In this document: positions 1 to 64,000 of the stretch, piece by piece | How the letters are laid out: each line of letters opens with the position of its first letter | Position numbering within the stretch: the first letter of the stretch is position 1 | Assembly (NCBI RefSeq): GCF_016862115.1 | Contig: NZ_BOMI01000114.1 | Coordinates: forward strand, 1 to 64,000 | DNA length: 64,000 nt | Reading direction: 5' to 3' | Source of the DNA: Paractinoplanes deccanensis | GTDB lineage: Bacteria > Actinomycetota > Actinomycetes > Mycobacteriales > Micromonosporaceae | The notes under the pieces: generated by a model | What the model was told of the DNA's origin: nothing | Database searches by the model: none | The model's input: only the letters and a program-made list of their open reading frames with translations | Translations under genes and position numbers: made by a program

Positions 1-72
1 GCCGACACGGCCCGAACAACGCCCGCCGACACGGCCCGAACAACGCCCGCCGACACGGCCCGAGCAAACCCC
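1..72. repeat. 24-bp tandem repeat, three copies, at the left edge
   Basis: The 24-bp unit beginning GCCGACACGGCCCGAACAAC is present exactly at 1-24 and 25-48 and in degenerate form at 49-72. It lies in non-coding sequence downstream of the minus-strand operon that ends at 257 and may continue beyond the window. I see no hairpin or gene in it. Confidence 0.8.
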
Positions 73-256
73 GGCTGACGCGATTCCGAGCAGCCCTCGC
101 TGACGGGACCGCAACCCCGGCCACAGCAGCTCCCAGCACCCGTCGCGCCCTCACAACCACCGGCCGGAGCGGAACCGACGTCGCCCGCGGCCCCGGAGCG
201 GGAGCGTGGTGGGCGGCAGGCCGCTCCGCGGGCAGAAGCCGACCGCACGGCGGCCA
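73..256. other. Non-coding stretch downstream of the MoxR/VWA operon
   Basis: This stretch lies between the tandem repeat and the stop codon of the DUF5682 gene. It has short GC-rich inverted segments around 195-230 but no clean terminator stem followed by a T-run on the minus strand. The open frames here look like GC-bias artefacts. Confidence 0.4.
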
Positions 257-3037
257 TCAGTCTCTGCCGATAAGCGCCTCCACTGCCGTTGCCGACTCCG
301 GGAAAGCGGCGAGCAAGCCCGCCGCGGCCGTTGCCGGGGACGAGGGCTCCGCCGGCGCGGGAGCCGGCCACTGCCCCGGGCAGCCGAGCAGGGCCGCGAC
401 CGCCTCCCCGGCGGTGGGGTGCTCGGCCAGGAACGCGGCGGCCGGTCCCGCACCGGGCGAGGCGACGGCGGACGGCGACTCGGGGGCGCGCCGGGCGCGC
501 CAGGGTGGGATCCAGGCGTCGAGGGCGTCGAGCGTCGCCGGGAAGGTGCGGCCCGCCTCGCGGGTGAGGACCGGCACAAGCTCGGCCGCCTGATCGCGCA
601 GCGTGGTGATCAGGGTGGGCAGCCAGGGCAGCAGCACCGGGTCGGGCAGGCGGCCGAAGGCCTTGGAGAGGATCTCGACCACGAACGGCGCCAGGCGCGG
701 CACCGGTTCGAGCGCCTGCACGAAACCGCTCACGTATTGCGGGACGGTCGGCACGACCAGCGGGTTGCCGAGCAGGTCGTCGACCCTGGTGCGCAGGCCG
801 GTGAGGGGCAGCGAGCCCAGCTGGTGGTGCGCCGCCCACAACAGGGCGATCTTCGCCGGCGTCTCGGGGTGGGACTGGCGCACCGCCAGCTCGAGCTGGG
901 TGCGGTCGCAGCCGAGCGACAGGGCCAGGCTCTCCATGCTGAACAGGAAGCCGAGCATCGCCCCGACCTGGCGGACCCCGGTCTGGTCGTCGACGAAGGC
1001 CGTGGGCAGCAGGGTGCAGTAGTGGGCGTACCCCTCGGTGACGAACCGCCCGCACCAGGCCGGCAGCCCCGAAGCCGTGCTCCGGTAGTGGCCGAGCAGC
1101 CGTCGCACGCGGCGCAGGACGACCGGGGCCTCGTCGACGGTGCGCTCGGCCGCGAGCAGCTCGACCGCGCGGGCGCCCAGCTCGTCGGTGAGCCTGGGGC
1201 TGGCGAGGAAGAGCAGCGAGTCCTCCACCGCCTTGAGGGCGACCGCCGCGGTGGCCGCCGGGCCCCACGCCACGCGGCGCAGGCGCTGCTCCAGGACCTG
1301 TTCGAGGGTGACGCCCTCGTAGCCGAGCTCGATGATGCTGCGCTGGTGCCGGCCGAGGTCGAGGTCCCAGCTCTCCTGGAAGTGCCTCTCGCCGAGCCGG
1401 CGCGAGCCCATGATCGGCCGGACGGCGTGGTCGGGCAGCAGGTAGCGCAGCATCCACAGCAGCTGGGAGCAGGCCGCGAGCTCGGGCCGGGCGGTCAGGT
1501 CGAGCAGCGCCCGCTGGATGGTGCGCTGTTCGAGGTTGAGCCCGAGCGGGGCGAGCCGGTCGAAGACGTCGCGCGCCAGCGGCGGCAGCGCGTCGTAGCC
1601 GACCTGGCCGATCCGGTCGCCGCCGAGCAGGATCTCGCAGAGCCGCCGCACGTCGCGCCGCCCGGGCACGACGTCCTTCTCGATGCAGGTGACGGCGGCG
1701 TCGGCGAAGTCGTACGGTGTGGGCCGCACCCGGCCGCGCATGCCGGCGAGCAGGACCGACGTCTCGAAGACCGCGATCGCGTCGGCCGTGCTCGCCAGGT
1801 ATCCGTTGCGGCGGGCCAGCCGGACGATGTCGACGCACCAGCCGCGCAGCTCCTCCTCGTCGAGCCCGTCGAGCGCCGGCGGCCCGGAGAGGTAGCCGGT
1901 GAGCTCGTCCGCCGTCGGCTTCGCGGCCACGGGCGGGGGCAGCGCGCGTTTCTTGCTGTTGCGGCCGCCCTTCTGCCCGGCCAGCTCGAACGGCTTGAGC
2001 CGGGTCCTGCTCAGCTGCTTCTGCCACGTGGCCGCCGCGATCGACACGGAGCCCGGTGCCAGGCCGAACTGCGCCTCGATCGCCGAATGGCTGGACGGGA
2101 TGAGGCCGTAGAGCCATGTCGTCCCCGTACGAGGGCTGATCTCGAAGCTCGGCGTGCCGGGGGCCGATCCGACCTCGGGCAGCCGGCTCGCGGCGTGGAA
2201 GGCGCCGCAGACGTAGAGGCAGTCGGCGGGATCGGCGCCGGTGGCGGCCAGATGGCCGCGGATGCGCGTCCACATGTAGCGCTCGCGGTCCTCGTCGCTC
2301 TCCCACCGGGCCGAGTCGTGCGGCGCGAGGCGGCGGAACAGGCTTCCGATCAGGACCATGACCTGCCTGTACGTGTCGTGGTCGGCGTGCGCGAGCGGCT
2401 GCTCGACGTATTGGTCCCACCACTCCGACCAGTGCCGGACCCGGCCGTGGTGCAGCAGGTGCTCCTCCAGCTCGGCGAAGCGCGGCCGCAGGTCGCCGAT
2501 CTCGACACCGACCGCGTCGCCGTGCAGGTCGTCCTCCGGCGCGCCGCCCGCGTGCTCGGGCCGGGCGCCGGGCTGCCACTGGAAGACGTGGTCGGTCGAG
2601 CGGTCGACGAGCACGAGCTCGACCCCGGGCGTCTCCAGCGCGTACGAGATGGCCTGGTATTCCGCGGAGCTCTCGGTGATCGGCGCGATGACGCTGAGCG
2701 GCGCCGACTCGGCCGGGAACCCCTCGAGCTCGGCGGCGAAGGCCTGCAACGCCACCGGCAGCCGGCAGTTGCGCAGCTCGGTGAGGAGCGGCGCGAGGTC
2801 CTCGCACAGCTCCAGATAGATGACCTTCGGCTGCTTCTCGCGCAGGCGGCGCACCATGGCGAGCGCGGAGGCCGGCGAGTGGTGGCAGACCGGGAAGATC
2901 TCCAGCGGCTCCCGCAGCGCGTGCTCGACGTCGTCGACCATGCCGGTGAGGATCTCCGGCAGGGTGGCCGGTCCGCCGGCCAGCGCCTCGGCCGCGCCCA
3001 GCAGCTGGGCGCGGAGCGGGTCGAACGGGCTGCTCAT
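257..3037 (-). CDS. DUF5682 family protein (YehM-like), last gene of MoxR/VWA operon
   Basis: A protein of 926 aa. The N-terminal part carries the conserved FPVCHHSPASALAMVRR segment (about residues 46-62), followed by a predicted Rossmann-like alpha/beta region with YLELCEDL; this matches the DUF5682 family known from operons with MoxR ATPases and VWA proteins (E. coli yehM). The C-terminal half is Ala/Leu-rich helical sequence with an Ala/Pro-rich tail. The ATG at 3037 overlaps the stop of the ATPase gene in an ATGA arrangement, which decides the start and implies coupled translation. The biochemical role is unknown; it is presumably a partner or substrate of the ATPase-VWA pair. Confidence 0.85.
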   Translation of the reverse strand: MSSPFDPLRAQLLGAAEALAGGPATLPEILTGMVDDVEHALREPLEIFPVCHHSPASALAMVRRLREKQPKVIYLELCEDLAPLLTELRNCRLPVALQAFAAELEGFPAESAPLSVIAPITESSAEYQAISYALETPGVELVLVDRSTDHVFQWQPGARPEHAGGAPEDDLHGDAVGVEIGDLRPRFAELEEHLLHHGRVRHWSEWWDQYVEQPLAHADHDTYRQVMVLIGSLFRRLAPHDSARWESDEDRERYMWTRIRGHLAATGADPADCLYVCGAFHAASRLPEVGSAPGTPSFEISPRTGTTWLYGLIPSSHSAIEAQFGLAPGSVSIAAATWQKQLSRTRLKPFELAGQKGGRNSKKRALPPPVAAKPTADELTGYLSGPPALDGLDEEELRGWCVDIVRLARRNGYLASTADAIAVFETSVLLAGMRGRVRPTPYDFADAAVTCIEKDVVPGRRDVRRLCEILLGGDRIGQVGYDALPPLARDVFDRLAPLGLNLEQRTIQRALLDLTARPELAACSQLLWMLRYLLPDHAVRPIMGSRRLGERHFQESWDLDLGRHQRSIIELGYEGVTLEQVLEQRLRRVAWGPAATAAVALKAVEDSLLFLASPRLTDELGARAVELLAAERTVDEAPVVLRRVRRLLGHYRSTASGLPAWCGRFVTEGYAHYCTLLPTAFVDDQTGVRQVGAMLGFLFSMESLALSLGCDRTQLELAVRQSHPETPAKIALLWAAHHQLGSLPLTGLRTRVDDLLGNPLVVPTVPQYVSGFVQALEPVPRLAPFVVEILSKAFGRLPDPVLLPWLPTLITTLRDQAAELVPVLTREAGRTFPATLDALDAWIPPWRARRAPESPSAVASPGAGPAAAFLAEHPTAGEAVAALLGCPGQWPAPAPAEPSSPATAAAGLLAAFPESATAVEALIGRD

Positions 3038-4146
3038 GACAACGTCGCGATCGCCTCGCGGCCGCCCTCGAGGAAGCCGGTCCACTCGCCGCCGTCCTGC
3101 TTGCTGCGCGGCTCGATCACGCCGTGCCAGTACTTGTTGAGGATGGCGAGGTCCTCGGGGCTGCGCCGGGCCAGCGAGCCGACGAGGGAGCCGGCGAGCG
3201 TCTCGGCGGTCAGCTTCTCGGCGCCGAAGAAGGTGCTGTGCAGGATCGCGTCCTCGAGGACGCCGATCTGCTCGGCGGTGGACAGGGCCGACTCGAGCTT
3301 CTCGTCGTCGCTGGTCGCGGAGCCGGCGGCGGCGCGCAGGTCGGCGAAGCTCTGCAGCAGCACGTCGAGCAGGGTGGGCGGCACCTCGAGCTCGATGTTG
3401 TGCCGGCGCAGCAGCTCCTCGGTGCGGAACCGGACGATCTCGGCCTCGCTCTTGCGGTTTGTCACCACGGGGATGCGGACGAAGTTGAACCGGCGCTTGA
3501 GGGCCGAGGAGAGGTCGTTGACGCCCCGGTCGCGGCTGTTCGCGGTGGCGATGATCGAGAAGCCCGGCTTCGCGAAGACGATGTTGTCGTCGTCCAGCTC
3601 GGGGATGGAGACGTACTTCTCGGAGAGGATGGAGATCAGCGCGTCCTGCACGTCGCTGGTGGAGCGGGTGAGCTCCTCGAAGCGGCCGATGACGCCGCCC
3701 TCCATCGCGGTCATGATCGGCGACGGGATCATCGACGCGCGGGACTGGCCCTTGGCGATGACCATCGAGACGTTCCACGAGTATTTGATGTGGTCCTCGG
3801 TGGTGCCGGCGGTGCCCTGCACGACCAGCGTCGAGTTGCGGCTGATCGCCGCCGCGAGCAGCTCGGCGAGCCAGCTCTTGCCGGTGCCCGGGTCGCCGAT
3901 GAGCAGCAGGCCGCGGTCGGAGGCGAGGGTGACGATCGACCGCTCGACGAAGCTGCGGTCGCCGTACCACTTCTGGCCGATCTCGCGGTCGAGACCGTCG
4001 GCGCGTTCGGAGCCGAGGATGAACAGGCGCACCATCTTGGGGCTCAGGCGCCAGGAGAACGGCTTCGGCCCGTCGTCGATCGACTCGAGCCAGTCCAGCT
4101 CGTCCGCGTACTTGATCTCGGCAGGGGGTCGCAGCATCTCGCTCAC
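3034..4146 (-). CDS. MoxR-type AAA+ ATPase (YehL-like)
   Basis: A 370-aa AAA+ ATPase. The Walker A motif GDPGTGKS is at residues 84-91. The segment where Walker B is expected reads GGVIGRFEELTRS, without the usual hydrophobic-DE pair, so acidic E-E may substitute. Sensor 1 (IIATANSRDRG) and an ALKRRF arginine-finger-like segment follow. MoxR ATPases typically act as chaperone-like remodelers paired with a VWA protein, and that partner is the gene just upstream. It lies 25 nt downstream of the VWA gene and overlaps the DUF5682 start by 4 nt. The organisation resembles E. coli yehL-yehM-yehP-yehQ. The substrate is unknown. Confidence 0.9.
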   Translation of the reverse strand: MSEMLRPPAEIKYADELDWLESIDDGPKPFSWRLSPKMVRLFILGSERADGLDREIGQKWYGDRSFVERSIVTLASDRGLLLIGDPGTGKSWLAELLAAAISRNSTLVVQGTAGTTEDHIKYSWNVSMVIAKGQSRASMIPSPIMTAMEGGVIGRFEELTRSTSDVQDALISILSEKYVSIPELDDDNIVFAKPGFSIIATANSRDRGVNDLSSALKRRFNFVRIPVVTNRKSEAEIVRFRTEELLRRHNIELEVPPTLLDVLLQSFADLRAAAGSATSDDEKLESALSTAEQIGVLEDAILHSTFFGAEKLTAETLAGSLVGSLARRSPEDLAILNKYWHGVIEPRSKQDGGEWTGFLEGGREAIATLS

Positions 4147-4171
4147 GGGGTCGTTCTCCTTCTCGAGGGTT

Positions 4172-5452
4172 CTAGGCGACGAAGTTCTTGAGCTCGGTGA
4201 CGAGCTTCTGGATCTTGCCGGAGATCACGGGGGTGCCGAGATCCGTGAAACGCTGGCGGAACCACGGGTTGACGCTCTGGGTGCCGGAGCTGTTGACCGA
4301 GCCGACCGGGATGAAGCGCACCCCGGAGCGATGCACCGCCTCGATGCCGTCGAACAGCGGCTGGGAGCGGTCGAACTCGTAGAAGTCGGAGATCCACACG
4401 AGCACCGTGTTGCGCGGGTCGGCGATCTTGGGGCGGGCCATGGCCATCGCGACCGGGCCGTCGTTGCCGCCGCCGAGCTTGGTGCGCAGCAGCACCTCGA
4501 ACGGGTCGTGCACCCACGGCGTGAGGTCGAGCGCCCTCGTGTCGTAGGCGATCAGGTGCACGTCGACCTTGGGCAGCCCCGCGAAGATCGAGGCGAGGAT
4601 CGTGCAGTTGACCATCGAGTCGACCATCGAGCCGGACTGGTCGACCACCACGATCATCCGGGCCGGGGTGACCCGCTTGGCGGTCTGCCGGTAGAAGAGC
4701 CGGTCGACGTAGAGGCGCTCGTCCTCCGGGTTCCAGTTGGGCAGGTTCTTCCAGATCGTGCGGTCGAGATCGAGGTTGCGGAAGACGCGTTTCGGCGGCA
4801 CCGACCGGTCGATCGTGCCGGCGCTCGCCTGCGCGACCTGGGTGCGCAGGACCTGGGCGACCTCGTCGACGAACTGGCGGATCAGCCGCTTGGCGTTGGC
4901 CAGCGCGACACCGTCGAGGTTGCTCTTGTCGCGCAGGAGCTGCTCGATCAGCGACATGCTGGGCGTGAGCTGCCGGGCCAGCCGGGGATCGGCGAGCACC
5001 TCGCGCAACCGCATGCGCCTGACCAGATCGCCCTCGATGCCGGCGAGGACCTTGCCCTCGGGGCGGCCGCGCAGCTCGCCCGGCTCGTGCCCGAGCGCGC
5101 GCTCGAACCACCCCGCGTCGGCCTGCCACCGCGCGAGCCGGCCGGCGCTGACGTCGCCGCTGCCCGTGTCGAAGACGTTGAGCAGCAGCTTGGACGCGAG
5201 CGCGGCACGGCGCACCTCGCCCTCGCGGTCGTCCGATCCGGGGGTCATCAGGCCGTCGAGCTCCGCGGCGAGGTGCGGGTGGCGCTGCACCAGGTTGTCG
5301 ACGGAGGCGCTCGGGTCGAGCAGGGCCGCCGGCAGCCCCAGATCGTCGACGATCGCGACGCTCGCGGACTCGAGCGCCGGCTGCTCCTCGGGATCGAAGA
5401 GGCGGGCGAGCAGCCGCCAGTAGAGGACCTGGCGCCGGTTGTCGTCGGTCAT
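4172..5452 (-). CDS. VWA domain protein with MIDAS motif (YehP-like)
   Basis: A 426-aa protein with a helical N-terminal half and a C-terminal von Willebrand factor A domain (about residues 235-420). The MIDAS metal site is visible as VVVDQSGSM (DxSxS), with the later GGGND loop and WISDFYEF. The loop has N where many VWA domains have T. It is the expected cofactor of the MoxR ATPase encoded next. The ATG at 5452 overlaps the stop of the preceding gene (ATGA), which supports this start over longer frames. Such proteins usually act in the cytoplasm or at the inner membrane face as metal-dependent adaptors. Confidence 0.88.
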   Translation of the reverse strand: MTDDNRRQVLYWRLLARLFDPEEQPALESASVAIVDDLGLPAALLDPSASVDNLVQRHPHLAAELDGLMTPGSDDREGEVRRAALASKLLLNVFDTGSGDVSAGRLARWQADAGWFERALGHEPGELRGRPEGKVLAGIEGDLVRRMRLREVLADPRLARQLTPSMSLIEQLLRDKSNLDGVALANAKRLIRQFVDEVAQVLRTQVAQASAGTIDRSVPPKRVFRNLDLDRTIWKNLPNWNPEDERLYVDRLFYRQTAKRVTPARMIVVVDQSGSMVDSMVNCTILASIFAGLPKVDVHLIAYDTRALDLTPWVHDPFEVLLRTKLGGGNDGPVAMAMARPKIADPRNTVLVWISDFYEFDRSQPLFDGIEAVHRSGVRFIPVGSVNSSGTQSVNPWFRQRFTDLGTPVISGKIQKLVTELKNFVA

Positions 5453-6783
5453 TTGCGCAGCAGCCTTCCCGCTCGTTCGCGCAGCACCTCGACGGCGCCG
5501 CCCGCTGCCTCCTCGGCCTTGGCGGCCTTGGCGTCGGTGGGGCCGAGCGCCCAATCGCCGGTGTGCACGGCGAGCTGCTTCTTGCGCACGGTCGCCTGCA
5601 CCCCGAGCGGCTGCACCGCCCACCCGCCGCCGTCGAAACGCAGCAGCCCCAGGCAGGCGGTGGCGGAGGCGACCAGTTCGGCGGTGAGCGGGCCGGCGGC
5701 CGGCAGCCTGCCGGTGGCCGTGTCGAAGCCGCCCGCCTCGAGCAGGACCGGCTCGGCGATGGCCGCCGGGTGACGGTCGAGCGGGGCCGGCGACGAGGCG
5801 ACCGCCCCGGCGAGCAGCACCCGCGCGGTGGTGAACGGATCGGCCGACTCCCCCGCCACCGCCACCGCCGCGCCCTCGTCCCAGACGAGGTCGCCGCCGG
5901 CGGTCAGCCTCATGCCCGACACCTCGACGCAGCGATGCTCCGCGAGCGCCCCCAGCAGCACCGGGAACGCGGCGAGCATGCGCCAGGCGGACGGGCCGCT
6001 GATGGTGTCGACCTTGGCGGCGGCCACGCTGGTGCGGACCAGCCGGACGGCGCCGCCCGTCTCGAGCAGCCCGTGCACCTGGCAGCGGAAGGCGGTCGGA
6101 TGTTCGTGCAGGTCGGCGCCGAGGATCAGCAGCCGCCCGCCGACCGGCGCGGACGGTTCCGCGGGCAGGCCCTCCTGCGACAGCACCAGCGCGCGGGTCC
6201 ACAGGTCGGCCCAGCGCCGCACGGGCACCCGCGGCATGGTGGCCACCGGGGCGGCGGCCCGCAGCTCGGCCGAGAAGCCGTCGAGCAGCACCGCGAGGCG
6301 CCGCTGGGACGGCTGGGCGAGCAGCGCCTGCACCGTCTGGGCGCCGCCGGCGGCGAGCTCGTGGTCGACGCCGCGCCAGCCGGCGATCGCGAGCTCGCGC
6401 AGCCACGACCGGCTGCCCGCGGCGAGCGGGGACGGCTCGGCGGTGCCGGTGGCCGCGCGGTACGGCTCGCGGACACGGCCCGCCGCGGCGTCGAGCCCGG
6501 CCAGCAGCGCGTCGTGGGCGGCGCCGAGCAGGGCCACCCGGCAGCCGGCGAGAGCCGCGAGATGCTCGTCGGTGACCGTCCCCGCGACGATCTTGCCGAT
6601 CGCGTCGGCGGCCCGGCCCGCGAGCGGGGACCCGCCGAAGGCCGCGGCGACCGCCTCGAGGGCGGCGGCCCGGGTGTCGTCGAGCCGGGCCAGGCCGTGC
6701 ACGAGCGCGTCGTCGAGGCCGTCGACCAGGGCGAGGACGTCGTCGAGCCCGGCGGGGCGGGCCTGGAGCACGTCGGTGAGCAT
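5449..6783 (-). CDS. Uncharacterised protein of the MoxR/VWA/SWIM operon
   Basis: A 444-aa protein, Ala/Leu-rich, with no motif I can assign. The N-terminal third is predicted helical and the middle contains alternating hydrophobic strands (GGRLLILGADLHEH, CVEVSGMRLTAGGDLVWDEG). A basic tail follows. The start is fixed by a TGATG junction: the SWIM gene stop shares its A with this ATG at 6783. It sits between the SWIM and VWA genes; with the SWIM protein it totals 611 residues, so the two could together correspond to a longer SWIM protein such as YehQ (inference). Function unknown. Confidence 0.75.
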   Translation of the reverse strand: MLTDVLQARPAGLDDVLALVDGLDDALVHGLARLDDTRAAALEAVAAAFGGSPLAGRAADAIGKIVAGTVTDEHLAALAGCRVALLGAAHDALLAGLDAAAGRVREPYRAATGTAEPSPLAAGSRSWLRELAIAGWRGVDHELAAGGAQTVQALLAQPSQRRLAVLLDGFSAELRAAAPVATMPRVPVRRWADLWTRALVLSQEGLPAEPSAPVGGRLLILGADLHEHPTAFRCQVHGLLETGGAVRLVRTSVAAAKVDTISGPSAWRMLAAFPVLLGALAEHRCVEVSGMRLTAGGDLVWDEGAAVAVAGESADPFTTARVLLAGAVASSPAPLDRHPAAIAEPVLLEAGGFDTATGRLPAAGPLTAELVASATACLGLLRFDGGGWAVQPLGVQATVRKKQLAVHTGDWALGPTDAKAAKAEEAAGGAVEVLRERAGRLLRK

Positions 6784-7286
6784 CACCGCGCCTCCCGGCC
6801 GGTCGCGGGGAACCACTGAAGGTCGGGAAGCGGATCGGTGCTCGGCGGCACCTCGAGATAGGCCAGGTGGCGCAGGAAGCTGCTGAACACCTCGGCGGCC
6901 CGCTGGGGAGCGGCGGCCGGGCGCAGCGCCGGCCAGAGATCGGGCTCGCCCGCCGGCGGCTCGACCTTGAGGTAGCGGGCGACCCGCTCCATCCCGTACT
7001 GCGCGACGGCGGCCTCGACGAGGGCCTTCAGGTGGTTGCAGGGGCGCGAGCCGCCGCCGAGGCCGCCGCACGGGCGGTTGTTGTTGGTGTTGCAGCTCAG
7101 GCCGTGCTCGGCGGCGGTGATCGACGAGACGTAGACCCGCTCGACGTCGGACCCGCTGGAGACCACCCCCTGCAACCGCCCCTCGGCGAGCTCGACGAAC
7201 GGCACCTTGGCCAGCTTGCGCGGCCGCACGGGCGCGATGACTGGGGCTGCGCTGTGCCGCTCGTAGGCGACGACCTCGCTTGTCAC
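6783..7286 (-). CDS. SWIM zinc-finger protein, first gene of MoxR/VWA operon
   Basis: A 167-aa protein. A SWIM-type zinc ligand pattern is seen near residues 65-90: LSCNTNN, RPCGG and GSRPCNHLK, the last being the CxH pair. SWIM fingers bind nucleic acid or protein and recur in MoxR/VWA clusters. The GTG at 7286 has a strong ribosome site (GGAGGAG, 6 nt upstream), which supports it as the operon's first start. The promoter must lie in the 150 bp between this gene and the divergent TTG-started membrane gene at 7440. The following gene starts within this gene's stop codon. Confidence 0.82.
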   Translation of the reverse strand: MTSEVVAYERHSAAPVIAPVRPRKLAKVPFVELAEGRLQGVVSSGSDVERVYVSSITAAEHGLSCNTNNNRPCGGLGGGSRPCNHLKALVEAAVAQYGMERVARYLKVEPPAGEPDLWPALRPAAAPQRAAEVFSSFLRHLAYLEVPPSTDPLPDLQWFPATGREAR

Positions 7287-7439
7287 AACCGCTCCTCCTC
7301 ACGATCAGGTGCGCGTAGTTCTATCGGATGGGTCCGACAAAACCTCGCCACCAGGCTCAACTCACCGGCCGAGCCGCCGATCATGGCCAGAGCGGTCCCT
7401 CCCCCCGGACCGCTGTCGACAAAGGCGGAGGTACACGCC

Positions 7440-8147
7440 TTGAGCATTGCCCGCTACGGCGCCCGCTCGGCCGGGTTCGCCCTGCTCTACCTCCTGGCCC
7501 TGGTCGCCGGGCAAGCGCTGGACGGCGCGCTCTGGCCGGCGGCGGCCGTCGGCGCGGTCTGGCTGGTGGCGCAGGGCGCGCACGGCCCGCGCCGCTTCGA
7601 CGCGCTCGTGATGATGGTCCTGGCGGCACTGGTGCCGGACACCGACGCGCTGCTCGCGGGCGTGACCCAGGCGCTCCCGCAGGTGCTGCCGGCGGTGCTC
7701 TTCGCCTGGCTGCTCGACCGCTGGCTGCCCCTCTACTGGCAGGGCCTGGGCGAGCGGTTCTACGGCGCGTGGCCGGCGCTGGGCCGCCTCGCCGGCGCCG
7801 CCGCGGTCGCCGGGCTGTCGGGAGCGGTGCTGCGAAGTGTGCTGTTCCCCGCCGACTTCGCGGCGGGCGAGGCCGTCTGGGCCGTGCTGCGCGACACGCT
7901 CTCGGTGGCGGTCACGATCTTGGTGGTACGGGCGATCAACCAGCGGTACGGCACGCGGGCGCCCGAGCCCCGCACCGCCGCACCGTCCGAGGTGAACTAC
8001 CGCGAGGAGCTGCGGCACCGGCTCGACGAGGTCTTCGCCGAGTCACCCGGCGCCCGCGCCGAGTCGCCGCGTCCCGCGGCCGGGCGCCGCCGGCGCAAGC
8101 GGGGTGACGGTCCCGACGGCCGGCCGCACCTGACTATCGTCAAGTGA
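7440..8147 (+). CDS. Putative multi-pass membrane protein
   Basis: A 235-aa protein of unknown family. Hydrophobic segments at about residues 10-28, 30-45, 55-75, 80-100, 120-140 and 150-170 suggest five or six membrane spans, followed by a charged, Arg/Lys-rich cytoplasmic tail. I chose the TTG at 7440 because the strong Shine-Dalgarno AAAGGCGGAGG (7421-7431) lies 8 nt upstream; the in-frame ATG at 7384 has no ribosome site. It is divergent from the SWIM operon. The stop lies about 20 nt before the VOC gene start, so the two are probably co-transcribed. Confidence 0.7.
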   Translation: MSIARYGARSAGFALLYLLALVAGQALDGALWPAAAVGAVWLVAQGAHGPRRFDALVMMVLAALVPDTDALLAGVTQALPQVLPAVLFAWLLDRWLPLYWQGLGERFYGAWPALGRLAGAAAVAGLSGAVLRSVLFPADFAAGEAVWAVLRDTLSVAVTILVVRAINQRYGTRAPEPRTAAPSEVNYREELRHRLDEVFAESPGARAESPRPAAGRRRRKRGDGPDGRPHLTIVK

Positions 8148-8167
8148 CGTCAGAGAGGAGCCGGCCC

Positions 8168-8665
8168 ATGACCACCGTCGATCCCGCCGCCCGCGAGGCC
8201 GAGCGCGCCCGCCTGCGCGCCGAGCACCTGAGGCCGCCCGGCCAGCGACCGGCCTCGACCGCGCGGGGACTGCACCACACCGCGCTGATCAGCAGCGACG
8301 TCGAGCGGACCATCCGGTTCTACCAGGACGTGCTGGGCTTCCCGCTGACCGAGCTCATCGAGAACAGGGACTACCCCGGTTCGTCGCACTTCTTCTTCGA
8401 CATCGGCAACGGCAACCTGATCGCCTTCTTCGACTTCCCCGGCCTGGACGTGGGCCCGTACGCGGAGGTCCTCGGCGGCCTGCACCACATGGCGATCAGC
8501 GTCGAGCAGGACCGCTGGCACGCGCTCGTCGGCCGCCTCGCCAAGGCCGGCATCGAGCACGAGGTCCACAGCGGCGTCTCGGTCTACTTCCGCGACCCCG
8601 ACGGCGCCCGCATCGAGCTGATCGCCGACCCGCTCGGCGAGATGTACGGCCAGCAGGTGCTCTGA
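8168..8665 (+). CDS. VOC (glyoxalase/bleomycin-resistance fold) family protein
   Basis: A 165-aa protein with the paired beta-alpha-beta-beta-beta modules of the vicinal oxygen chelate superfamily: LHHTALISSDVERTIRFYQDVLGF at the front and GLHHMAISVEQDRW, then YFRDPDGARIELI at the back. Probable metal ligands are the His of LHHTAL, the His of LHHMAI and the Glu of RIELI. The ATG at 8168 is preceded by AGAGGAG 7 nt upstream; an upstream GTG at 8144 overlaps the previous gene and lacks such a site. The substrate is not predictable; the fold serves dioxygenases, glyoxalases and drug-binding proteins. Confidence 0.85.
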   Translation: MTTVDPAAREAERARLRAEHLRPPGQRPASTARGLHHTALISSDVERTIRFYQDVLGFPLTELIENRDYPGSSHFFFDIGNGNLIAFFDFPGLDVGPYAEVLGGLHHMAISVEQDRWHALVGRLAKAGIEHEVHSGVSVYFRDPDGARIELIADPLGEMYGQQVL

Positions 8666-8668
8666 CGG

Positions 8669-8718
8669 TTGACCCATCGGCATTCGTCGATGCACACTCT
8701 CCGAGGAAAGCGCTTACC
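8669..8718 (+). promoter_or_regulatory. Promoter and LacI-like operator for the rhamnogalacturonan lyase gene
   Basis: A -35-like TTGACC (8669-8674) is followed after 18 bp by CACACT (8693-8698), then by GGAAAGCGCTTACC (8705-8718), centred on the palindrome AAGCGCTT. AGCGCT-centred palindromes are typical LacI-family operators for carbohydrate genes in actinomycetes. The position just after the -10 suits repression. No LacI gene is in the window. Confidence 0.55.
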
Positions 8719-8735
8719 TCACCCCGGAGACCGCC

Positions 8736-10958
8736 ATGAGCCCTCGCTTGGCGTACACCGCAGTGCTGCTCGTCGCCGCCGCCCTGCCCACCCCCGCAGC
8801 CGCGGCGCCGGGTGAAGGCTCGGCCTCGCCCGCGATGGAACGCCTCGATCGCGGGCTGGTCGTGGCCACGACGAGCGAGGGCCACTTCCTGAGCTGGCGC
8901 GTGCTGGGCCGGGAAAAGGCGGCCTTCCACGTCTACCGCGACGGCCGGCGGATCACGACAGTCTCCGACAGCACCAACTACCTGGACCGCGAGGGCTCCC
9001 CCGCCGCGCGGTACCGGGTCGCGCCCGTGGGCCCGGGCCCCGCCGGCACGGCCACGGCCTGGGACGCCACCTACTACGATCTGCCGCTGCGCAAGCCGGC
9101 CGACGGCGTCACCCCGGCCGGCGAGGCGTACACCTATTCGGCCAACGACATGAGCGTCGGCGACGTGGACGGCGACGGTCAGTATGAGTATGTCGTCAAG
9201 TGGGACCCTTCCAATTCCAAGGACGTCTCGCAGGTCGGCTACACCGGCCCGGTCTACATCGACACCTACGAGCTCGACGGCACGCTGCGGCACCGCATCG
9301 ACCTGGGCGTCAACATCCGGGCCGGCGCGCACTACACGCAGTTCCTGGTCTACGACTTCGACGGCGACGGCCGCTCGGAGATGATGCTCAAGACCGCCCC
9401 CGGCACGAAGGTCGTCCGTTACGCCCCCGACGGCAGCGTCCGGTCGCAGCGCCACATCACGATGCCGAGCGCGGACGTACGGGCCGGTTATGCGCACACC
9501 GACGACTACCGGCTCAGCGCCGCCGGCTACCACGAGCACCTGGTCGGCGTCTTCCAGGGCTGGCACGCGCATCCCGAGGTGGTCGCCGGCCGGTGGCCCG
9601 CGACGCTCGAGGAGGCCTTCGGCATCGCCCCGCGCTACTCCTATCCGCTGAGCCGGGCCGACGCCACGGCACTCGCCGACTACTTCATCGACGTGTACGC
9701 GCCCTCGCGCAGCACCCGCAACAACCTGCGGGCCTTCGCGGGCTTCATCGTCGACGGGCCGGAGTACCTGACCGTCTTCGAGGGCGCGACCGGCCGCGAG
9801 CTCCAGACGATCCCCTACAAGCCGGGCCGCCACGACGACGGGCTGATGTGGGGCGACTACGCGATGGCCCGCATCGAGCCGGGCAACCGGGTCGACCGCT
9901 TCCTCGCCGGCGTGGCCTACCTCGACGGCCGTCACCCCTCCGCCGTCTTCGCCCGCGGCTACTACACCAGGTCGACGCTGGTCGCCTACCGCTGGGACGG
10001 GCGGCGGCTCACCGAGAACTGGTACGCCGACAGCGGCTGGACGCCGATGACGAACCCGTTCAACGACGCGCCGCACGGCCGCGACGGCACGGATCCCGAG
10101 TTCGCGACCCTGACCACGCAGGGCTTCCACTCGCTCAGCGCCGCCGACGTGGACCGCGACGGCCGTCAGGAGATCGTCTACGGTGCGGCGACCATCGACG
10201 ACGACGGCAGCCTGCTCTACTCGTCCTTCGGCGTGCTCCCCGAGGGAAGCGCCGCGCCCGGGCAGCGGGTACGGCTCGGCCACGGCGACGCCATGCACGT
10301 GACGGACATCGACCCCGGCCGCCCGGGACTCGAGATCTTCACGGTGCACGAGAACGCGACGCTCGCCCCGTACGGCATGGCCATGCGCGACGCGGCAACC
10401 GGCGAGGTCCTCTTCGGCACCTATTCCGGCCGGGACACCGGCCGCGGCATGATCGGCGACGTGCTGCCCGGCACGCGCGGCATCGAGTCGTGGGCCAGCA
10501 TGCCCGGCGGCTCGGAAGCCCTCGGCGTGCACACCGCGACCGGCCAGGTGGTGCCCGGCCCGATCCCCGGCACCAACCAGAGCATCCACTGGGCCGCCGA
10601 CGGCTCCACCCAGATCGTCAACGGCGCCCTCGACGTGACGCCCACCATCGACGACTGGCAGCGCGGCCGGCTGCTGACCGCCGACGGCACGCTGGCCAAC
10701 AACGGCACGAAGGGCAACCCCAGCCTGGTCGCCGACGTCTTCGGCGACTGGCGCGAGGAGTTGCTGCTGCGCACGGCCGACAGCTCGGCCATCCGCGTCT
10801 ATCTGAGCACGGAGCTCACCGATCACAAGCTCACCACCCTGATGCACGATCCGCAGTACCGCGCCGAGGTCGCCCGCCAGCAGACCACCTACAACCAGCC
10901 GTCCTACCCGAGCTTCTACCTGGCCGCCGACCGCGACTGGACCGCCACGCACGGCTGA
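8736..10958 (+). CDS. Secreted rhamnogalacturonan lyase, polysaccharide lyase family 11
   Basis: A 740-aa secreted enzyme that by family cleaves the rhamnogalacturonan I backbone of pectin by beta-elimination. The N-terminus (residues 1-23) is a Sec signal peptide ending in an Ala-rich cleavage region. The mature protein begins with the PL11 N-terminal segment MERLDRGLVV and contains calcium-loop repeats such as DVDGDGQYEYV, DFDGDGRSEMM and DVDRDGRQEIV, typical of the eight-bladed propeller of YesW/YesX-type lyases. The length fits the family without added binding modules. It is transcribed alone behind a probable LacI operator. Confidence 0.92.
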   Translation: MSPRLAYTAVLLVAAALPTPAAAAPGEGSASPAMERLDRGLVVATTSEGHFLSWRVLGREKAAFHVYRDGRRITTVSDSTNYLDREGSPAARYRVAPVGPGPAGTATAWDATYYDLPLRKPADGVTPAGEAYTYSANDMSVGDVDGDGQYEYVVKWDPSNSKDVSQVGYTGPVYIDTYELDGTLRHRIDLGVNIRAGAHYTQFLVYDFDGDGRSEMMLKTAPGTKVVRYAPDGSVRSQRHITMPSADVRAGYAHTDDYRLSAAGYHEHLVGVFQGWHAHPEVVAGRWPATLEEAFGIAPRYSYPLSRADATALADYFIDVYAPSRSTRNNLRAFAGFIVDGPEYLTVFEGATGRELQTIPYKPGRHDDGLMWGDYAMARIEPGNRVDRFLAGVAYLDGRHPSAVFARGYYTRSTLVAYRWDGRRLTENWYADSGWTPMTNPFNDAPHGRDGTDPEFATLTTQGFHSLSAADVDRDGRQEIVYGAATIDDDGSLLYSSFGVLPEGSAAPGQRVRLGHGDAMHVTDIDPGRPGLEIFTVHENATLAPYGMAMRDAATGEVLFGTYSGRDTGRGMIGDVLPGTRGIESWASMPGGSEALGVHTATGQVVPGPIPGTNQSIHWAADGSTQIVNGALDVTPTIDDWQRGRLLTADGTLANNGTKGNPSLVADVFGDWREELLLRTADSSAIRVYLSTELTDHKLTTLMHDPQYRAEVARQQTTYNQPSYPSFYLAADRDWTATHG

Positions 10959-11060
10959 GCGCGCCGCGCCACGGCCGGTCGGCCGGGGACGGCAGCTCTG
11001 CCGGAAGGGTGTCCTGAGGCGCATCGGGCCATTCTGCCGAGGCGCCAAAGATCATCGGAG

Positions 11061-11085
11061 TTATCCACAATACGGGTTATCCACA
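11061..11085 (+). promoter_or_regulatory. Two perfect DnaA boxes upstream of aroA
   Basis: The 9-mer TTATCCACA occurs exactly at 11061-11069 and 11077-11085 in the same orientation, 16 bp start to start. This is the strict bacterial DnaA box. It lies in the 178-bp gap between the lyase gene and aroA, 52 bp before the aroA GTG. It could titrate DnaA or couple aroA expression to replication. No origin genes or AT-rich unwinding element are nearby. Confidence 0.75.
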
Positions 11086-11136
11086 GGCTGGAAATTCGCC
11101 CGGCACGACCGGGACCCGGCCCGGAAGAATGGGCGC

Positions 11137-12390
11137 GTGACCGAATCTCGCGCCGTCAGCCCACTCCACCGCCCCCTCGACGCCACCGTCCGCCCGCCCG
11201 GCTCCAAGAGCATCACCAACAGGGCCCTGCTCTGCGCCGCGCTCGCACCCGGCGAGTCCACGCTCACGGGTGCGCTCTTCGCCGACGACACGCGCGCCAT
11301 GATGCAGGCCGTGGCCGCGCTGGGCGCGTCGGTCACCGCCGACCCCCCTTCCCGTACGGTCACGGTCGCCGGCGGAGGCGCGCCGGCGCCGGGAGCGATC
11401 GTCGACGCGCGGCAGTCGGGCACGACGTCCCGCTTCGCCCTGCCGGCGGCGGCCCTCTTCCCCACGCGGACGGTCGTCGACGGCACCGCGCAGCTGCGCG
11501 CCCGGCCGTTCGGCCCGGTGCTCGACGCGCTGCGCCAGGTCGGCGCCAAGGTCGAGGAGCTGGGCGAGCCGGGCTTCCTGCCCGCGGCGGTCAGCGGGCC
11601 GATGCACGGCGGCGCGGTCCACGTCAGCGGCCACATCTCGAGCCAGTTCCTCTCCGGGCTGCTGATGGCGGGGCCGCTCATGCGCGACGGGCTCGAGGTG
11701 TCGCTCACCTCGGAGCTGGTCTCGGTGCCCTATGTGGAGATGACCAAGGCGGTGATGGCGTCCTTCGGCGTGACTGTCGAGGGCCTGACCGTGCGCCCCG
11801 GCGCGTACACCCCACGCGTTTACGACATCGAGCCCGACGCCAGCGCCGCGTCGTACTTCCTGGGCGCCGCCGCAATCGCCGGCGGCCGGGTCACCGTGAG
11901 CGGGCTCGGCACGGCCAGCCTCCAGGGTGACGTGCGGTTCGCCGACGTCCTCGAACGCATGGGCGCGACCGTCACGCGCACCGGCGACTCCCTGACGGTG
12001 ACCAGATCCGGCCCGCTGCACGGCATCGACGTCGACATGGCCGACATCTCCGACACGGCGCAGACCCTCGCGGCCGTCGCGGTGTTCGCCGACTCGCCCA
12101 CCCGCGTGCGCGGCATCGGCTTCATCCGCGGCAAGGAGACCGACCGCATCGCGGCCGTCGTGACCGAGCTGCGCCGAGCCGGCATCGACGCCGTCGAGGA
12201 CGAGGACGGCTTCACCATCACCCCCGGCACCCCGGCCCCGGCGAGGTTCGAGACCTACGAGGACCACCGCATGGCCATGAGCCTCTCCCTGCTGGGCCTC
12301 CGCGCCCCCGGCATCGAGATCCTCGACCCCACCTGCGTCGCCAAGACCTACCCCGACTTCTTCGCCGACCTCGACGCTCTCACCCGCTGA
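11137..12390 (+). CDS. aroA: 3-phosphoshikimate 1-carboxyvinyltransferase (EPSP synthase)
   Basis: A 417-aa enzyme that transfers the enolpyruvyl group of PEP to shikimate 3-phosphate, the sixth step of the shikimate pathway. Visible motifs are PPGSKSITNRAL (phosphate-binding Lys24), RQSGTTSRF in place of the common LGNAGT-type loop, DISDTAQT, RGKETDRI and ETYEDHRMAM near the C-terminus. The start is a GTG at 11137. The gene stands alone, away from other aromatic-pathway genes, so I cannot tell whether it is the only copy. Two DnaA boxes lie upstream and an 18-bp tandem repeat runs across its stop codon. Confidence 0.95.
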   Translation: MTESRAVSPLHRPLDATVRPPGSKSITNRALLCAALAPGESTLTGALFADDTRAMMQAVAALGASVTADPPSRTVTVAGGGAPAPGAIVDARQSGTTSRFALPAAALFPTRTVVDGTAQLRARPFGPVLDALRQVGAKVEELGEPGFLPAAVSGPMHGGAVHVSGHISSQFLSGLLMAGPLMRDGLEVSLTSELVSVPYVEMTKAVMASFGVTVEGLTVRPGAYTPRVYDIEPDASAASYFLGAAAIAGGRVTVSGLGTASLQGDVRFADVLERMGATVTRTGDSLTVTRSGPLHGIDVDMADISDTAQTLAAVAVFADSPTRVRGIGFIRGKETDRIAAVVTELRRAGIDAVEDEDGFTITPGTPAPARFETYEDHRMAMSLSLLGLRAPGIEILDPTCVAKTYPDFFADLDALTR

Positions 12391-12439
12391 AGCGCCCTCA
12401 CCCGCTGAAGCGCCCTCACCCGCTGAAGCGCCCTCACCC
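12379..12439. repeat. 18-bp tandem repeat across the aroA stop codon
   Basis: The unit CTCACCCGCTGAAGCGCC occurs exactly at 12379-12396, 12397-12414 and 12415-12432, with a 7-bp partial fourth copy. The first copy encodes the last residues and TGA stop of aroA, so each further copy repeats the same 3' end in frame. This looks like slippage duplication of the gene end. Confidence 0.9.
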
Positions 12440-12534
12440 CACCACGGCGCCCCCTGTCCCACGGAAAGGCCGCCGATACATTCGGCGGCAGGGCACACGA
12501 CGGCTGCGGACGGCGAGGGTGCGTCGAGCTAGGG

Positions 12535-13017
12535 TCAGCGACTTCGGTCGGCGGCGAGGCGTGCGCGGAGGTGGGTCATGGCGCGCAGCATCTCGTCTCG
12601 GTGCTTCGCGGACTTCATCCAGGCGGGCAGGCGGGCGGCCATTGTCATGTTGCGGCCCGTCCGCTCGCCGCGTTCACGGAGCCGGGCGGCGACGAAGGAC
12701 TCCAACTCGTCGAGATGGCTTCGGTTGAACGCCCACAGAATCCTCCCGTGGCGGCAGGGGGCGCGCAGCCAGAGCGGGCGGCGGAAATACGGGTCCACCG
12801 GACCGCCCCAGCAAGACCCGGATCGCTTGTCCGTCCAGTCCTTCGCGACGCCGCAGTGGTGGCAGATCAGCCGTCGCGGAGAGGAGATCGGGTATGGATC
12901 GTCACACGGCAGCCGGCGCACGGCAGCGCGCCTGGAGCAGCGCGGACAAACGACGTCGATGTCCGCGACGGCGAAGTCGCACAGCAGCGCCTTGCTGTCC
13001 CGATGGCGGTCGTCCAT
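12535..13017 (-). CDS. Small zinc-ribbon protein
   Basis: A 160-aa protein. Two CxxC knuckles, VCPRC (about residue 24) and ICHHC (about residue 52), form a probable zinc ribbon, followed by a Trp-rich middle (DWTDKRSGSCWGGP, RRPLWLRAPCRHGRILW) and a basic helical C-terminus. I recognise the arrangement as a conserved actinobacterial hypothetical family but cannot give a function; nucleic-acid binding is possible. ATG at 13017. The gene is divergent from the DUF4406-like gene, with 99 bp between them holding both promoters. Confidence 0.7.
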   Translation of the reverse strand: MDDRHRDSKALLCDFAVADIDVVCPRCSRRAAVRRLPCDDPYPISSPRRLICHHCGVAKDWTDKRSGSCWGGPVDPYFRRPLWLRAPCRHGRILWAFNRSHLDELESFVAARLRERGERTGRNMTMAARLPAWMKSAKHRDEMLRAMTHLRARLAADRSR

Positions 13018-13116
13018 CGGGACAGCATCTGGCAGATGCTGGACAGGCGCCTCTCGATTACGCGTTCTTCAACACTTCTGTCGACTGTTACGCGTTTCGT
13101 AGGTACGGTGGTGGGC

Positions 13117-13485
13117 ATGTCGAAACCGCTGCTGATCCTGATCGCTGGGCCCTATCGGTCCGGCACCGGCGATGATCCTGAGCTGATGGCCGCGAACCTG
13201 GCTCGGCTGGAGGAGGCTGCTTGGCCGATTTTCGAGGCGGGGCACATTCCGATGATCGGGGAGTGGGTTGCCCTGCCCGTGCTTCGCGGGGCCGGCGGCA
13301 CCGGGGTGACCGATCCGATCGCCGAGCGGGTGATGTATCCGACGGCCGAGCGGCTTCTTCAGCACTGCGACGCGGTGTTGCGGCTGCCCGGCGCGTCGAC
13401 CGGCGCCGATCAGGACGTGGCGATCGCTCGGAAGCGGGGCATTCCGGTCTATCACCGGGTCGAGGAGATCACTTCCGCCGTGTGA
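13117..13485 (+). CDS. DUF4406-like, nucleoside 2-deoxyribosyltransferase-fold protein
   Basis: A 122-aa protein. It begins LLILIAGPYRSGTGDD, followed by ANLARLEEAAWPIFEAGHIPMIGEW and ends DAVLRLPGASTGADQDVAIARKRGIPVYH, the pattern of the DUF4406/nucleoside 2-deoxyribosyltransferase superfamily, which bind nucleotides. The exact substrate is unknown. The ATG at 13117 lies 7 nt after TACGGT, which fits a leaderless transcript. Its 3' end overlaps the convergent SRPBCC gene by 17 bp. Confidence 0.75.
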   Translation: MSKPLLILIAGPYRSGTGDDPELMAANLARLEEAAWPIFEAGHIPMIGEWVALPVLRGAGGTGVTDPIAERVMYPTAERLLQHCDAVLRLPGASTGADQDVAIARKRGIPVYHRVEEITSAV

Positions 13486-13894
13486 GGGTGTCGATCGCGC
13501 TCTCCCAGGAGCTCAGGAAGTTCGCGTAGTCGGCGGCGAAGGCGGCCAGCCACTGCCCGCCTTCGGGGGTGAGTGGGGTGAGGCGGTAGGTGACCGTAAC
13601 GCGACTGCCACTCCCGGACGGCGCCAGGGCGACCTCGACCGTCCCGGCGTCGCGGCCCGTGGCCACCCGGGCATAGCGGATGAGGCGGTCGCCGATGCGG
13701 TCGATCACGATCCACGTGATGTGCTGACCGCCGGCGTCGGTTTCGAAGACGGTGCCGACCTCGGCGTCGTCTTCGATGGGGAGGGGGAAACGCGGCTCCC
13801 ACCCCTCCACCCACGCGCGCTCGCCGCGCGCCGTGAAGAGCCGGAACGCCGCCGCGAGCGGCAACGCGACCCGAAAATCCCCCGTCAACGTCAT
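13469..13894 (-). CDS. SRPBCC (START-fold) family protein
   Basis: A 141-aa protein of the Bet v1/SRPBCC ligand-binding fold: TLTGDFRVALPLAAAFRLFTARGERAWVEGWEP at the front, a central strand region with ITWIVIDRIGDRLIRYARV, and the long C-terminal helix LAAFAADYANFLSSWESAI. Such single-domain proteins bind hydrophobic ligands or aid polyketide/lipid metabolism; here the ligand is unknown. The ATG at 13894 has a GAGAGGGGCG ribosome site upstream. The last 17 bp overlap the convergent DUF4406-like gene. Confidence 0.82.
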   Translation of the reverse strand: MTLTGDFRVALPLAAAFRLFTARGERAWVEGWEPRFPLPIEDDAEVGTVFETDAGGQHITWIVIDRIGDRLIRYARVATGRDAGTVEVALAPSGSGSRVTVTYRLTPLTPEGGQWLAAFAADYANFLSSWESAIDTLTRRK

Positions 13895-14013
13895 GCCTGA
13901 CGCCCCTCTCGCCGCGCAAATGATCACCCGACGCCACCCTTCGCGGCAAGGGCAAGGGCAAGGGCGGAGAGGAGCGTGGCGGGCGGGGCCGCCGGCCGCA
14001 CATGACTCGGCTT

Positions 14014-14048
14014 GCGTGCGCCCGGTGGCCAGCACACCGGGCGCACGC
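14014..14048 (-). terminator. Strong hairpin just after the trpB2 stop
   Basis: A perfect 14-bp stem (14014-14027 with 14035-14048, GCGTGCGCCCGGTG and its complement) closes a 7-nt loop, 8 bp beyond the minus-strand stop at 14056. There is no long T-run, as is common in high-GC actinomycetes. Confidence 0.75.
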
Positions 14049-14055
14049 GGGCATG

Positions 14056-15417
14056 TCAGGCGGGGACGGCGGGGAGCTTGGCCATCGCCTCCTTGACCGC
14101 CTCGCTCGACAGCTCGTGGTCGGTCATCTCGCCTGCCAGGTAGCGGCCGTAGGCCGGCAGATCCAGGTGGCCGTGGCCGCACAGGGCCGTCAGGATGACC
14201 TTCGGCTCGCCGGTCTCCTTGCAGCGCAGCGCCTCCTCGATGCAGGCGGCCAGGGCGTGCGTCGGCTCGGGGGCCGGGATGATGCCCTCGCTGCGGGCGA
14301 AGCGGACGCCCGCCTCGAAGCATTCGCGCTGGTCCTTGGCGACCGCCTCGATCAGGCCCAGCTCGTAGACGTGCGAGATCAGCGGGGACATGCCGTGGTA
14401 GCGCAGGCCGCCGGCGTGGATCGGGTCGGGGATGAAGTCGTGCCCGAGCGTGTGCATCTTCATCAGCGGCGTCATCCCGGCCGTGTCGCCGAAGTCGTAT
14501 GCGTAGACGCCCTTCGTCAGGGACGGGCACGCCGCCGGCTCCACCGCGCGGATCACCGTGTCGATGCGGCCGGCCAGCTTCTCGCGCAGGAACGGGAACG
14601 CCAGGCCGGCGAAGTTGGAGCCGCCGCCCGTGCAGCCGACGATCACGTCCGGCACCTCGCCGGCCTTCGCCAGCTGGAGCAGCGCCTCCTCGCCGATGAC
14701 CGTCTGGTGCAGCAGCACGTGGTTCAGCACGCTGCCCAGCGCGTAATTCGTGTCGGCGTTCTGCGCGGCCACCTCGACCGCCTCGCTGATCGCGATGCCC
14801 AGCGACCCCGGCGACCGCGGGTCCGACTCGAGGATCCGCCGGCCGGCCTCCGTCAGGGTGGACGGCGACGGGTGGATCGTGCCGCCGAACGTCTCGATCA
14901 TCATCTTGCGGTACGGCTTCTGGTCGTACGACGCCCGCACCTGCCAGATCTCGCACTCGAGCCCGAACTGCACCGACGCGAACGCCAGCGCGGTGCCCCA
15001 CTGGCCCGCGCCGGTCTCGGTCGTGAGGCGGCGGATGCCGGCCGCCGCGTTGTAGAACGCCTGCGGCACCGCCGTGTTCGGCTTGTGCGAGCCGGCCGGC
15101 GAGACACCCTCGTACTTGTAATAGATCTTCGCGGGGGTGCCGAGAGCCTTCTCGAGCCGGTGCGCCCGATAGAGCGGGGACGGCCGCCACAAACGGTAGA
15201 CGTCGAGCACCTCGTCGGGGATCGGCACGTACCGCTCGGTGGTCACCTCCTGCTCGATCAGCGCCATCGGGAAGAGCGGGGCCAGGTCGCCGGGGCCGAC
15301 CGGCTGAAGCGTGCCGGGGTGCAGCACCGGCGGTGGCGGGCTCGGCAGATCGGGCACGACGTTGTACCAGTTCCGCGGCATCTCCGACTCGGACAGCAGG
15401 ATCTTCGTGGCGGTCAT
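14056..15417 (-). CDS. trpB2: TrpB2-type tryptophan synthase beta chain-like PLP enzyme
   Basis: A 453-aa PLP enzyme. Lys112 in [11 protein letters not shown] is the Schiff-base lysine and [10 protein letters not shown] is the phosphate-binding loop. The long N-terminal extension ([18 protein letters not shown]) and overall length mark the TrpB2 branch rather than TrpB1. TrpB2 proteins condense indole with serine, usually without a TrpA partner; no trpA is adjacent. The ATG at 15417 follows a 490-bp intergenic region, and a hairpin terminator lies just after the stop, so the gene is monocistronic. It could be an indole-salvage enzyme. Confidence 0.9.
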
Positions 15418-15907
15418 GCCCGGATTCTGCCCGGATCGGCCGCTTTCCAGTAGACCCGATCAAGCGTTCACCCAAAGTGGTTGACTTGCAACTCTCCGTA
15501 ATGACTACTAGCCTCGAAGGCTACGCCTCGGAAGTCGTGAAAGCCCCTTTCGCGCACTTCGCCATTATCCACGGCTTGCGGTTACCGGAACAGAGGTCCG
15601 GTCTGATCCCGCCGCACAAATGGTGTCCGGTCTCTCCACTGTGGACACGATGGGCCGCTCGGCATGAGCTGCGTGTCGGCAACCCGACAGTGTCCGGTAC
15701 GCGCACGCTCCGTACACGATCGGGCACTTGACTGGGGAAGGCTAGTCAGGCGCCACCCGACGGACAGCTAGTGCGACTACGCCTTGTGAAGGCCACGATC
15801 AGCGTGAGAGTTTTCCCGAGGCCCCCCAGCCCCGTGACTCGCCGTTCGCGTCAGCCGGAGACCCGGACGACGGGTGCACACGGCGCCCGAACGAACAGAG
15901 AGTCGAG
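15418..15907. other. 490-bp intergenic region with repeated TGTCCGGT motifs and a hairpin
   Basis: This gap separates trpB2 from the DUF6082/EACC1/caspase genes. GTCCGGT occurs three times (near 15598, 15625 and 15691). GTGTCC (15623-15628) faces GGACAC (15643-15648). A perfect hairpin TGTCGG-CAAC-CCGACA lies at 15674-15689. TTGACT occurs at 15481 and 15728. A 76-codon frame at 15501-15731 has no recognisable family or ribosome site, and I do not call it a gene. The DNA looks less GC-rich than its surroundings, consistent with regulatory sequence or a gene remnant. Confidence 0.5.
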
Positions 15908-16360
15908 ATGATCGATCTACCGACAATCGCGTCGATCGCCGCCCTTCTCGCGGTGGCGGTCTTCCTGGCGGCCCAGCAGCAGCAGACGCGCGCCGCGCAG
16001 ATGACCGACATCCGCGAACGGCACTTCGAGCTGATCAAGCTGATGCTGGAGCACCCCGAGCTGGACTACAACGCGACCGACCGGCCGGCCGGCGACGAGC
16101 GGATGACGGCCATCGGCATGAGCATCTGGGTCGCACACTGGAACACCCTGTGGCACATGGGGCAGATGGACGAGAAGGCGCTGCGTTTCAACCTCGCCGA
16201 CCTGTTCCGCAAGCCCGAGGCGCAGAAGTGGTGGACCGAGGTGGGCGACGGCTGGTCCTCGAAGGCCAACCGGCGGGAGCGCCGCTTCATCACGATCGTG
16301 ACGGAGGAGTGCCGCGCTGCCGCCACCACGCGCCCGGTGGCACACACCGGCGTCAGATGA
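15908..16360 (+). CDS. DUF6082 family membrane-anchored protein
   Basis: A 150-aa protein. Residues 5-23 form a membrane segment (TIASIAALLAVAVFLAAQ). A soluble domain follows with the family pattern HFELIKLMLEHPEL, IWVAHWNTLWHMGQ, LFRKPEAQKWWTEV and RRERRFITIVTEECRA, which I recognise as DUF6082, common in streptomycetes and relatives. It lies 69 bp upstream of the EACC1 gene in the same direction, so it may be part of the same transcript and give that system a membrane component; this is inference. The molecular function of DUF6082 is unknown to me. Confidence 0.78.
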   Translation: MIDLPTIASIAALLAVAVFLAAQQQQTRAAQMTDIRERHFELIKLMLEHPELDYNATDRPAGDERMTAIGMSIWVAHWNTLWHMGQMDEKALRFNLADLFRKPEAQKWWTEVGDGWSSKANRRERRFITIVTEECRAAATTRPVAHTGVR

Positions 16361-16429
16361 CCACCCGGTCGAGTGTGGGGGTTGCCCGCCCGGAGCAATA
16401 TGGATCCTCCGGGAGAGAAGGGCACCCCC

Positions 16430-16759
16430 ATGCTGATCCAGATCACGTCCAGCGACGACGCGAGCCTGCACAGCCTCGCCGAGTGGCTCGAGGCCGATGA
16501 CCACCGGGCGTCGCTCGCGTCCTCCGGCGCGAGGCGCGGCGCCCAGAGCCCGGTCGACCTGATCGACGTGGTCCTCAGCAACGCGACCGCCATAGCAGCC
16601 TTGATCCTCTCCTACGCCCAGTGGCGCCGGTCGAAGGAGCACGACGCGGCCTCGAAGATCACCTTCCGCAGGGGTGACGTCGAGATCACCGCCGAGGACG
16701 CCGACGAGGAGACCGTTCAGCGCATCATCAAGGCCCTGGACGACGACGAACGGCCGTGA
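16430..16759 (+). CDS. EACC1 (effector-associated constant component 1) protein
   Basis: A 109-aa protein. It shows the EACC1 layout: an N-terminal strand (MLIQITSSDD), SLAEWLEADDHRASL, a central hydrophobic helix (DLIDVVLSNATAIAALILSYAQWRRS) and the C-terminal strand-turn KITFRRGDVEITAEDADEETVQRIIKAL. EACC1 is a small invariant partner encoded beside variable effectors (caspases, trypsins, CHAT proteases, TIR) in NTP-dependent conflict systems described by comparative genomics. The ATG at 16430 has GGAGAGAAG upstream. The stop overlaps the GTG of the caspase gene (GTGA), so the two are translated together. Confidence 0.85.
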   Translation: MLIQITSSDDASLHSLAEWLEADDHRASLASSGARRGAQSPVDLIDVVLSNATAIAALILSYAQWRRSKEHDAASKITFRRGDVEITAEDADEETVQRIIKALDDDERP

Positions 16760-19700
16760 ACCTCCCCGACCCCGCACGCTCCTGGGCGGTGCTGATCGGC
16801 GCGGCGCACTTTGCGTCCATGGACGACCTCCCCGCCGTCACGAGAAACCTGGAGCGGCTCGCCGAGCTGCTGCGCGACGAGCGCGTCTGGGGCCTGCCCG
16901 ACGATCACGTGGTCGTGGTGCCCGAACCCCAGTCGCCCGGCGAGGCCCTGGAAGAGGTGCACCGGGCGGCCGCCGCGGCGAGCGACACCCTGCTCGTCTA
17001 CTACGCCGGCCACGGGCTCCTCGACGGCGGCGACGAGCTGCTGCTCGCCCTTCCCGGCACCGACCGGGCCAAGCCTTTCACGGCGATCAGGTTCGATGAC
17101 GTACGCCGTCAGGTGCAGCGCTCGCACAAGCGGTCGGCCAAGGTGATCGTGCTCGACTGCTGCTACAGCGCCCGCGCGATGTCCGGCGGGATGACCCCGG
17201 ACGAGCCGCTCGCCGACAACCTCGCCAACCGGGCCGCCGTCGAGGGCAGTTACCTGCTCGCCGCCGCCGCCGAGACGAAGACCGCGCTGGCGCCGCCCGG
17301 CGAGACCTACACCGCGTTCACCGGAGAGCTCATCAAGATCCTCGAGGAGGGCATCGAGGACGCGCCGGAGCTGATCACGGTCGAGCAGATCTACTGGCGC
17401 ATGCACGGCGAACTGCTCGCCAAGGATCGGCCTATCCCCCAGCAACGGGTACGCAACGCGGGCGCCCGCATCGTGCTCAGCCGCAACCGCTGGTCGCCGG
17501 AAGCGCCCCCGCCCTCGATCCCGGCGACCGAAGCGTCCACGGCAACGACCGGCGCGTCCACGGCAACGACCGGCGCGTCCGCAGCGCCCACCGAAGCGTC
17601 CACGCCGCCCACCGGAGCGGCCGCGACCACCGGAGCGGCGGCGACCACCGGAGCGGCGACGGCCACCGAAGCGGCGACGGCCACCGAAGCGGGTTTGGTG
17701 ACGGAGAAGGACGACCCCGGCGCGGAGCTGGAGCGCGCCGGACGGGAACGGCCGGACCAGGAGATCGCCGGCATGCTGCTGACCCTGAGCGCGGACGAGG
17801 TGCGGCCCGTCCTGCGCGGCGCGGCGACCCGGCCGCCGGCCGTCGTCCGGGGCATCCTCGAGCTGCTCGGCGACATGGAGGCCGATCAGCTCGCCGACGG
17901 CCTGCTCCGGGCCATCGCCGACGGCGCCGCGGAGCGGACCGTCGACTTCATCGCGAACCTGCGGGACACGAGGGACGCGCGGCTGTGGAGCGACCGCCTG
18001 CTCCGGCACGCCGTCGCCCTCGCCGCCCGCGGCCACCCCCGGCGGGTCATCGACCTGATCTCGGGGCTCTCGGCGCGGGGCCTGCGGGACACCGCCGACA
18101 GCGCCATCGACCAGGCCGTCGCCCTGATGGAGGGCGAGGACGCCGCGCGCGTCGCCGACACGCTGCGCGAGGCGGGCCGGGACAGCGAGGCAGCCCGGTT
18201 GTACGCGGCCGCGATCCCGGCCATCGCCGGCCGCGAGCCGGAGGAGCTGGCGGCGATCGCCCGCCACATGAGCGACCAGCGCTTGTCCCGGGCCGCCCAG
18301 GAGCTCGCGGCGCGCGCCGCCGAACGCGACGCCCCGGCCGCCGTCCGCGCCGGCCTGCTGATCGCCTTCAGTCGCGAAAATGCCGGCGGCGCGACCGGTG
18401 GAAAAGACAGCGGCAACAGCGGCAGCACAAGCAGCGGCAGCACAAGCGGCGCCAAGGACAGCGGCAACGGCGGAGACGATCTGGCGCGATGCCGAGCTCT
18501 CGTGATCGAGCGACTGGCCGCATTGGACGAGAACGAGCTCGACGCCATCGTGGCGGAGCTCGGCAGACGCGGCGAGGGCGACCCCGTCGAGCTGTACATC
18601 GCCGCCGCCACGGATCGCCCGATCGAGCGCCTGACGAGATTCGTCCGGATCCTGCTCGGGCACAGCCGTCTGCGGGACGCCTTCCACCTGGTGGAGTGGG
18701 CGGCGCGCCACCGGCCCGCCGGCGACCTCGCCGAGCTGACCGCCTCGCTGACCCCGCCCCACCGCGCCGGCCTGCTGCGCAAGCTGATCGCCGCCCTGCC
18801 CGGCCCGCCGGACGCCGGTCTCGCCGACTTCGCCCTCCTCGCCCACAGGACGAGCGACAACCAGGCAACGAGCGACAACCAGGCAACGAGCGACGACCAC
18901 GCAACGAGCGACGACCGGCTGGCTGCGATCGAGCGCGAGATCAGCAACCGCCCGGACGACCAGTTCCTGCGCCTCATCGCCCAGCTCTCGGTGCGCGGCA
19001 GGACGGACCTGGCCGCCGAATGGCTCGGCGCGCGCTCCGGCGGCTTCAACCCGCGAAGCCTCCCCGACGACACCGAACTGTGGCGCGACCTCATCCCCGT
19101 CGTCGCCCGGATCCCGGTGCTCGCGGCCGGCCTGGTGCGCCTCGTCTGCAACACCCCGCAATGGACGATCGCCTCCCTGCCGGCCGCCTCGATCGCCGCC
19201 GTCGTCCAGGCGTTCCGGGAACACGCCGACAGCACCCAGCGCGCCACCCTGGACGGGCAACTGGCCACGCTTCCCGCCGAGCAGGCCGAGGCGGTCCTCA
19301 CTGCGATGGCCCAGCACGGCCGTCCGGACGCCCTCGAGCACGTCTTGCGCACCATCGGCGCCGTCGGCGATCGGATCGCCGCCGCCCTCGGCGCACTGCC
19401 CCCGCAACGCCGGTCCGCCCTGCTCATCGCCTTCCGCGAGGTGGCCCCCGCTGCCGAGATCTTCCGGCTCGGCGCCCTCCTCTGGCGCTCCGGCGCCGCC
19501 GAGGAGGCGCGTGTCGTGCTGGACGGACGCCTCTTCCTGCCGATCGAGGAGGCCGGCGACCCCGTCGCGCTCGCCGTGGCCGAGCTGGCACACGACCGCG
19601 CCGGCCGCTACGGCATGTCGGTGAGCCATCCCGTCGACCAGGCGGTGCTCGACGAGCTGGTGCAGCGCGGCCAGCTCGGCGCCGGGGAGACCTGCCTGCT

Positions 19701-20013
19701 CGTCTTCCGTTGGAACATCTTCACGAAGCGCAATCCGATCGTGTTCACGCCCACCGAGGCACGGTATTGGCTGCCGTCCGCGACCCGCGTGGACTATCGC
19801 GATCTCGCCACCCTCGGTGACATCGGCACCGAGGGCAGGCAGCTCACCTTCCGGTCGGCCGACGGCGAGCTGCCGTTGCGTGGCTGGCGGCTGAACACGG
19901 CCGACGAGGCGGCGACCGTGCGTGACCTGTTCCGCGAGATCCGGCTGGCGGTGCTCGCCGTCGGGGTGACGCCGGACACGCCGTCAGGGGGCAGCATCGA
20001 TCCGGCTCGCTGA
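16756..20013 (+). CDS. Caspase-like protease with long helical region, EACC1-linked effector
   Basis: A 1085-aa protein. Residues 8-250 form a caspase/peptidase C14 domain with the catalytic dyad visible: His86 in YYAGHG and Cys136 in LDCCYSA. After a Thr/Ala-rich repeat linker (about 258-310) come predicted antiparallel helices (315-540), a Gly/Ser linker (541-572), more helices with a TSDNQA repeat linker near residues 699-720, and a C-terminal strand-rich segment (LVFRWNIFTKRNPIVFTPTEARYWLP) resembling a bacterial PH-like domain. The GTG start overlaps the EACC1 stop. No NTPase is fused or adjacent. The likely role is regulated proteolysis in defence or programmed death, by analogy only. 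Confidence 0.88.
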   Translation: MNLPDPARSWAVLIGAAHFASMDDLPAVTRNLERLAELLRDERVWGLPDDHVVVVPEPQSPGEALEEVHRAAAAASDTLLVYYAGHGLLDGGDELLLALPGTDRAKPFTAIRFDDVRRQVQRSHKRSAKVIVLDCCYSARAMSGGMTPDEPLADNLANRAAVEGSYLLAAAAETKTALAPPGETYTAFTGELIKILEEGIEDAPELITVEQIYWRMHGELLAKDRPIPQQRVRNAGARIVLSRNRWSPEAPPPSIPATEASTATTGASTATTGASAAPTEASTPPTGAAATTGAAATTGAATATEAATATEAGLVTEKDDPGAELERAGRERPDQEIAGMLLTLSADEVRPVLRGAATRPPAVVRGILELLGDMEADQLADGLLRAIADGAAERTVDFIANLRDTRDARLWSDRLLRHAVALAARGHPRRVIDLISGLSARGLRDTADSAIDQAVALMEGEDAARVADTLREAGRDSEAARLYAAAIPAIAGREPEELAAIARHMSDQRLSRAAQELAARAAERDAPAAVRAGLLIAFSRENAGGATGGKDSGNSGSTSSGSTSGAKDSGNGGDDLARCRALVIERLAALDENELDAIVAELGRRGEGDPVELYIAAATDRPIERLTRFVRILLGHSRLRDAFHLVEWAARHRPAGDLAELTASLTPPHRAGLLRKLIAALPGPPDAGLADFALLAHRTSDNQATSDNQATSDDHATSDDRLAAIEREISNRPDDQFLRLIAQLSVRGRTDLAAEWLGARSGGFNPRSLPDDTELWRDLIPVVARIPVLAAGLVRLVCNTPQWTIASLPAASIAAVVQAFREHADSTQRATLDGQLATLPAEQAEAVLTAMAQHGRPDALEHVLRTIGAVGDRIAAALGALPPQRRSALLIAFREVAPAAEIFRLGALLWRSGAAEEARVVLDGRLFLPIEEAGDPVALAVAELAHDRAGRYGMSVSHPVDQAVLDELVQRGQLGAGETCLLVFRWNIFTKRNPIVFTPTEARYWLPSATRVDYRDLATLGDIGTEGRQLTFRSADGELPLRGWRLNTADEAATVRDLFREIRLAVLAVGVTPDTPSGGSIDPAR
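17530..17685 (+). repeat. In-frame 21-bp and 18-bp repeats encoding the first caspase linker
   Basis: Four 21-bp units (17530-17613) are followed by four 18-bp units (17614-17685), all in frame and encoding Thr/Ala/Ser-rich peptides such as EASTATT and GAAATT. Unit-length changes by whole codons suggest the linker expands and contracts by slippage. Confidence 0.85.
18850..18916 (+). repeat. 18-bp in-frame repeat encoding TSDNQA units in the caspase gene
   Basis: The unit ACGAGCGACAACCAGGCA is repeated at 18850-18867 and 18868-18885, with diverged copies at 18886-18903 and 18904-18916. It forms a hydrophilic linker between helical segments. Confidence 0.85.
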
Positions 20014-20028
20014 GTAGGGTCGAGGTTC

Positions 20029-20709
20029 ATGGATCTTTCACGCCGCTCCCTGTTGATCTCGGGAGCCGTCGCCGGCGCCGGCCTTCTCGGCGCCGCCACG
20101 CCCGCCGCGGCCGCCCCGAACGAGCACGAGCGCGACCCGCTCGAGCGACTGCTGGCCGGCAACCGCCGCTTCATCTCCGGCCGGGCCCGCCACCTCGACC
20201 AGAGCCTCGACCGCCTGCACGAGGTCGCCACCGGCCAGCACCCGTTCGCCGTCACGATCGGCTGCGCCGACTCCCGCGTACCCCCGGAGGTCCTCTTCGA
20301 CCAGGGCCTCGGCGACATCTTCGACAACCGGGTCGCCGGCAACATCGTGGACGACCTGCTGCTGGGCAGCATCGAGTTCGCGGTCGAGGAGTTCGGCAGC
20401 CCGCTCATCGTCGTGCTCGGGCACGAGCGCTGCGGTGCGATCACCGCGACCGTCGACGCCATCGAGAGCGGCGGCACGGCACCCGGCCACATCGGCGCCA
20501 TCGTCGACGCGCTGCGCCCGATCGTCGAGCCGCTCGTCGGCGGGCCCGGCGATGTCGTGGAACGTGGCGTGCGGGCCAACGTGGTCGCCCAGGTGGCGGC
20601 GCTGACCGCGCGCAGCGAGCTGATCGCCGGGCACGTCGCCGCCGGCGAGCTGCGGATCGTGGGTGCCCGCTACGACCTGGACACGGGCAAGGTCACGCTG
20701 CTCCGGTAA
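20029..20709 (+). CDS. Tat-exported beta-class carbonic anhydrase
   Basis: A 226-aa enzyme that hydrates CO2 to bicarbonate. The N-terminus SRRSLLISGAVAGAGLLGA (residues 4-22) is a twin-arginine signal with an AAAAP cleavage region, so the enzyme acts outside the membrane. The beta-CA zinc ligands are visible: Cys79 and the Asp81-Arg83 dyad in GCADSRVP, then His132 and Cys135 in LGHERCG. TAGGGT (20015-20020) lies 8 nt before the ATG, so it may be leaderless with its own promoter just after the caspase stop. Its last 17 bp overlap the convergent HxlR gene. Confidence 0.92.
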   Translation: MDLSRRSLLISGAVAGAGLLGAATPAAAAPNEHERDPLERLLAGNRRFISGRARHLDQSLDRLHEVATGQHPFAVTIGCADSRVPPEVLFDQGLGDIFDNRVAGNIVDDLLLGSIEFAVEEFGSPLIVVLGHERCGAITATVDAIESGGTAPGHIGAIVDALRPIVEPLVGGPGDVVERGVRANVVAQVAALTARSELIAGHVAAGELRIVGARYDLDTGKVTLLR

Positions 20710-21058
20710 GGGCCGGGAAGCGGTCGATGTTCGCCACCGCCCACCGCCGCAGGGCGGCGAGCGGCACGCACGCGTCCTCGCCGAGGGCGGTGAGCGAATA
20801 TTCGACGTGCAGGGGCACGGAGGGATAGACCGTCCGGTCGATCAGCCCCTGCTCCTCGAGCCGCCGCAGGGTGGCGGTGAGCACTTTCGGGCTGACGCCG
20901 TCGAGGCGGTCGCGCAGCGCGCCGAAGCGCCGCGGGCCGTCCTCGAGGGCGCCCAGCGCGAGGGCGCTCCACTTGTTGGCCAGCAGATCCAGCAGTTGAC
21001 GGCACGGGCAGGACGCGTCGTAGACGTCGTGCTGCCGCGAGCAGGAGTCGGTCCTCAC
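20693..21058 (-). CDS. HxlR-family winged-helix regulator
   Basis: A 121-aa regulator. It has the family's early cysteines (DSCSRQHDVYDASCPCRQLLDLLANKWSALAL), the helix-turn-helix/wing region FGALRDRLDGVSPKVLTATLRRLEEQGLIDR and the beta-wing HVEYSLTALG. The cysteines near residues 6, 17 and 19 may sense redox or electrophiles, as in HypR/QorR-type relatives. It is divergent from the zinc-type oxidoreductase at 21133, which is its most likely target; an inverted repeat lies between the two genes. Confidence 0.9.
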   Translation of the reverse strand: MRTDSCSRQHDVYDASCPCRQLLDLLANKWSALALGALEDGPRRFGALRDRLDGVSPKVLTATLRRLEEQGLIDRTVYPSVPLHVEYSLTALGEDACVPLAALRRWAVANIDRFPALTGAA

Positions 21059-21077
21059 TCGCCCATCGTAGTACCCA

Positions 21078-21096
21078 AAGGGAACTAAGATCCCTT
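21078..21096. promoter_or_regulatory. Inverted repeat in the HxlR/oxidoreductase promoter region
   Basis: AAGGGA (21078-21083) and TCCCTT (21091-21096) form an inverted repeat with a 7-bp spacer in the 74-bp divergent gap. It also sits among GGAACTAAG/GTAACTAGG direct repeats. It is a candidate operator for the HxlR regulator. Confidence 0.5.
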
Positions 21097-21132
21097 GCCG
21101 GTAACTAGGGCCATCGGAATACCGTTCCCGTC

Positions 21133-22128
21133 ATGAGCGACACGATGCGCGCGGTGGGCTACCGCAAGAACCTTCCGATCTCCGACCCGGCGGCCCTCGA
21201 GGATCTCACCCTCCCCGTTCCCGAGCCCGGCGAGCACGACCTCCGGGTACGGATCAAGGCCGTCTCGGTCAACCCGGTCGACGTCAAGCTGCGCGGCGGC
21301 AGCGATCCGGGCGGCGAACCCCGCGTCCTCGGCTTCGACGCAGCCGGCGTCGTGGAGAAGGTGGGTGCCGCGGTCACGCTCTTCCGCCCCGGCGACGAGG
21401 TGTGGTACGCGGGCTCGATCGCCCGCCCCGGCACGGACGCCGAGCTGCACCTCGTCGACGAGCGGATCGCCGGGCCGAAGCCGGCGTCGCTGGACTTCGC
21501 CGAGGCCGCCGCGCTGCCGCTGACCGCCCTGACCGCGTGGGAGGCGCTGTTCGACCGGCTGCGCCTGACCTCGGAGAGCACCGGTTCGATCCTCGTGCTC
21601 GGCGCCGCCGGCGGGGTCGGCTCGATCCTCGTGCAGCTGGCCAGGCGCCTGACCAACCTCGAGATCATCGGTACGGCGTCACGCCCCGAGTCCCAGCGGT
21701 ACGTGCTCGACCGCGGCGCGCACCGGGTGGTCAGCCACCGCGACGACCTGCGTGCCGCGCTGCCGGACGGCGTCGACTACGTCTTCAGCCCGCACTCGGC
21801 CGGGATGATCGAGACCTTCGCCGACATCGTCCGACCGTACGGCACGGTGGTGGCCATCGACGACCCCGAGGGCCTGGACCTGCTGCCGCTGAAGTCGAAG
21901 AGCATCGCCTGGCACTGGGAGCTGATGTTCACGCGGCCGCTTCACGACCCGGCGAGCCGGGCGCAGCACGACATCCTCACCCGGGTGGCCGAGCTCGTCG
22001 ACAAGGGCGTCCTGCACACCACGCTGACCAAGCGCATCGAGGGCATCGACGCCGCCGGGCTGCGCGAGGCCCACGCGATCGTCGAGGCCGGCTCGGCCAT
22101 CGGCAAGACGGTGCTGGTCAGCCGCTGA
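21133..22128 (+). CDS. Zinc-type alcohol dehydrogenase-like quinone oxidoreductase
   Basis: A 331-aa medium-chain dehydrogenase/reductase. GroES-like domain at residues 1-125 (SVNPVDVKLRGG, VLGFDAAGVVEKVG) and Rossmann domain with VLGAAGGVGSILVQLA (about 158-173). It lacks the catalytic and structural zinc cysteines, which suggests an NADPH quinone oxidoreductase of the ZADH/YogA group rather than a true alcohol dehydrogenase. It is divergent from the HxlR regulator; such pairs commonly answer to quinones or electrophiles. The 3' end overlaps the convergent permease gene by 11 bp. Confidence 0.9.
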   Translation: MSDTMRAVGYRKNLPISDPAALEDLTLPVPEPGEHDLRVRIKAVSVNPVDVKLRGGSDPGGEPRVLGFDAAGVVEKVGAAVTLFRPGDEVWYAGSIARPGTDAELHLVDERIAGPKPASLDFAEAAALPLTALTAWEALFDRLRLTSESTGSILVLGAAGGVGSILVQLARRLTNLEIIGTASRPESQRYVLDRGAHRVVSHRDDLRAALPDGVDYVFSPHSAGMIETFADIVRPYGTVVAIDDPEGLDLLPLKSKSIAWHWELMFTRPLHDPASRAQHDILTRVAELVDKGVLHTTLTKRIEGIDAAGLREAHAIVEAGSAIGKTVLVSR

Positions 22129-22873
22129 TCTCGCGCGCCCACGGGATGAGGACCCGCTCGATCGCGGCGACCGTGTAGAAGAGCGTGACGCTGAGCGCGG
22201 CGAGCAGCATGATCGCCGCGAACGCGAGCGGCGTGTCCGCCGACGTGCTGGAGAGGACGACGACCGCGCCGAGACCGCCGTCGGGATTGCTGATCTCGGC
22301 GACCACGGCCCCGATGACGGCGAGCGAGACGGCGACCTTGAGGCCCACGAAGATCTGCGGCAGCGCCCAGGGCAGGCGCAGCCGCAGGTAGGCCTGCCAG
22401 CGCGGGGCGTCGAGGGACTTGACGTATTCGGTCAGCTCCACCGGCGTCGAGGTCAGCCCGGCGGCGGACGCCAGCACGATCGGGAAGAACGAGATCAGCA
22501 CCACCAGCACGATCTTGGGCTGAGCGCCGAACCCGAGCCACACCACCAGCAGCGGCGCCACCGCCACCTTGGGCACCGCGTTCACGGCGATCAGCAACGG
22601 CAGGATCGCCCGCTCGACGGTGCGCGAGGTGGTGAGCACGACGGCGAGCAGCACACCGGCGACGGCGGCGAGCGCGAAGCCCGCCGCCGTCTCGGCGAAC
22701 GTGCGGCCCAGCTCGCGCAGCAGGTAGCCGGGCTGCCGGCGGAACGCGGCGACGATGTCGGGCGGCGCCGGGACGAAGAACGGCCGGATCCGCAGCGTGG
22801 CGGTCGCACCCCACCAGAGCGCGACCGCCACCACCGCCGCGGTCAGCGGCGCGACGACGCGAGGCACCCTCAT
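22118..22873 (-). CDS. ABC transporter permease (SsuC/TauC/ThiX type)
   Basis: A 251-aa permease with about six membrane segments. The cytoplasmic loop VKSLDAPRWQAYLRLRLPWALPQIFVGLKVAVSLAVIGAV carries the EAA-type coupling motif of the nitrate/sulfonate/taurine/HMP importer family. The ATG at 22873 overlaps the methyltransferase stop (ATGA). With the NMT1-type binding protein two genes upstream it forms an importer, but no ATPase is encoded in this operon, so a shared ATPase from elsewhere is needed. The substrate could be a sulfonate, a pyrimidine precursor or similar. Confidence 0.88.
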   Translation of the reverse strand: MRVPRVVAPLTAAVVAVALWWGATATLRIRPFFVPAPPDIVAAFRRQPGYLLRELGRTFAETAAGFALAAVAGVLLAVVLTTSRTVERAILPLLIAVNAVPKVAVAPLLVVWLGFGAQPKIVLVVLISFFPIVLASAAGLTSTPVELTEYVKSLDAPRWQAYLRLRLPWALPQIFVGLKVAVSLAVIGAVVAEISNPDGGLGAVVVLSSTSADTPLAFAAIMLLAALSVTLFYTVAAIERVLIPWAREISG

Positions 22874-23742
22874 GCCCGGCCCGAGGCAAAGCCCGAAGCA
22901 GAGCCGCCCGAAGCGGAGCGGCCCGACGTGGAGCGGCCCGACGTGGAGCGGCCCGACGTGGAGCGCCCCGAAGCGGAGCGGCCCAGAGTCGAGTAGACGA
23001 GATGACCGCGCAGCACCGTGCCGGGATCGGCCATCATGGCGACCACCCGGTCGAGGGTCTCGGCGGGCACTCCCGCGCCGATCAGGGCCGTACGCTGCTG
23101 CGCGATGTTCGCCACGATCAGCCGGCAGCCGGGCGAGCCGCCGGTCCAGGAGCGCGCGTGGATCTCGGTGTCCACGCCGGTCAGCCCGAGATCGATCAGC
23201 TCCGCGTGCACCCGGCCGGCCCAGGCGGGGTCGTTGCCCCGGGCCGGAAGCACCGACCCGATCAGCGCCGCGTGGTAGCGCTCGTACGCGGCGACGTCCT
23301 CCTCGCTCGCGGCGCGCATCACCGCCTTGCCGTACGTCGTCTCGAAGTCCTCGACGAGCAGCGCGCCGCCGGGAGCGAGCGCACCGGCGAGCCGGCGCAG
23401 GATCTCGTGCCGGCCCGGCAGGTGCATGAGCAGCAGGCGCGCGTGCACGACGTCCCACTCGCCCAGCGGCAGCGGATCGGCGGCGAGGTCGTGGCGCAGC
23501 ACCCGGTAGGGCGCGCCGGCCGGCAGGTGGCGCACGTTGATGTCGGTGGCGGTGACCTCGGCCTTGCGGGCGGCCAGCCAGGACGCGACGCTGCCGGCGC
23601 CCGCCCCGAGCTCGAGGCAGCGCCGCCCGGCGAGGTCGCCGAGCGCGGCCAGGCGGCGGGTGGTCAGCTCGTCGAGCATGGCGGCGAGGCTGCTCAGGCG
23701 GCCCGCGGACGCCGGGTCGTCGTTGTCGAAGGCGTACGTCAC
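22870..23742 (-). CDS. SAM-dependent class I methyltransferase with repetitive C-terminal tail
   Basis: A 290-aa protein. The SAM-binding motif I, CLELGAGAGSVASWLA, is near residues 42-57, followed by EVTATDIN and WDVVHARLLLMHLPGR. The last ~40 residues are pentapeptide repeats (SGRST, SGRSA) encoded by a 15-bp tandem repeat. The gene starts with GTG at 23742, overlapping the binding-protein stop, and its own stop overlaps the permease start. Sitting inside a transporter operon, it may modify the imported compound (inference). The substrate is unknown. Confidence 0.85.
   Translation of the reverse strand: MTYAFDNDDPASAGRLSSLAAMLDELTTRRLAALGDLAGRRCLELGAGAGSVASWLAARKAEVTATDINVRHLPAGAPYRVLRHDLAADPLPLGEWDVVHARLLLMHLPGRHEILRRLAGALAPGGALLVEDFETTYGKAVMRAASEEDVAAYERYHAALIGSVLPARGNDPAWAGRVHAELIDLGLTGVDTEIHARSWTGGSPGCRLIVANIAQQRTALIGAGVPAETLDRVVAMMADPGTVLRGHLVYSTLGRSASGRSTSGRSTSGRSTSGRSASGGSASGFASGRA
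22891..22980 (-). repeat. 15-bp tandem repeat encoding the methyltransferase tail
   Basis: Six 15-bp units lie at 22891-22980. The three central units (22921-22965) are identical, GCCCGACGTGGAGCG, and the flanking units differ by 2-3 bases. They encode the pentapeptide GRSTS/GRSAS in frame. Confidence 0.9.
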
Positions 23743-24719
23743 GGCGCGATGACCTGCTCGGCGGTGAGCCCGGCCGGGAACAGGCCGGTGTCGCTGAGCA
23801 GCGCGAGCGCCCGGGTCACCTTCGCGCTGTCGAGGGCGCCCAGCGGCTGGGTGTACGGGGTCATCAGCTCGATCTCGGCCCGCGCGGCCTCGGCGGAGCT
23901 CGCCGGATGCTCGCGGTGCAGCAGCTCCGCGGTGGCCGCGGGGTCGGCGATCGCGTCGGCCAGGCCCTGGAGCGCCGCCTCGCGGAAGCGCTTGACCAGG
24001 TCGGGTTCCGCGCCGAGCAGGTGCGTGGTGGTGACGATGCCGTTGCCGTACAGGTCGGGCAGGTAGTCGCCGTAGGGCAGCACGATCATCGGCTTTCCGG
24101 CGGCCTTCTCGATGCCGGGCCGTCCGATGAGGAAGGTGCTCAGCGCGTCGACGCGGCCGGCGGCGAGCAGCGCGGGCACCTGCTGCGGGCTCGCGTTGAC
24201 CCAGCGGACGGCGGCGGGGTCGAGGCCGGTCTTCTTCGCGTACGCCGGGAAGAGCAGCTGGTTGACCGAGCCGGTCGCCGCGCCGAGGGTCTTGCCGTTG
24301 AGGTCGGCGGGCTTGCGCACGGGCCCGCCGGCGGGCGCGACGATCGACACGAGGGTCTGCTGGTGTATCGCGGCGATGGCCCGGAAGTCGGTGTATTTGC
24401 CCTGGCCGGCGAGGATGAACCCACCGATCAGGTCGAGCATCGCGAACTGGGCCTGCCCGGCCGCGAGGGTCTTGAGATTTTCGGCGGTGGCCGCGCCGAG
24501 CTTGATGTCGACGTCGAGCCCGGCCTCGCGGAAGTAGCCCTTCTCGCGGGCCGTCCAGATGAACGCGTCGCGGCCGGCGGCGCCGAAGGCGGTGATGTAC
24601 GTGACGCGGCGCAGGTCCGGCGCGGCCTCCTCGCCGCCGCCGTCGTCGCCGCAGGCGGTGGCCGCGAGCAGGATCGCGCAGGCGGTCAGGATTCCCAGGA
24701 ACTTCTTCGCTCGGCCCAT
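23739..24719 (-). CDS. Lipoprotein substrate-binding protein, NMT1/THI5-like ABC importer
   Basis: A 326-aa protein. Signal peptide with lipobox LAATAC, lipidated Cys23, then an acidic Gly/Glu spacer. The mature part has the NMT1/SsuA fold features: DAFIWTAREKGYFREAGLDVDIKLGAAT, AAGQAQFAMLDLIGG, KTLGAATGSVNQLLFPAY and RVDALSTFLIG. Relatives bind sulfonates, nitrate or hydroxymethylpyrimidine precursors. It is the first gene of the three-gene operon (binding protein, methyltransferase, permease), each joined by a 4-nt overlap. Confidence 0.88.
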   Translation of the reverse strand: MGRAKKFLGILTACAILLAATACGDDGGGEEAAPDLRRVTYITAFGAAGRDAFIWTAREKGYFREAGLDVDIKLGAATAENLKTLAAGQAQFAMLDLIGGFILAGQGKYTDFRAIAAIHQQTLVSIVAPAGGPVRKPADLNGKTLGAATGSVNQLLFPAYAKKTGLDPAAVRWVNASPQQVPALLAAGRVDALSTFLIGRPGIEKAAGKPMIVLPYGDYLPDLYGNGIVTTTHLLGAEPDLVKRFREAALQGLADAIADPAATAELLHREHPASSAEAARAEIELMTPYTQPLGALDSAKVTRALALLSDTGLFPAGLTAEQVIAP

Positions 24720-24806
24720 CGTGGGGCCTCCCCGTGAGTCGAAAGATCCTCGAAATCCGAGACTATCGATTTATGGCATTGATCGGCACCGTTTCGCCCG
24801 GTCTGA

Positions 24807-26711
24807 TCAGAATCGGCCGCCGCCACCCCGCCGTCCGCCACCGCCGGACCGGTGACCGCTGCCGCCGAAGCCGCCCGTGAAGCCGCCGTGGCCCCGCCCG
24901 TGCCCGCCGCCGCCCGCCAGGATGCCGCCGAGGACCGCGCCGGCGAACGCTCCCGCGTCGAAGCCGCCCGCCCGGCCGTAGCCGCCGCCGGACCAGCCCT
25001 GCACGTCCACCCGGGCCGCCTGGCCGGCGCGGGCCGCCAGCTGCTGGGCCTGCTGCGCCTCGGACAGGGCGGCCGCCGGGTCGGAGGCGGCCAGGCTCTC
25101 GGCGAGGGCCAGGTGGCGCTGCGCCTCGGACAGGGCCGCGCGGGCGCCGTAGTCGACCGCGCCCCGCCGGGTGGTGATGAAGTCGTTCGCGGCGAGCACC
25201 TCGGCGCGGGCCACCGGCAGGGCCTGGGCCAGCATGCTCCGGGCCCGGGCGCCCCGTTCGGCCGCGTCGCGGGCGGCCGCCAGCGCGGCGTCGAGCGCGG
25301 CGTCCGCCGCCTGGAGCCGGGCCACCGCGCCGACCGGATCGGGCCGCGGCCCGGCCAGGGCCGCGCGCACCTCGGCCAGGACCTGTTCGCCGCCGGCCAC
25401 CGCGGCGGCCAGCCCGGGCGGCACCTCTCCCCCGCCGGTCAGCGCCGCGCGCCCGGCGGCGGTCTCGGCGGTCACCTCGGCCAGCAGGCCGTCGGCGGCG
25501 GACCGGGCCGCGGGCAGCTCGGCGGCGGCCCGCTCGACCGCCTCGACCAGATGGGCGGCCTGGTCGACCGCCTGCTCGGCGCCGCGCACGGCCAGCGCGG
25601 CCTCGGCCTTCCCGCCGCTCGCGAGGGCCTCACGGGCCTGGCGCACGGCGTCGGCGGCGAAGGCCAGCCGCTCCCGGGCCTGGCCGGCGTTGCCGGCGAT
25701 CGCGGTGAGCGCGCCGCCGGAGAAGCGGGTCTGCAGATCGTGGACGGTGGCCTCCGCCGCGGGCAGCGCCGCCTCGATCGCGGCGCGGCGGCGGTCGACC
25801 TCGCCGGCCACCTCGGCGGCCCGGCCCTCGAGGTCGCGCAGCCGGTCGAACGCGTCGGACTCGGCGTCGAGCCGCTTGTCGGCGGTCTCGCAGAGCTCGA
25901 TGATCCGGATCAGCTTGGCCCGCTCGTCGGGGGTGGGCCGCTCGTCGAGCGTCATCCGCAGCTGGAACGCCTCCCCGACGTTGGCGCGGGCCTCGTCGAG
26001 CGCGGCGCGGAACGGGGCGGTGGCGTCCTGGCCGTACTGGGCGGTGGCCAGCTCCAGCTCGCGCTCGCTCGCCCGCAGCTCGTCGTCGAGCTCGACGAGC
26101 AGCGCGTTCGCCCGGCCGGACAGGTCGGCGAGGCTCGGCCCCGCGGGCTCCTGAGGAGCCGCCCGGCGGTGGCGGCGGCGCAGCAGCACCCAGGCGAGCC
26201 CGGCCACGACGATCAGCCCCACGACGAGGACGGCCCAGATCAGGCCGCTGCCCGAGCTCGCCGCGTCCTGGTACCCCTGTGCCGCCGCGACGACCGCGCC
26301 GGACCAGTCGCCCGCCGCGAGCGCCGGCTCGATCCGCTTCTCGGCGACCTCGGCGAGCTCCTGGTCGGACAGGCGCGAGTCGGCGGGGAACGAGTACGCG
26401 TACGCCCGGTCCTCGACCGCGATGGCCAGCAGCGCGTCGCGGTCGCCGAGATCGCTGAGCCGGGCCGTCTCGTCGGTCCAGCTCTGGGCCGGGGTGCCGT
26501 CGAAGGAGTCGACGAGCACGACCCAGAGCTGGAGGCCGGTCTTGTCCTGGAGCTCGCCGAGCGCGTCGTCGACCGGCGCCCGGTTCTCGATCCAGCCGGA
26601 CGCGTCGGTGACCTGGCTCGCGAGGCGCTGGGGCGGCTCCGCCCGGGCCGGCGCCGCCACGAGCAGGGCGGCCAGCAGGACGATCAGGGCGGGAACGACT
26701 CGGCGCGGCAT
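24807..26711 (-). CDS. TPM-domain membrane protein
   Basis: A 634-aa protein. Signal peptide (1-24), then a TPM (TLP18.3/Psb32/MOLO-1) domain at about 30-155 with LWVVLVDSFDGTPAQSWTDETARLSDLGDRDALLAIAVEDRAY. A membrane helix at about 160-180 is followed by a basic stop-transfer (LLRRRHRR), a long Ala/Glu-rich region likely to be coiled coil (200-585), and a Gly/His-rich tail. The TPM domain is therefore outside the membrane and the coiled coil inside. Actinobacterial members are widespread but poorly characterised. The start ATG at 26711 is 9 bp from the end of the upstream anti-sigma-like gene. Confidence 0.88.
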   Translation of the reverse strand: MPRRVVPALIVLLAALLVAAPARAEPPQRLASQVTDASGWIENRAPVDDALGELQDKTGLQLWVVLVDSFDGTPAQSWTDETARLSDLGDRDALLAIAVEDRAYAYSFPADSRLSDQELAEVAEKRIEPALAAGDWSGAVVAAAQGYQDAASSGSGLIWAVLVVGLIVVAGLAWVLLRRRHRRAAPQEPAGPSLADLSGRANALLVELDDELRASERELELATAQYGQDATAPFRAALDEARANVGEAFQLRMTLDERPTPDERAKLIRIIELCETADKRLDAESDAFDRLRDLEGRAAEVAGEVDRRRAAIEAALPAAEATVHDLQTRFSGGALTAIAGNAGQARERLAFAADAVRQAREALASGGKAEAALAVRGAEQAVDQAAHLVEAVERAAAELPAARSAADGLLAEVTAETAAGRAALTGGGEVPPGLAAAVAGGEQVLAEVRAALAGPRPDPVGAVARLQAADAALDAALAAARDAAERGARARSMLAQALPVARAEVLAANDFITTRRGAVDYGARAALSEAQRHLALAESLAASDPAAALSEAQQAQQLAARAGQAARVDVQGWSGGGYGRAGGFDAGAFAGAVLGGILAGGGGHGRGHGGFTGGFGGSGHRSGGGGRRGGGGRF

Positions 26712-26720
26712 GCCTTCAAC

Positions 26721-27320
26721 TTAGGCGAACGCCCGGTCGTAGAGGTCCTGGAGGCCGGGCGCGTCCGCCTCGCCGCTGTAGCCGCAGATCAACATGTTGC
26801 CCCCGGCCGACGCGACGAGGTATTTCTTGCCGTTCTCGAACCTGCCGCTGCCCATCATCTGCTCGGAGCTCTCGCCGGCCTGGGCGATCCGGACCTCGTG
26901 GACGGTGCTGCCGCGATAGACGCGGGTGACGTCCAGCGTGACGGTGCCGTTCGCGAGCGCGGTGACCGTACCGGCGAAGGCGAAATCGGCGCGGCTCGCC
27001 AGCGTGTCGGCGGTGGGCTCGACACACTTGGCCTGGACCGCGGGGGCGGTGAGCTGGGCGACGATGCGGGGCAACGCCTGCACCAGCGGAGGCTGCGGCT
27101 CGGGGCGCAGGGCCAGCCAGCCGATGCCGGCGGCCACCAGCACCAGGGCGGCCGCGGCGAGGACGAGCACCGGCCGCCGCCGGGAGCGGGCGGGAGCGGG
27201 CGTGGCGGTGGCGGTCATGGTCTCCTCCAGGAGTCGCGAGACGCGGTCGGGGGCGGCCGGCGGCAGGTCCCGGGCCGGGTCGGCGCGGCGCAGGCGCGCG
27301 CGCAGCTCGTCGTCGGTCAT
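26721..27320 (-). CDS. Membrane protein, probable anti-sigma partner of the adjacent ECF sigma
   Basis: A 199-aa single-span protein. The short cytoplasmic N-terminus (MTDDELRARLRRADPARDLPPAAPDRVSRLLEE) resembles N-termini of actinobacterial proteins encoded after ECF sigma genes. A membrane helix lies near residues 50-68 and an extracytoplasmic domain with two cysteines (KCVEP, ICGYS) follows. The ATG overlaps the sigma-factor stop (ATGA). There is no HxxxCxxC zinc anti-sigma motif, so the anti-sigma role rests on position and topology only. Confidence 0.7.
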   Translation of the reverse strand: MTDDELRARLRRADPARDLPPAAPDRVSRLLEETMTATATPAPARSRRRPVLVLAAAALVLVAAGIGWLALRPEPQPPLVQALPRIVAQLTAPAVQAKCVEPTADTLASRADFAFAGTVTALANGTVTLDVTRVYRGSTVHEVRIAQAGESSEQMMGSGRFENGKKYLVASAGGNMLICGYSGEADAPGLQDLYDRAFA

Positions 27321-27865
27321 GGCCGGCTCCCCTCTGTCTCCCCCTCATGTCCGGCGGGCGTCCCGGCCTTTCGCAGCTCCTCGCGCAGCTTCTCCTTGGC
27401 CCGGTGCAGGCGGATCGACGCGGCGTTCGCCGAGATGCCCAGCACGACGGCGATCCGCGGCGGCGTCAGGTCCTCCCAGGCCCACAGCCGCAGCAGCTCC
27501 GCGTCGGCGTGGCGCAGCCGCGCCATGGCCGCGGCGAGATCACCGTCGGGCGGCTCGGGACCGTCGGTCACCCGCCGCGGCGGGTCGATCGCCGCGATCC
27601 GCGCGAACAGCCGCGCCTGCCTGCGCCGCGACCGCTCCGCGTTGGCCAGGCAGTGGCGCGCCACGCCGTACGCCCAGGGAAGGTGATCCTCGGGCATGTC
27701 GCCGAGCCGGCGCCAGCACACAAGCAGCGTCTCGGACAGCACGTCCTCCGCGGTGGCGGCGTCCGTGCGCCGCGCGAGATAGCGGCGCACCGCCTCGATC
27801 ACCGCGGGGGCCAGAGCCTCGAACCGGGCCCGGCGCCCCTCCACACTCACAGGGTCCACCCTCAT
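27317..27865 (-). CDS. ECF-type RNA polymerase sigma factor
   Basis: About 182 aa. Region 2 is visible as VRRYLARRTDAATAEDVLSETLLVCWRRLGDMPEDHLPWAYGVARHCLANAERSRRR and region 4 as LRLWAWEDLTPPRIAVVLGISANAASIRLHRAKEKLREEL. It lies upstream of, and overlaps by 4 nt, the membrane protein that is its likely anti-sigma factor. I place the start at ATG 27865; GTG codons a few residues further in are possible alternatives, as no ribosome site is decisive. A GC-rich palindrome (27875-27889) lies immediately upstream. Confidence 0.82.
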   Translation of the reverse strand: MRVDPVSVEGRRARFEALAPAVIEAVRRYLARRTDAATAEDVLSETLLVCWRRLGDMPEDHLPWAYGVARHCLANAERSRRRQARLFARIAAIDPPRRVTDGPEPPDGDLAAAMARLRHADAELLRLWAWEDLTPPRIAVVLGISANAASIRLHRAKEKLREELRKAGTPAGHEGETEGSRP

Positions 27866-27874
27866 CCATGTCCG

Positions 27875-27889
27875 GGAGCGGACCGCTCC
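27875..27889. promoter_or_regulatory. Palindrome upstream of the ECF sigma gene
   Basis: GGAGCG-GAC-CGCTCC is a 6-bp inverted repeat with a 3-bp centre, 10 bp from the sigma start codon. It could be an operator or a 5' leader hairpin. Confidence 0.4.
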
Positions 27890-28038
27890 TTTCACCGGGC
27901 GGCATCCTCGCACGCTACGACGGCCGTCACTTTCGGGGCGGCTGCGCCGTTGTGCGGCTGGCGGTCGGCGCGCGCGGGCAACCGAGGACGCGCTCGCTGC
28001 GTACACCACGGGGAGGAGCTTGGTGGGAGGGTGGACTC

Positions 28039-28473
28039 GTGCGCACGGCGCAGGGCTGGGCTGGCATCGGGACGGTGGCGGTGGAGACGATTCGCACGCT
28101 GATCGTGGACGACGACGCGGCGTTCCGGGAGGGGCTGCGGGCGCTGCTCGAGACGGCCGACGACATCGAGGTGGCCGGCGACACCGCGGACGGCGAGCAG
28201 GCACTGGTCGTCGCGCCGCGGGTGCGTCCCGACGTGGTGCTGCTCGATCTGACCCTGCCGGGGATGGGCGGGACCGCGGCGACCGAGCGGCTCCTGCTCG
28301 CCACGCCGGGGGCGCGCGTGCTGCTCATGGCCCTGGCGGAGGACGACGAGCCGGTGTTCGAGGCGCTGCGGGCGGGGGCGCGCGGCTACGTGCTCAAGGG
28401 GGCCGGCCGGGCCGAAGTGCTCCGCGCGGTGCGCGCCGTGGCGGCGGGAGAGATCGTGGCCCCGGCACTGTAG
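28039..28473 (+). CDS. Receiver-only response regulator (NarL-type receiver, no HTH)
   Basis: About 144 aa. A complete receiver domain is visible: acidic pocket VDDDAAF, phospho-Asp in DVVLLDLTLPGMGG, the switch position in LLMALAEDDEP (Ala instead of the usual Thr/Ser) and Lys in GYVLKGAG. The frame stops at GEIVAPAL, just where NarL-family proteins continue into a LuxR-type HTH, so the output domain is absent. It is either a stand-alone receiver or a truncated gene. The GTG at 28039 has GGGAGGG 7 nt upstream; a GTG at 28081 is an alternative. No histidine kinase is adjacent. Confidence 0.75.
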   Translation: MRTAQGWAGIGTVAVETIRTLIVDDDAAFREGLRALLETADDIEVAGDTADGEQALVVAPRVRPDVVLLDLTLPGMGGTAATERLLLATPGARVLLMALAEDDEPVFEALRAGARGYVLKGAGRAEVLRAVRAVAAGEIVAPAL

Positions 28474-28513
28474 AGTGTCCACGTCGTCACTCTCGGTGAA
28501 TCTTGGGGATGGG

Positions 28514-29356
28514 ATGCGTCGCTGGCACGTCATCGCGCTCGCCTTGCTCGGAGTCTTCGCGCTGGCCTGCGAGGAGGGCACGGGGGCGGCGGATCCGAAG
28601 CCCACGGGCTCGTCCAAGTCGTACCCGTCGTCGATGGCCGCCCTCGGTGACTCGATCACCGCCGGGTTCGCGAGCTGCTTCGCGCTGATCGCCTGCGAGC
28701 GCCGCTCGTGGTCGACGGGCAGCGACGCGGCGGTGGACAGTCACTACCGGCGGATCCGCGACGCGAACGCGGCGATCAAGGGCAAGGCGTACAACTACGC
28801 CGACTCGGGCGCCGAGGCCGCCGACCTGGCCGGCCAGGCGAACAAGGCGGTCGCCGCCAAGGTGCAGTACGTGACGGTCCTGATCGGCGCGAACGACGCC
28901 TGCGCCGCGACCGCCGAGGGCATGACGCCGGTCGCCACCTTCCGCAAGCGGGTCGACGCGGGCCTGGCCCGGCTCAAGCGCGGCCTGCCCAAGGCGCGCG
29001 TGCTCGTGGTGAGCATCCCGGACCTCTACCGGCTGTGGGAGGTGGGTCACGAGGACGCGAAGGCGGTGCGCGCCTGGAACGGCGGCATCTGCCCGTCGCT
29101 GCTGGCCCGCCCCACCTCGACCGCGGCCGCCGACGAGAACCGGCGGCGCCAGGTCGACAGGCGCATCGACGCCTACAACGACGCGCTGGCGGACGCCTGC
29201 CGCGCGTACGGCAAGAGATGCCGCTGGGACGGTGGCGAGGCACACAGCGTGCGCTTCGACCTCGAGCTGGTGAACCGCATCGACTACTTCCACCCCAGCA
29301 CGGAGGGGCAGGCGATGCTGGCGAAGGTCAGCTATCCGGGGCGCTTCACCTGGTGA
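28514..29356 (+). CDS. Secreted SGNH/GDSL-family hydrolase lipoprotein
   Basis: A 280-aa protein. Signal peptide with lipobox VFALAC, so probably lipid-anchored. The SGNH blocks are visible: ALGDSITAGF (block I, catalytic Ser), YADSGAEAADLAG (block II), VTVLIGANDAC (block III, Asn) and DYFHPSTEGQ (block V, Asp and His). The likely activity is an ester or acyl hydrolase; substrate unknown. The ATG at 28514 precedes the signal peptide after a GGGGATGGG stretch. The stop lies directly against the stop of the convergent iminopeptidase gene (TGATCA). Confidence 0.88.
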   Translation: MRRWHVIALALLGVFALACEEGTGAADPKPTGSSKSYPSSMAALGDSITAGFASCFALIACERRSWSTGSDAAVDSHYRRIRDANAAIKGKAYNYADSGAEAADLAGQANKAVAAKVQYVTVLIGANDACAATAEGMTPVATFRKRVDAGLARLKRGLPKARVLVVSIPDLYRLWEVGHEDAKAVRAWNGGICPSLLARPTSTAAADENRRRQVDRRIDAYNDALADACRAYGKRCRWDGGEAHSVRFDLELVNRIDYFHPSTEGQAMLAKVSYPGRFTW

Positions 29357-30601
29357 TCATCGCTTGCCGGCCGCCATGTCCATCAGGCGGCCGAGCACGT
29401 CCTCGCCCGCGGTGCGCAGGCCGTCGTGCTCGTGCTCGTTGGTGATCCAGGTGCGCACGTTCGGCACGGCGGCGGCCGTCTCCAGCGACAGGCCCATGTC
29501 CACGTACATGTCGTCGGCGTAGACGGCGGCGACGACCGGCACCTCGTTCGCGGCGAGCCGCTCGACGTCGTAGAGCGGGGGCCAGTCGTCCGCGGCGGCG
29601 AGGATCTCGGCGGCGCCCGCGAACGGCCGCAGCGCGCGGATCTGCTCGAACATCCAGGGATACATCATCTCGCCGGTGAACAGCAGCGGGCTGGCGCCGG
29701 CGGCGAACTCGGGGCGCTGCTCCATCGCCCGGGCGGCGGCCCAGTTCGTCGGGCCGGTGCCCTGGCCGTAGCAATACTCCTGGAGCGCGAACAGTGGCTG
29801 GTCGACGAAGCCGGTGAGCCGCATGGCCTCGTACAGGAAGGTGTCGGTGAAGGCCTCGTCGAGGAGCCAGTGCAGCTGGGCGTAGCCGTAGCTCATGCCG
29901 AACGCACTGCCCAGGAACCGGAAGCGCTCGACGGTGAGCCGGTCGCCGTCGGGCAGCCGCACGTCCTCGCCGGCCAGGCGGTCGGCGATCGCGCGGACCG
30001 CGGCGACGTCGTCCGGGAACGCGCGGTAGTACTCGGCGTTCTTCGCGGCGACGCGGGGGTACGTGCGGGCGTACACGTCGTCGGCGGTGGCGGTGAGACC
30101 CGGCAGGCCGCCGGTCACGTAGCTGGTGCGCACGCCGTGCGGGGCCCGGGACAGGTAGGTCATGGTGACGAACCCGCCGTAACTCTGCCCGAGCGTGTCC
30201 CAGCGCTGCCCGCCGGCCAGCCGCGCCCGCAGGATCTCGCAGTCGGCCACGATGCTGTCGGCCCGGAAGTGCCGCAGGTATGCGGCCAGCTCCTCGGCCG
30301 TCCGGCCGGCGGCCGTGCGCGCGCTGATCGGCGTGCTCCGGCCGGTGCCCCGCTGGTCGAGCAGCAGCACCCGGTGGGTCTGGACGGCGCGGGCGATCCA
30401 GCTCTCCGAGCGCAGCGGCCGCGTCGCCTTGCCGCCGGGGCCGCCCTGGAGGAAGACGAGCCACGGCAGATCGTCGCCGGCCTTGTCGGACGCGACGACC
30501 TCGCGGGCGAAGACCTCGATCGTTCCCTGGCCCGCGTCGCTGTGGTCGAGCGGCACGGTGACGGTGTGGTCGGCGAAGCGGAGTCCCGGATGCGCGATCA
30601 T
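29357..30601 (-). CDS. pip: Proline iminopeptidase-like alpha/beta hydrolase (peptidase S33)
   Basis: A 414-aa protein. The S33 features are LVFLQGGPGGKATRP (oxyanion HGGPG-like loop), LLLDQRGTGRSTPI, the nucleophile Ser in GQSYGGF and a terminal HEHDGLR histidine. It would remove N-terminal proline from peptides. The protein has no signal peptide, so it acts in the cytoplasm. The ATG at 30601 is divergent from the iron-uptake operon, with 84 bp between them. Confidence 0.88.
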   Translation of the reverse strand: MIAHPGLRFADHTVTVPLDHSDAGQGTIEVFAREVVASDKAGDDLPWLVFLQGGPGGKATRPLRSESWIARAVQTHRVLLLDQRGTGRSTPISARTAAGRTAEELAAYLRHFRADSIVADCEILRARLAGGQRWDTLGQSYGGFVTMTYLSRAPHGVRTSYVTGGLPGLTATADDVYARTYPRVAAKNAEYYRAFPDDVAAVRAIADRLAGEDVRLPDGDRLTVERFRFLGSAFGMSYGYAQLHWLLDEAFTDTFLYEAMRLTGFVDQPLFALQEYCYGQGTGPTNWAAARAMEQRPEFAAGASPLLFTGEMMYPWMFEQIRALRPFAGAAEILAAADDWPPLYDVERLAANEVPVVAAVYADDMYVDMGLSLETAAAVPNVRTWITNEHEHDGLRTAGEDVLGRLMDMAAGKR

Positions 30602-30667
30602 CCGACCACCCTACGCACATCAAAGATCTTCAGTCGTTATGACCCGCCGTTCGAGGAGCCGGTCGAT

Positions 30668-30686
30668 TTAGGTTAGCCTCACCTCA
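30668..30686 (+). promoter_or_regulatory. Iron box (IdeR/DmdR1-type) at the siderophore importer start
   Basis: TTAGGTTAGCCTCACCTCA is a near-consensus 19-bp iron box, differing at about two positions from the DmdR1 consensus as I remember it. Its last base is the first base of the ATG of the ABC ATPase gene, so the repressor would cover the transcription start of a leaderless or nearly leaderless mRNA. It predicts repression when iron is plentiful. Confidence 0.85.
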
Positions 30687-31507
30687 TGACCAGGGACGCG
30701 GCGCTCACCGGAGCCGATCTGACGCTCGCCTACGACGGCAGGACCGTCGTGCACGGCGCGGGACTGGAGCTGCGCGCCGGGACCGTCGTGGCCCTCGTGG
30801 GCCCCAACGGCTCCGGCAAGTCGACGCTGCTGCGGTCGCTCGCGCGGCTGCACACCCCGGTCTCGGGGACCGTCGCGCTGACCGACGGCACCGAGGCCAC
30901 CGACGCCTTCGCGCTGCGGCCGAAGGACTTCGCGCGGCGGGTCACGCTGCTCACGCAGTCGCGGCCCACGCCGGGCGGCGTCTCGGTGCGCGACGTCGTG
31001 GCGTACGGGCGGCACCCGTACCGCGGCCGGTTCGGCTCGGGCGACCCGGACGGGGCGGCCTTCGTGGACAAGGCGATGGCGATGACCGGCGTCGCCGCGA
31101 TGGCCTCGCGCGCCGTCGACGAGCTGTCCGGCGGCGAGCTCCAGCGCGTCTGGCTCGCCACCTGCCTGGCCCAGGACACCGGCGTCGTGCTGCTCGACGA
31201 GCCGACCACCTATCTCGACCTGCGGTACCAGGTGGAGATCCTGGACATCGTCCGCGAGCTCGCCGACGACCACGGCGTGGCGGTCGGCGTGGTGCTGCAC
31301 GACCTCGACCAGGCGGCCGCCGTCGCCGACCGGGTCGTGCTGATGTGCCAGGGCGTCGTCCGCGCCGACGGCCGCCCCGCCGAGGTGCTCACCTCCGAGC
31401 TGCTCACCGAGATCTACGGCCTGCGCATCGAGGTGGCCGTCGGCGACGACGGCCACGTCCGCACACGCCCCATCGGCCGGCACACCAGCCGGTCACTCAC
31501 CTCCTGA
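30686..31507 (+). CDS. Siderophore ABC importer ATP-binding protein (FecE/FepC-like)
   Basis: A 273-aa ATPase. Walker A GPNGSGKST is at 39-47, Q-loop TLLTQSRPTP, signature LSGGELQRVWLA, Walker B VVLLDEPTTYLD and H-loop VLHDLDQ. The D-loop TTYLDL is typical of the FecCDE/iron-siderophore branch. It energises the fused permease encoded two genes downstream. The start overlaps the iron box, so expression should rise on iron starvation. It is the first gene of a three-gene operon. Confidence 0.93.
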   Translation: MTRDAALTGADLTLAYDGRTVVHGAGLELRAGTVVALVGPNGSGKSTLLRSLARLHTPVSGTVALTDGTEATDAFALRPKDFARRVTLLTQSRPTPGGVSVRDVVAYGRHPYRGRFGSGDPDGAAFVDKAMAMTGVAAMASRAVDELSGGELQRVWLATCLAQDTGVVLLDEPTTYLDLRYQVEILDIVRELADDHGVAVGVVLHDLDQAAAVADRVVLMCQGVVRADGRPAEVLTSELLTEIYGLRIEVAVGDDGHVRTRPIGRHTSRSLTS

Positions 31508-31536
31508 AACAGATAATCCGAAAGGGACCCCCTCAC

Positions 31537-32535
31537 ATGGCTCTCACCCGCCGCGCCTTCACCGCCGGCGCGGTCGCGATCAGCGCCCTGCTGCTCACGG
31601 CCGCCTGCGGCACCACCGAGGACCCCGCCGACGAGGCCGGCGCCGCGTCCCCCGCGGTCTCGAGCGGACCGGTCGAGATCAAGGACGAGCGCGGCACGGT
31701 CAAGCTCGACGCGCCCGCCAAGAACGTCGTCTCGCTGGAGTGGGGCCTCACCGAGAACCTGGTCGCGCTCGGCGTCAAGCCGGTCGGCCAGGCCGACGTG
31801 AAGGGCTACAACAACTGGGACAAGAGCGCCCCGATCGACGCCTCCACCCCGGACGTCGGCCAGCGCGGCGAGCCCAGCCTCGACTCGATCGTGGCCCTCA
31901 AGCCCGACCTGGTCGTCACCACCAAGGACCTGCCCGAGAACGTCATCGCGCAGATCGCCAAGCAGGTGCCGGTCCTGACGCTGCGCGGCTCGGACGGCAC
32001 CGACCCGATCGGCTACATGCGCAAGACCGTGAACGTGCTCGCCCAGGCAACCGGCACCGAGGCGCAGGGCACCAAGCTGCTCGCCGACTTCGACGCCAAG
32101 GTCACCGCCGGCAAGGACGCGCTCGCCAAGGCGGGCAAGACCGGCGCCGCCTTCACCATGGGCGACGGCTGGGTCGACGCCGGCACGGTCTCGCTGCGCA
32201 TGTACACCCCGCAGTCGTTCTTCGGCGCGATCGCGGCCGAGCTGGGCCTGAAGAACCAGTGGACCACCGGCGGCGACAAGGACTACGGCCTGGCCCAGAC
32301 CGACGTCGAGGGCCTCACCAAGATCAAGGACGCGTCGACCACCTACATCTACGTCGCCAACGACGCGGACGGCGGCGACTTCACCGACTCGCTGAAGAAC
32401 AACGCCGTGTGGAAGCAGCTGCCGTTCGTCACCGGCAACAACGTCAAGCGCATCCCGGACGGCATCTGGATGTTCGGCGGCCCGGCCTCGGCGAACGCCT
32501 ACATCGACGCCCTCACCACCGCCCTGACCGCCTGA
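31537..32535 (+). CDS. Iron-siderophore binding lipoprotein (FecB/FepB-like)
   Basis: A 332-aa protein. The N-terminus combines a twin-arginine pair (TRRAFTAGA) with a lipobox LTAAC (Cys24), so it is a lipid-anchored surface receptor. The periplasmic-binding-protein type III pattern is clear: AKNVVSLEWGLTENLVALGVKPVG, SLDSIVALKPDLVVTTKD and a helical backbone between lobes. It captures ferric siderophores for the permease. The ATG at 31537 is preceded by AAAGGGA, 29 nt after the ATPase stop. Confidence 0.92.
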   Translation: MALTRRAFTAGAVAISALLLTAACGTTEDPADEAGAASPAVSSGPVEIKDERGTVKLDAPAKNVVSLEWGLTENLVALGVKPVGQADVKGYNNWDKSAPIDASTPDVGQRGEPSLDSIVALKPDLVVTTKDLPENVIAQIAKQVPVLTLRGSDGTDPIGYMRKTVNVLAQATGTEAQGTKLLADFDAKVTAGKDALAKAGKTGAAFTMGDGWVDAGTVSLRMYTPQSFFGAIAAELGLKNQWTTGGDKDYGLAQTDVEGLTKIKDASTTYIYVANDADGGDFTDSLKNNAVWKQLPFVTGNNVKRIPDGIWMFGGPASANAYIDALTTALTA

Positions 32536-32542
32536 CACACCG

Positions 32543-34645
32543 ATGAGCAGCGCGACTCTCGCTCCCTCCCCTCCGCCCTCTCTGGAAGGCGGCAACGGCC
32601 GGCGTGTCCACGGCGTCGTCGCCGTCTTCACCGCGGCGGTCGTGCTGCTCGCCGTCCTGGCCGCGGTGCACCTCACCCAGGGCACCGCGAACATGGGCCT
32701 CGGCGAACTGCTGACGGCCCTGAACCCGTGGGCCACGGACAACGACGAGGCCGTGGCGGTGCTCGTCGCCAGCCGCTTCCCGCGGCTGGCGGCGGCCCTG
32801 CTCGTCGGCCTCGCGGTCGGCGTCGCCGGCGCGGTGCTCCAGTCGGTGGCCCGCAACCCGCTGGCCTCCCCCGACACCCTGGCCGTCAACGCCGGCGCGT
32901 ACGTCTCGGTGGTGGCCGTGGCCGCCTTCGGGATCGCGCTGCCGTTCGCGTTCAGCGGGCTGGTCGCCTTCGTGGGCGGCCTGCTCGCGGCCGGCGTCGT
33001 GCTGCTCGTCTCGCGCGGCGGCGCGGCCGGGCCGACCCGGCTCGTGCTCGCCGGCTCCGCTGTGGCGCTCGCGCTGAACGCGCTCACCTCCGTCCTGCTG
33101 ATGCTCTTCCAGCAGAACACGGTGGGCCTGTTCGCCTGGGGCAGCGGCACGACCGTCCAGTCCGGCTCCGAGAACGTCAAGCTGACCGCGCCGATCGTCC
33201 TCGTCGGCCTGATCGCCACGATGCTGCTCGCGCACCGGCTCGACGTGCTCGGCCTCGGCGACGACTCGGCCCGCGTGCTCGGCGTCGACGTGCGCCGCAC
33301 CCGGGTGCTGTCGGTCGTCGCGGCGGTGCTGCTCTCCTCGATCGCGGTGACCGTCGCCGGCCCGATCGGCTTCGTCGGCCTCTGCGCGCCGGTGATCGCC
33401 CGCCTGATCGCGCGGCGGGTCCCCGGCCTCGGCAGGCACCTGCTGCTGCTGCCGTTCACCGGCCTCTGCGGCGCGCTCGTCGTGGTCGCCGCCGACGTGC
33501 TGCTGCGCCTCGCCCTGCCGGCCGACGTGGCGATCTCGGTGCCGACCGGCGTGGTCACCACCCTCGCCGGCGCGACCGTGCTGGTCTGGCTCGCCCGGCG
33601 GCTGCGCGACGGCGGCCCGGCGGCCGCACCGGCGCGCGGCGCGCACGGCACCGTCCACTCCCGCGCCTGGGTCGTCACCGTGGGCGTCCTGCTCGTGGTC
33701 CTGCTGGTCGCGGCCTTCGTGGCGGCGCTGCTGCTCGGCGACCGCGTGGTGCTGCTCGGCGACGTGATGAACTGGATCAGCGGCAACGCCGGACGGCAGG
33801 TCGGCTTCGTGCTCGACCAGCGCTGGCCGCGCGTGCTCGCCGCCCTGCTCGGCGGGGCGGCGCTCGCCCTGGCCGGCGCGATCATCCAGGCCGTCTGCCG
33901 CAACCCGCTCGCCGAGCCCAGCCTGCTCGGCGTGACCCCCGGCGCCAGCGTCGGCGCGGTCGCGGTCGTCCTGCTGCTGCCCGGCATCGGCGCCTGGCCG
34001 GTGATGGGTGTGGCCACGCTCTTCGCGCTCGGCACGTTCGCCCTGGTCTACTGGCTGGCGGCCGGCCGCGGGATGGCCTCGGACCGCATCGTGCTGGTCG
34101 GCGTCGGCGTCAGCGCGGCGGCCACCGCGATCACCACGCTGGTCGTCGTGGTGGTCTCGCCGTGGAACGTCAGCGTCGCGCTCACCTGGCTCGCCGGGTC
34201 CACCTACGGCCGCAGCATCGGCCAGGTCGTCCCGGTGGCGCTGGTCCTGCTGGTCGCGCTGCCGCTGGCCCTGGTCGCCGGCCGCACGCTCGACCTGGTC
34301 GCGCTCGACGAGGACGTGCCCCGGCTGCTCGGGGTGCCGCTCAACCGCTCCCGCCTCGGCCTGCTGACCGTCGCCGCGGTGCTGACCGCGGCGGCGGCGA
34401 CGGCGGTCGGCGCGCTCAGCTTCGTCGGCCTGGTCGCCCCGCACGCGGCCCGCGCCCTGGTCGGCTCGCGCAGCGCCCGCGCCGTCCCGGTGGCGGTCGG
34501 CCTGGGCGCGCTGCTGGTGAGCGTGGCCGACACCCTCGGCCGTACGGTCATCGCGCCCTCGCAGCTGGCGGCCGGCCTGGTGACCGCGCTGATCGGCGCC
34601 CCCTACTTCGTCTGGCTGCTCTGGCGGAGCCGGCCGGTCAGCTGA
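32543..34645 (+). CDS. Fused double FecCD-type iron-siderophore permease
   Basis: A 700-aa protein made of two homologous FecCD permease halves in one chain (about residues 25-345 and 375-700), each with roughly ten membrane helices. The equivalent segments SRFPRLAAALLVGLAVGVAGAVLQ with RNPLASPDTLAV, and QRWPRVLAALLGGAALALAGAIIQ with RNPLAEPSLLGV, show the duplication. A single fused permease resembles E. coli FhuB rather than separate FecC/FecD. It starts 7 bp after the binding-protein stop and completes the importer. Confidence 0.93.
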   Translation: MSSATLAPSPPPSLEGGNGRRVHGVVAVFTAAVVLLAVLAAVHLTQGTANMGLGELLTALNPWATDNDEAVAVLVASRFPRLAAALLVGLAVGVAGAVLQSVARNPLASPDTLAVNAGAYVSVVAVAAFGIALPFAFSGLVAFVGGLLAAGVVLLVSRGGAAGPTRLVLAGSAVALALNALTSVLLMLFQQNTVGLFAWGSGTTVQSGSENVKLTAPIVLVGLIATMLLAHRLDVLGLGDDSARVLGVDVRRTRVLSVVAAVLLSSIAVTVAGPIGFVGLCAPVIARLIARRVPGLGRHLLLLPFTGLCGALVVVAADVLLRLALPADVAISVPTGVVTTLAGATVLVWLARRLRDGGPAAAPARGAHGTVHSRAWVVTVGVLLVVLLVAAFVAALLLGDRVVLLGDVMNWISGNAGRQVGFVLDQRWPRVLAALLGGAALALAGAIIQAVCRNPLAEPSLLGVTPGASVGAVAVVLLLPGIGAWPVMGVATLFALGTFALVYWLAAGRGMASDRIVLVGVGVSAAATAITTLVVVVVSPWNVSVALTWLAGSTYGRSIGQVVPVALVLLVALPLALVAGRTLDLVALDEDVPRLLGVPLNRSRLGLLTVAAVLTAAAATAVGALSFVGLVAPHAARALVGSRSARAVPVAVGLGALLVSVADTLGRTVIAPSQLAAGLVTALIGAPYFVWLLWRSRPVS

Positions 34646-34673
34646 ATCGCCGTCCGATCGATAGGGTGCGGCG

Positions 34674-35312
34674 GTGAGTCAGCAGATGTACGCGCCGCCG
34701 CACCACCCACAGTGGAACGGCAAGACCAACGGCTTCTCCATCGCCGCGCTGACGCTGTCCCTCTTCGGCTGCGCCGGCCTGGTCAGCATCGTCCTGGCCG
34801 TGGTCGGGCTGCGGCAGAGCCGGCGCAACGGCGACAAGCGCGGCAAGGTCCTCGCCATCGTGGCGCTGTGCGTCTGCGGCCTGTGGATCTCTGTCATCGC
34901 CGCGGTCGCGGGCATCGCCATCGCCCGCGACGTCGCCGACGGCCCCGACCGCGACGCGTCCGGCGCCCTGCGCGGCGAGCGCTCCATCAGCCTGGACGAC
35001 CTGCGCCCCGGCGACTGCGTCAAGGACCTGATCCACGAGACCGGCGACTATGTCGACGCGCTCCCCTGCTCCTCCCCGCACAGCAGCGAGCTGGTCGCCA
35101 CCTTCGACCTGCCGGTCGACGCGCCGGAGGCGTCCGCCGACGCCGGCTGCGAGAAGCGCTTCGAGGCGTACGCGGGCCGGAAACGCCCTGCGGGCGCCGA
35201 ATACATCGTCTTCACAGCGCGCATGACGGAGCTCGGCGAGACCGACGACCCGGGCGTGCTGTGCTTCGCCCATCAGGTCACCGGGACCACCACCGGATCG
35301 CTCCGGCGCTGA
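34674..35312 (+). CDS. DUF4190 membrane protein with septum-formation-like C-terminal domain
   Basis: A 212-aa protein. Two membrane helices (GFSIAALTLSLFGCAGLVSIVLAVVGLRQSR and GKVLAIVALCVCGLWISVIAAVAGIAI) form the DUF4190 hairpin. The extracytoplasmic part has the layout of septum-formation/DUF4190-linked domains: DLRPGDCVKDL, VDALPCSSPHSSELVATFDL, DAGCEKRFEAY and VLCFAH, with paired cysteines. The GTG at 34674 lies 6 nt after TAGGGT, consistent with a leaderless transcript independent of the iron operon. The function is unknown. Confidence 0.82.
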   Translation: MSQQMYAPPHHPQWNGKTNGFSIAALTLSLFGCAGLVSIVLAVVGLRQSRRNGDKRGKVLAIVALCVCGLWISVIAAVAGIAIARDVADGPDRDASGALRGERSISLDDLRPGDCVKDLIHETGDYVDALPCSSPHSSELVATFDLPVDAPEASADAGCEKRFEAYAGRKRPAGAEYIVFTARMTELGETDDPGVLCFAHQVTGTTTGSLRR

Positions 35313-35324
35313 CGGGTACCGTGC

Positions 35325-35520
35325 CGGGTGGCACAAACCATGCGAGGTGCCCCGCCGGCCGCAAGCCACGGGGAGAATCGGGAAGCCGGTGCGAATCCGG
35401 CACGGGCCCGCCGCGGTGACCGGGGAGCCGCCGCCCACACGCTGTTCGCGTAGCCACTGGCCGCAAGGCTGGGAAGGCGGGCGGTGAGGCGACGATCCGG
35501 GAGTCCGAAGACCGGCCTCG
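35325..35520 (+). ncRNA. Cobalamin riboswitch upstream of bluB
   Basis: The 233-bp leader carries the adenosylcobalamin aptamer pattern: GGGAAGCCGGTGCGAATCCG and following CGGGCCCGCCGCGGTGACC, a central GCCACTGGCCGCAAGGCTGG arm, and the B12 box AGTCCGAAGACCGGCC at 35502-35517. It ends about 25 nt before the bluB ATG, suggesting control of translation initiation. Cobalamin binding would switch off bluB. Confidence 0.92.
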
Positions 35521-35545
35521 CACACACCACAGCGGGAGCCTGTCC

Positions 35546-36187
35546 ATGGACCTGTACGACGTCATCCACACCCGCCGCGACGTGCGCGGCCAGTTCACCG
35601 GCGAGCCCCTCGGCGAGGACGTCCTCGACCGCGTCCTGACCGCCGCGCACGCCGCGCCCAGCGTCGGCATGTCCCAGCCGTGGGACTTCGTCGTCATCCG
35701 CGACCGCGCGACCCGCGAGGCGTTCCACCGGCACGTGCACCACGAGCGCGACGTCTTCGCCGCCACCCTCGGCCCGGACGCGGCGGCCCGCTTCGCCCGC
35801 ATCAAGATCGACGGCGTCCTCGAGTCCACCCTGTCCGTCGTGGTCACCTACGACCCGTCCCGCGGCGGCCCCGCCGTCCTGGGCCGCCACGCGATCGCCG
35901 ACGCCGGCCTCTACTCGGTCTGCCTGGCCATCCAGAACCTGTGGCTGGCCGCCACGGCGGAGCGCCTCGGCGTCGGCTGGGTCTCCTTCTACCGCGAGGA
36001 CTACCTGCGCGACCTGCTCGGCATCCCCAGCGGCGTGCGCCCGGTCGCCTGGCTCTGCCTCGGCCCGGTCACCCACCTCGAGGAGGTCCCGGACCTGGAA
36101 CGCCACGGCTGGCGCAGCCGCCGGCCCCTGCACCAGGCCCGCCACGAGGACCGTTGGGATCCCGGCCTCGCCGAGACGGGCGCGTGA
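35546..36187 (+). CDS. bluB: 5,6-dimethylbenzimidazole synthase BluB
   Basis: A 213-aa flavoenzyme of the nitroreductase fold that fragments reduced FMN with oxygen to make 5,6-dimethylbenzimidazole, the lower ligand of cobalamin. Diagnostic segments are YDVIHTRRDVRGQF at the start, HAAPSVGMSQPWDFVVI, TYDPSRGGPAVLGRHAIADAGLYSVCLAIQNLWLAATAERLGVGWVSFY and LCLGPV. The start ATG follows a cobalamin riboswitch, which independently supports the assignment. Other cobalamin genes are not in the window. Confidence 0.95.
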   Translation: MDLYDVIHTRRDVRGQFTGEPLGEDVLDRVLTAAHAAPSVGMSQPWDFVVIRDRATREAFHRHVHHERDVFAATLGPDAAARFARIKIDGVLESTLSVVVTYDPSRGGPAVLGRHAIADAGLYSVCLAIQNLWLAATAERLGVGWVSFYREDYLRDLLGIPSGVRPVAWLCLGPVTHLEEVPDLERHGWRSRRPLHQARHEDRWDPGLAETGA

Positions 36188-36278
36188 CCCGCTCGTTCGC
36201 CGGCGTCATCCATCCGGTTAGTTGGTAGTGCGCGGCAGACTCTCCGCACCCGAGCGACCGGGGCCAGGCAGCGTTGCC

Positions 36279-36295
36279 GCGACGGTTTCCGTCGC
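36279..36295. terminator. Hairpin between bluB and the convergent hypothetical gene
   Basis: GCGACGG-TTT-CCGTCGC is a perfect 7-bp stem with a 3-nt loop, about 90 bp after the bluB stop. It has no following T-run and could act in both directions. Confidence 0.5.
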
Positions 36296-36356
36296 CACGC
36301 GGGTTCGGCAGCGGCAGTCAGTCATGCCCGGCCGAGCGGCTCGCGGCAGGGGACGC

Positions 36357-36803
36357 TCAAAAGCTTCCCGTGACCTGACGGCCGTCGCCGATGAGCGTGG
36401 CGCCCGTCCGGCCCGGCCGCCAGGACGGGGCGTTCTCCGTTGTCACCTGGATCCGGGGTGGCCGGCCACCGAGCCCGAAGAGTGCGTCCCACCAGCGCCT
36501 TCCCGCGGCGATGAACTCCTCGACGGGCTCGGGCACGCCGTCCGCGCGGATGATCTGAAGACTGTCGAAGTCGACGGCCCCTTCGATGCAGTATCGGGTG
36601 CCGTCGCCGCGTGTCCAGCATTCGGTGAACCAGAACAGTGAGTGCGAAGCGGGCCCTGGTCGGATGTCTATGGTGAGGCTCGGCTCCGCGGGCCAGTCAT
36701 CGAGGCGCCCAGGGCGGTCGATGTAGTCCCAGCCATACATCGCGTCCCCTCCGCCGAGGGACGCGAAGAAGGCTTCCACGTCCGCCAGATCGGTCAGCGG
36801 CAT
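36357..36803 (-). CDS. Hypothetical protein
   Basis: About 148 aa if the ATG at 36803 is used. The sequence is acidic and Trp-rich: TDLADVEAFFASLGGGDAMYGWDYIDRPG, LFWFTECWTRGDGTRYCIEGAVDFDSLQI and FIAAGRRWWDALFGLGG. I recognise no family. It resembles stand-alone immunity or ligand-binding proteins only in general character. The open frame extends upstream to 36980, but that part is low-complexity and has no ribosome site. It is convergent with bluB. Confidence 0.6.
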   Translation of the reverse strand: MPLTDLADVEAFFASLGGGDAMYGWDYIDRPGRLDDWPAEPSLTIDIRPGPASHSLFWFTECWTRGDGTRYCIEGAVDFDSLQIIRADGVPEPVEEFIAAGRRWWDALFGLGGRPPRIQVTTENAPSWRPGRTGATLIGDGRQVTGSF

Positions 36804-37090
36804 TGCCGGACCGTAACCGTCGCGCTGCTCCTCGCGGAGAAGCACCCGAACCCGCGTGGTGCCGAGCAGCCGAAGCACCCGTCGTGGATCCGGGTCCGGC
36901 CCCCCTTGCTCCGGTTGAGCGCAAACGTGCGGAAGAAGCTCGCAAACAGAACCCGGAGAGCCGATACGCAGGCCCAGCACTTCCGCCTCGTTCGGGCCGC
37001 GGTAGCCACCTTTTTGTGGGTACTTGCCGGGGGTTGGCGCCTGCCCAAGACTTGATCGTGCGGGCCGGCGGGAACGGGAGGTACGGCGTG
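36804..37090. other. Intergenic stretch, no convincing gene
   Basis: All frames here are short. A plus-strand tail encoding a hydrophobic segment (AAVATFLWVLAGGWRLP, ending near 37055) may be the remnant of a membrane protein, but it has no start signal. GC content looks lower than in the flanks, for example around 36920-37020. Confidence 0.35.
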
Positions 37091-37453
37091 TCAGGAGACC
37101 GGTAGGGAATCGGTCAGCTTCGCCAAGCGGCGGTGCCCCCAGTCGGCGAGCGGTGCCAGCGCTTCGGAGAGGTCGCGGCCGAACGGGGTCAGGGAGTACA
37201 CGGTCTTGAGCGGCCGTACCTCATGCACCTCCCGGTGGATCAGCCCGTCGGCCTCCATCTCCCGCAGCGCCTGGGTCAGCACCTTCTCGGTGAGGCCCGG
37301 CAGCCGCCGGCGCAGCTCGCCGGGGCGGCGCGGACCGGACTCCAGCAGCCACAGCAGGGCTGTCTTCCACTTGCCGTCGATCACAGCGATCGCGGCCGTC
37401 ACCCCGCAGACGTTCGGATCCCGGGCGCGGCTACGCGTCATCATCGGCCCCAT
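37091..37453 (-). CDS. HxlR-family winged-helix regulator
   Basis: A 120-aa regulator. Family signatures are GVTAAIAVIDGKWKTALLWLLESGPRRPGELRRRLPGLTEKVLTQALREMEADGLIHREV and the wing KTVYSLTPFGRDL. It has one N-terminal cysteine (NVCGV), as expected for HxlR sensors. It is divergent from the imine-reductase-like gene, with only 35 bp between starts, so the operator must overlap both promoters. ATG at 37453; in-frame ATGs at 37444 and 37441 are alternatives. Confidence 0.9.
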   Translation of the reverse strand: MGPMMTRSRARDPNVCGVTAAIAVIDGKWKTALLWLLESGPRRPGELRRRLPGLTEKVLTQALREMEADGLIHREVHEVRPLKTVYSLTPFGRDLSEALAPLADWGHRRLAKLTDSLPVS

Positions 37454-37488
37454 TCATCCCAGTTTGCTCGCCTTCAAGGAGTTGAGGA

Positions 37489-38376
37489 ATGACCTCGCAC
37501 ATGGACCATTCTGCCGTCACCGTGCTCGGCCTCGGGCCCATGGGCCGGGCCCTGGCCGGGGCGTTCCTGGACGCCGGCCTGCGGGTCACGGTCTGGAACC
37601 GCACGCCCGGCAAGGACCGCGACCTGGTCGCCCGGGGTGCGGCCGGCGCCCGGTCGCCCGAGGAGGCGGTCGCCGCGAGCGGGCTGACCGTGGTCTGCGT
37701 GGTGAACTACGACGCGGTGGACGCCGTCGTGCGGCGCGATGCGGTGGCCGAGGCGCTCAAGGGGCGTACGGTCGTCAACCTGACCGCCGACACCCCCGAT
37801 CGGGCCCGGGACGCCGCGGCGTGGGCGGCCGACCACGGCATCGGCTACCTGGACGGTGCGATCATGACGCCCACCCCGACCATCGGGACACCGGCCGGGG
37901 TGTTCCTGCACAGCGGCCCGGGGGAGCTCTACGCCCAGCACCGGCCGGTGCTGGGCGCTCTGGGCGGCACCCACACCCACCTCGGTGCGGACATCGGCCG
38001 GGCGGCCGCCTACGACATCGCCCTGCTCGACATCTTCTGGACCGCGATGGCGGGATATGCGCACGCGCTCGCGGTGGCACGGGCCGAGGGGATCGGCGCG
38101 CGGGAGCTGGCGCCGTTCGCCAACGGCATCGCCGCGATCCTGCCGCCGCTGTTCGAGTCGGGCGCGCAGGACGCGGACAACGGCACCTACTCCGGTGCGG
38201 GCAACCCGCTCACCTCGGCGGTGTCGTCCATGGCCCACATCGTGCACACGTCCGAGTCGCACGGCATCGACGCGAGCGTGATGCGCGCCGCCGAGTGCCT
38301 GGCGCGCCGCGCCATCGGGCGTGGTCACGGCGCCGGCGGGTTCCTGCGGATCGCCGAGATCATGAGTCCGCGCTGA
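37489..38376 (+). CDS. NADPH-dependent imine reductase-like oxidoreductase
   Basis: A 295-aa enzyme. The N-terminal Rossmann domain has VTVLGLGPMGRALAGAF and VWNRTPGK (an Arg after the second strand indicates NADPH). The central NLTADTPDRARDAAAWAADHGIGYLDGAIM and the helical C-terminal dimer domain match the imine reductase/reductive aminase group within the 6-phosphogluconate/3-hydroxyisobutyrate dehydrogenase superfamily. The missing superfamily catalytic Lys also fits imine reductases. The start has AAGGAGTTGAGGA directly upstream. Probably repressed or induced by the divergent HxlR regulator. Confidence 0.87.
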   Translation: MTSHMDHSAVTVLGLGPMGRALAGAFLDAGLRVTVWNRTPGKDRDLVARGAAGARSPEEAVAASGLTVVCVVNYDAVDAVVRRDAVAEALKGRTVVNLTADTPDRARDAAAWAADHGIGYLDGAIMTPTPTIGTPAGVFLHSGPGELYAQHRPVLGALGGTHTHLGADIGRAAAYDIALLDIFWTAMAGYAHALAVARAEGIGARELAPFANGIAAILPPLFESGAQDADNGTYSGAGNPLTSAVSSMAHIVHTSESHGIDASVMRAAECLARRAIGRGHGAGGFLRIAEIMSPR

Positions 38377-38426
38377 ATGTCGGGCGCCTGACGGCGGTCC
38401 GCGCCCGCGGCCCGCACACTGGCGGG

Positions 38427-40403
38427 ATGCCGAAACTCGGCGATGTTGTCGAGGACGTGCGGTGGCGGAGCTTCGTCGGGCGGGCCGCGGAGGTGACCCG
38501 GTTCGACGACGCGCTCGCCGGGCGGACGTCGCGCCGCGTGCTGTTCGTGCACGGGCCCGGCGGCATCGGCAAGACCACGCTGCTGCTGCATCTGCGCAGC
38601 CGGGCCCGGCGGGCGGGGCGCCGCGTGGTGTACGTCGACGGGCAGGAGCTGCGGCCCACCGCCGAGGACTTCGTGGGTGCCGTCGGCGGGACCGAGCCGC
38701 AGGTCCTGCTCGTCGACGGCTACGAGGGGCTCGGCGCGCTGGACGGATGGCTGCGGCGCGACCTCGTCCCCGCGCTCCCGGCCGAGGCGGTGGTCGTGCT
38801 GGCCGGACGCGATCCCCCCGCGGCCGCGTGGCGCTGCGATCCCGGCTGGCGCGCCGTCGTCGGCGTACACCTGCTGTCGGCTCTGGACGATCGGGCCAGT
38901 GACGCCCTGCTCGACCGGGCCGGGGTCGCGGAGCCGCAGCGGGCGGACGTGGTGCGGCTCGCGCGGGGGCATCCGCTGGCCCTGTCGCTGCTCGCCGACG
39001 TGGTGACGGCCGGCGGGGACGTGCCGCGCAGCCTCGCCGAGGCGCCCGACCTGATCTCGGCGCTGACCGCGTCGGTGGTGCGCGACGCGCCGTCCGAGGC
39101 ACATCTGCTCGGGCTCGCGACATGCGCCAAGGCGCAGGTCACCACCGAGGACCTGCTGCGCCTGACGGTCGGCGAGGCGGACGCGCCCCGGGTCTGGCAG
39201 TGGCTGCGGGACCGGCCGTTCGTCAGCGCCCGGCCGCAAGGGCTGATGCCGCACGACCTGACCCGCGAGGTGCTCGACGCCGAGTTCGAGCGCCGCTCGC
39301 CCGAGCGCTATCGCGGCCTGCACAGGGTCATCCACGACCACGTCGTGACGGGGCTGCGCGCCGCGACCGGCATGCGCCGGCAGTCGCTGGCGCAGCAGCT
39401 GGCCTATCTGCATCGGCACGGGCCGTTCAGCGACCAGTTCCGCACGGTACGAGCGCACGGCGCGATCGCGGTGGTGCCGGCCCGCCCCGAGCGGCTGCCG
39501 GCGGTGGCCGAGCGGATCGGGAAGCAGATCGGCCCGCGGTCGGCGGCGATCGCGCGCGAGTGGTTCGCCGCGCGGCCCGAGGGGGCGAGCGAGGTGGCGG
39601 GCGGCCGCGGCTTCGCCTACCACGCGCTGTGTCCCACGGGCACCGATCAGGAGCGCGACGATCCCGTCGTACGGGAAATCCTCGGCCATGTCGCCCGCAC
39701 GGCGCCGCTGCGGCCGGGTGAGCAGGTCGACATCGCGCGGTTCCTGATGGGCGAGGACGGATCGCAGACCGACCGGGTCGCGGTCTTCGCCGGCTCGGTG
39801 TCGTCGCTCGCCGCCTGGTGCGGCAGGCCGCTCGCGTGGGCGTTCATCGTCACCGTCGCACCGTCGTTCTGGGGCCCGTTCTTCGACTACCTCGGCTTCC
39901 GCGAGGTGCTGTCCGTGACGTGCGACGAGCGGCGGCACGTCGTGTACGGCAACGACTGGCGGCGCTTCCCGCTGGAGGCGTGGCTCGACCTGATGAACGA
40001 ACGCGAGCAGTACGGCGGCAGCGGACCGCCCCCGCCCGAGATGACCCGGCCGGCACCGCTGCGCCGGGAGGACTTCGCGGCGGCCGTACGCTCCGCGCTC
40101 CAGCACCCCGGCGGTGACGCGCTCGTCGGCACCGCGCTCGGCGACGACCCGCAAGCCGTGCGCGCCGCGCTGGAACGGGCGGTCGACGCGCTGGCCGACA
40201 AGCCGCGCGGCGACCGGCTGCGGGCGGTGCTGCGCCGCACGTACGTCAAACCGGCGGCCACCCAGGAAGCCGCCGCCGAGGCGCTGGGGTTGCCGTTCAG
40301 CACCTACCGCCGGCACCTGGCGAAGGCCGTCGACGAGCTCACCGCCGGCCTGTGGGCGGCCGAAACCGGGCAGCGATCGGGCAGCGTACGGCCTGGAGAG
40401 TGA
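38427..40403 (+). CDS. ATP-binding NTPase (STAND-like) with C-terminal helix-turn-helix
   Basis: A 658-aa protein. A P-loop NTPase domain opens with a FVGRAAEVTRFDDAL tag (about 16-30), Walker A GPGGIGKT at 43-50 and Walker B-like VLLVDGYEGL near 95-104, followed by an LARGHPLALSLLADV winged-helix-style region. The middle (380-560) contains an acyltransferase-like, aromatic-rich segment (WAFIVTVAPSFWGPFFDYLGF). The C-terminus TQEAAAEALGLPFSTYRRHLAKAVDEL is a helix-turn-helix. It is probably a signal-responsive transcription regulator. CACACT lies 6 nt before the ATG, suggesting a leaderless start. Confidence 0.8.
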   Translation: MPKLGDVVEDVRWRSFVGRAAEVTRFDDALAGRTSRRVLFVHGPGGIGKTTLLLHLRSRARRAGRRVVYVDGQELRPTAEDFVGAVGGTEPQVLLVDGYEGLGALDGWLRRDLVPALPAEAVVVLAGRDPPAAAWRCDPGWRAVVGVHLLSALDDRASDALLDRAGVAEPQRADVVRLARGHPLALSLLADVVTAGGDVPRSLAEAPDLISALTASVVRDAPSEAHLLGLATCAKAQVTTEDLLRLTVGEADAPRVWQWLRDRPFVSARPQGLMPHDLTREVLDAEFERRSPERYRGLHRVIHDHVVTGLRAATGMRRQSLAQQLAYLHRHGPFSDQFRTVRAHGAIAVVPARPERLPAVAERIGKQIGPRSAAIAREWFAARPEGASEVAGGRGFAYHALCPTGTDQERDDPVVREILGHVARTAPLRPGEQVDIARFLMGEDGSQTDRVAVFAGSVSSLAAWCGRPLAWAFIVTVAPSFWGPFFDYLGFREVLSVTCDERRHVVYGNDWRRFPLEAWLDLMNEREQYGGSGPPPPEMTRPAPLRREDFAAAVRSALQHPGGDALVGTALGDDPQAVRAALERAVDALADKPRGDRLRAVLRRTYVKPAATQEAAAEALGLPFSTYRRHLAKAVDELTAGLWAAETGQRSGSVRPGE

Positions 40404-40429
40404 GCAGTCCGCGGCCGCACGCTGCGGGC

Positions 40430-41791
40430 ATGGCGACGATGACGATCCTCGGTGCCGGCCTGGCGGGCCTGAGCACCGCGATGATGCTGCACCACGACGG
40501 CCACGACGTGACCGTCCTCGAACGCGATCCGGCGTTGCCCGGCGACCGGCCGTGGGACACCTGGCAGCGGCCCGGCGTCAACCAGTTCCGGCTGCCGCAC
40601 TTCCTGCTCCCGCGCTGGTGGAGCGCGCTGTCGGAGGACCTGCCGGCGGCCGCCGCCGAGCTCGTGGCCGCCGGCGGCACCCGCTTCCTGCCGGTGCCCG
40701 GCGAGCGGCGCGACGGCGATGCCCGCTTCGAGACGGTCACCGCCCGGCGGCCGGTCGTGGAGGCAGCGCTGGCCCGGGCCGCGGCGGCGGCGGGCGTCAC
40801 GGTGCGGCGCGGGGTGCGCGCTTGCGGCGTACGACTCGATGGCGCGACCCGGGTGACCGGCGTGGCCACCGACCAGGGTGTGGTGCCCGCCGACCTGGTG
40901 ATCGACTGCTCGGGACGGCGGTCGCCGATGCCGGCGTGGCTGGGCGAGCGGAAGCCCGTCGAGGAGCGCGACGGCGGCGGCTTCGTCTACTACGCCCGGC
41001 ACTTCCGCGGCGAGATGCCCGAGCTGCGAACGGTGCTGCAACAGCAGTACGAGTCGGTGTCCCTGCTGACCCTGCCGGCGGACAACTCCACGTGGAGCGT
41101 GGTGGTCATCGCGAGCGCGAAGGACCACGCGCTGCGGGCCCTGCGCGACCCGGCGGTGTGGACGGCCCTGGTGTCCCGCTATCCGCTCGCCGCCCCCTGG
41201 ATCGAGGCGGCACCGATCACCGGCGTCGACGTGATGGCCGGCATCGAGGACCGCCTCAAGCACTACACGGCCGACGGCGCACCCGTCGTCACCGGCATGG
41301 TCCCGGTCGGCGACGCGTGGGCCTGCACCAACCCGTCCCTCGGCCGGGGCGCGGCCTTCACGCTGCTGCACGCCCGCGTGCTGCGCGACGTGCTGCGCGA
41401 CACCGACCCCGCCGACCACGACAAGCTGGCCCGCCGCTTCCACGAGGCCACGGCACGCACGATGCTGCCGCTCTACCGCGCCACGAACGCCTTCGACACC
41501 CACCGCCTGGCCGAGATCGACGGCGACGTGACCGGCGTCCCGTACCGCCCCGAGGACCCCCGCTGGATCGGCGCGAAGGCGCTGTACGCGGCCGCCCAGC
41601 GCGACCCGGACATGCTGCGCGCCTACCTGGCGATCTCGTCGTTCCTGGAGACACCGGACGAGGTCTTCGCCCGCCCGGGTCTGCGCGACCGGGTGCTGGC
41701 GCTGGGGGTGTCGGCGCCGCAGTATCCGCTGGGCGGCTGCAGCCGAGCCGAGATCGTGAGCGTCTGCCGCTCGGCAGCGACGGAGAGATGA
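40430..41791 (+). CDS. FAD-dependent oxidoreductase (monooxygenase/halogenase-like fold)
   Basis: A 453-aa flavoprotein. The dinucleotide fold MTILGAGLAGLSTAMMLHHDGHDVTVLERDP is at the N-terminus, with a second FAD contact in VVTGMVPVGDAWACTNPSLGRGAAFTLLHA (GD motif, about 285-315). No signal peptide or membrane span. It resembles the family of FAD-binding monooxygenases and tryptophan-halogenase-like proteins. The halogenase GxGxxG...WxWxIP pattern is absent, so hydroxylation or dehydrogenation is more likely. The ATG at 40430 follows 26 nt after the NTPase stop and has a leader resembling that gene's. Confidence 0.82.
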   Translation: MATMTILGAGLAGLSTAMMLHHDGHDVTVLERDPALPGDRPWDTWQRPGVNQFRLPHFLLPRWWSALSEDLPAAAAELVAAGGTRFLPVPGERRDGDARFETVTARRPVVEAALARAAAAAGVTVRRGVRACGVRLDGATRVTGVATDQGVVPADLVIDCSGRRSPMPAWLGERKPVEERDGGGFVYYARHFRGEMPELRTVLQQQYESVSLLTLPADNSTWSVVVIASAKDHALRALRDPAVWTALVSRYPLAAPWIEAAPITGVDVMAGIEDRLKHYTADGAPVVTGMVPVGDAWACTNPSLGRGAAFTLLHARVLRDVLRDTDPADHDKLARRFHEATARTMLPLYRATNAFDTHRLAEIDGDVTGVPYRPEDPRWIGAKALYAAAQRDPDMLRAYLAISSFLETPDEVFARPGLRDRVLALGVSAPQYPLGGCSRAEIVSVCRSAATER

Positions 41792-41992
41792 CCCGGACAT
41801 GGTCGCCGCGCTGCGCGATACAGGTAGCGAAGCCGGCCCCGATCCCGGCGGCAGTGACCATCGACCTCCCGCCCTGGTCAGAACCGGGAGGAGGCGCGCG
41901 GCGCACCGTCAACCCGCGACCTGAGCCGGAAAGCGCTCTTGCCTCGCGAGCATGAGCCGCACACGGCCACGTGCGCTTGCGGGGGGTGCGGC
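41792..41992. other. Intergenic region with an AGCGCT motif
   Basis: About 200 bp without a gene. GGAAAGCGCT (41928-41937) repeats the 10-mer found at the lyase operator (8705-8714), although the right half-site is poorer here. Nothing else stands out. Confidence 0.4.
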
Positions 41993-42589
41993 ATGATCAC
42001 CGGCGTGGGTGAGCTGCGCCGGTTCCTGTTGTTGCTGGTTGTTCCGTTGCTGGCCGCATGCACCGAGCCGTGGCAGGCCACCAGCGGGCTCGCGCCCACG
42101 CCTGCGCCCAGCGTCGCGGCCTCGCCGGCCGGGGTTCGCGGCTCCGGTGAGCCCACCACGCCGGTGGCTGTCGAGCCGGTGTCCGCGTGCTCCCTGATCG
42201 GGGTGCAGATCACCGCGGACCGGGGGGACGCGGCCATGGGATACCGGGAGATGTCGCTGCACCTGCGCAACTGCGGCACCGAGCCCTACCTGGTCGAGGG
42301 GCGGCCGGACATCGTCGTGCTCGACGAGGACGGCCGGCCGCTGAAGATCTCCGTCCAGCCCAGCGTGCACTACACCGCGGCGCCGGGGCGGCTCGTGCTC
42401 AAGCCGGGCACGAGTGCGCGGGCCGTGCTGTCCTGGCGTAACACCGTCACCAACATCAGCGGCGGGGCGGACACCGGGGCGTCGCTGGCGGTGGCCGTCT
42501 CCGAGGGCGGGATGCGCCAGTCCGTCAGCCTGCCGGCGCCGCTCGACCTCGGCAACACCGGGCGGCTCGAGGCCAGCGCCTGGTTCTGA
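41993..42589 (+). CDS. DUF4232-type secreted lipoprotein
   Basis: A 198-aa protein. Lipoprotein signal FLLLLVVPLLAAC near residues 9-21, then a Pro/Ala/Ser-rich spacer. The C-terminal domain has the DUF4232 pattern: ACSLIGVQITADRGDAAMGYREMSLHLRNCGTEPYLVEGRPDIVVLDEDG, with a probable Cys-Cys bridge, and LKPGTSARAVLSWRN. These beta-sandwich lipoproteins are common on actinobacterial surfaces and have no defined role. The ATG at 41993 is preceded by a G-run; the GTG at 42005 is also possible. The gene is convergent with the next lipoprotein gene, 15 bp away. Confidence 0.83.
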   Translation: MITGVGELRRFLLLLVVPLLAACTEPWQATSGLAPTPAPSVAASPAGVRGSGEPTTPVAVEPVSACSLIGVQITADRGDAAMGYREMSLHLRNCGTEPYLVEGRPDIVVLDEDGRPLKISVQPSVHYTAAPGRLVLKPGTSARAVLSWRNTVTNISGGADTGASLAVAVSEGGMRQSVSLPAPLDLGNTGRLEASAWF

Positions 42590-42604
42590 GTCCGGTCCGG
42601 GGCG

Positions 42605-43177
42605 TCAGGACGGCGCCGGGGAGGTCACCGGGCAGTCGCCGTCGCACCGCTCGTACACGATGCGGTTGTCCAGGTCCGGGTCGCCGAGGGAGAAGACCAG
42701 GACGACGGCGTCGCCGGCGCTCTCCGCGGTCAACGACAGGCCGACGGCGGCGGGCTTGCCGGCCAGCTCGCGGACCGCCAGCAACACCGTGGAACGGGGC
42801 CCGTCCGGCGGCCCCAGCCCGGTGGTGAGGTGCCAGTCCCCGGAAGCCGGCAGCCGGTCCCGGGTCACGTCGAACCCGGGCGGAAGGTCCTCCTCGTAGT
42901 GGGGGATCTCCTCGTAGGGCACGTTGCTCGCCGCGAACCGGCCGTCGGCGGTGAACGTCAGCACCGCCCCGCCGCGCGCCTCCCGCCAGGAGCCGGCCAC
43001 GTCCGGCGCGCTCAGATCGGCCGGCACCCTCGGGCTCGACGAGCCGGAACCGGAGCCGGGCCCGCCGAAGCATCCGGCCGACAGGGACAGCAGGCCCACC
43101 AGGACGGCCGTGCCCCACCGCTGCCCCCGGCCGTATCGCCGGGCAAGCGCCCGCTTCGCCACGGTGGTCCCGCCCAT
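42605..43177 (-). CDS. Secreted lipoprotein, hypothetical
   Basis: A 190-aa protein. A basic N-terminus, hydrophobic core and lipobox SLSAGC (near residue 36) mark it as a lipoprotein; a Gly/Ser spacer follows. The mature part, DVAGSWREARGGAVLTFTADGRFAASNV, resembles the short lipocalin-like or copper-resistance-like repeats (GSW..., LTFTADGRF) found in many actinobacterial proteins of unknown function. A CDGDC motif lies near the C-terminus. It is divergent from the SDR gene at 43245. Confidence 0.75.
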   Translation of the reverse strand: MGGTTVAKRALARRYGRGQRWGTAVLVGLLSLSAGCFGGPGSGSGSSSPRVPADLSAPDVAGSWREARGGAVLTFTADGRFAASNVPYEEIPHYEEDLPPGFDVTRDRLPASGDWHLTTGLGPPDGPRSTVLLAVRELAGKPAAVGLSLTAESAGDAVVLVFSLGDPDLDNRIVYERCDGDCPVTSPAPS

Positions 43178-43244
43178 CGCCGGATATCAGTGTTCGCTCA
43201 GGAGCGTAGCGACATCCCCGGCGCGACCATGGGAGGATCCGGCG

Positions 43245-44027
43245 GTGAACGACTTCGCGCGGCCGCTCGCCGGCCACAGTGCACTGATCATCGGGGGCGG
43301 GGGCGAGGGGATCGGGCGGGCCATCTCGCGGGCCTTCGCGGCGGCGGGGGCCGCGGTCGCCGTCGCGGACATCGACCCGGAGCGGGCGGGTGCTGCCGCC
43401 CAGGAGCTGACCGGCCGAGGCGCGCGGGCTCTCGCGCTCGCCGGGGACGTGCGCTCGCCGTCCGATGTGGATGGTTTCGTGCGCCGCAGTGCCGACGAGT
43501 TCGGGCGGCTCGACACGCTCGTGACCGTGGTCGGTGGGCAGGTGGCGTTCGTTCCCGCCGTGCGGCTGCACGAGATGAGCGACGGCGACTGGGATCTGGC
43601 CTACGAGATGAACCTGCGCTATGTGGCGCGGGCGGCCCGTGCCGCGATCCGGGTCTTCCTCGGCCAGGGTGGGGGCGGGTCCATCGTGAGCGTCGGGTCG
43701 GTGGCGGGTGTGATGGCCGCGCCCATGCAGGCGGGGTACGGTGCCGCCAAGGCCGGGCTCAACAGCCTCGCCCGGACGGTCGCCGCGGAATACGCCGCGG
43801 ACGGGATCCGCATGAACGTGGTGACGTGCGGCGCCATCGCGACGGCCACGGCGAACGCGGAGCAGGCCGGTGCCGAGGTGCCGGAGATTCCGTTGCGGCG
43901 GCTCGGCGCGCCGGCGGACGCCGCGGCGGCGGCCGTCTTTCTCGCCTCGCCGCTCTCGTCCTATGTGACCGGGCAGAGCCTCGTGGTCGACGGCGGGGTC
44001 ACGGTGCGGGGTCCGTTCGAGGTGTAG
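43245..44027 (+). CDS. Short-chain dehydrogenase/reductase (SDR)
   Basis: A 260-aa oxidoreductase. Cofactor motif ALIIGGGGEGIGRAISRAFAAAG (residues 13-35), then ADIDPERAG, suggesting NAD(H). The catalytic triad is visible as Ser in SIVSVGSVAG, Tyr and Lys in YGAAKAGLNSLARTVAAEYAADGIRMNVV; PLRRLGAPADAAAAAVFLASPLSSYVTGQSLVVDGG is the classical C-terminal block. The substrate is unknown. The GTG at 43245 is preceded by GGGAGG. The 3' end overlaps the convergent GNAT gene by 29 bp. Confidence 0.92.
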   Translation: MNDFARPLAGHSALIIGGGGEGIGRAISRAFAAAGAAVAVADIDPERAGAAAQELTGRGARALALAGDVRSPSDVDGFVRRSADEFGRLDTLVTVVGGQVAFVPAVRLHEMSDGDWDLAYEMNLRYVARAARAAIRVFLGQGGGGSIVSVGSVAGVMAAPMQAGYGAAKAGLNSLARTVAAEYAADGIRMNVVTCGAIATATANAEQAGAEVPEIPLRRLGAPADAAAAAVFLASPLSSYVTGQSLVVDGGVTVRGPFEV

Positions 44028-44424
44028 GGCCGAGCCGGAGCAGGCCGGCTCGGGTCGGGCGGAAGCCGCAGCTCTCCAGGTAGAAGCCCGCCAGCCCGGC
44101 CTCGAAGTCGACGTGCAGCCACTCGCAACCGGCGTCCCGGGCCGCCGAGGTGGCCTCGGCCACCAGGCGGGCGCCGATGCCGCGGTGCTGGCGATCCGGG
44201 TCCACCGCGGTGTCCAGCAGGAAGGCGTGGCTGCCGCCGTCCCAGCAGACCTGGACGAAGCCCACCAGCGCGGTGCCCTCGAAGGCGCCGATCCAGGTGA
44301 GCGCGTGCCGGTGCAGGCGCTCGGCCCAGGGCCGCACGTGCGAGGGCGCGCCGAACGCTCGCGCGTGCAGAAGGCTCAGCGAACGGTCGTCGACGGGGAA
44401 GCGCGGAACGTACGAGATCGTCAC
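43999..44424 (-). CDS. GNAT family N-acetyltransferase
   Basis: A 141-aa protein. The GNAT core is visible as ALVGFVQVCWDGGSHAFLLDTAVDPDRQHRGIGARLVAEATSAARDAGCEWLHVDFEAGLAGFYLESCGF, with the acetyl-CoA pyrophosphate loop RQHRGIGARL near residues 80-89. A plain single-domain acetyltransferase of unknown substrate. A strong terminator for the GH2 gene lies just upstream of its start, so it has its own promoter. Confidence 0.9.
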   Translation of the reverse strand: MTISYVPRFPVDDRSLSLLHARAFGAPSHVRPWAERLHRHALTWIGAFEGTALVGFVQVCWDGGSHAFLLDTAVDPDRQHRGIGARLVAEATSAARDAGCEWLHVDFEAGLAGFYLESCGFRPTRAGLLRLGPTPRTDPAP

Positions 44425-44440
44425 CCGGGTGACGGTAGTG

Positions 44441-44476
44441 CCGCGGCCGGCGTCCTGGCGGTGACGCCGGCCGCGG
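44441..44476 (-). terminator. Intrinsic terminator of the GH2 glycosidase gene
   Basis: A perfect 13-bp stem (CCGCGGCCGGCGT at 44441-44453 with its complement at 44464-44476) closes a 10-nt loop. It begins 5 bp beyond the minus-strand stop at 44482. Confidence 0.8.
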
Positions 44477-44481
44477 TCTTT

Positions 44482-47400
44482 CTAGGAGTTGTAGGCGTGG
44501 GCGGTCACCTTCAGGCCGCGCGGGCGGCCCAGGCGGGACGGCCAGGTGATGCCGACCTTCCGGGACTCGCCGGGGAGCAGCCAGAAGTAGTTGTCGGTGT
44601 ACTGGGCGGGCAGCACCCGGTCGCCCTTGCCGTCGCGGAGGGCGACCCGGATCAGGGCGGCGGCCGCCTTGCCGCGGTTGGTGACGGTGGCCGTGACGCC
44701 CGCGCCGGCCGCGGTGGTCCGGACGTCGAGGGCCGTGCGCGGCATCGTCGACAGCGCCCGCATGTCCGAGGGCTTGCCGTACCGCCAATACGTGTTCTCC
44801 GAGAGGAGCTCGCCCTTGGCGGTGCGCATCTCCAGTCGTACGAGATGAAGCGGTTGACCCTCGACGGCGGCGACCGTGAAGGCCGGGGTCGTCGAGGACG
44901 GGGCCACCGACAGTGTCTGGCTCTGGGGAGCGCCGAGCGGGCGGCCGGCGAGATCGTAGGCGCGGGCGGTGACGGTCACGCCGGTCAACGCGGACGGGGT
45001 GTGGTTGACCGCGCGCACACGCCACGTACCCGGGTCGGCCTGGACGTGACGGGGTGAGCAGCTCTTGCGGGAGCCGTAGTAGGCCCCGTTGACGTCGAGG
45101 TCGTAGTCGTAGGTCTGCCAGACCGTGCTGTACCAGGCCGGGTGCGACATCCAGAGCAGCAGGCCGGACGCGTTGTCGAACAGCGACGAGTTCCACGCCT
45201 CGAACATGGCGCGGTGGTTCTCGTAGTTGACGAACTGCGCGCGGGCGGTGAACTCCTCGAGCGACGACGCCACGCCGAGCCGTTCCTCGATCGCCTTCTG
45301 GTAGTCGCCGACGTGCTGGTTGCCGATCAGCGCCCAGTCGTGGTAGCCCCAGACCTCGCCGATGGGCCACGCGGGCTGGTCGGCGGCGAGGTTGCGCATC
45401 GTCTCCGGGTGCGGCACCACGGGCATGCCGATCTCGGTGTGGAAGCCGAGCGTCCCGTTCTTGTAGATGGCCGGGTCGGGATAGGTGGTGGGGTCGATCC
45501 AGTGCCACGGGCCCGATCCGCTGACGATGCCGGCGTTCGACGACGGCACGTAGACGATCTCGGGGTTGAGCTCGGCGACCGCCTTGCGCAGGCCGGCGTC
45601 GATCGCGGCCGGCGGGAACTGCTCGTTCGCCCCGCACCAGACGGCGATGCTGGGGTGGTGCCGGTAGCGGCTGATGGTGTCGGCCACGACCGCGTCGTAG
45701 GTCGCGGACGAGTCGATGAACGGGCCGGCCTCCCAGAAGTCGTTCCAGACCAGGATGCCGTACTCGTCGCAGGCGGCGTAGAGCTCCTCGCGGTTGCTGC
45801 TGCCGATCCAGTTGCGGATCATCGTGAAGTTCATGTCGCGGTGCATCGCGACCGTCTCGCGGGTGCGGTACGGCTCGGTGCGGCGCAGCAGCTCGTCCCA
45901 GCCCCAGTTGCCGCCGCGGCAGAAGACCGGCACGCCGTTGACGCTGATCTTCAGCTCGGTGGCGCGGTTGTCGACCGCCTTGACGTCGGTGAACGTGGTG
46001 CCGTCGAGCGAGGTCCGCACGACGAAGTCGCGGGCGTACGCCTGCTCCCAGTCGATCCGCACCTGGTCGAAGGCGGCGGGCGCGCCGAGGTCGACCTGGA
46101 TCCATTGGTTGTCGGCGGACTCGGAGGCCCATCGGGTACGGGGATTGCCGTCGGTGACGTTGCTCGCGGGGTTGGACGACTCGCTCGACGACGCCGTGGC
46201 CGGCTTGCCGCGCGCGAGGTCCTCCCCGCCGGCGAGGACCGAAAGCGCCCACATCGACACGCCCCAGTCGGTGGCCCGCTTGCCGGTCTGGATCCGGACG
46301 TACCGGCCGGTGGCGTTCTCGACGGGCACGACCTGCCGGCCGGTGTTGCCGGGCGGCGTCTCGTTGTCCACCGCCTTGACGTCGGCCCACGCGTCGCCGT
46401 CGTCGGAGACCTGCACCCGGTAGTCCAGCGCGAACGCCTGCTCCCACAGGATCGTCACGCGGTCGAAGTCGGCCGCCGCCCCGAGGTCCACCTGGATCCA
46501 CTCGTTGTCGCGGTACTCCGAGCTCCACCGGGTGCCCGCGTCGCCGTCGACCACCGCGGCGGGGCTCGTGCCGTCCGCGGCCGACGACGCGGTGGCCGTG
46601 CGGTGCAGCGCGAGGTCGGGGCCGCTGCCGTCGGTGACCGAAAGGGACCACATCGACACGCCCCAGCCGGTGGCGCGGGCGCCCGCCTGGATGCGCACGT
46701 GCCGCTTGTGCTGCCGGTCGAAGGTGACGGTCTGCGACGCCTTGCCGTCCTGGAAGTCCAGCGGTGGCTTCGCGGCCGGGCTGATCACCACGGGCAGGTG
46801 CGACTCGTACGAGAACTCGCGGATGCCGTAGCGGATCGTCCGGCTGTCGCTCACCGCGCGCCCGACCGTGGCGGTGACCGTGAGGTCGTGCAGGTGCGGC
46901 TCGCCGTACCCGTTGGGCCACCACAACTGGGGGTCACGCACGTGGACGGTGCCGAGCGTGACGTCCAGGGCGCCGCCGGCCGGGACGGTGACCGTCCTGC
47001 TGACGCCGAGCGACGCCTTCAGCGTCACGGTGACCGGGGCGGCGGCGACGTTGCGGACCGGGACGGTGACGGTGATCTCGGCACGCTTCAGGTCCGGGAC
47101 CTTGGTGACCACGTGCAGGTCGCCGATGACGATGTCGCCGGTGCTGCGCAGCCGCACGTGGTTCCAGATGCCGGAGGCCCGGTCGCGCACGGCGGGCATC
47201 CAGTCCCAGCCGGACACGGCGAGGTAGGTCGGCGAGTCCTTCCAGATCGAGCCGCCGCCGAGGAACGTCCAGCTGTTGAGCGTCTTGTCGCCGGGCGTGC
47301 CGGGGTGCGGCATCGGCGAGATCTTGACGCGGACGGTGTGCTCGGCGTGGCCCTTCAGCGCCGAGGTGATGTCGAAGGCCCCCCGCGCGAACGGGTGGGT

Positions 47401-48390
47401 GACGGTGCCGACCTCGACGTCGTTGACCCAGGTGGTCGCGGCGTGGTTGACGCCGTCGAACTCCAGCCAGACGCGGCGGGAGGCGTCGAAGCCGCGCGGC
47501 AGCCGGAAGTCGCGGCGGTACCACCACGCGTGCCGGGACAGCGCCTCGGGGATGCGCAGGTTCTCGAAGCCGGCGACCGGGTCGGGCAGGTGGCCGCGCT
47601 CGACCAGGGTGGCGAGGACCGTGCCGGGGACGGTGGCGGGCACCCAGTCGCGCAGGTCGTCGCCGGCGAAGTCGTCGAGGGTGAGCGCCCAGCCGGACTC
47701 CAGCGGGACGGTGCCGTCCTCGGCGACGCGCAGCGCGGGCGCCGGGGCGGTGTTGCCGCCGGCCCAGTCGGTCCAGCCCTCGGCCCGGGGGCGGGGGCCG
47801 AGCGCTCGCCCGTACACCTGCAGGCCGTTGAGACCGGCCGGGTTGGCGTTGTGCCGCGTGAGGACGGTCAGCCGCACGTGCCGGGCACGCACCGGCCGGG
47901 CCGGCGTGATCCGCTGGACCCCGCCGGCGCCGTCGGTGGTCTCGTGCACCAGGGTCCAGGCCGCGCCGTCCGTGCTGGTCTCGAGCTTGTACGCCGTGGC
48001 GGCGCTGGACAGGATCTCGTCGCCGTCGGTGGCGCCGTAGTTGCCGTCGAACGGCCCGTCGGCGAGGGTCGCCTCGAACGTGAGCGTGACCGACTCGATC
48101 TCGCAGACCGCTTGGAGGTCGACCGCGATCCATTGCGGGTCGCCGCCGCCGGCCCGCCAGCCCGATCCCTGGACGCCCGCCTGGGGCAGCCGGTCGACGA
48201 CGAACGAGGGCTGGGTGGGCGCGTACGCGGTGGACGACGCGGTGACCGGCCGGTGCAGGGCGAGCTCGGTGCCGGCGGGTGCGGGGGCGGCGGCGCGGGC
48301 GGGGCCGCCGAGGGGCAGCGCGACGGACGCGAGCAGCCCTCCGCCGGCGCCGAGGAACGCCCGGCGGGACACGGACGGGGTATCGACCAT
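44482..48390 (-). CDS. Secreted GH2-family glycosidase with inserted discoidin (F5/8) domains
   Basis: A 1302-aa enzyme. Tat signal (SRRAFLGAGGG), N-terminal F5/8C discoidin domain (about 41-195), GH2 sugar-binding domain (225-420), immunoglobulin-like strands (420-550), then an inserted block of discoidin-type repeats (about 560-825), and the TIM-barrel catalytic domain (830-1110) with acid/base Glu923 in CGANEQF and nucleophile Glu986 in FHTEIGMP. C-terminal Ig-like domains follow. The pattern suits exo-acting mannosidase or glucosaminidase members of GH2. It follows a promoter with a LacI-type operator. Confidence 0.9.
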   Translation of the reverse strand: MVDTPSVSRRAFLGAGGGLLASVALPLGGPARAAAPAPAGTELALHRPVTASSTAYAPTQPSFVVDRLPQAGVQGSGWRAGGGDPQWIAVDLQAVCEIESVTLTFEATLADGPFDGNYGATDGDEILSSAATAYKLETSTDGAAWTLVHETTDGAGGVQRITPARPVRARHVRLTVLTRHNANPAGLNGLQVYGRALGPRPRAEGWTDWAGGNTAPAPALRVAEDGTVPLESGWALTLDDFAGDDLRDWVPATVPGTVLATLVERGHLPDPVAGFENLRIPEALSRHAWWYRRDFRLPRGFDASRRVWLEFDGVNHAATTWVNDVEVGTVTHPFARGAFDITSALKGHAEHTVRVKISPMPHPGTPGDKTLNSWTFLGGGSIWKDSPTYLAVSGWDWMPAVRDRASGIWNHVRLRSTGDIVIGDLHVVTKVPDLKRAEITVTVPVRNVAAAPVTVTLKASLGVSRTVTVPAGGALDVTLGTVHVRDPQLWWPNGYGEPHLHDLTVTATVGRAVSDSRTIRYGIREFSYESHLPVVISPAAKPPLDFQDGKASQTVTFDRQHKRHVRIQAGARATGWGVSMWSLSVTDGSGPDLALHRTATASSAADGTSPAAVVDGDAGTRWSSEYRDNEWIQVDLGAAADFDRVTILWEQAFALDYRVQVSDDGDAWADVKAVDNETPPGNTGRQVVPVENATGRYVRIQTGKRATDWGVSMWALSVLAGGEDLARGKPATASSSESSNPASNVTDGNPRTRWASESADNQWIQVDLGAPAAFDQVRIDWEQAYARDFVVRTSLDGTTFTDVKAVDNRATELKISVNGVPVFCRGGNWGWDELLRRTEPYRTRETVAMHRDMNFTMIRNWIGSSNREELYAACDEYGILVWNDFWEAGPFIDSSATYDAVVADTISRYRHHPSIAVWCGANEQFPPAAIDAGLRKAVAELNPEIVYVPSSNAGIVSGSGPWHWIDPTTYPDPAIYKNGTLGFHTEIGMPVVPHPETMRNLAADQPAWPIGEVWGYHDWALIGNQHVGDYQKAIEERLGVASSLEEFTARAQFVNYENHRAMFEAWNSSLFDNASGLLLWMSHPAWYSTVWQTYDYDLDVNGAYYGSRKSCSPRHVQADPGTWRVRAVNHTPSALTGVTVTARAYDLAGRPLGAPQSQTLSVAPSSTTPAFTVAAVEGQPLHLVRLEMRTAKGELLSENTYWRYGKPSDMRALSTMPRTALDVRTTAAGAGVTATVTNRGKAAAALIRVALRDGKGDRVLPAQYTDNYFWLLPGESRKVGITWPSRLGRPRGLKVTAHAYNS

Positions 48391-48410
48391 GAGTGACTCC
48401 AGGAGGACGG

Positions 48411-48452
48411 TGACAACGTTGTCATAAGACGACCATGAATCCGTTGTGTCAA
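48411..48452 (-). promoter_or_regulatory. Promoter with LacI-type operator for the GH2 gene
   Basis: On the minus strand TTGACA (48452-48447) is followed after 17 bp by TCTTAT (48429-48424), directly abutted by the perfect 14-bp palindrome TGACAACGTTGTCA (48424-48411). The start codon is about 20 bp further on. This is a textbook arrangement for repression by a LacI/GalR-family protein that blocks the transcription start. The matching regulator is not in the window. Confidence 0.85.
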
Positions 48453-48494
48453 GACCATGTTTCGGTGTCCCCCGGCGCCGTCTACGGTGGAGCG

Positions 48495-48764
48495 GTGCGA
48501 CGTCCCTGGTGGCAGTGGGTGATCGGCTGGCTCGGCGCGGCCGCTTTCGCCGGCACGTTGGTGTTGTACGCGGCCGGTGGCCTCCTGGCGCCCGCGTGGG
48601 CCATCGCGCTGCTCCTGCTCGCCTGGCTCGCCCTGCTCTGGCTGGTCGTCAGGCTGATGCGCACCGGGCGGCCGCTCTGGGTGCCCGCCGTCCCGGTCGC
48701 CGCCTACACGCTGTGGTACGCGGCCCTCACCGCCGGCGAGAGATGGCTCGGCTGGACCGGCTGA
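48495..48764 (+). CDS. Small two- to three-span membrane protein
   Basis: An 89-aa protein: VRRPWWQWVIGWLGAAAFAGTLVLYAAGG, then WAIALLLLAWLALLWLVVRLMR and WVPAVPVAAYTLWYAALTAGERW, giving three hydrophobic segments. It has no recognised family. The GTG at 48495 is placed exactly 6 nt after TACGGT (48483-48488), the signature of a leaderless promoter, so I prefer it to the upstream ATG at 48435. The stop lies 38 bp before the next small frame. Confidence 0.6.
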   Translation: MRRPWWQWVIGWLGAAAFAGTLVLYAAGGLLAPAWAIALLLLAWLALLWLVVRLMRTGRPLWVPAVPVAAYTLWYAALTAGERWLGWTG

Positions 48765-48801
48765 GGACGGCCGCTCGCCGGGGCGAGCCTACGATGGCGC
48801 G

Positions 48802-48951
48802 GTGGAGGACATCCTGCTGATCGCCGTCGTCGACATGGCCGCGAGCCGGGCCGGCCACGAGGCGTTCATGGCCGATCCGGAGCGGCTCGCGCCACGCGCG
48901 CGGCTGGGCGGCGCCGCGCCCAGCACCCGGGTGCTCGACGTTCACGAGTGA
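48802..48951 (+). CDS. Possible 49-aa leaderless small protein
   Basis: A 50-codon frame from GTG 48802 (VEDILLIAVVDMAASRAGHEAFMADPERLAP and on to VLDVHE). It is short, but TACGAT (48790-48795) lies exactly 6 nt before the GTG, as for other leaderless candidates here. It has no known family. Its last 10 bp overlap the convergent 67-aa gene. Confidence 0.45.
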   Translation: MEDILLIAVVDMAASRAGHEAFMADPERLAPRARLGGAAPSTRVLDVHE

Positions 48952-49145
48952 TCCTCGCGGGCCACCCGGGCCGCGATGCGGGCGACCTCCTCGACGGTGA
49001 GCGCGATGATCGGCTCGTCCGGGCCGCCGGCGGCCAGGCCGCGCTCGACGTGCGGGGCGTGGATCTCGGCGGCGACCCGCTGGTCGAGGGTCTCGTGCAG
49101 GCGGTCGGCGATGCGCTGGGCCAGGTCGTTCATCACAAGCGCCAA
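48942..49145 (-). CDS. Hypothetical 67-aa protein
   Basis: A small acidic helical protein: MNDLAQRIADRLHETLDQRVAAEIHAPHVERG and IIALTVEEVARIAARVARED. No family recognised. On the minus strand TACGGT lies 6 nt before a TTG at 49145, giving a possible leaderless start; GTG 49136 and ATG 49133 are alternatives. Confidence 0.55.
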   Translation of the reverse strand: MALVMNDLAQRIADRLHETLDQRVAAEIHAPHVERGLAAGGPDEPIIALTVEEVARIAARVAREDHS

Positions 49146-49163
49146 CCGTAGCGGTGCCGCCGG

Positions 49164-49427
49164 TCAAGCGGCGAGCGCGTGGTCCGCGGGGGTGGGGTCG
49201 TAGACGGTGACCACCACGCCGCGTGCCCAGCGCATGCGCGTGGCCGCGCTCTCGGGGTAGTCGCCGTAGGCGGTGGCGAGCACGGCCACGCAGCCGCGCG
49301 TGCCGCCGCGGGAGCGGACCGCCTGGACAATGGCCGCGTCCACGGCGCGGGAGGTGGGCCGGGAACCGGCCGGCAGGTCGCTGGCGAACAGCGCGGCGGC
49401 CCGCGCGGCGAGCAGTTGGCTTCGCAT
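49164..49427 (-). CDS. Hypothetical 87-aa protein
   Basis: A small basic protein: MRSQLLAARAAALFASDLPAGSRPTSRAVDAAIVQAVRSRGGTRGCVAVLATAYGDYPESAATRMRWAR is the general layout, with one central cysteine. I place the start at ATG 49427, which has GGAG 9 nt upstream. It resembles short actinobacterial conserved hypotheticals; function unknown. Confidence 0.6.
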   Translation of the reverse strand: MRSQLLAARAAALFASDLPAGSRPTSRAVDAAIVQAVRSRGGTRGCVAVLATAYGDYPESAATRMRWARGVVVTVYDPTPADHALAA

Positions 49428-49503
49428 GTCGATCAACTCCGGTCGATGCGGTGACTGAGGATTTCAGAGTGAACCCTCGATGCCACCGCGCGCCTCCGGC
49501 GAT

Positions 49504-50088
49504 CTACCTAGGGAGCGGTCCGGTTGGCGACAGCCGGAACGCGTTGAGGACCATCTCGGCGTAGCGCCGCCACACCGCCGGGTCGGTCTCGCCGAGCACG
49601 ATGAGCTGGCGCACGGCGCCGCAGAGCACCACGCGGACGTCCGTCTCGCCCGCGTCCGGCCGGATCGGCCCGTCCCTCGCCGCGCGCCGCAGCAGCTCCC
49701 CCACCTGGGCGAGGATGACCGCGGCCGGCAGGATCTCGCCGTCGAACAACGCGTCGGCCAGCACCCGGTCGGCCGCCAGCGCCGCGAACATGCCGGGCAC
49801 GTAGGAGCAGAGCGCCTCGTACGCGTCGTCCCGGGCGAGGGCCGCCTCGGTGTCGCTCGCGAGCCGCCGGAACTGCTCGCGCGCGACCGCGACGACGAGC
49901 TCCTGCTTCGTCGGATAGCTGCGGTAGACGGTCGCCTTGCCGACACCGGCGCGCTCGGCGACCTGCGGCACGGTCACCCCGAGCCCCTGCTCGGTGAAGA
50001 GCTCCCGGGCCGCGGCGATGACCCGCTCGTGGTTGCGCACGGCGTCGCTGCGGCGGCGGGTCTCCCTCACCCTCTCAGTCTGACGCAC
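49504..50088 (-). CDS. TetR-family transcriptional regulator
   Basis: A 194-aa regulator. The N-terminal helix-turn-helix is RVIAAARELFTEQGLGVTVPQVAERAGVGKATVYRSYPTKQELVVAVAREQF (about 22-73), followed by the all-helical ligand domain. It is the last gene of a three-gene minus-strand operon with a GNAT and a truncated MFS exporter, and its GTG at 50088 overlaps the GNAT stop by 14 bp. It probably represses the operon through the two GGAC-N6-GTCC sites upstream of the MFS gene. Confidence 0.9.
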   Translation of the reverse strand: MRQTERVRETRRRSDAVRNHERVIAAARELFTEQGLGVTVPQVAERAGVGKATVYRSYPTKQELVVAVAREQFRRLASDTEAALARDDAYEALCSYVPGMFAALAADRVLADALFDGEILPAAVILAQVGELLRRAARDGPIRPDAGETDVRVVLCGAVRQLIVLGETDPAVWRRYAEMVLNAFRLSPTGPLPR

Positions 50089-50770
50089 GCCGATCCCCCG
50101 GTACGCGGGCGGCCAGGAACCCGGTCTTCGCGCGGGTGACGAACCCGAGCCTCTCGTAGAGCCGAAGGGCCCCGGCGTTGGCCTCGTTGACGTGCAGGAA
50201 CGCCTCGTCGCCGCGCTCGCGGATCAGGCCGGTCAGAGCCCGCACGAGCGTGCTCGCCAGCCCCTGCCCGCGCATCGCCGGATCGGTGCAGACGGTGCCG
50301 ATCTCGGTCCATCCCGGCACCCGGATCCGCTCCCCCGCCATCGCGACGAGCGCGCCCTCGCGGCGGAGGCCGAGGAACGTCCCGATCTCGACCGCGCGCG
50401 GCGCCAGCGGTCCCGGCCTCGTCCGCTCCACAAGATCGAGCATGTCCGGTACGTCGTCAGGGCCGAGCCGCAGCACGCCGGCGCTGTCGAGGGCCGCCAC
50501 GTCGCGCGCGGTCATCTGGTAGCCGTCGCCGCTGCCGAGCAGCTCCCAGCCGCGCGGCACCCGGGCGCCGGCGCCGGCCAGCGTGACGATCTGCCCGGGG
50601 CCGGCCAGCGCGGCGAGGTCGGCCCACGCGCTCGCATCGTCCCAGTCGCGCACCGCGGCCAGGGGGGACAGTCCGGGCAGGTAGCGGCCCGCCGCCCCGC
50701 GCAACTCCGCGAAGTCGCGCTGCGGCCCGGTGAGGGCGGCCCAGACGAGGTTGTCGGGGATCATGGTCAT
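50075..50770 (-). CDS. GNAT family N-acetyltransferase
   Basis: A 231-aa protein. The N-terminal half is variable, the C-terminal GNAT fold is clear: REGALVAMAGERIRVPGWTEIGTVCTDPAMRGQGLASTLVRALTGLIRERGDEAFLHVNEANAGALRLYERLGFV, with the acetyl-CoA loop MRGQGLAS. The layout resembles FR47-like acetyltransferases. Its ATG at 50770 overlaps the MFS stop in an ATGA junction. In an operon with an exporter and TetR it may acetylate a toxic compound (inference). Confidence 0.88.
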   Translation of the reverse strand: MTMIPDNLVWAALTGPQRDFAELRGAAGRYLPGLSPLAAVRDWDDASAWADLAALAGPGQIVTLAGAGARVPRGWELLGSGDGYQMTARDVAALDSAGVLRLGPDDVPDMLDLVERTRPGPLAPRAVEIGTFLGLRREGALVAMAGERIRVPGWTEIGTVCTDPAMRGQGLASTLVRALTGLIRERGDEAFLHVNEANAGALRLYERLGFVTRAKTGFLAARVPGDRRASD

Positions 50771-51609
50771 GCGGCAGTCCTTTCCGAGGTGACCACGCTC
50801 GCGAGCGGGGCCGGGTTCACACGAGGGATGCGCGTCGCAACGGCCGCGGCCAGCAGCCCGGCGACGGCGCAGAAGACGTAGGCGAGGGAGAGGGCGCGGG
50901 CGCCGGAGGCCGCCTGGGACGCCAGGATCCCGGCCATGACCTGCGTGCCGACGGAGGATCCGACCGACCGGATCAGCGAGTTGACGCCCGCCGTCTCGGC
51001 GGCGCGGGCCGCGGGAACGGCCTCGACGACGACGGCCGGGATGACGGCCAGGGCCAGTCCCACGCCGAGCAGGGCCAGCACCGACCAGGCGAGGACCTCG
51101 GCCTCGCTGCCGTGGCCGGCCGCCGGCAGCAGCGAGCCCGCGGCGGTCACGACCGCCGCCAGGGCGAGCGGCACGCGCCCGCCGTAGCGCAGGTGCAGCC
51201 GGGCCGCGAGCGGGCCGCCCGCCATCATCGCCAGGCTGCCCGGCAGGAGCAGCAGGCCCGCCCGGGTGGCGTCCACGCCGAAGCCGTAGCCGGTGCTCGC
51301 CGGCGCCTCGGCGAACTGCGGCACGAGCACGAAGGCGCCGAACATGCCGCAGCCGACCAGGAACGTCGCGAGGTCGGCCGCCAGCAGCAGCGCGCCGGCC
51401 ACGTCGGCCCGGCCGCCCGGCGCGGCGCCGGACGAGGGCAGCAGGAAGCGGACGGCGACGGCCGCGACGGCGGCGGGGATCGCCGTGCTCCAGAAGATCC
51501 AGGCGAGCGGCGCATGGTCGACGATCAGGCCGCCGAGCACTAGGCCGAGGCCGGTGACGAGCAGCCGCCGCCCGGCGAGCGCCCAGCGCGGCGAGGGGGA
51601 TGGGCTCAT
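50767..51609 (-). pseudogene. N-terminally truncated MFS (DHA2-type) transporter
   Basis: A 280-aa frame whose first recognisable segment, VTGLGLVLGGLIVDHAPLAWIFWSTAIPAA, corresponds to the fifth or sixth membrane helix of 14-span DHA2 exporters. The remaining helices are intact to the C-terminus. The first helices and the usual DATIVNVALP motif are missing, and the 188 bp up to the next divergent gene has no room for them. An ATG, an RBS-like GGAG and operator repeats are kept, so it may still be expressed, but a functional exporter is doubtful. Confidence 0.7.
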
Positions 51610-51630
51610 CGGTGTCTCCGAGCTGGAAGT

Positions 51631-51678
51631 GGACTCTTAGGTCCGGATGCCTGGAACGATAACCGGACTTCGGGGTCC
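51631..51678. promoter_or_regulatory. Two GGAC-N6-GTCC operators between truncated MFS and hydrolase genes
   Basis: GGACTCTTAGGTCC (51631-51644) and GGACTTCGGGGTCC (51665-51678) share inverted half-sites with a 6-bp spacer and lie 34 bp apart, about three helical turns. They are good candidates for binding by the TetR regulator of the adjacent operon. Confidence 0.65.
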
Positions 51679-51797
51679 ATCTACACGCGATGTGGTGGCG
51701 GGCACACGTGGCCGTAGCCACGCACTCGTTCGCCACTGGGATTCCACTGGGGCTTCCTAGCTTCGGCCGGACACAGGAAAACCACAGGAGGAACCCC

Positions 51798-52514
51798 ATG
51801 TCGGATGCCACCGAGCCGGTCGTCGTGCTCGTGCACGGCGCGTTCGCCGAGTCGGCCAGCTGGGACGGCGTCGTCGACCGGCTGACCGCCGAGGGCGTGC
51901 GCGTCGTCGCCGTCGCCAACCCGCTGCGCGGCCTGCTCAGCGACGCCGCGTACGTGCGGGACGTGATCGCCTCGCTCGGCGGCCCGGTCGTGCTGGCCGG
52001 GCACTCGTACGGCGGCAGCGTCATCACCCAGGCCGCCGGCGACAACGCGGCCGTCAAGGCGCTGGTCTACGTCTCCGCCTTCGCGCCCGAGAACGGCGAG
52101 AGCGCGCTGGAGCTGTCCGGCAAGTTCCCCGGCAGCACGCTCGGCGACGCGGTGGTCAGCCGCCCGCTCAGCTCCGGTGGCAGCGAGCTCTCCATCGACC
52201 AGGCCAAGTTCGCGCACCAGTTCGCCGCGGACGTCGACCCGGCCGTCGCCGCCCGGATGGCCGTGGCGCAGCGCCCGGTCACCGAGGAGGCGCTCACCGC
52301 CGGCCTGGCCGCCGGCACCCCGGCGTGGCGGTCGCTGCCGAGCTGGTTCGTCTGGGGCGGCGCCGACCTCAACATCCCGGCCGAGGCCCTGCGCTTCATG
52401 GCGGAGCGGGCACAGGGCCGCGGCCTCCGCGAGATCCCCGGCGCCGGCCACGCGCTCCCGGTGTCGCAGCCGGGGCCGGTCGCCGAAACCATCCTCCAGG
52501 CCGTGCGGGCCTGA
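51798..52514 (+). CDS. Cytosolic alpha/beta hydrolase, paralogue of the next gene
   Basis: A 238-aa hydrolase. Oxyanion motif VVVLVHGAFAESASWD, nucleophile Ser in AGHSYGGSV, and C-terminal His in GAGHALPVS; a typical Asp lies in GGADLNIP. It has no signal peptide. The ATG at 51798 has the ribosome site AGGAGGA. It shares VHGAFA, ANPLRG, GHSYGGSVI, ELSGKFPGSTLGD and IDQAKF segments with the secreted gene that follows, so the pair arose by tandem duplication. Confidence 0.9.
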   Translation: MSDATEPVVVLVHGAFAESASWDGVVDRLTAEGVRVVAVANPLRGLLSDAAYVRDVIASLGGPVVLAGHSYGGSVITQAAGDNAAVKALVYVSAFAPENGESALELSGKFPGSTLGDAVVSRPLSSGGSELSIDQAKFAHQFAADVDPAVAARMAVAQRPVTEEALTAGLAAGTPAWRSLPSWFVWGGADLNIPAEALRFMAERAQGRGLREIPGAGHALPVSQPGPVAETILQAVRA

Positions 52515-52534
52515 GACCCGAAGGAGACAAGGAC

Positions 52535-53335
52535 ATGAAGAAGACCCTCAGCATCGTCGGCGCCGGCGCCGTCCTCGCGGCCGGCCTCACCGGCACCGCG
52601 GCGTACGCGGGCGGCCACGCGCCGCAGAAGCCGACCGTCGTGCTCGTGCACGGCGCGTTCGCCGACTCCAGCGGCTGGAACGCCGTCACGCAGCGGCTGC
52701 TCAAGGACGGCTATCCGGTCGTCGCCGCGGCGAACCCGCTGCGCGGCGTGGCCTCCGACGCCGCCCAGGTGCGGGCCCTGCTGGACAGCATCGACGGCCC
52801 GATCGTCCTGGTCGGCCACTCGTACGGCGGCAGCGTCATCTCCCAGGCGGCCGCCGGCGACAAGGACGTCAAGGCGCTCGTCTACGTCGCGGCGTTCCTG
52901 CCCGCGGCCGGCGAGAGCGCGGCCGAGCTGTCCGGCAAGTTCCCCGGCAGCACGCTCGGCGACACGCTCAAGCAGGTCGCGCTCCCGGACGGGCACGTCG
53001 ACCTCTACATCGACCAGGCCAAGTACCCGCAGCAGTTCGCCGCCGACGTGCCGCTCAAGGAGGCGAAGCTCTCGGCGGTCTCGCAGCGCCCGATCGACCA
53101 GGCGGCGCTCAACGAGGACGCGACCGGCGCGCAGGCGTGGCAGACCATCCCGAGCTACGACCTGATCAGCGGCGCGGACAAGAACATCCCGCCGGCCGCC
53201 CAGCAGTGGATGGCGAAGCGCGCGCACGCGAAGGTCGAGACGGTCAAGGGCGCCTCGCACTCGGTCTTCGTCTCGCACCCGGGCACCACGGCCGCGTTCA
53301 TCGAGAAGGCCGCGCGCGAGACCGTGCGGAAGTAA
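52535..53335 (+). CDS. Secreted alpha/beta hydrolase, tandem paralogue
   Basis: A 266-aa hydrolase. A Sec signal peptide (KKTLSIVGAGAVLAAGLTGTAAYAGG, about 1-27) is followed by the same hydrolase domain as the preceding gene: VVLVHGAFADSSGW, VGHSYGGSVIS, ELSGKFPGSTLGDT, terminal KGASHSVFVSHP. Members of this group are annotated broadly as esterases or lactonases. It starts 20 nt after the upstream stop, with AAGGAG ahead of the ATG, so both are probably in one transcript. Confidence 0.9.
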   Translation: MKKTLSIVGAGAVLAAGLTGTAAYAGGHAPQKPTVVLVHGAFADSSGWNAVTQRLLKDGYPVVAAANPLRGVASDAAQVRALLDSIDGPIVLVGHSYGGSVISQAAAGDKDVKALVYVAAFLPAAGESAAELSGKFPGSTLGDTLKQVALPDGHVDLYIDQAKYPQQFAADVPLKEAKLSAVSQRPIDQAALNEDATGAQAWQTIPSYDLISGADKNIPPAAQQWMAKRAHAKVETVKGASHSVFVSHPGTTAAFIEKAARETVRK

Positions 53336-53378
53336 GAAGAACCACCTGAACCGCGTGCACGGCCGCGCACCGGGTTCA

Positions 53379-55286
53379 ATGGCGAACGTGGGTGCGACGA
53401 CGTTGCGGTTCAGCATTCTGGGCCCCGTGCGGGTCCGGAACGGCACGGTGGACCTGGAGCTGGGCGGGCGCCAGCAGCGGTTGCTGCTGGCGCTCCTGCT
53501 CGCCCGGGCCGGCTCGGTGGTGGGCCTCGGCGAGCTCGTCGACGCGATCTGGGGCGACGACCCACCGGCCAGCGCGGTCAACAGCATCCACCGCGCGGTC
53601 GGCACGCTGCGCCGGCTGATCGAGCCCAACCTGCCGGTGCGGGCGGTCGGCGAGCACCTCGTGCGGCACTCGGCCGGCTATCGCCTCGAGGTGGACGAGG
53701 ACGCGCTCGACCTGTTGCGCTTCCGGTCCCTGGTGCGGCGCGCGCGGCAGGCCGCGGGCGACGCCGAGGCCGTCCACCACTACGCCGAGGCGCTCGCGCT
53801 GTGGCAGGGGCCGCCGGCGGCGGGGCTGGAGCCGGTCTCACGTACCCATCCCGCCTTCATCGCCCTGGAGGCCGAGCTGGCGCAGACCGTGCGCGAGGCC
53901 GGCGACGTGGCCCTGCGGTCGGGCGGCTCGCGGCTGCTGCTGCCCACGTTGCGGCGGATCGCCGGCTGGCGCCCGTTCGACGAGGCGCTGCTGGCCCGCG
54001 TCATGCTCGCGCTGGCCGCGGAGGGCCGCCAGGCCGAGGCCCTCGACGCCTATCAGGAGGTGCGCCGCCGCCTCGCCGACGAGCTGGGCCTCGACCCGGG
54101 CCCCGAGCTGCGGCAGGCGCGCGATCGCGTGCTGCGCGGGCTCGCGGAGACCGAGCCCGTGCACGAGGAGGCGGCGGCGCCCACCCGGTTCGTGCCGGCT
54201 CAGCTGCCGGGCGACCACCCCTACTACACCGGCCGGGCCGACGTGCTCGCCCGCGCCGAGGCGATTCTGGCCGACGACCGCCGCCAGGGCCGCCCGACCG
54301 TGGCGCTGGCCTTCGACGGCATGCCCGGCGTCGGCAAGACCACCTTCGCGGTCCACCTCGCCCATCGGCTCGCACCGTCCTATCCGGACGGCCAGCTCTA
54401 CGTGGACCTCCGCGGCTACGCCCCGGAGGGTCCGATGACCCCGGCCGAGGCCTTGCGGGGCTTCCTCAGCTCCCTGGGTGTGCGCGGTGAGGACCGCCCC
54501 GCCGAGCTGCACGCCGCCGCCGGCCTGTTCCGCAGCCTGCTCGCGGGCCGCCGCATGCTGATCGTGCTGGACAACGCCCGCGACTTCGAGCAGGTGCGCC
54601 ACCTGCTGCCCGGCACCGGTGGAAGCCTGGTCCTTGTCACCAGCCGGGCCCGGCTCACCGACCTCATCACCGCGGGCGCCCACCCGCTGCCGATCGAGCT
54701 GCCCTCCTCGGCCGAGGCCCGCGACAACCTCGTCAGCCGCCTCGGGCGCGCCCGGGTGGAGGCCGAGCCGACCGCGGTGCAGGCCATCATCGAGCGCTGC
54801 GCGCGGCATCCGCTGGCGCTGGCCATGGTGGCGGCGCGGGCCATGGCGCTGCCGGACACGCCGCTCACCGAGATCGCCGCCGACCTGACCGGGGACCGGG
54901 AGCGCCTGGACGGCTTCGACGGCGGCCTGGCGGCCATCTTCTCCTGGTCCTACCGGGCCCTCTCCCCCGCCGCCGCGCGCCTGTTCCGGCTGCTGCCGGT
55001 CTATCCCGGCCCGGACATCACGGTGGACGTGGCGGCCGCGCTCGCGGGCACGGACGAGCGCACCGCACGGTCGCTGCTCGGCGAGCTGGCGGCGCAGATG
55101 CTCACCCAGGTGCGCGGCGGCCGGCACCAGCTGCACGACCTGCTTCGCGCGTACGCCTGGGGGCTGTCCGAGGCGGAGGACCCGCCGCCGAGCCGGGACG
55201 CGGCCGCCGCCCGGCTCTACGAGCACCTCGGCTGGGTCGATCAGCCCTCGAGGACCATCTCGGCGGCGCGCTCGGCGATCGCGTAG
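53379..55286 (+). CDS. AfsR/SARP-type regulator with BTAD and NB-ARC domains, C-terminally shortened
   Basis: About 635 aa. An OmpR-like winged helix (FSILGPVRVRNGTVDLELGGRQQRLLLALLLARAGSVV) leads a BTAD domain (about 95-245), then an NB-ARC NTPase with Walker A GMPGVGKT and LIVLDNA. The sequence ends in RDAAAARLYEHLGWVDQPSRTISAARSAIA, where AfsR relatives continue into TPR repeats, and the last 46 bp overlap the convergent oxidoreductase gene. It has lost the TPR sensor. GTG 53388, 7 nt after TTCAAT, is an alternative start. Confidence 0.85.
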   Translation: MANVGATTLRFSILGPVRVRNGTVDLELGGRQQRLLLALLLARAGSVVGLGELVDAIWGDDPPASAVNSIHRAVGTLRRLIEPNLPVRAVGEHLVRHSAGYRLEVDEDALDLLRFRSLVRRARQAAGDAEAVHHYAEALALWQGPPAAGLEPVSRTHPAFIALEAELAQTVREAGDVALRSGGSRLLLPTLRRIAGWRPFDEALLARVMLALAAEGRQAEALDAYQEVRRRLADELGLDPGPELRQARDRVLRGLAETEPVHEEAAAPTRFVPAQLPGDHPYYTGRADVLARAEAILADDRRQGRPTVALAFDGMPGVGKTTFAVHLAHRLAPSYPDGQLYVDLRGYAPEGPMTPAEALRGFLSSLGVRGEDRPAELHAAAGLFRSLLAGRRMLIVLDNARDFEQVRHLLPGTGGSLVLVTSRARLTDLITAGAHPLPIELPSSAEARDNLVSRLGRARVEAEPTAVQAIIERCARHPLALAMVAARAMALPDTPLTEIAADLTGDRERLDGFDGGLAAIFSWSYRALSPAAARLFRLLPVYPGPDITVDVAAALAGTDERTARSLLGELAAQMLTQVRGGRHQLHDLLRAYAWGLSEAEDPPPSRDAAAARLYEHLGWVDQPSRTISAARSAIA

Positions 55287-56746
55287 ACGGTGGCGTTGGT
55301 GTTGCCCGACGGGATGGCGGGCATCACCGAGCCGTCCGCGGCGCGCAGCCCGGCGATGCCGCGCACCCGCAGCTCGGTGTCGACCACGGCGGTCTCGCCG
55401 TCGCCCATCGCCAGCGTGCCGACCGGGTGGCAGTAGGACGCCACCGCGCGGCGGGCGTAGTCGCGCAGCTCGGCATCGTCGTCGCTGCCCGGCCCGGGAA
55501 CGACTTCGGCGTCGCGCCAGGCGTCGAGCGCGGCGGCACCGCCGATGCGGCGGGCCAGGCGCAGCCCGGCCACCACGGCGTCGAGGTCGCGGCCGTCGGC
55601 GTAGTAGTTGGGGTCGAGCAGCGGGTGGCTGCCGGGCGCGGCGCCGGCGAGCCGCACGGTGCCGCGGCTGTGCGGCAGCATCAGCGACACCCCGATCGTG
55701 TAGCCCTGGTCCGGCCCGGCGTGGCCGTTCACCGGCCGCGGCAGGTCGACGAAGACGAGCTGGAGGTCGGGCCCGGGCAGCCCGTCGCGGCTGCGGACCA
55801 GGCCGATCACCTCGCCGTGGTTGTTGCGCGGCACCGGGACCGGGCGCGACGAGCGGTAGACGACGTTGGCCACCGGGTGGTCCTGGAGGTTCGCGCCGAC
55901 GCCGGGCAGGTCCGCGACCACCTCGATGCCGTGCTCGCGCAGGTGGGCCGCGGGACCGAGGCCGCTGAGCATCATCAGCTGGGCCGACCCGATCGCGCCC
56001 GCGGTGAGGATCACCTCGCCGGCCGAGGCGGTCACCGTCTCGGACCCGGCACTGTAGACGACCCCGGTGCAGCGCCCGCCCGCCAGCACCAGCCGGTGCG
56101 CCAGGGCTCCGGTCACGACCGTGAGGTTGGCCCGGCCGCGCACCGGGTTCAGGTAGGCGTCCGCGGCGCTCTGCCGGTGGCCGCCGACGATGTTCACGTC
56201 GACCGGCGCGAAGCCCTCCTCGAGCCCGCCGCTGATGTCGGTGGCGCGGCGCTGGCCCGCCTCGGCCGCGCCGTCGAGCGCGGCCGCCAGCACCGGGTTG
56301 AGCGGGTGCGAGGGCGCCACGGTGAGCGGGCCGCCGAGCCCGCGCAGCGCCGGGTCCCGGCCGGGCGCGTTCTCGCTGCGCTTGAAGTACGGCAGCAGGT
56401 CGCCGAAGCCCCAGTTCTTCGCGCCCGCGTCGGCCCAGCGCTGATAGCCGGTGTGGTGGCCGCGGGCGAACAGCATCGCGTTGATGGACGAGCCCCCGCC
56501 GAGCCCCTTGCCGCGCGGCAGCGGCGTGACCGCGCCGGCCGGGCCCTGCGGGACGGTCAGCTCGCCCCAGTTGGCGGTGCCGCGCACCAGCGTGGGCCAG
56601 GCCGGCGGCTCGGCCATGGCCGGCAGCGGCACGCCGTCGCCGGCCTCCAGCAGCAGCACGCGCAGGTCCGCACGCGCCGACAGCCGGGATGCGAGAACGC
56701 AGCCGGCGGTGCCGCCGCCGACCAGGATCACGTCGTAGGTGTTCAT
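55241..56746 (-). CDS. GMC-family FAD oxidoreductase (choline-dehydrogenase-like)
   Basis: A 501-aa enzyme. FAD-binding DVILVGGGTAGCVLASRLSA, the GMC signature LGGGSSINAMLFARGHHTGYQRWADAGAKNWGF, second signature GAIGSAQLMMLSGLGP and C-terminal HPVGTLAMGD with SGNTNATVYAIAERAAEMV. It oxidises an alcohol; the substrate is unknown. The ATG at 56746, four nt after GGGAGG, is preferred to the upstream extension. It lies downstream of a TetR gene and its 3' end cuts into the AfsR-like gene. Confidence 0.92.
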   Translation of the reverse strand: MNTYDVILVGGGTAGCVLASRLSARADLRVLLLEAGDGVPLPAMAEPPAWPTLVRGTANWGELTVPQGPAGAVTPLPRGKGLGGGSSINAMLFARGHHTGYQRWADAGAKNWGFGDLLPYFKRSENAPGRDPALRGLGGPLTVAPSHPLNPVLAAALDGAAEAGQRRATDISGGLEEGFAPVDVNIVGGHRQSAADAYLNPVRGRANLTVVTGALAHRLVLAGGRCTGVVYSAGSETVTASAGEVILTAGAIGSAQLMMLSGLGPAAHLREHGIEVVADLPGVGANLQDHPVANVVYRSSRPVPVPRNNHGEVIGLVRSRDGLPGPDLQLVFVDLPRPVNGHAGPDQGYTIGVSLMLPHSRGTVRLAGAAPGSHPLLDPNYYADGRDLDAVVAGLRLARRIGGAAALDAWRDAEVVPGPGSDDDAELRDYARRAVASYCHPVGTLAMGDGETAVVDTELRVRGIAGLRAADGSVMPAIPSGNTNATVYAIAERAAEMVLEG

Positions 56747-56759
56747 GTCGCCTCCCGAG

Positions 56760-56802
56760 CGATGTTTCCATCGATACCAGTGTTGCGGTAACGACGGTAA
56801 CG
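56760..56802 (-). promoter_or_regulatory. Inverted and direct repeats upstream of the GMC oxidoreductase
   Basis: CGATG-TTTC-CATCG (56760-56773) is a 5-bp inverted repeat close to the ribosome site. CGGTAACG is directly repeated at 56786-56793 and 56795-56802. They are candidate operator sites for the TetR regulator encoded just upstream. Confidence 0.45.
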
Positions 56803-56861
56803 CCGAGGGCGGCCGGAACCACGCTGCCGTCGACATGCTCACGACGGTGAACCCGCGGGGA

Positions 56862-57554
56862 TCAGCGCGCGTCGGACAACCGGCCCAGCCACTCGGCGAG
56901 CAGGCTCCGCTCCGCCTCGGTCAGCGCCGCGCCCGGTGCCTCGGGGAGGGCCTGCCGCAGGGCGCTCGCCTTGGCGGCGACGGTCGTGCCCCGCCCGGCG
57001 GGCCGGCCGGTGACGATCGCCGCGCGCACGGTCTCCCACATGGCTCGCGCGACACCGGGATCGCGCTCGGCCGGGGCCACGCCGAGCTGGGAGACGACGA
57101 CGCCGACGCCGCCGCTGTGCATCAGGGCGGTGGCCCGCTCGACGCTGGTGCGCAGACGGCCCGCCGCGGCGACCCGCTCGACCAGGTGGCGCAGGCGGGC
57201 GATCGCCTCACGCCGGGCGGTGGCGGCGCCGCCCGGCCGGGGCTCGCCGAAGACGAGCAGGTAGCAGGCCGGCTCCGCGAGGCCGAAGCCGACGTGCAGG
57301 TCCCACGCGCGGGCCAGGTCGCCGACCGGGTCGCCGGTCTCGCCCAGCGAGTCCTTGTCGTCGAGGTAGCCGCGCATGCCGTGCACGGCCACCGCGTCCA
57401 GCAGCCCGTCCTTGTCGCCGAAGAGCCGGTAGAGGGCCGGCGGCTGCACGCCCGCGGCCGCCGCCACCGAGCGGGTGGTCACCGCGTCCCGGCCCTGCTC
57501 GGCGAGGAGCCTCGCCGCCTCCCGGATGATGCGGTCCCGCGTGTCCCGTGCCAC
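56862..57554 (-). CDS. TetR-family transcriptional regulator
   Basis: A 230-aa regulator. HTH: RIIREAARLLAEQGRDAVTTRSVAAAAGVQPPALYRLFGDKDGLLDAV near the N-terminus, then a helical ligand-binding domain. I chose GTG 57554 because TTAAGG lies 8 nt upstream; the frame remains open further upstream. It probably controls the downstream GMC oxidoreductase. An inverted repeat (57562-57574) covers its own promoter, suggesting autoregulation. Confidence 0.88.
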   Translation of the reverse strand: MARDTRDRIIREAARLLAEQGRDAVTTRSVAAAAGVQPPALYRLFGDKDGLLDAVAVHGMRGYLDDKDSLGETGDPVGDLARAWDLHVGFGLAEPACYLLVFGEPRPGGAATARREAIARLRHLVERVAAAGRLRTSVERATALMHSGGVGVVVSQLGVAPAERDPGVARAMWETVRAAIVTGRPAGRGTTVAAKASALRQALPEAPGAALTEAERSLLAEWLGRLSDAR

Positions 57555-57561
57555 GGTCGGC

Positions 57562-57574
57562 ACCTTAACAAGGT
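57562..57574. promoter_or_regulatory. Palindrome in the TetR/MarR divergent promoter
   Basis: ACCTT-AAC-AAGGT is a perfect 5-bp inverted repeat in the 86-bp gap, just upstream of the TetR start. It is a plausible TetR autoregulatory operator. Confidence 0.5.
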
Positions 57575-57640
57575 CTTGCCTGAACCGAGCCCGCCGAGCC
57601 GCCGTCGTATGGGTGACGTGACATCGAAAGGATCGGGACA

Positions 57641-58156
57641 ATGGCCGATAATTGGCTTCCGGGACGCCAGGGACCGAGGGTCGCGGAGCGGGCTCTGTCG
57701 GCGGAGGAGGCGGCGTTCCTCGACGCGTTCCTCAGCGCCGCGGTGACCGTGCAGCGCAACCTCGACTCCGATCTCAAGTGCGAGCAGAACCGCACCCTGA
57801 GCGAGTACATCACGCTGCGCCGCCTCGGCGACGCGCCGGACCGGCGCATGCGCATCAACGAGCTCGCGGCGACCGCGTTCCTGTCGCTGAGCCGCATGAG
57901 CCGCATCGTGGAGAAGCTGGAACAGCAGGGCCTGGTCACCCGCGAGCAGGTGCCGGACGACCGCCGCGGCTGGAACGCGGTGCTCACCGAGGCCGGCATC
58001 GAGTGGCTGCGGCGCGGTGACCGGGCGTACGCGGCGAGCGTGCACCGCCACGTGCTCGACCAGCTCGACCGCCGCGACCTGCCGGCGCTCACCAGCGTGG
58101 CGCGGGTCCTGGCGAACCTGCCGGACCGCAAGCCCGCCTTCATGCGGGTGGCATGA
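57641..58156 (+). CDS. MarR-family transcriptional regulator
   Basis: A 171-aa regulator. The winged helix reads LGDAPDRRMRINELAATAFLSLSRMSRIVEKLEQQGLVTREQVPDDRRGWNAVLTEAGIEWL, with the typical DRR wing. The flanking helices LSAEEAAFLDAFLSAAVTVQRNLDSDL and the C-terminal helix form the dimer interface. The ATG at 57641 has AAAGGATCGG upstream. The 3' end overlaps the convergent flavoprotein gene by 17 bp. Confidence 0.9.
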   Translation: MADNWLPGRQGPRVAERALSAEEAAFLDAFLSAAVTVQRNLDSDLKCEQNRTLSEYITLRRLGDAPDRRMRINELAATAFLSLSRMSRIVEKLEQQGLVTREQVPDDRRGWNAVLTEAGIEWLRRGDRAYAASVHRHVLDQLDRRDLPALTSVARVLANLPDRKPAFMRVA

Positions 58157-59183
58157 GACGCCGCACCACATGAGCGGCGTCGCCGGGCATGCCGCCGAGA
58201 AAGCCGGAACCGAACGTGTTCTGCCAGGGCAGCCCGACGAAACCCAGCCCCGCGACGGTGGCCGAGACACCCCTGTGGTGTTCCGGCCACCCGTCGGCGC
58301 CGGCCGCCCGCGGGTCCAGCCAGCCGTAGTCGGGCCGGAAACCGGTGCACCACACCACCGCGGCGACGGGCAGGACCCGGCCGTCGGCGAGCAGCGGCAG
58401 GCCGTCGCGGACGCCGGCGACGCGCGGCACGCGGCGGACCCCGGCCCGGCGCAGGGCCGCCTCGGACTGCCAGATGAGCGGCCCGCCGCGCCGCACGGCG
58501 AGGGCACGGATCCATCGCCCGGGCGGCACCCTCCGGTCGTACAGCAGTCTCCGGACCACCGCGCTGCGCACCAGGCCCACCGGGACGTGTCCCGTGCGGC
58601 GGCCCGACAGCCAGACCTCACGCCCGCGCGCCAGATCGAGCGCGATGTCGGCGCCCGCCGTGCCCGCGCCGACGACCAGCACCGGGCCCGGCGGCAGATC
58701 GCCCGGCCGGTGGTAGTCGCTCGAATGCCGCTGCGCCAGGGCCGGGTCCAGCGCCGCGGCGAAACCCGGGACCGCGGGCCGGTGCAGCGCCCCGGTGGCC
58801 ACGATGACCCGTCGCGCGACGAGCGGCCCGTCATCGGTGCGCAGGTGGTGCAAGCCGTTCCCGTACGCGTGCGAGCGCACCGTGACACCCGAGCGCACCG
58901 GAAAGGCGAAGTGCTTCGCATACGCGGTCAGGTAGTCCGCCATCTCGTCGCGGGTGGGATGCGCGCCCGGCGGCAGCGGCATCGGCAGGCCGGGCAGCGC
59001 GCAGAACCGGGCCGGCGTGAACAGCCGCAGGCAGTCGTAGCGCTGCCGCCAGGCGTCGCCCACGGTCCGCGCCGCGTCCAGCACGGCGAAGGGCCGGCCC
59101 CGCTCGCGGAGGTGCCACGCCGCGGCCAGGCCGGCCGCGCCACCACCCACGACAACGGTGCCGGCCCGTTCCGCGATCGGCAC
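58140..59183 (-). CDS. FAD/NAD(P)-binding flavoprotein (CzcO/FMO-like)
   Basis: A 347-aa flavoprotein. FAD motif VVVGGGAAGLAAAWHLRERG near the N-terminus, a central NADP motif VLVVGAGTAGADIALDLARG (about 168-187), and VVWCTGFRPDYGWL near the C-terminus, as in flavin monooxygenases and CzcO-type proteins. It starts at GTG 59183, sharing one base with the hydrolase stop (TAGTG), so it is translated with that gene. It belongs to the ECF sigma-hydrolase-flavoprotein operon and its target may be oxidative detoxification (inference). Confidence 0.88.
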   Translation of the reverse strand: MPIAERAGTVVVGGGAAGLAAAWHLRERGRPFAVLDAARTVGDAWRQRYDCLRLFTPARFCALPGLPMPLPPGAHPTRDEMADYLTAYAKHFAFPVRSGVTVRSHAYGNGLHHLRTDDGPLVARRVIVATGALHRPAVPGFAAALDPALAQRHSSDYHRPGDLPPGPVLVVGAGTAGADIALDLARGREVWLSGRRTGHVPVGLVRSAVVRRLLYDRRVPPGRWIRALAVRRGGPLIWQSEAALRRAGVRRVPRVAGVRDGLPLLADGRVLPVAAVVWCTGFRPDYGWLDPRAAGADGWPEHHRGVSATVAGLGFVGLPWQNTFGSGFLGGMPGDAAHVVRRLMPPA

Positions 59184-60052
59184 TACTTCGGGTTGGCGGC
59201 GATGAACCGCAGCACCGCGTCCCCGAACCGCTCGGGCTCCTCGACGTTGCCGAGGTGGCCGCTGTGCTCGAGGATGACCAGGCGCGAGCCGGGGATCAGC
59301 TCGTGGATCTCGCGGGCCCAGCGCTCGCCGCAGATGATGTCGTAGCGGCCCGCGATGACCAGCGCCGGCACGGTGATGCGGGGCAGCAGCTCCCGGTCGT
59401 CGATGATCTCCGGGTTGCCGTCGGCGTCGCGGCCCGAGATGTAGGCGACGCGGAGGCGCTCGCGCAACGGCGCGAACTCCGCCTCCCGGCCCCAGTAGTC
59501 GGCCAGGTACGACGGCAGCAGCCCGCGCAGGGCGGCGGTCAGCTTGTCGTCGTCGGTGATCGAGCCCACCGACTGGAGCGCCTCGAGCACCGCCGGCACC
59601 TCGGGGTTGCCCTCGTTGCGCTTGACGAAGAGCTCGACCTGGCGGCCCGCCTCGGCGCCCTGCTCCGCGCCGGTCACCGGGGCGCTGTCGTAGAGGATCA
59701 CGCCGGCCAGGCGGGCCGGGCGGGTCGCCGCGTAGTACTGGGCCACGAAACCGCCGTACGAGTGGCCGAGCAGGAACACGCGGGCAACGCCCAGATCGTC
59801 GATGACGCGGTCGAGCGCCCGCGCGTAGAGCTCCCGGGTGTAGCCGTCGGGGTGGGTCGGCAGGCGGCCGGACTCGCCGGTGCCGAGCGCCTCGACGTAC
59901 GCCACCCGCGCGTGCTGTTCGACGCCGGGCATGCGCAGGTAGTCCCAGAAGACCCCGGGCCCGCCCGGCATCGCGACGACGACCGCGTCCCCCTGCCCGT
60001 AGAGGTGGTAGCGCTGCTCGACGCCGTTGACGTCGACGGTGTGGATAGCCAT
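59183..60052 (-). CDS. Alpha/beta hydrolase, proline iminopeptidase-like
   Basis: About 289 aa. Motifs: VVVAMPGGPGVFWDYLRMPG (oxyanion), YVEALGTGESGRL, nucleophile Ser in LLGHSYGGFVAQYY and His in LEHSGHLGNVE. The protein resembles S33 aminopeptidases and epoxide/lactone hydrolases. I place the start at ATG 60052; an in-frame GTG at 60103, only 3 nt after the sigma stop, would allow coupled initiation and is possible. It is the second gene of the ECF sigma operon. Confidence 0.83.
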   Translation of the reverse strand: MAIHTVDVNGVEQRYHLYGQGDAVVVAMPGGPGVFWDYLRMPGVEQHARVAYVEALGTGESGRLPTHPDGYTRELYARALDRVIDDLGVARVFLLGHSYGGFVAQYYAATRPARLAGVILYDSAPVTGAEQGAEAGRQVELFVKRNEGNPEVPAVLEALQSVGSITDDDKLTAALRGLLPSYLADYWGREAEFAPLRERLRVAYISGRDADGNPEIIDDRELLPRITVPALVIAGRYDIICGERWAREIHELIPGSRLVILEHSGHLGNVEEPERFGDAVLRFIAANPK

Positions 60053-60106
60053 GCCCGGTACGACGCGGCCACCGGCCCCCGATTCACCGATGTGATCGGG
60101 CACGCA

Positions 60107-60625
60107 TCAGGCGAGCGCCTGGCGCAGCGACCGCAGCGCGTAGTGGGCCCGGGACTTCACCGTTCCGGCGGGCAGGCCGAGCGCGCGGGCGGTCTCGGCG
60201 ACCGAGCGGCCCTTGACGTACAGCTCGTCGAGGATCACCCGGTGCGCCTCGCTGAGCGCGCGCAGCCCGCTGCGCAGCTGCTGGACAGCGACGGCCGTCT
60301 CCGCCGTGTCCTCGCGGGTCGGCACGGCGGTGAGGTCGTTGCCCTCGACCTCGGCCGGGCGCGCCTTGCGCATGCGCAGGGCGTCGATGGCGGTGTTGCG
60401 GGCGACCGTGTAGAGCCATCGCCGGGCCGGCTCGCCGCAGTCCGGCATCGCGTCCATCCGGCGCCAGGTGCGCAGCATCGTCTCCTGGAGAAGGTCCTCG
60501 GCGAATTCGCGGTCGCCGTGGGTGAAACCGCGTAGATAACTCAGCAAGGCGTCGCCGTATTCGGCGTGCAGCGCGCCGAGACGCGCGCTCGCGGCGTCCG
60601 CACAGGATTTGCTTCGAATGGCCAT
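60107..60625 (-). CDS. ECF sigma factor
   Basis: A 172-aa sigma-70 family factor. Region 2: LLSYLRGFTHGDREFAEDLLQETMLRTWRRMDAMPDCGEPARRWLYTVARNTAIDALR; region 4: LRALSEAHRVILDELYVKGRSVAETARALGLPAGTVKSRAHYALRSLRQALA. It resembles the SigL/SigK-type ECF group. No zinc anti-sigma is adjacent. A motif GAACTTT-N11-TCCGTY occurs both upstream of this gene and upstream of the neighbouring lipoprotein gene, consistent with self-directed promoters. ATG at 60625. Confidence 0.9.
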   Translation of the reverse strand: MAIRSKSCADAASARLGALHAEYGDALLSYLRGFTHGDREFAEDLLQETMLRTWRRMDAMPDCGEPARRWLYTVARNTAIDALRMRKARPAEVEGNDLTAVPTREDTAETAVAVQQLRSGLRALSEAHRVILDELYVKGRSVAETARALGLPAGTVKSRAHYALRSLRQALA

Positions 60626-60838
60626 GATCGATCCCCGTCCGTGGCTCTGCCGACATGATCTGACAGGGCGAAAGGTAGGCCGGGGCCGTGGCGGCGAAGT
60701 GGGGATCGAGTGGCGTTCCGGTGGGCGCGAGGACGGCCGCGGCCCGCCTGCGGCGCCGGCCGATCGGGGGGAAGGCGAGCGGCACCGCGGCGACCACCGC
60801 GGCCGTCGCAGGGTTGAACGGATGCCGTGCCGGAAAGT
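60626..60838. other. Leader region of the ECF sigma operon, no gene seen
   Basis: Frames in this 213-bp stretch are short and lack start signals. If the motif at 60817-60840 is the sigma promoter, the 5' leader would be about 185 nt. Confidence 0.4.
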
Positions 60839-60840
60839 TC
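60817..60840 (-). promoter_or_regulatory. Candidate ECF promoter upstream of the sigma operon
   Basis: On the minus strand it reads GAACTTT-N11-TCCGTT, with GAAC as -35 and CGTT as -10 separated by 16 nt. It overlaps the end of the small lipoprotein gene and repeats the motif at 61053-61076. Confidence 0.5.
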
Positions 60841-61015
60841 AAACGCCCCGGCGGTAAACGTAGACAGCGGGCCTGTCCTGGGCGGGCTTGGTGTCCGGGC
60901 CGGGCGCGGTGGCGGCGGCCGCGTCGGCGGCCGTGCGCTCCTCGCCGCAGGCGGAGGCGAACGCGAGGCCGAAACTCGCGACGATGGCGAGCGGGGCGAT
61001 ACGGGCACGTCGCAT
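60839..61015 (-). CDS. Small lipoprotein (58 aa)
   Basis: A short protein: MRRARIAPLAIVASFGLAFASAC is a classical lipoprotein signal with lipobox ASAC, followed by an acidic GEERTAADAAAATAPG spacer and the tail DTKPAQDRPAVYVYRRGV. An AAGGAG ribosome site lies 8 nt before the ATG, which strongly supports a real gene despite its size. Its upstream motif matches one upstream of the adjacent ECF sigma gene, suggesting common regulation. Function unknown. Confidence 0.75.
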   Translation of the reverse strand: MRRARIAPLAIVASFGLAFASACGEERTAADAAAATAPGPDTKPAQDRPAVYVYRRGV

Positions 61016-61052
61016 GGGAGGGCTCCTTCGAATCGGGTCGTGCCCCCGGTAC

Positions 61053-61076
61053 GACGGACGGCGCGCGCAAAAGTTC
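61053..61076 (-). promoter_or_regulatory. Candidate ECF promoter of the small lipoprotein gene
   Basis: On the minus strand it reads GAACTTT-N11-TCCGTC, -35 GAAC and -10 CGTC separated by 16 nt, and about 40 bp before the ATG. It is nearly the same as the motif at 60817-60840. Confidence 0.55.
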
Positions 61077-61202
61077 GAAACAGGGGCGGAGCCCGTTTTC
61101 CGCCGTTCACGACGGCCGCGAAGCCCGCCGGGTTCACCGCGCGCCGACAATCTCTCAGAAGCATTCGGAACGCCTATTCGGCGGGCTATCTTTGGCGCCG
61201 TT

Positions 61203-63953
61203 GTGAGCCAGAACCCAATCCGATTCACCGTGCTCGGGCCGGTGCGGGCGTTCAGCGGGGATCGCGAGCTCAATCTCGGCCCCCGGCAGCAGCGGCAGGT
61301 GCTCGGCCTCCTGCTGATCCGCGCCGGGCGCGACATTCCCGTGCACCAGTTCGTCGAGATGCTGTGGGGACACGCGGCGCCGGCGAGCGCGGTGAACAGC
61401 CTGCACCGGTTCATCGGCGCGCTGCGGCGGATCCTCGAGCCCGACCTGCCCGCCCGGTCGCAGGGGCGATGGCTGCTGCGCCGGGACGCCGCCTACCGGC
61501 TGGTGGCGCCGCAGGGCGCGATCGACCTGATGGAGTTCCGGCGGCTGGCCGACGAGGCCCGCGAGGCCGAGAGCATGGGCTTTCGCGACGTGGCGATCGC
61601 CCGGTACGCCGAGGCGCTGCGCCAGTCGAGCGGCCGCTGCGCCGACGACGGTTCCGACGACACCCACCGCTACTCCGTCTTCCTCTCCATCGATGCCGAG
61701 TACGCGACGGTCGCCCGGGACGCGGCCCGCGCGGCGGTGGCGTTCGGCCGCCTCGGCGAGCTGCTGCCGGAGGTGCGGCGGGCGGCCGAGATGAACCCGC
61801 TCGACGAGTCGCTGCAGGCCCGGCTGATGCTGATGCTCGCCGCGGACGGGCGGCAGGCGGACGCGTTCGCGCTGTTCCAGTCGGTGCGCGACACCCTCGC
61901 CCGGGAGCTGGGCGTCGATCCCGGGCCGGAGCTGCGCGCCGCCTACGACGAGGTCCTGCAACCTCGGCAGCTCAAGGCCGCCGACCCCGCGCAGGTGGTC
62001 CGGGTCTCCCCCGCCCAGCTGCCGCGCGACCTGCCGCTGTTCACCGGCCGCCGCGCGGAGCTGGACCGGATCGGCGAGCTCCGGCGCGCCGGCGAGCGGG
62101 ACGGCGGCATGCCGGTCATCGCGATCGACGGCATGCCCGGGGTGGGCAAGTCGACCGTCGCGCTGCACTGGGCGTACGAGGTGATGAGCCGCTTCCCGGA
62201 CGGGCAGCTCTATCTGGACCTGCGCGGCGAGGACCCGGGAAGCGCCCTGAGCTCGCTGCTGAGCACGCTCGGCGTCCCCGAGACGGCCCTGCCCTCCGGG
62301 GTGGCCGCCAAGGCCGCGCTCTACCGCAGCCACCTCGCCGGGCGCCGGATGCTGGTGCTGCTCGACAACGCGGAGAGCGCCGAGCAGGTGCGCCCGCTGC
62401 TGCCCGGCGCCGCCGAGTGCCTGACGCTCGTCACCAGCCGGCGGCGGCTCACCGCGCTGGCCGCCTCCGACGGCGCCCACCTGCTCACCCTCGGCCTGCC
62501 CGGCGCCGACGAGGCGCGGCAGCTGCTCACCCGGCGGCTCGCGGCGGCGCTGGGCGAGCGCAACTGGGCCGCCGAGCGCGCGGCGCTGGACGCGATCGCC
62601 CGCGCGTGCGGCCGGCTGCCGGCGGCGCTGACCACGGTCGCCGCCGAGGCCGGCAGCCATCCGGCGGTGAGCCTCGACGGTGTCGCGGCGACCCTGCGGC
62701 GCGACCCGGGCCTCGACGCGTTCGGCGGCCTGCGGACCGCCTTCGCCGGCTCGTACGAGGCGCTGCCCGAGCCCGCCGCGCGCCTGTTCCGGCTGCTGTC
62801 GCTGCACCCGGGCCCCGACCTGGCACCCGCCGCGGCGGCGAGCCTCGCGGGCCTGCCCGAGCGCGAGACCGGCGCGCTGATCGCCCGGCTCGCCGCCGAG
62901 CACCTGGTGACCGTCTCGGCGTCGCAACGGATCGCCCAGCACGTGCTGCTGCGGGCGTACGCGGCCGAGCTGTCCGGCAAGCACGACGCGCCGGCCTCGG
63001 CCGAGCAAGCCCGGGCGCGGCTGTTCGCGCATTACCGGCACACCGCGTACGAGGCGAACCGGAACCTGCGCCCCCTGCTGGAGCCGATCCCGCCCGGGGC
63101 GGCGCCTGCGGGCGTCACCGTCGAGACGTTCGGCGAGTACTGCCGGGCCTTCGCGTGGTTCCGCGCCGAGCATCGCGTGCTGCGCGCCCTCGTCGAGCAG
63201 TGCGCCGGCTCCGCCGACGGCCCCGGGGTCTGGCAGCTGGCCACGACCATGGTGCCGTTCTATCAGTGGAGCGGACTGCTGCACGACTGGCTCGCCACCA
63301 TGCGGGCCGGGCTCGCGTCCGCGGAGCGCACCGGCGACCCGCTCGGCCAGGCGCACATGCAGCGCTGCCTGGCCGGCGCCGTCTACTCGCTCGGCGACCA
63401 GGACGAGGCCCGCGACCGGCTCCAGCGGGCGCTGCGGCTGTTCACCGGCCTCGGCGTGCTGACCGGGCAGGCGCACGTCCATCTCAACCTGGGCCTGGTG
63501 CGGCCGGCCGACGAGGCGTCGTTCGGCACCGCCCTCAAGCTGTACGAGCGGGCCGGCTACGAGAGGGGCGTCGTGACTGCCACGGAGGGTGTCGCGCTCT
63601 CCCACGCCACGCTGGGCCGCGACGCGTCGGCGATCGCCCTCTACGAGCGGGCGATGGCCGGATACCAGCGGCTCGGCGACCAGCGCGGGGTGGCCAGCTG
63701 CCTGCTCGGGCTGGGCCGGCTGCGGCGGCGCGCGGGCGACAGCGAGGTGGCCGCCGAGCTGCTGCGCCGGGCGGTCGAGCTGTTCCGGGAGGCGTGCCAC
63801 CGCGGCGAGGAGGCGGAGGCGCTGATCGTGCTCGGCGACACGCTCGCCGGCGCCGAGGCCTCCGCGGCCTGGCGGGCCGCCCTGGACATCCTCGCCGAGC
63901 TGCGCCTGCCGGCCGCGCAGGACGTGCGCGACAGATTGCACAGTGGAAGGTGA
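61203..63953 (+). CDS. AfsR/SARP-type regulator with BTAD, NB-ARC and TPR domains
   Basis: About 916 aa, the complete form of the architecture that is shortened at 53379-55286. DNA-binding OmpR-like domain (IRFTVLGPVRAFSGDRELNLGPRQQRQVLGLLLIRAGRDI), BTAD (about 100-245), NB-ARC with Walker A GMPGVGKS and LVLLDNA, then TPR repeats in the last 300 residues (LGQAHMQRCLAGAVYSLGDQDEARDRLQRALRLF, ATLGRDASAIALYERAMAGYQRLGDQRG). Such proteins activate secondary metabolism or differentiation genes. The start is GTG 61203. Its stop overlaps the next gene's GTG (GTGA). Confidence 0.92.
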   Translation: MSQNPIRFTVLGPVRAFSGDRELNLGPRQQRQVLGLLLIRAGRDIPVHQFVEMLWGHAAPASAVNSLHRFIGALRRILEPDLPARSQGRWLLRRDAAYRLVAPQGAIDLMEFRRLADEAREAESMGFRDVAIARYAEALRQSSGRCADDGSDDTHRYSVFLSIDAEYATVARDAARAAVAFGRLGELLPEVRRAAEMNPLDESLQARLMLMLAADGRQADAFALFQSVRDTLARELGVDPGPELRAAYDEVLQPRQLKAADPAQVVRVSPAQLPRDLPLFTGRRAELDRIGELRRAGERDGGMPVIAIDGMPGVGKSTVALHWAYEVMSRFPDGQLYLDLRGEDPGSALSSLLSTLGVPETALPSGVAAKAALYRSHLAGRRMLVLLDNAESAEQVRPLLPGAAECLTLVTSRRRLTALAASDGAHLLTLGLPGADEARQLLTRRLAAALGERNWAAERAALDAIARACGRLPAALTTVAAEAGSHPAVSLDGVAATLRRDPGLDAFGGLRTAFAGSYEALPEPAARLFRLLSLHPGPDLAPAAAASLAGLPERETGALIARLAAEHLVTVSASQRIAQHVLLRAYAAELSGKHDAPASAEQARARLFAHYRHTAYEANRNLRPLLEPIPPGAAPAGVTVETFGEYCRAFAWFRAEHRVLRALVEQCAGSADGPGVWQLATTMVPFYQWSGLLHDWLATMRAGLASAERTGDPLGQAHMQRCLAGAVYSLGDQDEARDRLQRALRLFTGLGVLTGQAHVHLNLGLVRPADEASFGTALKLYERAGYERGVVTATEGVALSHATLGRDASAIALYERAMAGYQRLGDQRGVASCLLGLGRLRRRAGDSEVAAELLRRAVELFREACHRGEEAEALIVLGDTLAGAEASAAWRAALDILAELRLPAAQDVRDRLHSGR

Positions 63954-64000
63954 ATCCCATCGAAACCGTCGCCGTCGTCGCGGCCGACCCGATCGTCCGC
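63950..64000 (+). CDS. Start of a probable response regulator (cut by the window edge)
   Basis: Only 17 codons are present: GTG then NPIETVAVVAADPIVR, the typical first strand and loop of a receiver domain. The GTG overlaps the AfsR-like stop (GTGA), so the two genes are probably coupled. The product beyond the edge cannot be seen, and the family call is tentative. Confidence 0.5.
   Translation, partial: MNPIETVAVVAADPIVR

Follow-up and report, generated by a model that had tools for sequence, protein, structure and literature searches.

Three sites on the reverse strand of the window, i.e. the whole 64,000-nucleotide stretch of Paractinoplanes deccanensis DNA analysed here (source genome 10.6 Mb), are read with moderate confidence as ECF-type promoters. 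They are most likely used by the SigL-like ECF sigma factor encoded beside them, which would activate a small lipoprotein gene and, in a feedback loop, its own operon. This reading draws on the sequences and spacing of the sites (Pa, Pb and Pc), the conservation of Pc in a related species and the repeated co-occurrence of lipoprotein, sigma and hydrolase genes. The repeat alone is unremarkable; the case for promoters rests on the comparison of species. No publication on this locus was found in a literature search.

Sites around the lipoprotein gene

The initial annotation had described a bipartite motif, GAACTTT-N11-TCCGTY with 16 nucleotides (nt) between GAAC and CGTY, before the lipoprotein gene and again before the sigma operon (Table 1). 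Both copies, Pb and Pc, are exact, lie on the reverse strand and are the only matches in the window, none occurring in any of 100 shuffles; the spacing is 16 nt in each, as claimed. The 3' end of Pb is separated from the lipoprotein ATG by 37 nt containing AAGGAG, and the GAAC of Pc overlaps the lipoprotein TGA stop codon (60841-60839), its 3' end lying some 190 nt upstream of the sigma ATG. Promoters of SigL have a −35 element of the TGAACC type, 16-17 nt from CGT. GAAC at this distance from CGT is found in Pa, Pb and Pc, preceded by T in Pa and Pc (TGAAC) and by C in Pb (CGAAC).

Table 1 Features of the locus, with positions in the window
Feature	Position	Strand	Description or basis
Pa	61111..61136	-	TGAAC-N17-CGTC, resembling an ECF promoter; lipoprotein-distal; missed in the initial annotation
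Pb	61053..61076	-	GAACTTT-N11-TCCGTC, sequence GAACTTTTGCGCGCGCCGTCCGTC; first site of the initial annotation
Predicted lipoprotein gene, 58 aa	60839..61015	-	Signal peptide, Cys23; ATG at 61015
Pc	60817..60840	-	GAACTTT-N11-TCCGTT, sequence GAACTTTCCGGCACGGCATCCGTT; second site of the initial annotation
TACCTT, possible housekeeping-type −10 (TANNNT) near sigma start	60672..60677	-	Sequence and alignment with locus L069
SigL-like ECF sigma factor gene, 172 aa	60107..60625	-	Regions 2 and 4 (Pfam); ATG at 60625
Alpha/beta hydrolase gene, directly after sigma	59183..60103	-	Pfam
Flavoprotein gene (pyridine nucleotide-disulphide oxidoreductase fold), last of the putative operon	58140..59183	-	Pfam
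AfsR/SARP-type regulator gene, divergent	61203..63953	+	BTAD, NB-ARC, TPR (Pfam)

The cluster is flanked by two SARP/AfsR-type regulators with NB-ARC domains, at 53355-55286 and 61203-63953 (+).

The motif was defined post hoc, and its repetition by itself is not above chance, because an equally long bipartite repeat at a spacing of 8-20 turns up at least once in 227 of 260 tiles of the window (104 of 260 at spacing 11 alone). These tiles are 130 overlapping stretches of 970 bases on both strands; most of their sequence is coding, and coding sequence favours repeats. A match to the ECF form is less common than a mere bipartite repeat. Over both strands of the window (128,000 strand-bases) GAAC-N16-CGTY was counted 13 times, Pb and Pc included, or about 0.1 per 970-base strand stretch, and GAAC-N17-CGTY seven times, one of them Pa (at 61135).

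A genome-wide scan, proposed earlier as a way to define the regulon, yielded no set of sites that would do so. Three exact copies of GAACTTT-N11-TCCGTY exist in the whole genome (none of the reversed-pattern control), and allowing up to two mismatches raises this to 71, with 47 for the control; 12 of these 71 matches were inspected. The third exact copy (C156:93617) does not precede a convincing gene: in the filtered gene call no open reading frame follows it on the same strand within 700 nt, and the 90-aa frame that begins 46 nt downstream in the unfiltered call lies in sequence lacking the coding-type GC pattern that the filter requires.

Conservation in related species

The locus of Paractinoplanes atraurantiacus (genome G201, locus L069) has the same gene order as the window, namely SARP, lipoprotein, sigma, hydrolase, MarR, TetR and GMC oxidoreductase; the flavoprotein has no match there, nor elsewhere in the ten loci compared around hydrolase relatives. 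Identity is 87% for the sigma factor and 84% for the lipoprotein, whose gene (dN 0.088, dS 0.58) is, as judged from these values, under constraint. Pc reads GAACTTTCGCCACCGCGCCCCGTC in L069 and again lies over the lipoprotein stop codon. Its TGAACTTT is kept in 8/8 letters together with CCGTY, and the inner spacer is identical in only 3/12. Among 157 ungapped placements of the motif shape in the non-coding alignment, both boxes (seven letters and CCGT identical, the last letter alike as Y or R) are retained in nine, and retained beside a diverged spacer (at most 5/11 letters identical) in two. Pc is one of these; the other, at 61193, does not look like a promoter. In Pa the GAAC and CGTC are identical at spacing 17, but the inner spacer is also identical in 8/13 letters and the whole surrounding intergenic region in 101/128, so that Pa appears hardly better conserved than its surroundings. 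Pb is absent in this closest relative, where its position falls inside a 59-column gap (61106-61048).

The 58-aa protein has no Pfam or NCBIfam match. Lipoproteins carry a small residue before the cysteine that follows the signal peptide, and the window protein reads LAFASAC at this place. When 354 genomes of the family were searched with a profile, 17 candidates being scored per genome, eight clear members came out, that of the window included, all from its genus (E 9e-14 or better); the next matches, from E 1e-6, were left uncounted, and a longer protein seems to account for most of them. The residue before the cysteine is alanine in six of the eight and proline in L070 and L143. A scan of contigs for the lipoprotein returned eight loci, four in named relatives (P. 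atraurantiacus; Actinoplanes solisilvae, G222; Paractinoplanes maris, G214; Actinoplanes liguriensis, G212) and four in Chloroflexi MAGs that match residues 7-31 only, i.e. the signal-peptide part.

Within 160 nt upstream, GAAC-N16/17-CGTY is found at five of the eight lipoprotein genes (window, L069, L072, L143 and L146), compared with 44 of 1170 background tiles, which were taken from the same loci with the sites themselves included. If any base is allowed after CGT, six of eight genes stand against 67 of 1170 tiles, the sixth being L070 with CGTG; L144 and L145 have no GAAC-N16/17-CGT in this range. The cases are not independent, since window/L069 and L070/L143 are close pairs, so that they amount to fewer than eight. 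In A. solisilvae (L146) the counterpart of Pa is TGAAC-N17-CGTT, and that of Pb, by eye, only a degenerate GAAT-N17-CGTT. The role of a co-regulated partner that the initial annotation predicted for the lipoprotein is supported in several species by the recurrence of similar sites, although the site claimed for it, Pb, has no counterpart in P. atraurantiacus. A sensing role of the lipoprotein is a guess.

Other elements were noticed at these loci. In A. solisilvae a TGAAC-N17-CGTC lies between the sigma and MarR genes, before MarR (L146 13156-13132, -), which may make MarR a target in this species. Palindrome-like elements, CCAGGG...CGACCAGTG...CCCTGGGG, possibly an operator, were seen by eye in L070, L143, L072 and L144 from an SDR-like gene (a label likewise given by eye) to the lipoprotein or sigma gene.

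Sigma genes were compared in 33 loci, comprising the window, 29 from the family search and three further paralogs of the own genome. GAAC-N16-CGT was reported within 500 nt upstream in at least four (window, L005, L032 and C13, where it overlaps the likely sigma start codon); the scan gives the longest spacing per GAAC (Pb is listed at 19), so that counts at a single spacing are lower bounds. Against a background of 0.34 per 530 nt over six spacings, four of 33 loci is about chance, and a site common to the sigma paralogs was rejected. Sigma and hydrolase genes share one small cluster in G201, G140, G214 and G212. In G140 sigma is followed by hydrolase, and TGAAC-N16-CGTT lies about 100 nt upstream of sigma. 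The lipoprotein gene also accompanies sigma and hydrolase in G214 and G212, where the order of the three is changed; upstream of these sigma genes no GAAC-N14-18-CGTY was found (part of the G212 sequence is N), nor was GAAC-N15-18-CGTB within 500 nt upstream of the sigma gene adjoining the lipoprotein gene of G222. Because of these absences and the four of 33 loci, the motif goes with the lipoprotein genes and with the sigma genes of window-G201 and G140, and not with such sigma genes in general.

A general ECF site before hydrolase genes was also dismissed as too weak: GAAC-N15-17-CGTB occurs in the roughly 290 nt before the gene in 5 of 27 loci (expected about 0.08 each), and two of the five are near-identical. 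One hydrolase paralog of the own genome is preceded by TGAAC-N16-CGTTAGGG (C14:26974-27002), as is its counterpart in G201 (L147), with most flanking letters kept too; it is a possible trans target of a SigL-like sigma factor. Separately, the 10.6-Mb genome contains exactly two copies of CAGGG-N4-GCACGGGTTCG. One, at C14:26953-26972 (+), precedes this hydrolase paralog; the other, at C114:85756-85775 (-), precedes the sigma paralog C114b, which lies on the same contig as the window. The element is also present in L032, L070 and L147. With mismatches there are none at one and 28 at two, 30 in total against 27 for the reversed control. By eye, GGGT repeats 11 nt apart accompany the element, at a constant distance to a downstream CGT/GGT box. 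The element suggests a shared control of the C14 hydrolase and C114b sigma paralogs.

The sigma factor and competing readings of the sites

The sigma factor consists of regions 2 and 4 and nothing more (PF04542 at 21-87 and PF04545 at 121-169 of 172 aa). Its best PDB match is SigL of Mycobacterium tuberculosis (6dv9, E=2e-27), with which it has the region 4 segment TVKSR.HYA.R.LR in common. The best NCBIfam match is PRK09645, which we take to be the SigL family; as the score of 166.4 bits is below the curated cut-off of 202, the protein is called SigL-like and not SigL. A tree of 38 sigma rows pairs it with the sigma factor of G201 (100/99), and both group with those of G212, G140, G214 and G143 and the own paralog C114b (95/87). 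Among 17 neighbouring proteins scanned there is no RslA-type zinc-binding anti-sigma factor and no two-component system; the next gene is that of the hydrolase.

The −10 element of SigL is described as T-G-N-C/A-A-G, preferably after C-G, and Asp60 of SigL as setting the G at −11 (PMC6372665). The window sigma factor has Asp at this position and that of G201 Glu. SigL His54 aligns with Arg, so that the pocket may differ from that of SigL. The base following CGT (position −11) is C, C and T at Pa, Pb and Pc, not G as in SigL, which despite the Asp counts against a simple SigL-like reading of the sites by this sigma factor.

The sites could therefore be real ECF promoters read by another ECF sigma factor, the local one being a target and not its own activator, a possibility that we regard as doubtful. 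GAAC/CGTY is a general form of ECF promoters, at least 17 ECF-type relatives of the sigma factor exist in the own genome (17 of 124 candidates scored), and the G predicted from the conserved Asp60 is missing. However, such sites recur at lipoprotein genes close to a sigma factor of this very branch (window, L069, L072 and L146), and one also precedes the sigma gene in G140. The local sigma factor is kept as the most likely reader. Of the earlier proposal that the motif is the promoter of the sigma factor's own genes, the ECF type finds support in the retained Pc, the five lipoprotein genes and the closeness to SigL; its use by this sigma factor is what we infer, with the many relatives and the missing G on the other side.

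A chance resemblance of two boxes in GC-rich DNA, with no role as promoter, is judged unlikely. It would account for the many tiles with equally strong repeats, the loss of Pb, the chance-level occurrence at sigma loci and the third genomic copy without a convincing gene, but not readily for two Pc boxes kept while the spacer diverged, nor for sites at five of eight lipoprotein genes as opposed to 44 of 1170 tiles. The sites are probably real ECF promoters. That the boxes bind the divergent SARP or another regulator instead of a sigma factor is very improbable: SARPs bind spaced repeats and a SARP gene adjoins the lipoprotein gene in L069 and L146 as well, but Pc precedes sigma outside the SARP intergenic region, letters and spacing match ECF promoters, and L070 and L072 have no SARP match.

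Proposed circuit and comparison with known systems

In the favoured reading by the local sigma factor, promoters with GAAC at −35, a spacer of 16-17 and CGTY at −10 would act at two places. Pa and Pb would drive the small lipoprotein gene, and Pc, over the lipoprotein stop codon, the sigma, hydrolase and flavoprotein genes; if Pc drives the sigma operon, the sigma factor would therefore activate its own synthesis in a positive feedback loop. As the neighbouring genes that were scanned include none for an anti-sigma factor, the loop is probably set off at the level of transcription, either by a basal promoter close to the start of sigma or by the adjacent SARP, MarR or TetR-type regulators. TACCTT (60677-60672), a possible housekeeping −10, aligns with TAGCTT in L069; there the probable GTG start of sigma follows after 7 nt, and the transcript would be leaderless. 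TAGGCT is found within 90 nt upstream in 12 of the 33 sigma loci.

The long leader from Pc to sigma was considered as well. Its RNA folds with z −1.89, and 5 of 200 shuffles are as good. On the reverse strand TCGATCCCC (60709-60701) and GGGGATCGA (60636-60628) can pair, which would mask the sigma ribosome-binding site; by eye, the pairing is not kept in the L069 alignment. Lipoprotein and sigma genes share a frame in the window, with 71 open codons between them, but read-through was rejected, as they are out of frame in L069 and the intervening frame is without coding GC pattern.

If the proposal holds, it names a few promoters that can be tested for a SigL-like sigma factor without anti-sigma factor among the neighbours scanned, in a genus rich in ECF sigma factors, and, in the lipoprotein and hydrolase, co-regulated genes that could lead to the signal. 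In addition, it would be a natural test of carrying the −11 specificity of SigL over to relatives. It is conceivable, at long odds, that a sigma factor lacking an anti-sigma is kept in a feedback loop with a hydrolase and a micro-lipoprotein specific to the genus, and that these two together sense and report an envelope or small-molecule signal; to our knowledge, ECF control of this kind has not been described before.

The proposal is plausible, since relatives keep some of the sites, but of an ordinary kind, an autoregulated ECF sigma factor being a well-known type of system. SigE/CseBC/CseA of Streptomyces coelicolor (ECF39) is likewise described as a transcriptionally controlled ECF system with a lipoprotein, CseA, in the circuit; there CseBC forms a two-component system (PMC8999054), whereas none is among the 17 proteins scanned here. 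The orphan ECF factor AntA of Streptomyces resembles the window sigma factor in having two domains, no co-encoded anti-sigma factor and conserved −35 and −10 boxes at its target genes, but it controls antimycin genes and ends in Ala-Ala (PMC3933326). In contrast, the window sigma factor ends in Ala-Leu-Ala and adjoins hydrolase and small lipoprotein genes. M. tuberculosis SigL differs by its RslA-like anti-sigma factor, without counterpart among the neighbours scanned, by His54 in place of Arg and by its strong preference for G at −11, where the window sites have C or T (PMC6372665). However, it is the closest solved relative, transcribes its own promoter P-sigL and has C-G-T at −14 to −12 (PMC6372665), and the GAAC-type −35 and the distance of 16-17 nt to CGT are the same in both.
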